DNA of 20,588 nt from a virus. The notes below the pieces were generated by a model. The model was not told the origin of the DNA. It ran no database searches and was given only the letters and a program-made list of their open reading frames with translations. This document shows positions 1 to 20,588 of the stretch, one piece after another. The DNA lies in IMG/VR virus record IMGVR_UViG_3300022853_000118, positions 1-20,588 of that record; one strand, written 5' to 3'. A program made the position numbers and the translations under genes. Numbering within the stretch: position 1 is the first letter of the stretch; the number at the start of each line of letters is the position of its first letter.

Positions 1-1
1 A

Positions 2-3000
2 TGCCAGGCCGCCTGCACCGTCTGTGCCAATATCAAAACCACTATCGGTTAACGGGATTATGTCGCTGTTGATGCGAGCAGTAAATGTCACAGCATCTGT
101 GATTACATCACCAAACCTTGTATTTCCAAATACAGTTAAGTTGCCATTAATTTGTGTATTCTCAAGTCCGACATTTGTAGTAGTAACTGTTCCGGTAACA
201 CTTAGATTACCAAACACTTCAATAGTTCCGAGATTATCTCCGGTGTACCCTGGAATCAGATACATGGTTCCGCTTGCTGCTGAACCTACTCCGTATATAC
301 GATTTCCTTTTAGTGTTATAGTATCGTCATCAAGTCTAATATCGTCTACATTAAGTTGTCCGGTTACATTCTGTGTGCCAATTAATGTTAATGTATCAGT
401 TCCGCTGTCAAACGTTAAGTTTTCATCATCGACCAATTCTCCAGCTGTACCAGCAAAAGTAATTCTGGCTGCTGTTAAATCTTCAATGTTAACACTCGCA
501 AGTGTCGTTTGGCCATTAACGTCTAACGTAGAACTAATGTCAACTGTTCCAATAACATCAACATTTCCTGTAATATCTGTTGCGCTCTTAAGTGCAATGT
601 GCCCAGATCCATTTGCAAGTAGTTCTACATCTGCATTTGAAGATGTAGTTTGTAATCTATTTCCTGCAATTCTGATGTCGTCAGTATTGAGCGGGCCGCC
701 AAATATTTCTCCTATAACTGTTAGATTCTCAACTTCCATTTGAGAAAAAGTACTAACGCCTTGTACTGTTAGTGAACCTGTTACTATTTGATTGCCGTTT
801 ACCGTAAGTGTAGTTCCGTCAAATAATAAATTAGCACTATCAGATAGAACACCACTAACTCCGGCAATTACTAATCTTTGATCTGTTAGTACGCTAATCT
901 GTGCGCTCTGTATCACTGCATTTGTATTGACAGTTAAATTATCAGTATCAGTTAATCCTGCATTAATATTAGTTGTGTTTAGTGTTCCAAGATTTATAAT
1001 ATTATTATTGTCTAAGTCAAGATCGCCTTCCATTGCTTGACTGCCATCAAGCAATAATGTTCCTGCACCTAATCTCGAAAGTCCTACACTGATACCGTCT
1101 TGGTTCTGTCCAATTCGTTTATTGATATAATTAACGACCGCTTGTTCAGTTGGAAGAGCCTCGTCACTAATATCCGACATATTACTATCAGGAGAAAATT
1201 CATTTACAGTTACTCCTCTTGTAAAGCCAAGGCCGTCAAGGTTACTTAGTGCAATACTTGCTGAAAAACTAACACTACCATCGCCTTGGTTAACACGGAA
1301 ATAATCACCTACACGGAAATTACCGTCCTGATCGTTGGTGACAAAGAATACACGACCAGGAGCAACTTCTGTCACTTCATTTGATTGAACTGGTTGTCTT
1401 GTAGGCGGTCCATATAACTCTCTTGGATAATTTGAGTCTTCGTATGATCCAGTACCGACATCGAGCATGTCGTGGTTACTAGCTTTAACAACTGAAAAGT
1501 CTGTAAATATTTTTCCAGTTGCGCCCGGAGCTGGGCTTAATCTAACACTTTCTTGGTCTATTAATTCATCATTAAGGTTTTGATCGAGAGTAATAATATT
1601 TGTAAGTTTGTCATAATTGATTACTTGATAAATTGTACCTTTGTATCCTAATCTGCGTCCTTCTAATTCTTCAGCATCGTATCCAATAGCATTAATGGTA
1701 AACTGATTTACGCCGGGACCGACATTACTTCCGCTGCCATTTACTACAACACCTAAGTGATTGAGTGTAGGTAATGCTCTAATAGCAAATCTATTTGCTA
1801 CAAGTTCGTTAGGAGTAACTTGTATAATTCTGTATCCTTGATCAGGATCATTATCATATTGTAGTGCAGCACCTAGTAGCAGATTAGTAATATTTTTATC
1901 AGTATCAATTTCGTATTCTTGTAATAACCGAATTGTAATATTAGCACCGTCAGGTATATCAGCAAGTAGACCCTGTGCTGACCCTCTTATGTTTAATTTA
2001 TTACCGTTAAAGTTACCAATCTCGTAACTTACGTCTCCTGTTACACCGCCATGTGATACTTGGGCAACCATAACATTAAAGAATTCAGCAGGTGCACCGT
2101 TGTAGCCTTCTGCATCTTGAAATACAATTTGCAAGTCGCCTGTTAAGTTATCGCTCACTATTGAACTATCTGCTAGTGCTACAAACACAGTTTCATTAAC
2201 TGTAGTTGCATTAACTGGGACTTCAAACGGATTGCGACCTTCAGCCCCTAGTGCATATATACCGTTAGAACTAGATCCGTTAAGAGAACGAATTTCTGAT
2301 CCTGACTCTGCTTTATATGTATATCCACAGTAATATGTGAATATACTTACAAGCTCAATTCTTGCATTATTTCTTGCAAGTGCTCCATAACCTAAATTAC
2401 CAAACATTGTCCAGTCAGTACTAACAAAAGATTTGTTACCAGCAGTAATCATTATTAAATTACGATCTTGCAACGTTGGTAGTAACGGAGTTTCTAAACT
2501 AATATTAATTTTATATTTTGGTAAACTTTGCGGACCTTGAGCTTCGCCATTCTCCATTATATCTAATATTATATCATAAAGACTATCTGCAAGGGCTTTA
2601 TATGTTTCACCGACTATTACTGAATTTGTTGTTTGTGATGTTACTGATTGATATGTTTGTGCAGGTGCAGTATTACTTAAAACTTGTCTAATTAAGTATT
2701 TTGCATAATTATTTGCATCAAGTGTCTCTGTAAGTTGAACACCAATAGCGATACTTGGGTCGCCTAATGAACTTACTCCTCTGTAGTAACTTCTACCTGC
2801 TTCAGCACTCTTACGTTTGCCTCCAAACAAGTCGTTGCTAATAGCTGCAATAATGTATCCAGTGTCACGTCTACATAATGTTTGATTATAGTCAAACGTA
2901 GGATAAGTTGCATTAGTGTATGCAATTACTTCGTCTTGAATCCATTCAATATTAGAAAGTATTAAGTCGTGTGCTGCTTTTATAGAAACATAGTTAGTTA

Positions 3001-5539
3001 TTAAGTTTGTAATAATTGCAAACAATTCTGTAACTATGGTATCAGTACCTGCTTCAGCAACTGTTTCATCGATAGTTTGTGTTACAACTGATTGTAACGG
3101 AGTAACAGTTTCTCCTGCTAAACACGCAAGTGCAACATCTCGAGCTTTATTAATTGCGTCAGTAGTTTCTGCTTCTTGATCAGTAATTACAGTAGAGCCT
3201 GTTTCAAAATATGTTGCTGCTGCTTCAACAGTCTCTGACTCGCCACCATATGTTAGGTCGTGAATCATTGCATCAATTATTAATCCTACATCTCTTTCGC
3301 ATGTTGCCTCGTCGTAAACAAAACTTGCGTATGCTGTGTCAATAAAATTAATTGTACTAGTAATGATATTAGGAAATTCTGCAACAAACGAAGTTCTAAG
3401 AGTAATCTTACTTTCTAATGCACTAACATATGCAGGCGGAGTATTTGTTACTAGAGCAGTAAAGTTTGGAGCAATTGTTAACGGAGCGTAATTTGTGCCG
3501 TATTGAATAACTTCTTCTACTATTGTAATTAATTCTTGTGCGGTAGCAATAAGTGTTTCGGATATTGTAGGATTTTCAATTGTTGCTTGAGGTATTTCTA
3601 CCTGTTGCTTTTGCTCTACCGTAAACACTCGGTTACGCATTATATCATCTATAATAGATCTTATAAATGCAAATGTAACAACGTGTTGTAGTTTTTGTTC
3701 AGGTATCTGACTAGTAATACCTTTCCAGTAACTATTAGCCACTTCAATAGTTGCTGTATTTCCTTCAAAACTTAAATCAAACTGTAGTGCGTCTAAAAGA
3801 AAATCTATGTCTCGTTGACATTTAGTCTGATCGTATGTATAATCTGCGGTAAACGGTGTTAATTCGTTATTAATTTGAAACAATATCCAAGCAAGAACTT
3901 CTGCTTTAATAAATGATTTGTTTACAGAAATTATATTTCTAGCATAGTCTTTTGCATCGTCATAAACTGTGTCCGGAAATACTAAGTCATCAACAGTTTC
4001 TGCACCATATTGTAGTACATCAATAACATCGTTAAACAATGCTGTATTTGCTTGTTGAACACTTGTAATACTATTTAATGCAGTATTTGCTTGTCCTTTG
4101 GCATAATTTAATCCACCGATAGTGGGTGCAAGTTGATCACTTAATACATATGCACTATTTGGTCTAGTGTATGCTAATGCAGATATTCTTCCAAAATAGT
4201 TAGTACCTAGTATACTATCATAACTGCTAGCTCTTAATATAAATTGTAAATCTCTACGACATTTTTCTCTATTATAGTCAAACAAATAGGTATCGTTTAC
4301 ATATGCTATAGTTTCTGCTTGTATAAATGATTTGTTTGCATTAAGTATTTCAACAGCATTTAATCTTGCATCATCCGGGGCTGCTACGCTAAAGGCTTGA
4401 TATCGTACTCCGTCTGCATAAAACGATGTAGGCATATTTGGCTTGCGCCAAAATCCGCTCGCGGTCATGCTAAGGTTGTCAACGGCAATATTATCAATGT
4501 TAAATTCTTGGTTTCCTGTAAAACCGTCAGCAAACATGCCGCCGTGAAATCCTACAACATACGGATCAATATCATAACTTGATTTGGCAAAACTTGCACC
4601 AGTGTGAGGATACGGAGATTTAGTTAGAATTTGGCCTTCTGGGTCAAGTACAAACGCAAAACTTGCATGTTTATCAGTTGTAAAATCATGAAACCAGTTT
4701 GTTGAGTTACAAAGAAATACATCATTATCTTCATTATTATTAGGTAGCGAGTATTCGCTTCTTGGATCTGTTAAATAGTGGTGACCAAAGTATCCTGTTG
4801 TATAATCGTCTGTTTCTCTCCAGAAACGTAATTTAGCCCACGGACTTTCACTAACTCCTTCTTTAGGTCTAACTGTAGTACGGCGTTGGCCAGCTCCAAA
4901 TATACTTGTATTTTCTGGAACTCGAATAGGAAGATGCTCTTCGTAAATACCAGGAGCAATATGCACTAATATCTGTTTAATTTTTATTCGTTGTTCTACG
5001 TTAACAAAGTTTTCATCTTGAGGGTTTGCCTTGATGATATCTTCAGCAGTTCGCATTGCCATGTTAACTGTTCTAAATGCTGTACCCCAGCTTCGGCCGC
5101 GTTGAACGCCGTAACGTCTATCATCATGACCGTCAAGGCTAACAAATAGTTCTGCAACATCGCCGTTGATTACTGTTTTATTAAGGAAAAACCATTCGTT
5201 GCCATCAGCATACTCTACAACTTTATCATTAGTATTGTATCGTAAACTGCCTGCTACTGGATTAGGTCTATCTTTTTTGTCACCACCAGGCAATCTTAGA
5301 CTTTTTGCTTCGCCTGTATCATCAATAATAACAGCAAGATTTCCTCCCGCTAATAAGTTATTATCATTGTCAACTACTAATGTTTCATTAAATACATTCT
5401 TGCCACCGTAAGTTTCTCCGTCGCCAACAAATACTTGTTTGAGTTCAGTGTCATATATAATTTCACCTTTTAGAGGAACAAAGGTTAGTCGTTCTTCTGT
5501 AGTTCCCCTACGTAGAATAATACTGCCAAGATCAGCCAT
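2..5539 (-). CDS. Giant tail-fibre/virion appendage protein, C-terminus cut by window edge
   Basis: An open frame runs from ATG 5539 to the window edge without a stop: 1846 codons visible, C-terminus missing. GGAG lies 8 nt before the ATG, just inside the end of the 75-aa gene. The N-terminus (LGSIILRRGTTEERL, then KGEIIYDTE and FVGDGETYGG, residues 4-47) matches the short beta domain that opens many phage fibres. Residues about 140-250 (RRYGVQRGRSWGTAFRTVN, then APGIYEEHLPIRVPENTSIFGAG) look like the start of a pectate-lyase-type beta-helix. Residues about 400-920 hold four diverged copies of a Cys-x-Arg-Asp module. Residues about 1400-1475 (DGNFRVGDYFRVNQGDGSVSF ... LPTEQAVVNYI) recall T4-like marine phage fibres. 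The rest is strand-rich repeats of the LTVNGN/VTGSLTV kind, as in trimeric fibre shafts. The last visible residues (DSGFDIGTDGAGG) resemble the lead-in to a C-terminal intramolecular chaperone, which would be outside the window. Fibre identity is well supported; receptor and exact virion position are not. Confidence 0.88.
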   Translation of the reverse strand, partial: MADLGSIILRRGTTEERLTFVPLKGEIIYDTELKQVFVGDGETYGGKNVFNETLVVDNDNNLLAGGNLAVIIDDTGEAKSLRLPGGDKKDRPNPVAGSLRYNTNDKVVEYADGNEWFFLNKTVINGDVAELFVSLDGHDDRRYGVQRGRSWGTAFRTVNMAMRTAEDIIKANPQDENFVNVEQRIKIKQILVHIAPGIYEEHLPIRVPENTSIFGAGQRRTTVRPKEGVSESPWAKLRFWRETDDYTTGYFGHHYLTDPRSEYSLPNNNEDNDVFLCNSTNWFHDFTTDKHASFAFVLDPEGQILTKSPYPHTGASFAKSSYDIDPYVVGFHGGMFADGFTGNQEFNIDNIAVDNLSMTASGFWRKPNMPTSFYADGVRYQAFSVAAPDDARLNAVEILNANKSFIQAETIAYVNDTYLFDYNREKCRRDLQFILRASSYDSILGTNYFGRISALAYTRPNSAYVLSDQLAPTIGGLNYAKGQANTALNSITSVQQANTALFNDVIDVLQYGAETVDDLVFPDTVYDDAKDYARNIISVNKSFIKAEVLAWILFQINNELTPFTADYTYDQTKCQRDIDFLLDALQFDLSFEGNTATIEVANSYWKGITSQIPEQKLQHVVTFAFIRSIIDDIMRNRVFTVEQKQQVEIPQATIENPTISETLIATAQELITIVEEVIQYGTNYAPLTIAPNFTALVTNTPPAYVSALESKITLRTSFVAEFPNIITSTINFIDTAYASFVYDEATCERDVGLIIDAMIHDLTYGGESETVEAAATYFETGSTVITDQEAETTDAINKARDVALACLAGETVTPLQSVVTQTIDETVAEAGTDTIVTELFAIITNLITNYVSIKAAHDLILSNIEWIQDEVIAYTNATYPTFDYNQTLCRRDTGYIIAAISNDLFGGKRKSAEAGRSYYRGVSSLGDPSIAIGVQLTETLDANNYAKYLIRQVLSNTAPAQTYQSVTSQTTNSVIVGETYKALADSLYDIILDIMENGEAQGPQSLPKYKINISLETPLLPTLQDRNLIMITAGNKSFVSTDWTMFGNLGYGALARNNARIELVSIFTYYCGYTYKAESGSEIRSLNGSSSNGIYALGAEGRNPFEVPVNATTVNETVFVALADSSIVSDNLTGDLQIVFQDAEGYNGAPAEFFNVMVAQVSHGGVTGDVSYEIGNFNGNKLNIRGSAQGLLADIPDGANITIRLLQEYEIDTDKNITNLLLGAALQYDNDPDQGYRIIQVTPNELVANRFAIRALPTLNHLGVVVNGSGSNVGPGVNQFTINAIGYDAEELEGRRLGYKGTIYQVINYDKLTNIITLDQNLNDELIDQESVRLSPAPGATGKIFTDFSVVKASNHDMLDVGTGSYEDSNYPRELYGPPTRQPVQSNEVTEVAPGRVFFVTNDQDGNFRVGDYFRVNQGDGSVSFSASIALSNLDGLGFTRGVTVNEFSPDSNMSDISDEALPTEQAVVNYINKRIGQNQDGISVGLSRLGAGTLLLDGSQAMEGDLDLDNNNIINLGTLNTTNINAGLTDTDNLTVNTNAVIQSAQISVLTDQRLVIAGVSGVLSDSANLLFDGTTLTVNGNQIVTGSLTVQGVSTFSQMEVENLTVIGEIFGGPLNTDDIRIAGNRLQTTSSNADVELLANGSGHIALKSATDITGNVDVIGTVDISSTLDVNGQTTLASVNIEDLTAARITFAGTAGELVDDENLTFDSGTDTLTLIGTQNVTGQLNVDDIRLDDDTITLKGNRIYGVGSAASGTMYLIPGYTGDNLGTIEVFGNLSVTGTVTTTNVGLENTQINGNLTVFGNTRFGDVITDAVTFTARINSDIIPLTDSGFDIGTDGAGGLA
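2785..4345 (-). repeat. Four-copy Cys-x-Arg-Asp module inside the giant fibre gene
   Basis: Four diverged protein repeats. The cores are CRRD (4250-4261), CQRD (3809-3820), CERD (3290-3301) and CRRD (2864-2875), with the Cys at residues 427, 574, 747 and 889. Spacing is 147, 173 and 142 residues. Each core is preceded by an aromatic/Asp stretch (LFDYNREK, DYTYDQTK, FVYDEAT, TFDYNQTL) and by a helix such as KSFIQAETIAYVN or KSFIKAEVLAWI. Each is followed by a hydrophobic helix and Asp (FILRASSYD, FLLDALQFDL, LIIDAMIHDL, YIIAAISNDL), then in copies 2-4 a Gly-containing turn. The DNA copies are too diverged to be recent duplications. Confidence 0.8.
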
Positions 5540-5542
5540 TTA

Positions 5543-5770
5543 TCATGCTCCTATGATTAAGCCGCTTGGGCCATAATAAGGATCAGGTACGTATGTAGCA
5601 GTTCCAACTTTAGGTAAATGTCCACAGTCATTTACAACTGTGTTTGGCACAGCAAAAGTGCCTCCGTCTAATGAATCATTAACTTTTTCATAAGTTAACT
5701 TTCCGCCATCAATTGAATTTCTTGTAAAGATATTGTTTTCGTCAAACGGTGCACCGCGTGTTATTGCCAT
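5543..5770 (-). CDS. Small protein upstream of the giant fibre, function unknown
   Basis: This 75-aa protein starts MAITRGAPFDENNIF. I chose ATG 5770 rather than ATG 5779 because AAGGA ends 1 nt before 5779 but 9 nt before 5770. It is soluble, Gly/Pro/Asp-rich, has one Cys, and ends with a Tyr/Pro/Gly segment (VPDPYYGPSGLIIGA). It sits directly behind a late promoter and 3 nt before the giant fibre start, so it should be co-expressed with the fibre late in infection. A virion role (fibre partner or short adhesin) is an inference from position; I do not recognise a family. Confidence 0.75.
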   Translation of the reverse strand: MAITRGAPFDENNIFTRNSIDGGKLTYEKVNDSLDGGTFAVPNTVVNDCGHLPKVGTATYVPDPYYGPSGLIIGA

Positions 5771-5771
5771 A

Positions 5772-5798
5772 AAATACATTCCTTATATGAATGTATTT
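5772..5798. repeat. 10-bp inverted repeat over the late promoter and ribosome binding site
   Basis: AAATACATTC (5772-5781) and GAATGTATTT (5789-5798) are perfect inverted repeats separated by 7 nt. One arm contains most of the late promoter, and the Shine-Dalgarno AAGGA spans the loop and the start of the other arm. It could be a protein-binding site, or a partial hairpin near the 5' end of the mRNA. Confidence 0.6.
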
Positions 5799-5801
5799 AT
5801 C
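5794..5801 (-). promoter_or_regulatory. T4-type late promoter (GATAAATA) for the 75-aa/fibre unit
   Basis: GATAAATA followed by CATT lies 24 nt upstream of the 75-aa gene. It matches the T4 late promoter TATAAATA at seven of eight positions and shares the extended TAAATACATT form with three other promoters in the window. Expected transcript start is about 5788. Confidence 0.6.
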
Positions 5802-5808
5802 GTGTTGT

Positions 5809-6099
5809 TTAGACTAAGGCAATTCCGCTAGTCTGTGCAGTATATTGTTTACCAATTTCTGCTTCAGTCTTTGCAACACAACTTACTGACTGTGCTTGCA
5901 ATACAAACTTACCGTCTGGTGATACGCTAAACATGAAAGGTGCTAGACCTAGGCCTTTTTCACCTGCAATCAGCACCATCGGCTTACGTACAGTGAAAGA
6001 CTTAGCATCTTCTGCTTCTAGTCGTCCAATAATTTCTTCGCCTGAGCTTAATTTAAATGAGACGTTATCGCCTACTTTATATGGTACTTCAATTAACAT
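5809..6099 (-). CDS. Conserved phage protein with possible Sm-like fold
   Basis: This 96-aa protein has a strand-rich N-terminal half (VGDNVSFKLSSGEEIIGRLE, then KSFTVRKPMVL). The pattern hydrophobic-x-x-x-Ser-Gly-Glu-Glu-Ile-hydrophobic-Gly resembles the Sm1 strand pair of Sm/LSm and Hfq-like barrels. From memory, similar proteins with the block SGEEIIGxLxE...V+KPMVL...GLxPF are common in marine T4-like phages with no known function. The start codon directly follows the glutaredoxin stop (TAAATG), so it is translated from the nrd message. The Sm-like fold is a guess from pattern only; RNA binding is not shown. Confidence 0.82.
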   Translation of the reverse strand: MLIEVPYKVGDNVSFKLSSGEEIIGRLEAEDAKSFTVRKPMVLIAGEKGLGLAPFMFSVSPDGKFVLQAQSVSCVAKTEAEIGKQYTAQTSGIALV

Positions 6100-6360
6100 T
6101 TATGTTCCTAATGAATGGCCTGTGCCATTGTAGCCTGTTTCTTCAATATAGGTGACTAACTGTTCGTAGCCACCTATTACTCGATCATTTATTTTAATTT
6201 GTGGGAATGTTCTTGCACCTGGAAACTGTTCAAACAATTCTTCACGAGTAAAATCTTTTTCAATCTGATAATAGTTGTATGAGAGATGTCTAATCTCACA
6301 CAGTGCTTTAGCTTTTTCACAAAACGGACAAGCTGGCTTGCCGTAAATTTCTACACTCAT
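6100..6360 (-). CDS. Glutaredoxin
   Basis: This 86-aa protein is a compact thioredoxin-fold glutaredoxin. MSVEIYGKPACPFCEKAKAL gives the first strand and the CPFC redox site at residues 11-14. TFPQIKIND carries the cis-proline, and IGGYEQL the glycine pair that binds glutathione in this family. Glutaredoxins of this kind re-reduce the C-terminal cysteines of ribonucleotide reductase. Its place right after nrdB, with an ATGA stop/start overlap, supports that role; T4 nrdC and cyanophage glutaredoxins are the functional parallels. A short C-terminal tail (NGTGHSLGT) follows the fold. I cannot tell glutathione use from thioredoxin-reductase use by sequence alone. Confidence 0.95.
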   Translation of the reverse strand: MSVEIYGKPACPFCEKAKALCEIRHLSYNYYQIEKDFTREELFEQFPGARTFPQIKINDRVIGGYEQLVTYIEETGYNGTGHSLGT

Positions 6361-7460
6361 AAACTAAATCCCTTCAATGATTCAGTAGTTACGTCTTGCT
6401 TAATACCACCGATGATATAGGACTCGACCTCTGTTTCCTGAGGAGCGACCTGCAAGCCCGAACTACTTAACCAATGCGCAGTCCACGGTAGAGGATTAGT
6501 ATTAACTGGTTGATTAAAGATTGCCTGCAAACCAAGTGCTTTTAATCTACGGTTAGCAATATACTCTACATATTGGTTAAGCAGTGTAACATTCAATCCG
6601 ATCATCGAACCGTCTTTGAACAAGTACTCTGCCCAGTCTTTTTCTTCTAGAACACATTCACGCCATAGGTCATATACTTCTGGCTCGCACTCTTTAGCAA
6701 TAGCTGCCATCTCTGGATCATCTTTACCTTGTGCCCAAAGTTTTAATACATGTGTGCTTAGTGCAAGATGCTGTGCTTCATCACGAGCAATTAAGGAAAT
6801 AATCTTTGCACTGCCTTCCATTAGCTTTAGTTCTCCAAAGCCAAATGTACATGCAAAACTAACGTAGAAACGCAAGCCTTCTAAAATATTAACAGTCATC
6901 ATTGCCATGTACAACTTGCGTTTAACTTCACGCATGCTACCTTCGCCGCGGTGATTGTAAGCGTCGGCTGCTACTGAAAAAGCATCATAATGTTTAGTTA
7001 CACTAGTTGCACGAGCAATAATCTTTTCGTCGTCTAGGATAGTATCAAACACTTCTGACGGGTCAGCATACACGTTCTTCATAATGTGTGTATAACTACG
7101 TGAGTGGATTGTTTCAAAGAAGTCCCAAGTAACAATACACCCTTCTAGTTCAGGAATTGAAACATGCGGCAAAAATGCCAGGCATGGACCACGTCCTTGG
7201 ACACTGTCAAGCAGTGTTTGATATTTAAGATTGGATGTAAAAATATGCTTCTGCTCAGGACGGAAGTTTTGAAAATCTGCACGATCTTTCTGCAAACTAA
7301 CTTCTTCTGGTCGCCAAAAGTAACCTAACATAGTTTGATTTAACTTATCAAACACTGGGTGGCGAAACGTGTCGTAACGCTGGGTATTCATGTCCGACCC
7401 GAAGAACATGTTTTGTTTTGTGAAATCAACTTTTTCTTGGTTAAATACTGTCTTTGCCAT
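6357..7460 (-). CDS. nrdB: Ribonucleotide reductase class Ia, beta (R2) subunit
   Basis: R2 holds the diiron-tyrosyl radical that starts reduction of NDPs to dNDPs in NrdA. I chose ATG 7460 (MAKTVFNQEKVDF, 367 aa) over ATG 7472: it lines up with the E. coli NrdB start, and the AGGA is too close to the first two ATGs. All ligands are present: Asp85 (LLDSVQGR), Glu116 and His119 (ETIHSRSYTHI), Glu194 (ILEGLRF), Glu228 and His231 (RDEAQH). Tyr123 (SRSYTHI) is the radical tyrosine. The C-terminal tail (IGGIKQDVTTESLKGFSL) matches the peptide that docks onto NrdA. Length is normal for the family. It has its own sigma70-like promoter and overlaps the glutaredoxin start by ATGA. Confidence 0.98.
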   Translation of the reverse strand: MAKTVFNQEKVDFTKQNMFFGSDMNTQRYDTFRHPVFDKLNQTMLGYFWRPEEVSLQKDRADFQNFRPEQKHIFTSNLKYQTLLDSVQGRGPCLAFLPHVSIPELEGCIVTWDFFETIHSRSYTHIMKNVYADPSEVFDTILDDEKIIARATSVTKHYDAFSVAADAYNHRGEGSMREVKRKLYMAMMTVNILEGLRFYVSFACTFGFGELKLMEGSAKIISLIARDEAQHLALSTHVLKLWAQGKDDPEMAAIAKECEPEVYDLWRECVLEEKDWAEYLFKDGSMIGLNVTLLNQYVEYIANRRLKALGLQAIFNQPVNTNPLPWTAHWLSSSGLQVAPQETEVESYIIGGIKQDVTTESLKGFSL

Positions 7461-7486
7461 TTTTTTCATCATCCTATCTGTGTATT

Positions 7487-7518
7487 ACACTTAATAACAA
7501 GTATATGCTATTAAGTGT
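7487..7518. repeat. Inverted repeat flanking the nrdB -10 box (operator-like)
   Basis: The arms ACACTTAATA (7487-7496) and TATTAAGTGT (7509-7518) are perfect 10-bp inverted repeats with a 12-nt centre that contains the -10 box. No U-run follows, so it is not a terminator. The position over promoter and transcript start suggests a repressor or activator site. Confidence 0.65.
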
Positions 7519-7528
7519 TAGTTGTCAA
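7500..7528 (-). promoter_or_regulatory. sigma70-type early promoter of nrdB
   Basis: TTGACA (7523-7528), a 17-nt spacer, then TATACT (7500-7505): a perfect -35 and 5 of 6 in the -10. The transcript would start near 7493 and give a leader of about 33 nt before nrdB. Host RNA polymerase could use it without phage factors. Confidence 0.72.
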
Positions 7529-7547
7529 TCTTTAAACTGCACAAGCG

Positions 7548-9851
7548 TCATATAGCGCAGGCATCGCATGATTCACTGTCTAGTTCCATTGCACCAAGTG
7601 CAAGTGTTGCTTCAGGCTTATCGTCGTCTAATTCACTTGGATCAGTTTTATAATCGTAAGTGTTTTGATAGTATGATGTCTTCCAGCCCAACTTGTATGT
7701 AGTTAACAAGTCTTGAATCATTTGACTCATTGGAACTTCATTGTTCTCATAATGAGTAGGGTTGTAACTCCAATTTCCACTAATAGCTTGATCAAAGAAT
7801 TTTTGCATAACAGCAACAATATTAATATATCCTGTATTGTTAGGCATTTCCCACAACAATGTGTAGTGATTCTTTAGAGTTTGATACTGTGGAACAATCT
7901 GCTTAAGAGGCCCTTTCTTTGACTTCTTAACGGACAAATATCCTCTAGGTGGTTCAATTCCATTTGTTGCGTTCGACACAACGGAACTGCTCTCCGATGG
8001 CATCTGTGCGGACAATGTTGAGTGTCGTAGTCCGTACTGTAAGATATCGGCTCGTAAAGTTTCCCAATCATAATTTAACTTGTTCTCTACAATAGTATCA
8101 ACATCTTTCTTATAGGTATCAATTGGAAGGATGCCGTCTGAATATTTAGTTCGATTGAAATACTCACATGCTCCGCGTTCTTGTGCAAGTTTGTTAGATG
8201 CTTTTAGCAAGTAGTATTGAAATGCTTCTGACAAGTCGTGTACTAATTTCCATGCTTCTTTGTCTGCATAACTTGCTTTGTTTTTAGCAAGATAGTGTGC
8301 CAGTCCAATGTAGCCGATACCTAAACTACGACGAGCCTTGGTTGACTTTTCAGCGGCTAGGATTGGGTAACGCTGGTAATCAATAATTTCTTCTAGCGCA
8401 CGTACTGCTAGTTCGCATAGTTCTTCTAGTTCATCTAGTGAACGCAAAATACCTACATTAATGGCACTAAGGATACATAGTGCAATTTCACCTTCTGGGT
8501 CATCAATATGATTTAACGGCTTAGTGGGCAATGTGATCTCTTGACACAAGTTACTCATATACACTTTGTCTTTAAAACTGCTGTGTGTATTACAGTGATC
8601 TACGTTCATGATATAAATACGCCCTGTTTCTGCACGTTCTTTAATTAGTGCTGAGAACAGTTCCATTGCTGGCACACGTTTCTTTTTAATGCTTGTAGTA
8701 CGTTCATACTTTTCGTATAGCTGTTGAAACTCCGCAGCAGGACCAAAATATGATTCGTATAGTCCTGGTACATCATGTGGGCTAAACAACGTAATGTCCC
8801 CGCCACTGAGCAGTCTTTGATACATAGTTAGGTTCAACTGTATGCTGTAGTCTAACTTGCGTACACGGTTATCTTCTGTACCCTTGTTGTTCTTTAGTAC
8901 AAGGATGTCTTGAATCTCTTGATGCCACAACGGAAAATGTGTAGTAGCACTGCCGCCTCGCACACCATTCTGTGTACAGCAACGAACAGTTGATTCAAAT
9001 TTCTTTAGGAATGGGACAATGCCTGTGTGTGCTACTTCGCCGCCGCGTATACGTGAATTTACTCCTCGGATGCGTCCTGCGTTGATGCCGATGCCCGCCC
9101 GTTGTGCGGTATAACGTCCAATAGCCATATCGCTGGCAAAGATACTGTCAAGAGTATCAGCACTGTCAACAAGCACACAACTTGCAAACTGACGTACAGG
9201 AGTGCGAACTCCTGCCATAACCGGTGTTGGAATATTCACTTTAAACAGTGAGGTTGCATCATAGTACCTACGTACATAGTGCATTCTAGTGTCTGCTGGA
9301 TAATTTGCAAATAACGTTGCAGCAATCATCATGTACATGAATTGAGGAGTCTCAAATATTTCACCATTAGAACGATCCTGTACAAGATACTTGTCAACTA
9401 CTTGACGCAGACCTGCATAGGTAAAGTTCTCATCACGCTTGTGACGAATGTAACTATCTAGTGTTGCAATTTCGTCTGCTGTATATTTTTCTAAAATCTC
9501 TTGATCATATACGCCGCGTTCAATATTGCGATCAATATTCTGCTGGAGTGTAATAGCATTGTATTCGCCAAACACCTGTTTGTTTATACTATAACTTAGC
9601 AACCGTGCTGCTGCATATTGATAATTAGGTGCGTCTAAACTAATAAGATCGTTTGCACTGCGTACCAACACTTCTTGAATTTCGTTAGTGCTCATGCCGT
9701 CGTAAAATTGAATATTTGCATTCATTTCAATTTGACTGCTACTAACTCCTGCTAGCTCTAAACAGGCGTGCTCAACAACTTTGTGTATTTTATCTATGTT
9801 GAGGTGTTCTTTTGTGCCGTCACGCTTGACGATCATTGTTCCATTTGACAT
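7548..9851 (-). CDS. nrdA: Ribonucleotide reductase class Ia, alpha (R1) subunit
   Basis: This is the catalytic subunit reducing all four NDPs with the radical supplied by NrdB. It has 767 aa, close to E. coli NrdA. Residues about 5-95 form an ATP-cone (IVKRDGTKEHLNIDKIHKV), the overall activity site. Cys225 (QFASCVLVDS) and Cys459 (IALCILSAINVG) are the redox pair. Asn434, Cys436 and Glu438 (MSNLCQEITLPT) form the active site with the thiyl radical cysteine. Tyr727-Tyr728 (TSYYQNT) carry the radical transfer. The C-terminal shuttle pair is Cys-Asp-Ala-Cys, four residues tight compared with the wider spacing in E. coli. AGGAGAGAG precedes the ATG. No frameshift, intein or intron is seen. Confidence 0.98.
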   Translation of the reverse strand: MSNGTMIVKRDGTKEHLNIDKIHKVVEHACLELAGVSSSQIEMNANIQFYDGMSTNEIQEVLVRSANDLISLDAPNYQYAAARLLSYSINKQVFGEYNAITLQQNIDRNIERGVYDQEILEKYTADEIATLDSYIRHKRDENFTYAGLRQVVDKYLVQDRSNGEIFETPQFMYMMIAATLFANYPADTRMHYVRRYYDATSLFKVNIPTPVMAGVRTPVRQFASCVLVDSADTLDSIFASDMAIGRYTAQRAGIGINAGRIRGVNSRIRGGEVAHTGIVPFLKKFESTVRCCTQNGVRGGSATTHFPLWHQEIQDILVLKNNKGTEDNRVRKLDYSIQLNLTMYQRLLSGGDITLFSPHDVPGLYESYFGPAAEFQQLYEKYERTTSIKKKRVPAMELFSALIKERAETGRIYIMNVDHCNTHSSFKDKVYMSNLCQEITLPTKPLNHIDDPEGEIALCILSAINVGILRSLDELEELCELAVRALEEIIDYQRYPILAAEKSTKARRSLGIGYIGLAHYLAKNKASYADKEAWKLVHDLSEAFQYYLLKASNKLAQERGACEYFNRTKYSDGILPIDTYKKDVDTIVENKLNYDWETLRADILQYGLRHSTLSAQMPSESSSVVSNATNGIEPPRGYLSVKKSKKGPLKQIVPQYQTLKNHYTLLWEMPNNTGYINIVAVMQKFFDQAISGNWSYNPTHYENNEVPMSQMIQDLLTTYKLGWKTSYYQNTYDYKTDPSELDDDKPEATLALGAMELDSESCDACAI

Positions 9852-9880
9852 TCTCTCTCCTAGTATTTTCTTATAATTGA

Positions 9881-9888
9881 TATTTATT
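9881..9888 (-). promoter_or_regulatory. Late-type promoter (AATAAATA) upstream of nrdA
   Basis: AATAAATA followed by TCAAT lies about 30 nt before the nrdA ATG and overlaps the stop of the 141-aa gene. It fits the TAAATA core of the other late promoters here. I found no sigma70 pair at a good spacing in this gap. A late promoter is unexpected for a nucleotide-metabolism gene. Confidence 0.45.
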
Positions 9889-10309
9889 GCCTGTGCGGCA
9901 TGCTGTAAATTTTCTGGTCTACCATCGTCGACGGTAATGCATCTACGGAAGTATATGTATCATTATAATATCCTATTGCGCATTTGTCTACCATTAATAT
10001 ATAATAATTAGTAGATTTATTGTAGTCTGTAATGATATGTATCTCAAAATTAGACCTATTAAAACGATCGGTTAACTGTAAGGAATAACACATTCCTAAT
10101 ACGCGAGAGAACTCGCAGTACTGGTTCTCTTGTATAAGTTGCCAAGGGTCTGGCCAGCTCTTTTGATCCCATGCATCAGTATGAATACTAACTGTTGGTG
10201 CGGTATTGTAGCAGTCGATAACATCTTGAATAGGGTCCTTCGACCGCTCAAGACTGTACCTGAAGGCAACCCAGGCTACTAGCCTTTGTTCATAGGTTTT
10301 GTCAAACAT
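9884..10309 (-). CDS. Conserved phage protein of unknown function, next to the beta-helix fibre
   Basis: This 141-aa soluble protein has no signal peptide or TM segment. It is rich in Trp, Tyr and Asp. The centre has DPWQLIQENQYCEFSRVLGM followed by CYSLQLTDRFNRSNFEIHII, a mixed helix/strand region with three Cys. From memory, this central pattern occurs in marine T4-like phages, but I know no function. Its ATG shares one base with the fibre stop (TAATG), so translation is coupled to the fibre. That suggests a virion-assembly role, for example as a fibre partner or chaperone; this is inference. Confidence 0.85.
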   Translation of the reverse strand: MFDKTYEQRLVAWVAFRYSLERSKDPIQDVIDCYNTAPTVSIHTDAWDQKSWPDPWQLIQENQYCEFSRVLGMCYSLQLTDRFNRSNFEIHIITDYNKSTNYYILMVDKCAIGYYNDTYTSVDALPSTMVDQKIYSMPHRQ

Positions 10310-11982
10310 TACTCACCAGTAGCGTCGATTGTTGTTTTTCTATTTCTAATCTTAAATTCTAACTGGGTTAGATCGTCTACTGGCATAGTACTTGATAGTA
10401 ATATATCGATAGTTTCGTTAACAGTATCGCCGTCAGCATCTTGTACTAAGGCACTAAATGCAATAGAAGTTTCGTAAGTTGATACACCTATATAATCGTA
10501 TGCATCTGATACTGTTATAGTTTTGTCTATACCGTTAACTGTTAGTGTAGCTACACCGCTGCGTACTGCTGAATAATTTCTACTAGATAATACGTATTCA
10601 ATTTCAAATTGTTGACTAGCAATATCTATTTCACCTGGAAGTCTAAAACGCTTTTGTGCAGATCCACTAGTGATACTGTTTAATACATGTAGTTCTCCGA
10701 AGACTGCAATAACAGCACCTTCAATTTCAGGAATGTATGCATAGTTGGTCCAGTATCCCGGAGTATATGATAGTACTGCTGTTCTTGAGAAGTAGTCACC
10801 TATAGACGAGTTTCCTGGAGTTTGATATTTAAGTATAGAATCAGTAGCTAAGTATTCTGCTGCACCTTCTGTACCTACCATAGTATAAAAGTTATTTTCA
10901 CTGACGTTGCCTTTACCGTACTTTACCCAAGCAGCGTTTTTGTTAATATCATTAAATCTACAATTGGTCCAGACGTTGTTGTAAGGGCCAGTTTCTCTAC
11001 CAGATCCTACTGCTATGTTTAATGATACAAGCTGTGTTGCAAATGCTAGTCCGTAAGACAGATTAGAGAACTCACAGTTAGTCCATGAGTTGTTGTGTAT
11101 ATCCCAATCACTTATAACTGCATAAGCAAATCCGTTAAGTGTACAATCTTCAAATACGTTATTCTTAGTTTCAACAGATCCACTTAGACTATTCATTTCA
11201 ATTGCAACATCAGTAACTGCTACCGCGCCTCCACTAACCCAAGGTCCTGAAAACTTAATGTCTTTAAACACACTGTCTTTACAGTTATTGAGAATCAAGG
11301 CTTTGTTAGGAACTGTTGTTTCTAATGTCATACCTTCTAGTCTAATACGAGTTGGTTGGTTAATAGTTGTAGTGCTTGCATTACTTGCAGGAGTTCCAAC
11401 TATGCTATCTCCATTAATCGTAGTGAACATGTTTACACTTGCTGTAAGTGTTCTAATAATAGTTTTATCTGCGCCGGCACCTACAAGTGTTGTGTATGGC
11501 GGAATGTAAATAGGGCCGTCAATTACATACTCACCTGGCTCAAGATGTAATATTACTCTACTAGCTGCACTACCTTTGATAGCATCATTTAAGTATAACT
11601 GATCAATAGCTGCTTGTAACCGTATAGTTGCAATTTGACTTGGCTGTCCAGTTAATCCAAAAGAACGAACACTTACTCTGTCGTCAAGTCTTGCTTGTAA
11701 ACTTCTGCGTACTGGACTAGCAATGTCTCCGCCAGTTAATAAAAAAGCATCAGCTTCTCTATATGTATAACTATCAGCAAGAGTAAAGATGTTGTCGTAC
11801 TGTGTCAATACTTTTGTATTGCCAACTGCCGGCGAACCTTCGGATACGCTGCCGTTTCCAATAAATAATTCTTGCGAGTCAACTGCCCAACCAAATTCAC
11901 CCGAAGCTAATTGAGGTAGCCCGCTACCTGCGTTTTTTTGTCCTCTACGAATTTGTATTCGACTGATCTGAACTACTGCCAT
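10309..11982 (-). CDS. Beta-helix tail-fibre or tailspike-like protein
   Basis: This 557-aa protein starts with the same kind of fibre N-terminal domain as the giant fibre (RIQIRRGQKNAGSGLPQLAS, GEFGWAVDSQELFIGNGS, residues 8-45). Residues 100-180 give the classic opening of a right-handed parallel beta-helix: RVSVRSFGLTG, IRLQAAIDQLY, then LEPGEYVIDGPIYIPPYTTL and VGAGADKTIIR, as in pectate-lyase-type phage proteins. Residues about 230-345 contain helix rungs (NNVFEDCTLNGF, NNSWTNCEFSNL, NNVWTNCRFNDI). The C-terminal 180 residues are strand-rich. Such proteins bind and sometimes cut surface glycans; I see no certain catalytic triad, so binding is safer than enzyme. It has its own late promoter and AGGAG ribosome site. 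Confidence 0.87.
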   Translation of the reverse strand: MAVVQISRIQIRRGQKNAGSGLPQLASGEFGWAVDSQELFIGNGSVSEGSPAVGNTKVLTQYDNIFTLADSYTYREADAFLLTGGDIASPVRRSLQARLDDRVSVRSFGLTGQPSQIATIRLQAAIDQLYLNDAIKGSAASRVILHLEPGEYVIDGPIYIPPYTTLVGAGADKTIIRTLTASVNMFTTINGDSIVGTPASNASTTTINQPTRIRLEGMTLETTVPNKALILNNCKDSVFKDIKFSGPWVSGGAVAVTDVAIEMNSLSGSVETKNNVFEDCTLNGFAYAVISDWDIHNNSWTNCEFSNLSYGLAFATQLVSLNIAVGSGRETGPYNNVWTNCRFNDINKNAAWVKYGKGNVSENNFYTMVGTEGAAEYLATDSILKYQTPGNSSIGDYFSRTAVLSYTPGYWTNYAYIPEIEGAVIAVFGELHVLNSITSGSAQKRFRLPGEIDIASQQFEIEYVLSSRNYSAVRSGVATLTVNGIDKTITVSDAYDYIGVSTYETSIAFSALVQDADGDTVNETIDILLSSTMPVDDLTQLEFKIRNRKTTIDATGE

Positions 11983-12001
11983 GACTATCTCCTATTATAC
12001 A

Positions 12002-12009
12002 TATTTATC
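12002..12009 (-). promoter_or_regulatory. Late promoter (GATAAATA) for the beta-helix fibre
   Basis: GATAAATA followed by TGTAT lies about 20 nt before the fibre ATG, between the exonuclease stop and the AGGAG of the fibre. It is the only promoter-like signal in this 30-nt gap. Confidence 0.6.
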
Positions 12010-12012
12010 GAA

Positions 12013-12717
12013 TTAACTGTTCTGTTCGTAGTATGTATATACTCTATTGTACCATTCATTACGCCACTCGGCATACTCATGTGGCCATACATCAAACTGC
12101 TGATATGTCTCTCCACCGAGATCTGAGCCATGGTCACCTCGGCTACACATAAAGATATGTCCTTCGCGAATATTAGTTCCAAACATTTCGTTGTGTGCTT
12201 CGGCATAGGCTACTAGTTGCAAGAAGTAGTTCTGTACATACTCTAACTTCTTAGGCTTATTTGTTTGCTTGAAGTCAAGAATGCAAGGTTGGCCTTTATA
12301 CTGTCCAACTAAGTCAGTAGTACCGGCATACATCTGCGGAACATAAAGAGCAACTTCGCTGCCCCAAATCTCATCAACATCTACCATTGCGTTGTCACGC
12401 ACCTGAACTGCCATTGCGTGTGCTTTGATTGCAAACGGGTTACTACCAGGAGTAGGCCATTCGCCGGTATCTACATAGTCTTCAAGATATTTGTGCATAC
12501 GTGTACCAACACCGGCAGCTTCTGTTGTAATTTCTTGTGCTTTTACATCACCTACACGTCTGCGCCAAGCGATGAGTCCGGTCTTGTCACTAGTTGCATC
12601 AAGGATAGTTGTAACACTAGCAACAGCGTCGCCGTCAGGTGTCATGTATTTGCGTTTGCCGTCTACTTCTTTGCGTGATATTGGTTGATAATCGTATTTT
12701 TTAGTTATCAGACTCAT
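12013..12717 (-). CDS. PD-(D/E)XK exonuclease, MGME1/RecB-like
   Basis: This 234-aa nuclease has the motif series of the RecB-like PD-(D/E)XK family: GTRMHKYLE (residues 71-79, with His75), SEVALYVPQMYAGTTDLVG (Asp135), CILDFKQTNKPKK (Asp148-x-Lys150, the metal and catalytic pair) and YFLQLVAYAEAHN (Gln167). The N-terminal YDYQPISRKEVDGKRKY and SVTTILDATSDKTGL are typical of the T4-like marine phage exonuclease group. It probably degrades or trims DNA ends, either host DNA for nucleotide salvage or phage recombination ends. Its start overlaps nfu by 17 nt, so both are made from the nfu sigma70 promoter, which fits an early gene. Confidence 0.87.
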   Translation of the reverse strand: MSLITKKYDYQPISRKEVDGKRKYMTPDGDAVASVTTILDATSDKTGLIAWRRRVGDVKAQEITTEAAGVGTRMHKYLEDYVDTGEWPTPGSNPFAIKAHAMAVQVRDNAMVDVDEIWGSEVALYVPQMYAGTTDLVGQYKGQPCILDFKQTNKPKKLEYVQNYFLQLVAYAEAHNEMFGTNIREGHIFMCSRGDHGSDLGGETYQQFDVWPHEYAEWRNEWYNRVYTYYEQNS

Positions 12718-13060
12718 CTCGAACCTCCCGGATTGGGATCATATTTTCTATTTCCCATGCCTCTTGCCCGAAAGGATCGTTGTTCATATAATAAGGATTT
12801 ACATCACTATATCCGTTATCGGCATCTACACTTTGTACTTCGGGTACAAATTGTTTAATCATACTTTCAACACCGTGTTTTAGTGTTGCTGTTGATCCTG
12901 CACATCCGCTGCATGCGCCTTGTAGTTCTAACTGCAAATGTCCATCTAGATATGATGTAAACTCAATGTTGCCTCCGTGCTCTGCAACACTAGGTTTTAC
13001 ATGTGATTCGATTAGTTCTTTAATTTGTGTGATGATTTCTTCATCAGTTCTTTGTGTCAT
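12701..13060 (-). CDS. NifU C-terminal (Nfu)-like iron-sulfur carrier
   Basis: This 119-aa protein holds one Nfu domain in residues 5-75: ITQIKELIESHVKPSVAEHG, then LQLELQGACSGCAGSTATLK with Cys50-Ser-Gly-Cys53, the pair that bridges a 4Fe-4S cluster between two monomers. Nfu proteins deliver clusters to target enzymes. A C-terminal acidic tail of about 45 residues (VNPYYMNNDPFGQEAW ... EVRDESDN) is extra to the usual small Nfu proteins. GGAG lies 8 nt before the ATG. It is first in an early-type unit with the exonuclease. Which Fe-S protein it serves, phage or host, is not shown; some RecB-family nucleases carry clusters, but the adjacent exonuclease shows no cysteine cluster. Confidence 0.93.
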   Translation of the reverse strand: MTQRTDEEIITQIKELIESHVKPSVAEHGGNIEFTSYLDGHLQLELQGACSGCAGSTATLKHGVESMIKQFVPEVQSVDADNGYSDVNPYYMNNDPFGQEAWEIENMIPIREVRDESDN

Positions 13061-13084
13061 AGATATACTCCATATGTTATACGT

Positions 13085-13113
13085 AGTGTAGCATACAAAT
13101 ATTACAATGTCAA
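13085..13113 (-). promoter_or_regulatory. sigma70-type early promoter (extended -10) for nfu-exonuclease
   Basis: TTGACA (13108-13113), 17 nt, then TACACT (13085-13090) preceded by TGC, an extended -10. The whole promoter lies in the only gap before nfu. The transcript would start near 13078 with a leader of about 18 nt containing GGAG. Confidence 0.7.
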
Positions 13114-13120
13114 GAAGTTT

Positions 13121-13525
13121 TTAAAGTTTGTCGCCTATGTCAGTTGCTGACTTGGCCATTTTGGCAACTGTGTTGCTGCCAGCAGTATCACCTTGTGGTG
13201 TATCTGTTGCTTGTTTCTTAGTTTTTGGCTCAATACCTTTTTCACTAAAATTTTGGACCATTGCTTTTAATCTTGGATCTGTATCGTATGCTGCTTTAAA
13301 TGTGCCGTAATCAAATTGCTCTGCACCAACGTTTTGCATAAGTTTATTAAGATCAAGATTCTTTGCATCTGATCTAATATCATTTACTGTTGGTTTGTTG
13401 AAATGTAAGAAAACGGAGACGCCTTTTTGATCAGCGTCTCCAATAACAGTTCTTAATACTTGTACTAACTTTAGTGAGGTAGATGCTTGGGGTTCACCTG
13501 CTTCATAAAGTTCAAATATTTTCAT
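13121..13525 (-). CDS. Small late protein with capsid-targeting-like N-terminus, unknown function
   Basis: This 134-aa protein starts MKIFELYEAGEPQ. The first 8 residues resemble the T4 capsid-targeting sequence, with a Leu-Tyr-Glu|Ala site that fits T4 prohead protease preference. The rest is soluble and mostly helical (LVQVLRTVIGDADQKG, LDLNKLMQNVGAEQFDYG), ending in a Lys/Thr/Ala-rich tail likely to be disordered. It begins 2 nt after the upstream scaffold-like gene and has no clear Shine-Dalgarno, so it probably depends on coupling. No family recognised. Internal head protein is an inference. Confidence 0.8.
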   Translation of the reverse strand: MKIFELYEAGEPQASTSLKLVQVLRTVIGDADQKGVSVFLHFNKPTVNDIRSDAKNLDLNKLMQNVGAEQFDYGTFKAAYDTDPRLKAMVQNFSEKGIEPKTKKQATDTPQGDTAGSNTVAKMAKSATDIGDKL

Positions 13526-13526
13526 C

Positions 13527-14552
13527 TTATTTACTAGTCTTACTTAAAATTGATCCTAGTCTACGTGATGTTTCAATTATTTTCTTTTTAGCATAGGTAC
13601 GTGACTCACGACGCTCACGTCCTGCTTCTGCTTCGCCGCCAGCAGCTGGAGCTGCTGCTGCAAAATCGTCTGTATCTACAGTTGGTTCCATATCTTCAGC
13701 ACCTGGTACTGGCTCTTCATCTGGTAGCTCTGCGCCCATATCCATCGCTGGTGCTTCACCTTCGCCAGTTAGCATGCCAACACCGCCTGTTAATGCAATA
13801 CGTGTTGTTTCCATTGTTGCGTACAGTTGCTCTAGTGCAGGCTTAACTGAATTAGTAAATGCTTCTGATTGCTGGACACCCATTTCGTCGCGGATAGCAT
13901 CAGCTAGTTCTAGCATTGATTCAGTTTGCATTTCAGCAGTGTCTTCCATCCAACCAGTTAAACGGTCAACCATATCTTTAGCTGCCATAATTAATTCTGC
14001 GTTGTCTTCTGCGCCTTCTTTGAGTATTGATGCAAAGTAAGTGTCTATAATAGTTTTACCTTCGTCTACCTTTTTAGCAAATGGATTTACACCTTTTTTA
14101 GGCTTGTTACCTTTTGCGTCTTTAGCAGCTTTCTTCATTGGTTCTTTCTTGTCACCGTCTTTGTCTAAGTCAAGGAAGTCCGGCTTACTTTCATCAACTG
14201 GCTTGTCAGTAGCTCCATCCGCCGGCGCTTTGCCTTTTTTCTTATCTAACATCTTTTGGAACGCCGCTTTTTGTGCTGCTGTTTGTGCTTCTGAAATATC
14301 AGAACGCTCACTAATAGCAGCATTTAGAACATCAAGGAAAAGTTTGTTTTTGCTGTATGTTCTATTCTGCGATAGCCCACTGAAACTTTCATTTGTTTCA
14401 ATATCAAATTGCTTTGTACGCATTTTGTTTCTTGCATCTTGTAGCTGTTCTAATGTAAACGAATCTACATTAATCGTTGTGCCAAATTTCTTTGCCATTG
14501 TTTCGTTTAGTGTTTTTGACGTCAATGGTTTATTCATATCTCTAATGTTCAT
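13527..14552 (-). CDS. Acidic scaffold/prohead-core-like protein
   Basis: I chose ATG 14552 (MNIRDMNKPLTSKT, 341 aa) because GGGGAAGAG lies just upstream; an in-frame TTG at 14567 overlaps that site. Residues 1-100 are charged and helical (FTLEQLQDARNKMRTKQFD). Residues 128-139 (DLDKDGDKKEPM) look like a calcium-binding DxDxDG loop, followed by a Lys-rich linker (KKAAKDAKGNKPKKGVNPF). Residues about 165-260 are helical. Residues about 265-320 are Ala/Glu/Pro-rich and acidic, and the last 25 are basic. Such composition fits T4-like core/scaffold proteins; several Ile/Leu-x-Glu sites (DISE|A, ILKE|G) could be prohead-protease cuts. I do not have a firm family match. It has its own late promoter. 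Confidence 0.75.
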   Translation of the reverse strand: MNIRDMNKPLTSKTLNETMAKKFGTTINVDSFTLEQLQDARNKMRTKQFDIETNESFSGLSQNRTYSKNKLFLDVLNAAISERSDISEAQTAAQKAAFQKMLDKKKGKAPADGATDKPVDESKPDFLDLDKDGDKKEPMKKAAKDAKGNKPKKGVNPFAKKVDEGKTIIDTYFASILKEGAEDNAELIMAAKDMVDRLTGWMEDTAEMQTESMLELADAIRDEMGVQQSEAFTNSVKPALEQLYATMETTRIALTGGVGMLTGEGEAPAMDMGAELPDEEPVPGAEDMEPTVDTDDFAAAAPAAGGEAEAGRERRESRTYAKKKIIETSRRLGSILSKTSK

Positions 14553-14583
14553 GTTACTCTTCCCCAAGTAGTTTAATTATAGT

Positions 14584-14591
14584 TATTTATG
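14584..14591 (-). promoter_or_regulatory. Late promoter (CATAAATA) for the scaffold-like gene
   Basis: CATAAATA followed by ACTATAATT lies 31 nt before the ATG. It shares the 13-nt block ATAAATAACTATA with the promoter at 16027. Confidence 0.6.
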
Positions 14592-14595
14592 CGTT

Positions 14596-15015
14596 TTATC
14601 TGAATATAATGCTATCAAGCGCCGACTTAGCATTAGCAGTTCTTGCCTTTGCAATTTCTAATCTAGTTAATATTACATCTTTTTTAAATTCGTCTTTGGT
14701 TGTTTTAATTGTATTTGTAAAGAACAATGCATCCATATAATTCTTTTGAATGGTTTTATCTAAATCCATTACTATACTTATATTGTTAGTACCTTTAGAC
14801 AAACTCTTAGCAAGAGCAAGTGCTGCTGTTTTACTAAAAGTAATCGCAACCTGTTTATTTTCTTGACAGTTATATATCAAAAATCCTTTTTTGCTGTCTC
14901 TTACAACCATTTTACCAATACGGATACTGTTACCCTTTTGATAGGGAAACAAACTAGGATCTAGTTTATCTTCTATTAGATGTTGTAATTCTTTAAGTAA
15001 TGTTGTGTTTGTCAT
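14596..15015 (-). CDS. Small conserved phage protein, unknown function
   Basis: This protein is 139 aa from ATG 15015 (MTNTTLLKELQHLIED). A TTG nine bases further upstream would add only MRE and has no better ribosome site. The centre has strands (SIRIGKMVVRDSKKGFLIYN, QVAITFSKTAALALAKSL) and the C-terminal 45 residues form a helix rich in Lys and Ala. From memory, the IRIGK...V+.S+.GFLI.+ pattern occurs in marine T4-like phages without a function. It overlaps the end of the 71-aa gene by 23 nt, so it is the last member of the coupled operon that starts at 16021. Confidence 0.78.
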   Translation of the reverse strand: MTNTTLLKELQHLIEDKLDPSLFPYQKGNSIRIGKMVVRDSKKGFLIYNCQENKQVAITFSKTAALALAKSLSKGTNNISIVMDLDKTIQKNYMDALFFTNTIKTTKDEFKKDVILTRLEIAKARTANAKSALDSIIFR

Positions 15016-15208
15016 TTCTCGCAACCATTATAACGTTATTTGATCGTATTTTACTTACCAAACTCTTGCGTATAAGGTTGTTCATTATGACTTGCTGTCT
15101 TTCAGTAAGACTGGACATAGGAGTAGGAGCGGAAAGATTCTCAAGCTCGACTTTCTCCTCATTGGTCATAAAGATTTTGAAATCTGTTAATAGCTCGTTT
15201 ATTTTCAT
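14993..15208 (-). CDS. Small helical late protein, unknown function
   Basis: This 71-aa protein starts MKINELLTDFKIFMTNEEKV and is almost all helix, with a second helix ERQQVIMNNLIRKSLVSKI and a basic end. The start (M-K-hydrophobic-x-E-L) resembles its neighbours' N-termini but has no prohead-protease-like site. It overlaps the Q-rich gene by ATGA and the next gene by 23 nt. It could bind nucleic acid through the basic C-terminal helix, but nothing specific shows this. Confidence 0.72.
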   Translation of the reverse strand: MKINELLTDFKIFMTNEEKVELENLSAPTPMSSLTERQQVIMNNLIRKSLVSKIRSNNVIMVARNDKHNIT

Positions 15209-15459
15209 CTAACTGAAGCTAACTGTTGTTGCAAGGCTTTTAATTGATCTTGCGTTTGTTTAATTTGTGTTTGCAACTGTTGCTTCTGCTGTTGCTTCTG
15301 CTGATTCATTTGCTGTTGTTGTTTTGCTGCATCTGCAGGATTTGCGGTTGGAGCTGCTACGTTACCGTTGCCAGGTGTCTTTTGTCCTGGAACTGCTGGT
15401 TGTCCTGGAACTGCCGGAGGAGTCATTCCCATTTGTTGATCTAATTCAAAAATTTTCAT
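15205..15459 (-). CDS. Proline/glutamine-rich low-complexity protein
   Basis: This 84-aa protein starts MKIFELDQQMGM. Its first six residues, MKIFEL, are identical to those of the 134-aa protein at 13121. Residues 13-30 are Pro/Gly/Ala-rich with a near-repeat (PAVPGQ-PAVPGQ). Residues about 45-84 are nearly all Gln/Lys/Leu (KQQQKQQLQTQIKQTQDQLK) and should form a coiled coil. It is coupled at both ends by ATGA overlaps. Such a mix of targeting-like start, flexible linker and coiled coil suggests a small structural or core protein, but no family is recognised. Confidence 0.72.
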   Translation of the reverse strand: MKIFELDQQMGMTPPAVPGQPAVPGQKTPGNGNVAAPTANPADAAKQQQQMNQQKQQQKQQLQTQIKQTQDQLKALQQQLASVR

Positions 15460-15749
15460 AGTTTCTTTCTTCCTCTGCTTCTCGGCTTATTCATTGATTT
15501 TACACGTCTTGACACAGAATTAGTTGCTTTTGTGATACCTGCTTTACGTGTCATCATTCCGCCTTGACGTTTTTTAGTTAATGATAATGATTTACTCTTT
15601 TGTATATTTATTGGAGCATTACATGCTGCAGGACTTGCACGAACTTGTCCTTTTCGTGGGCCACTAGTGCATCTAAACTTTAGACTTTGAGATGCTCCAG
15701 ATTTTGCATATGCTCTAGTAGCTTCTATTACAAATTCGGCTGCTTTCAT
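15456..15749 (-). CDS. Basic Cys-pair protein, paralogue 2
   Basis: This 97-aa, very basic protein is a paralogue of the gene just upstream. The shared core is SLKFRCTSGPRKGQV with Cys27, then 15 residues to Cys43 in ACNAPINI. A Lys/Arg-rich tail follows (LTKKRQGGMMTRKAGITK, MNKPRSRGRKKL). The two cysteines, 16 residues apart as in the paralogue, could bind metal or pair. The start MKAAEFVIEATRAY resembles a capsid-targeting segment with Val-Ile-Glu|Ala. The charge suggests nucleic-acid binding; the start suggests packaging in the head. Both are inferences. From memory, similar RCTxGxRKG proteins are common in marine T4-like phages. Confidence 0.8.
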   Translation of the reverse strand: MKAAEFVIEATRAYAKSGASQSLKFRCTSGPRKGQVRASPAACNAPINIQKSKSLSLTKKRQGGMMTRKAGITKATNSVSRRVKSMNKPRSRGRKKL

Positions 15750-16021
15750 TTGTTCAGGCCTTTTGATAACCTAATACTTGCTGGATTTGTACGCTTAGTC
15801 TTCTTTGCTTTGCGTGCCATCTTCTTGCCTAAGCGTGCTCTAGTGCGTTTCATTAATGCTCGTTGTTTAACATCAATTGGAGCAAAACACTGTGTAGGTT
15901 CTGCCACAATACGACCATTACGAGTGCCGCCTGTACATCTGTACTTGCGCACAAGACTTGTTCCCTTGCGGGCCCATACTTGTTTTTCTTCTAGTGGTTT
16001 TGTAAACTCTCTTAATAACAT
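15746..16021 (-). CDS. Basic Cys-pair protein, paralogue 1
   Basis: This 91-aa, very basic protein starts MLLREFTKPLEEKQVW. The core SLVRKYRCTGGTRNGRI has Cys29; Cys45 lies in TQCFAPIDV, again 16 residues later. The tail is dense in Arg/Lys (RTRARLGKKMARKAKKTKR) and ends NPASIRLSKGLNK. It looks like a small DNA-condensing or internal protein. It overlaps paralogue 2 by ATGA. There is no Shine-Dalgarno: the late promoter core ends only 5 nt before the ATG, so the message may be leaderless, or the gene may be read from the unit upstream. Confidence 0.82.
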   Translation of the reverse strand: MLLREFTKPLEEKQVWARKGTSLVRKYRCTGGTRNGRIVAEPTQCFAPIDVKQRALMKRTRARLGKKMARKAKKTKRTNPASIRLSKGLNK

Positions 16022-16026
16022 ATAGT

Positions 16027-16034
16027 TATTTATC
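16027..16034 (-). promoter_or_regulatory. Late promoter (GATAAATA) for the basic-protein operon
   Basis: GATAAATA followed by ACTAT and then the ATG. With T4 geometry (core at -13 to -6) the transcript would start at the A of the ATG. It heads the five coupled genes down to 14596. Confidence 0.58.
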
Positions 16035-16046
16035 GAGAGCGGAAGG

Positions 16047-16277
16047 TTACTGCATTAAAATTACAATAACGATGGATAGTAAACTGGCAACTACTGTGCC
16101 TGCTGTGCCGATTAGCACTTTTGTGATTGACTTCTGACCGTTGATCATATCGTCATGTATATTGTCGATTTTTGTTTCGACTTTGCCTAGGCGACCTTCT
16201 AATGCTTCGTAGCGTATTGCACATAAGTCAACGTGTGCTTCAAGGTTCGTTCTCTCTAATTCAGTAGTAACTGACAT
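16047..16277 (-). CDS. Coiled-coil protein with one C-terminal membrane segment, holin/XhlA-like
   Basis: This 76-aa protein has a helical N-terminal part with heptad pattern (LEGRLGKVETKIDNIHDDMI) and one hydrophobic segment at residues 53-75 (KVLIGTAGTVVASLLSIVIV), ending ILMQ. This layout, a short coiled coil then one TM helix at the C-terminus, is that of XhlA-type proteins and of some small phage membrane proteins that accompany holins. No other lysis gene is in the window, so a lysis role is not proven; a membrane anchor or superinfection factor is possible. GGAG lies 7 nt before the ATG, and a hairpin followed by TTTTT sits just upstream of that. Confidence 0.82.
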   Translation of the reverse strand: MSVTTELERTNLEAHVDLCAIRYEALEGRLGKVETKIDNIHDDMINGQKSITKVLIGTAGTVVASLLSIVIVILMQ

Positions 16278-16294
16278 CTTATTCTCCGTAAAAA

Positions 16295-16309
16295 CCTACA
16301 CTCTGTAGG
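16295..16309. repeat. Hairpin in the leader of the coiled-coil/TM gene
   Basis: CCTACA-CTC-TGTAGG forms a 6-bp stem with a 3-nt loop. On the minus strand it is followed by TTTTTA, then the GGAG of the gene. It could be a weak terminator or attenuator, or a translation-control hairpin. Confidence 0.55.
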
Positions 16310-16357
16310 GTAAAGTAAACTCTTAGTTAGCCTTTGTTATGTTTGTAAGATGCCTGT

Positions 16358-16374
16358 TAGCTTAATTTAAGCTA
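16358..16374. repeat. 17-bp near-perfect palindrome at the transcript start
   Basis: TAGCTTAATTTAAGCTA has 8-bp arms around one base. It lies directly downstream of the late promoter at 16381, where the transcript should begin (about 16375). It may be a 5'-terminal mRNA-stabilising hairpin or a protein site. Confidence 0.55.
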
Positions 16375-16380
16375 CAAATG

Positions 16381-16388
16381 TATTTATC
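16381..16388 (-). promoter_or_regulatory. Late promoter (GATAAATA) for the coiled-coil/TM gene
   Basis: GATAAATA followed by CATT overlaps the stop of the 130-aa gene and gives a leader of about 98 nt, the longest in the window, with two inverted repeats in it. Confidence 0.6.
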
Positions 16389-16779
16389 ATTCTTCAATGA
16401 TTTTAAACACTATATTAGTGTCATTTGGGTGATTGGTACGGAATATATTGTTATTGATTTTAGCAGTCTCGTCAAGCTCTGTAATAATAGGAACAAGGTC
16501 AAAGTCTGACATTAACATGTCTAATGTTAATGCATCTTCGTACTCGACTTCAAATGCAAACTCCCAGTAACGTTGTTTTCCTTTTGTGTTTGATCCAAAT
16601 CCAAACTTGTCAATGTTGCTTACTTGCGAGCTACAACTAATAGGATTTATATTAACTCTGAGTCCAATAGTTTGTACTAAGGTATAATAGTTTGCTTGTT
16701 GATTAATAAGTCGCTTGTCGTCGCCGCGCCGGGCATTGGATTCTGTAATGTCAACAACTGTGGTTAATGTAAATTTCAT
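16387..16779 (-). CDS. Conserved phage protein, unknown function
   Basis: This 130-aa soluble protein starts MKFTLTTVVDITESNARRGD and has QANYYTLVQTIGLRVNINPI, KQRYWEFAFEVEYEDALTLD and LMSDFDLVPIITEL. The pattern is strand-rich with two helices, and from memory it is shared by marine T4-like phages; no function is known. It starts about 18 nt after the U-run of the terminator of the previous gene and has no Shine-Dalgarno. A late-core-like GTAAATA ends 4 nt before the ATG, so a leaderless or read-through message is possible. Confidence 0.83.
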   Translation of the reverse strand: MKFTLTTVVDITESNARRGDDKRLINQQANYYTLVQTIGLRVNINPISCSSQVSNIDKFGFGSNTKGKQRYWEFAFEVEYEDALTLDMLMSDFDLVPIITELDETAKINNNIFRTNHPNDTNIVFKIIEE

Positions 16780-16796
16780 ACTGTATTTACAGCCAT

Positions 16797-16825
16797 AAAA
16801 AAAGGGCCCACTTAAAAGTGAGCCC
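16797..16825 (-). terminator. Rho-independent terminator after the 110-aa gene
   Basis: On the minus strand GGGCTCACTT pairs with AAGTGGGCCC (10 pairs, one G-T) around a TT loop, followed by seven T. It is the only strong intrinsic terminator I find in the window. Confidence 0.92.
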
Positions 16826-16828
16826 AGT

Positions 16829-16840
16829 GTGCCGAAGCAC
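16829..16840 (-). other. UUCG tetraloop hairpin before the terminator
   Basis: GTGC-TTCG-GCAC on the minus strand: a 4-bp stem closed by C-G on a UUCG tetraloop, an extra-stable RNA form. It lies 3 nt ahead of the terminator stem. Confidence 0.7.
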
Positions 16841-16843
16841 GGT

Positions 16844-16860
16844 TCCTAAGGTAGTTAGGA
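16844..16860 (-). other. Third hairpin right after the stop codon
   Basis: TCCTAA-CTACC-TTAGGA on the minus strand: a 6-bp stem with a 5-nt loop starting one base after the TAA of the 110-aa gene. With the UUCG hairpin and the terminator it makes three stacked hairpins. Confidence 0.65.
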
Positions 16861-16861
16861 T

Positions 16862-17194
16862 TTATGCTGCGTTGAATGTACTCAATGTACGTACAACTAC
16901 GGTTGCTGCTGCAAGATTAACACCGTCTACTGTGCCTAGGGCTTGTAGACGACGTGTCATACCAGCTGCATCAACTGCGTGGCCGTCGACGATTGCAAAA
17001 ATCTTACCAGCTGTGCCAGTTGATTCATACATTAGTGGTGAAAACTCTCTAACGATAGTTTCAACTGCTCCGCCGATACCGTCTTTTGCTGTTAGGTCAA
17101 CACCTGCATCGATTTCGATTGCAATGATTTGTGCTGTAGCATATGCTACGCTGTGGTCGAAACCTGTGCCGTTTACTCTTGTGAACTCTGCCAT
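16862..17194 (-). CDS. Putative abundant small structural protein (110 aa)
   Basis: This 110-aa protein starts MAEFTRVNGTGFDHSVAY. It is Ala/Gly/Thr/Val-rich, has no Cys, and alternates strands (AQIIAIEID, KIFAIVDGHAV, AATVVVRTLSTF) with an Ala-rich helix; the ends are short and unstructured. It has its own late promoter, a 5' hairpin, a strong AGGAG 9 nt before the ATG, and three hairpins with a terminator after it. This is the best-isolated transcription unit here and suggests very high expression, as for a decoration or tail component. I do not recognise the family; the structural role is inferred from gene layout and composition. Confidence 0.85.
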   Translation of the reverse strand: MAEFTRVNGTGFDHSVAYATAQIIAIEIDAGVDLTAKDGIGGAVETIVREFSPLMYESTGTAGKIFAIVDGHAVDAAGMTRRLQALGTVDGVNLAAATVVVRTLSTFNAA

Positions 17195-17221
17195 TTTATA
17201 TTCTCCTATGATCTAATGGAC

Positions 17222-17238
17222 CTTCACACTCTGTGAAG
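17222..17238. repeat. 5' leader hairpin of the 110-aa gene
   Basis: CTTCACA-CTC-TGTGAAG: 7-bp arms and a 3-nt loop, beginning about 6 nt after the expected transcript start. It shares the 9-nt centre ACACTCTGT with the hairpin at 16295. Confidence 0.7.
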
Positions 17239-17249
17239 TTCTTGTAATG

Positions 17250-17257
17250 TATTTAGC
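17250..17257 (-). promoter_or_regulatory. Late promoter (GCTAAATA) for the 110-aa gene
   Basis: GCTAAATA followed by CATTAC; the extended form TAAATACATT recurs at 5794, 16381 and 20432. It lies in the gap between the 142-aa gene and the 110-aa gene. Confidence 0.6.
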
Positions 17258-17279
17258 CTCTAAGACAAAAATATTGTTC

Positions 17280-17708
17280 TTAGCCTCTTTTTTGAGCTCT
17301 TTTGTGTAACACTCTTAGTAATTGCACAAAACCTGGACCTGCTGATACAATGTCATCTAGCATTTCAATAGCAGGCTGCATTCCTTTAACATACGTTGCT
17401 GGTATGTTCTTACCTTCTTTAGCAAGTTCTAAAAATAACCTTACTCGCATTAGATTCTCAGCACCAACAATAAGTCTGTAGTTGATTATGTTTCTACTTT
17501 CAACTCTTTTAGCAATTCTGTCAAATGCAGCTTCGTTTATATAAACACTGTCAGCAGCATCAGAAATATCATGCCCGCCTTCCATGATCGCCCATTCACG
17601 AGCTGTATATCGCGGTTCATCTAAAATTTTTAAATCTTCTAGAAACTTGTCTACATCTTCGTCAGTGATGAGAGTAGACTCGTTTACAATTGCTCTAATA
17701 AAATCCAT
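17280..17708 (-). CDS. Helical protein of unknown function, last gene of the nucleotidyltransferase operon
   Basis: This 142-aa protein starts MDFIRAIVNESTLITDEDV; Val-Asn-Glu|Ser at residues 8-11 resembles a prohead-protease site. The rest is mainly helical (DKFLEDLKIL, FDRIAKRVE, ENLMRVRLFLELAKEGK, AIEMLDDIV) with a basic C-terminus (RVLHKRAQKRG). There is no TM segment. Its ATG shares one base with the stop of the 145-aa gene, so they are coupled. No family is recognised; by position it could act with the two nucleotidyltransferases or be an internal head protein. Confidence 0.8.
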   Translation of the reverse strand: MDFIRAIVNESTLITDEDVDKFLEDLKILDEPRYTAREWAIMEGGHDISDAADSVYINEAAFDRIAKRVESRNIINYRLIVGAENLMRVRLFLELAKEGKNIPATYVKGMQPAIEMLDDIVSAGPGFVQLLRVLHKRAQKRG

Positions 17709-18145
17709 TATGCTCTTTTAGCTCTTGCTGCTTTTATTGCGCGACTTGCGTATTTGTCTGCTCGCATTGCATTTTTCCCGTCATCTGACGGATCAGCAAA
17801 CTCATCAGGATCAGTATCGCTTTGATCAGTATCGTCTAGGCCACCTTGTTTATGATCTTTAGTTAACGCTGATTGCTGACTTTGTATTTTGTCTGCATAA
17901 GCCAATAGTTTTTTAATAACTTCGGGACTAACTCCGGCTTTCTTTACAACATCTGCTAGATTCTTTGGTCCAAACAATGTACCAAAATCTGTTAGAGAAC
18001 TACCAACTCGTGACATAGTATTTGATAATGCATCGTCTTTGGTTGACGCTGCTTGACTCATTAGTATACGTCCGAAGTCTGCTAATTTACGCTGTTGTGG
18101 CGTCATTTCAAAATTAGCTTCGGCTAATATTTCATTCATTTTCAT
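17708..18145 (-). CDS. Late protein with capsid-targeting-like start and Asp-rich stretch
   Basis: This 145-aa protein starts MKMNEILAEANFEM, the best T4 capsid-targeting look-alike in the window: a short basic/hydrophobic start and Leu-Ala-Glu|Ala at residues 7-10. Residues 15-100 are helical (QRKLADFGRILMSQA, DVVKKAGVSPEVIKKLLAYA). Residues about 103-124 are very acidic (DDTDQSDTDPDEFADPSDDG), and the last 20 are basic (RADKYASRAIKAARAKRA). The acidic-then-basic tail suggests a charge-driven partner such as DNA or another core protein. AAGGA lies upstream of the ATG. Function unknown. Confidence 0.82.
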   Translation of the reverse strand: MKMNEILAEANFEMTPQQRKLADFGRILMSQAASTKDDALSNTMSRVGSSLTDFGTLFGPKNLADVVKKAGVSPEVIKKLLAYADKIQSQQSALTKDHKQGGLDDTDQSDTDPDEFADPSDDGKNAMRADKYASRAIKAARAKRA

Positions 18146-18157
18146 AATTGCAATTCC

Positions 18158-19303
18158 TTATCTTTGTACGGCTCTATTGGCTCTTGTAAAAAATTCTCTA
18201 GGTACTAATTTAACGTCACCGTCTGGATGTGCTAGTACGTATCCTTCGCCACCAGCGCCGTGCCCTGGTATGTTTGCTTTTACGGTTGCATCGTGTGCAT
18301 CAAATTGAGCAATCACTTTGTCCTTGATCTGCATGATACCTGACACTACTTGCCATATTGCATCAAACCCTGCTTGATTATTTTGTATGTGCGTTGCAAT
18401 GTTCTTTTGTTTGTTCGGCGATAGTTTAGAACTTGCCATCCAGTCAAAGAAGTCTGAGCCTAAGTTTTCTAAACCTGTATCAACTTTACCGTTAGTATAT
18501 GCATAAAGCACTTTTGCAAAGTCTGATATTTTTAATTCTGTTAGTGCTGCAATATCCAACAGTTTATCAATTGCACCTGCATTCTTAGCAACTGCTGCTT
18601 TAAGTTGATTAATATCTTCGTCTTCAATCTCTGGTGATTTTTGTACAGTCACGGATGGAAATATTAATACATCATTGCCCTGGAAGTCTATGCCTTGTGG
18701 TACTGCACTTTCGTTGCCATCTTCGTCAATAAGTCTGTGTACAACTACTCCAGTTATACTAGACCCAATACGTTTACCTAGGTCGCTGCTAATATCAACT
18801 GCATACTCTACTATGTTCGGCTTGAACACAAAGTTCTTATCTTTTACTGGCGGAGTGTTATAATATAACAGATCACCTTTTAAGTAACCGCGGAAGTCTG
18901 TTGGAGTTGCACGTTCGTACAAATCAAAGATGCCTCGCATGTTACCTGCAAAAGAAACATATCCCGGATTCTCTCTGTTCTTACCACCACTACGGTTTAA
19001 GAACATTTGTTCTAGGTCGTCGCCGCTTTTACTCTTACCGTCGTAACCCTTTGCGCTAAAGCCGCTTTTGTCTGTGAGTACAAACTCGCCGTCAGTGTTG
19101 CGGCCAAAGATAATAGCAGGACTGCCATCCCATTTAATAGTAACATTTGTGTGCTTCCCTTGTTCTAAACTCTTAAGGCTTTCTAATGCACGAATTGCTC
19201 CGCGGCTACCTTCCCAGAACACAATGTCTTCTGCGTGGTCAATGCGAGCACCTTCTTTAAGGTATACACGACTTTCAACTAGTTTAATATCACGGTATCT
19301 CAT
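18158..19303 (-). CDS. Ligase-like covalent nucleotidyltransferase (KxDG)
   Basis: This 381-aa protein has the signs of the DNA/RNA-ligase and capping-enzyme superfamily. NVTIKWDGSPAIIFGR gives motif I with Lys57-Trp-Asp-Gly60, where Lys57 would carry the AMP or GMP. FRGYLKGDLLYY (residues 137-147) and FVFKPNIVEYAVD (158-170) fit middle motifs. EGYVLAHPDGDVKLVPREFF (from residue 353) fits motifs IV and V with Glu353 and Lys365. From memory it resembles the marine-phage family annotated as DUF6267. The start MRYRDIKLVESRVYLKEGAR has two prohead-protease-like sites (LVE|S, LKE|G). It overlaps the upstream nucleotidyltransferase by 4 nt. The substrate is unknown; end joining of RNA or DNA is a reasonable inference. 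Confidence 0.78.
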   Translation of the reverse strand: MRYRDIKLVESRVYLKEGARIDHAEDIVFWEGSRGAIRALESLKSLEQGKHTNVTIKWDGSPAIIFGRNTDGEFVLTDKSGFSAKGYDGKSKSGDDLEQMFLNRSGGKNRENPGYVSFAGNMRGIFDLYERATPTDFRGYLKGDLLYYNTPPVKDKNFVFKPNIVEYAVDISSDLGKRIGSSITGVVVHRLIDEDGNESAVPQGIDFQGNDVLIFPSVTVQKSPEIEDEDINQLKAAVAKNAGAIDKLLDIAALTELKISDFAKVLYAYTNGKVDTGLENLGSDFFDWMASSKLSPNKQKNIATHIQNNQAGFDAIWQVVSGIMQIKDKVIAQFDAHDATVKANIPGHGAGGEGYVLAHPDGDVKLVPREFFTRANRAVQR

Positions 19304-20163
19304 CTGTTAAATGCTCCTGAACTCATAACAACACTGTTCAATGGTGCACCACTTAGTTCTCTAATTCTACGCAACTGTTTATCAGCCAACGATTCAACTT
19401 GTGATTCAGGCACTTCTTTGCCTGCCTTTTCCATTGTTTCTTTCCACGGAGCAATAAGCTGTTCGTAGTCTGGATCGCCTTTGAGTCTTGCAAGTATACT
19501 TTCAACTGTGTGCGTGTCGGCTTCTTTAGCACCTTTACCTAATAGCAACGATGCAATTTCATCCCAGTCATCAGCAACAACAGCATCTCCGTTGTTAGGA
19601 TCAACAACACCAAACTTAGGACTAAACTTTAGTCCACGTCCTCTTGCTAGACTTGACAACAATATTGCTCTGTCTGTTCCGCCGAACTGTGCTGTTCCGC
19701 CACGCTTGGCTCCTCTTTGGAATTTAGGATTGTTTGTAAACATAAAGTCTGTTTGCACAAATCCTTTTTGGTCAGTGCCGTCGATAGGTGTACGGAAGTG
19801 AACTTGGTCACCAGCGTCCTTGATCCAACCTGCTTCGAACCCCTTGCCTTTGTTCATAATTTCTAAGTCTGGAATGCCTTGTCCCTTGCACCAAGCTGCA
19901 AGTTTAGCAATTAGTTGTTCTTTGCTAACTTTAGATGCATCTGTGTTTAAGTCTAAGTCACCTGAGCTATTCTTTTCAAATGCTCCATCTGGGTCATTCT
20001 TCTTACCAGTTGTGCCTAGCCAATCTTCTTCATCAAATACTAAGCCTGTAATCTTTTCAATAAATTGAATCGTAGGATGTACATCTTGAGTAGCAATACG
20101 TTGTGTTAATGGACCTTCTGTACTTTTAAATACGTTGCCGCCTTCTTTAAGAATTGCTGTCAT
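19300..20163 (-). CDS. Pol-beta-like nucleotidyltransferase
   Basis: This 287-aa protein carries the three-carboxylate pattern of the Pol-beta nucleotidyltransferase fold: WLGTTGKK at residues 48-55, then SGDLDLNTD with Asp69 and Asp71, and GFVQTDFMF with Asp139 as the likely third metal ligand. Family members add nucleotides to RNA, DNA, proteins or small molecules. Residues 195-240 (DDWDEIASLLLGKGAKEADT) are helical. The start MTAILKEGGNVF has Leu-Lys-Glu|Gly at residues 5-8. It is preceded by the 88-aa gene (17-nt overlap) and followed by the ligase-like enzyme (4-nt overlap), so the two enzymes are made together. The assignment rests on motifs; the substrate is unknown. Confidence 0.72.
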   Translation of the reverse strand: MTAILKEGGNVFKSTEGPLTQRIATQDVHPTIQFIEKITGLVFDEEDWLGTTGKKNDPDGAFEKNSSGDLDLNTDASKVSKEQLIAKLAAWCKGQGIPDLEIMNKGKGFEAGWIKDAGDQVHFRTPIDGTDQKGFVQTDFMFTNNPKFQRGAKRGGTAQFGGTDRAILLSSLARGRGLKFSPKFGVVDPNNGDAVVADDWDEIASLLLGKGAKEADTHTVESILARLKGDPDYEQLIAPWKETMEKAGKEVPESQVESLADKQLRRIRELSGAPLNSVVMSSGAFNR

Positions 20164-20413
20164 TATTCTTACTCTCTATAACTTTTTGGATACCGCGTCT
20201 AAACTTTTTAGGATCTCCGCTTTTAATAGCATTGATAAATCTACGCTCAAGTTCGCCAGCTGTTACATCATCATATGTACTTGCGATTCTATTAAGCAAG
20301 TTAATACTACTTTCGATGATATTATTAGCAGATGTCTCAATTTGTTTGTCGCTACTATATGTGCGGCCAAAGCTGTTGAGTTCTTCTAAAATGCTTCTTG
20401 TGCGTTTTTTCAT
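20147..20413 (-). CDS. Small conserved helical protein, first gene of the nucleotidyltransferase operon
   Basis: This 88-aa protein starts MKKRTRSILEELNSFGR and is mostly helical (NNIIESSINLLNRIASTY, AGELERRFINAIKSGDPKKF) with a basic segment KKFRRGIQKVIESK near the end. From memory, the block SILEEL...ET..N.+I.SAINLL...ERKF+N+IK..DP.KF occurs across marine T4-like phages without a known role. GGAG lies 8 nt before the ATG and a late promoter precedes it. It overlaps the next start by 17 nt. Confidence 0.84.
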   Translation of the reverse strand: MKKRTRSILEELNSFGRTYSSDKQIETSANNIIESSINLLNRIASTYDDVTAGELERRFINAIKSGDPKKFRRGIQKVIESKNNDSNS

Positions 20414-20431
20414 TGCGTTGCTCCGATAATG

Positions 20432-20439
20432 TATTTAGC
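20432..20439 (-). promoter_or_regulatory. Late promoter (GCTAAATA) for the nucleotidyltransferase operon
   Basis: GCTAAATA followed by CATTATC, 18 nt before the 88-aa start. It is paired back-to-back with the plus-strand late promoter at 20445. Confidence 0.58.
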
Positions 20440-20444
20440 GTTGT

Positions 20445-20452
20445 TATAAATA
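20445..20452 (+). promoter_or_regulatory. Late promoter (TATAAATA), plus strand
   Basis: An exact T4 late promoter octamer TATAAATA, 27 nt before the plus-strand ATG. It is the only exact match I find in an intergenic region, and the only plus-strand promoter I support. Confidence 0.65.
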
Positions 20453-20479
20453 AGAGTACTACACTTGAGGGAGGGCATA

Positions 20480-20588
20480 ATGTCTATATCAGAGATGAAT
20501 TTCAAAGAAAGATCCTTATTGTTTGCAAAACTTGCGAGTACTGCTTATAATAACTTAAAGGCCGCAAAAAGTCAAGCAAAGAGTTTAG
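20480..20588 (+). CDS. Plus-strand gene, N-terminus only; possibly a class 3 lipase-like protein
   Basis: 36 codons are visible before the edge: MSISEMNFKERSLLFAKLAS, then TAYNNLKAAKSQAKSL. A strong GGGAGG lies 6 nt before the ATG and an exact late promoter is upstream, so the gene is real. The helical start (ERSLLFAKLASTAYNN) resembles, from memory, the opening of phage lipase-like (class 3) proteins, but the catalytic part is outside the window, so this is a weak guess. Confidence 0.7.
   Translation, partial: MSISEMNFKERSLLFAKLASTAYNNLKAAKSQAKSL

Follow-up and report, generated by a model that had tools for sequence, protein, structure and literature searches.

Organization of the nrdA-nrdB locus

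The window, by which we mean the whole 20,588-nucleotide stretch of viral DNA that was analysed, encodes both subunits of a ribonucleotide reductase on its minus strand. Ribonucleotide reductase subunits are usually produced together; in this phage nrdA and nrdB are separated by a short gap that holds a promoter-like sequence overlaid by an inverted repeat. The relevant features are as follows.

6100-6360, minus strand: glutaredoxin gene, 3' of nrdB (Pfam PF00462, E 2.1e-12)
6357-7472, minus strand: nrdB, class Ia ribonucleotide reductase beta subunit, 371 aa (Pfam PF00268, E 2.6e-51; phrog_86, E 5.5e-151)
7473-7547, minus strand: nrdA-nrdB intergenic gap, 75 nt
7487-7496: inverted repeat, downstream arm, reading TATTAAGTGT on the minus strand and covering the likely transcription start
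7500-7505, minus strand: -10 hexamer TATACT of the nrdB promoter, after a 17-nt spacer
7509-7518: inverted repeat, upstream arm, reading ACACTTAATA on the minus strand and lying in the -35/-10 spacer
7523-7528, minus strand: TTGACA, -35 hexamer of the nrdB promoter, some 20 nt past the nrdA stop codon
7548-9851, minus strand: nrdA, alpha subunit, 767 aa (Pfam PF02867, E 2.9e-130)
9881-9887, minus strand: late-promoter motif ATAAATA (T4/cyanophage type, within CAATAAATA), upstream of nrdA
9962-9990, minus strand: possible sigma70-type promoter TAGACA-17-TATAAT, upstream of the late motif and inside the ORF that precedes nrdA

The glutaredoxin start codon overlaps the end of nrdB, so these two genes are probably co-transcribed. 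Translation of nrdB may instead begin at a later ATG, that of MAKTVFN.

A first-pass annotation of positions 7487-7528 had proposed that nrdB possesses a sigma70-type promoter of its own, with a perfect 10-bp inverted repeat around the -10 box and over the likely start. Both elements were recovered inside that interval: TTGACA-N17-TATACT runs from 7528 to 7500, and the repeat ACACTTAATA-N12-TATTAAGTGT occupies 7487-7518 with exact arms flanking the -10 hexamer. Transcription would be expected to start near 7492-7494. The promoter matches the consensus at 11 of 12 positions, which makes it joint best among the 19 promoter-like sites between positions 4000 and 11000. However, shuffled sequence yields 22.7 such sites. 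With promoter-like sites at chance number in this region, the hexamers alone prove little, and conservation becomes the real test of the promoter.

Conservation of the nrdB promoter

Selecting relatives by NrdB protein similarity alone gave 80 distinct complete nrdA-nrdB gaps. Every one of them contains a sigma70-type promoter matching 9-12 of the 12 consensus positions, and the score is at least 11/12 in 49 of the 80, compared with 0.3% of shuffles. The spacer measures 17 nt in 71 gaps and the -35 hexamer is TTGACA in 66, with TTGAC[ATGC] at the equivalent position in all 80. The promoter mostly starts a few to ~20 nt past the nrdA stop codon, and further away in a minority. Loci that had been selected by pattern were left out of this universality claim because TTGAC formed part of the selection pattern; they were kept in the dyad counts given below. 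With hexamers 16-18 nt apart and conservation across relatives, the element has the properties of a sigma70-type promoter, and because it is kept in the complete NrdB-selected set we conclude from comparative evidence that it is real in an evolutionary sense. No intergenic promoter gap lies between nrdA and nrdB in the pelagiphages HTVC008M and Mosig or in the cyanophages P-SSM4 and S-CREM1, which suggests that the arrangement is particular to this large, uncultured marine group of phages.

nrdA follows a late-promoter motif

In T4-like cyanophages NATAAATA is a late promoter (PMC2984593). The core TAAATA was found at most 75 nt upstream of nrdA in 40 of 42 relatives versus 13% of shuffles, which places nrdA with the T4-type late genes. 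The same core occurs in only 6 of 112 nrdB gaps (shuffles, 13%), so nrdB falls outside that class. In the window ATAAATA also precedes several other same-strand genes. Given the universal sigma70-type promoter at nrdB, the late motif at nrdA and its rarity at nrdB, separate control of the two genes as a lineage-wide trait is strongly supported on comparative grounds, as the first-pass annotation had supposed for this phage. A second sigma70-like site lies ~137 nt upstream of nrdA, and scores at least 11/12 in 5 of 42 relatives versus 0.7% of shuffles. Because the window and a few relatives carry this site, nrdA might be transcribed early as well.

One further gene of the window stands out amid the late-motif genes, a NifU-like gene (12701-13060, minus strand) immediately preceded by a sigma70-like promoter, TTGACA-N17-TACACT (13060-13110).

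Dyads over the nrdB promoter

Arms of at least 10 bp arose in 59 of 20,000 dinucleotide shuffles of the 75-nt gap (p ~0.003), and the window repeat was slightly less probable when the hexamers were held fixed (p = 0.002). The 20.6-kb window contains only one other perfect repeat with arms of at least 10 bp and a spacer of at most 14. Conservation of the arms in related phages had been named beforehand as a test of this palindrome. The particular sequence does not extend that far, being present at the equivalent position in four near-identical IMG/VR contigs only, but dyads of other sequence recur at the nrdB promoter of relatives. One near-identical relative keeps promoter and palindrome whole while its NrdA C-terminus differs. 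We do not take this as a sign of selection, since its NrdB is nearly identical too and a recombination joint explains the pattern equally well.

The dyads of relatives include TACGCATATTAA-N9-TTAATATGCGTA (L008), CATACTAGCA-N6-TGCTAGTATG (L042), ATACAGCCC-N4-GGGCTGTAT (L031 and others), GTTTATAGT-N2-ACTATAAAC (L025), TAGCACCTAGGTGCTA (L071) and ACACTATCAC-N1-GTGATAGTGT (L337), among more. Several are long and perfect, with arms of 12 bp in L008, 10 in L015, and 9 in both L031 and L025, and a 16-bp perfect palindrome in L071. For statistics the nrdB promoters were grouped into 109 clusters (at most 75% identity). Dyads were significant at p<=0.05 in 24 of these (p<=0.01 in 11) and in 14 of the 35 clusters among the closest relatives, whereas among 90 sigma70-type promoters elsewhere in these phages 5, a chance-level number, reached p<=0.05 (Fisher p = 0.0007 and 8e-6, respectively). 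The counts were unchanged when the hexamers were kept fixed. Among more distant relatives only 10 of 74 clusters had a significant dyad. Dyad centres lie mainly ~15-16.5 nt (spacer) or 25-30 nt (-10/start) from the start of the -35 hexamer, which are typical repressor positions. A two-fold symmetric site is thus present over the promoter beyond chance, both in the window (p 0.002) and as an excess across relatives, as is characteristic of dimeric operators.

Within clades the arms are fixed. In the clade sharing ATACAGCC both arms are identical in 12 of 12 variants while 4-6 central bases vary, and in 7 of the 12 the start is covered by a further dyad, TGTATA-N5..7-TATACA, that overlaps the first. 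Three half-sites, ATACAG/CTGTAT/ATACAG, then lie ~14-15 bp apart from the -35 to the start and make up the two dyads, as at the nrdB promoter of L046, L053, L286, L293 and other loci of this clade. A similar pattern of invariant arms around a variable loop is seen in the ACGCT-N5-AGCGT and TACTATA/TATAGTA clades.

Operator, RNA hairpin or chance

The dyads most likely serve as operators, each lineage having its own dimeric, sequence-specific regulator encoded by host or phage. The main competitor is that the dyad acts as an RNA hairpin in a read-through nrdA-nrdB transcript, serving in cleavage, in protection of the nrdA 3' end or as the site of a translational repressor. Such a hairpin would be missing from nrdB mRNA made from its own promoter, because the start falls inside the downstream arm. 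Read as RNA, the window repeat would grow to a stem of 13 pairs (three gained, one G-U) whose 6-nt loop is made up of the -10 hexamer, UAUACU (z = -2.6), and T4 gene e provides a precedent for a promoter within a hairpin arm (PMC3014915). In imperfect stems of relatives G-U pairs outnumber A-C mismatches, although 6 versus 4 are too few to count. Folding is not biased towards the transcribed strand (sense z -1.47 versus antisense -1.60, p = 0.6), no terminator-like U-run follows the dyad, and the Shine-Dalgarno sequence (SD) becomes less accessible when the upstream part is shuffled. That the arm sequence does not change within a clade speaks for recognition of sequence over structure alone. 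Lacking strand bias and SD involvement, and with its arms fixed within clades, the dyad is better explained as a DNA operator, and we regard the hairpin as unlikely, though worth keeping in view. Two specific forms of it were rejected. Sequestration of the SD in the manner of T4 gene e was found at 0 of 97 nrdB promoters versus 10 of 58 other promoters, with a mean SD unpaired probability of 0.82 in the nrdB read-through RNA, and positions 7487-7518 contain no site resembling an intrinsic terminator.

It could also be that the promoter alone matters and that A+T-rich promoter sequence throws up palindromes by chance or as a neutral by-product. Their absence from most of the distant relatives, the lack of a conserved motif sequence and the partial symmetry of -10 hexamers in themselves are what this would predict. 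Yet the dyad excess holds with hexamers fixed and is not seen at the 90 comparison promoters from these phages, and long perfect dyads of differing sequence occur in five separate loci (L008, L015, L031, L025 and L071); we consider by-products of this kind improbable. Control by NrdR, the host's own ribonucleotide reductase repressor, would be attractive in that NrdR targets this gene in bacteria and the outer ACAC...GTGT resembles the ends of an NrdR box. NrdR requires a pair of 16-bp boxes at a distance of 15-16 (or about 25-26) bp (PMC12051234). The window instead has a single 32-bp dyad with a 12-bp centre, and no gap among 159 reached 12 of 14 matches to the 16-bp ACACWATATATWGTGT-like box (mean 8.48 versus 8.59 in shuffles). 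The best window match is 9/14, in agreement with the initial remark that the palindrome does not look like an NrdR box. An NrdR operator was accordingly discarded on sequence and for its missing paired-box geometry, and we give this idea almost no credence.

A model for separate control of the two subunits

The account that we favour, with slightly better than even confidence, combines an early promoter of nrdB's own with a lineage-specific operator and late expression of nrdA. Its basis is the promoter, the late motif, the dyad excess and the fixed arms, all of them read from sequence; from these we infer the early timing of nrdB, the repression and the dimeric protein. nrdB and the glutaredoxin gene behind it would be transcribed from a host-sigma70 promoter, so that the beta subunit is made early, while nrdA would be one of a run of late genes and follow a T4-type late motif; late read-through could also reach nrdB. 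In the window phage and many relatives the putative two-fold symmetric operator would overlay the spacer or the -10/start region, and a dimeric DNA-binding protein bound there would keep RNA polymerase off. The operator sequence would be lineage-specific and turn over while the promoter stays, in which case the regulator must differ between lineages too; it might be a host repressor adopted per lineage or a fast-changing phage protein.

The dimeric regulator suggested by the first-pass annotation is plausible and gains from the promoter-specific dyad excess and from clade-fixed arms with free loops, but there is no second site in the genome, and no candidate regulator gene was found. The window palindrome occurs at no other promoter of the window and is single-copy in the window and in the loci and contigs searched, and the ATACAGCC site is likewise single-copy in searched contigs of up to 134 kb. 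With one occurrence per contig searched, including the 134-kb relative, no regulon is visible, and a single-target operator is possible. More tentatively still, and in our view rather less probably than the favoured account as a whole, lineages of this lytic, T4-like phage group may have swapped the operator of a private early beta promoter to match different host or phage repressors, so that host state would gate beta and alpha would follow the late programme.

Lineage-wide pairing of a sigma70 promoter for beta with a late motif for alpha implies that the phage sets the supply of the radical-bearing subunit independently. If the dyads are indeed operators whose sequence changes under a constant promoter, they would form a readable record of the regulators controlling phage metabolism in uncultured marine hosts, and offer a way to search for those regulators.

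Relation to known systems

As in the NrdR box pairs of bacterial nrd operons, a palindromic operator, here a candidate, overlaps the promoter of a ribonucleotide reductase gene; unlike NrdR systems (PMC12051234), the nrdB gaps have neither the box sequence nor the paired-box geometry. T4 gene e likewise has a promoter within an inverted repeat, so that transcripts from its own start fold differently from read-through ones (PMC3014915), but there the structure hides the ribosome-binding site and the promoter is late, whereas at nrdB the SD lies outside and accessible and the promoter is of the sigma70 type. The 'middle' genes of RB49 and cyanophage S-PM2 have overlapping early and late promoters (PMC2984593). 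Sigma70 and ATAAATA types also share one T4-like genome here, but each type serves a different subunit of one enzyme, and the nrdA-nrdB gap holds the sigma70 promoter.

The window differs from CtrA-type promoters in having one site at one metabolic gene instead of a cluster, and in an operator sequence that varies by lineage. Nor is the dyad a CtrA site, since CtrA sites have a spacing of N7, whereas the TTAA spacing here is N16. The likeness is that this host regulator acts on promoters of Alphaproteobacteria phages (PMC9437464), and here too a phage promoter bears sites for a sequence-specific regulator, in this case a putative one.

Host hints and other elements

The 134-kb relative (IMGVR_UViG_3300027859_000890) carries at ~30.2-30.6 kb (L343:10189-10552) a permuted alphaproteobacterial-type tmRNA (Rfam RF01849, 125 bits, E 1.4e-33; tag ANDNRAPAMALAA), which suggests an alphaproteobacterial host. 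Searching the window, the loci and contigs of up to 134 kb for the palindrome disclosed no shared regulon. In host genomes the exact 10-bp arms at 12-bp spacing were found in two sister species of Zongyanglinia (L349:7304-7335 and L350:3130-3161), which we take to be marine Alphaproteobacteria. The two matches are one orthologous site within a longer hairpin with 14-bp arms; no nrd gene was seen there, and by our own ORF reading the downstream gene appears regulator-like. By our arithmetic ~0.2 chance matches are expected in 257 Gb. As a single orthologous site with no nrd gene beside it, the match was set aside as a shared operator and is probably due to chance.

A second perfect 10-bp inverted repeat, AAATACATTC-N7-GAATGTATTT, lies at 5772-5798 of the window (minus strand, z -3.0) and links a late motif ATAAATA to the SD and start of a 78-aa gene. 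Transcripts from the late promoter would miss part of its upstream arm. Repeats of this kind are not general among late-motif genes (2 of 138).

At other sigma70-type promoters of these phages, the -35/-10 spacer shows 7-16 bp of complementarity to the SD of the driven gene (p<=0.05 in 10 of 58, p<=0.01 in 6 of 58). Examples are L014:10371, L016:9895, L091:4547, L212:7955, L111:8582 and position 43647 of the 134-kb contig. Read-through RNA would hide the SD at these genes and RNA from their own promoters would not, which would follow the logic of T4 gene e with an early-type promoter.
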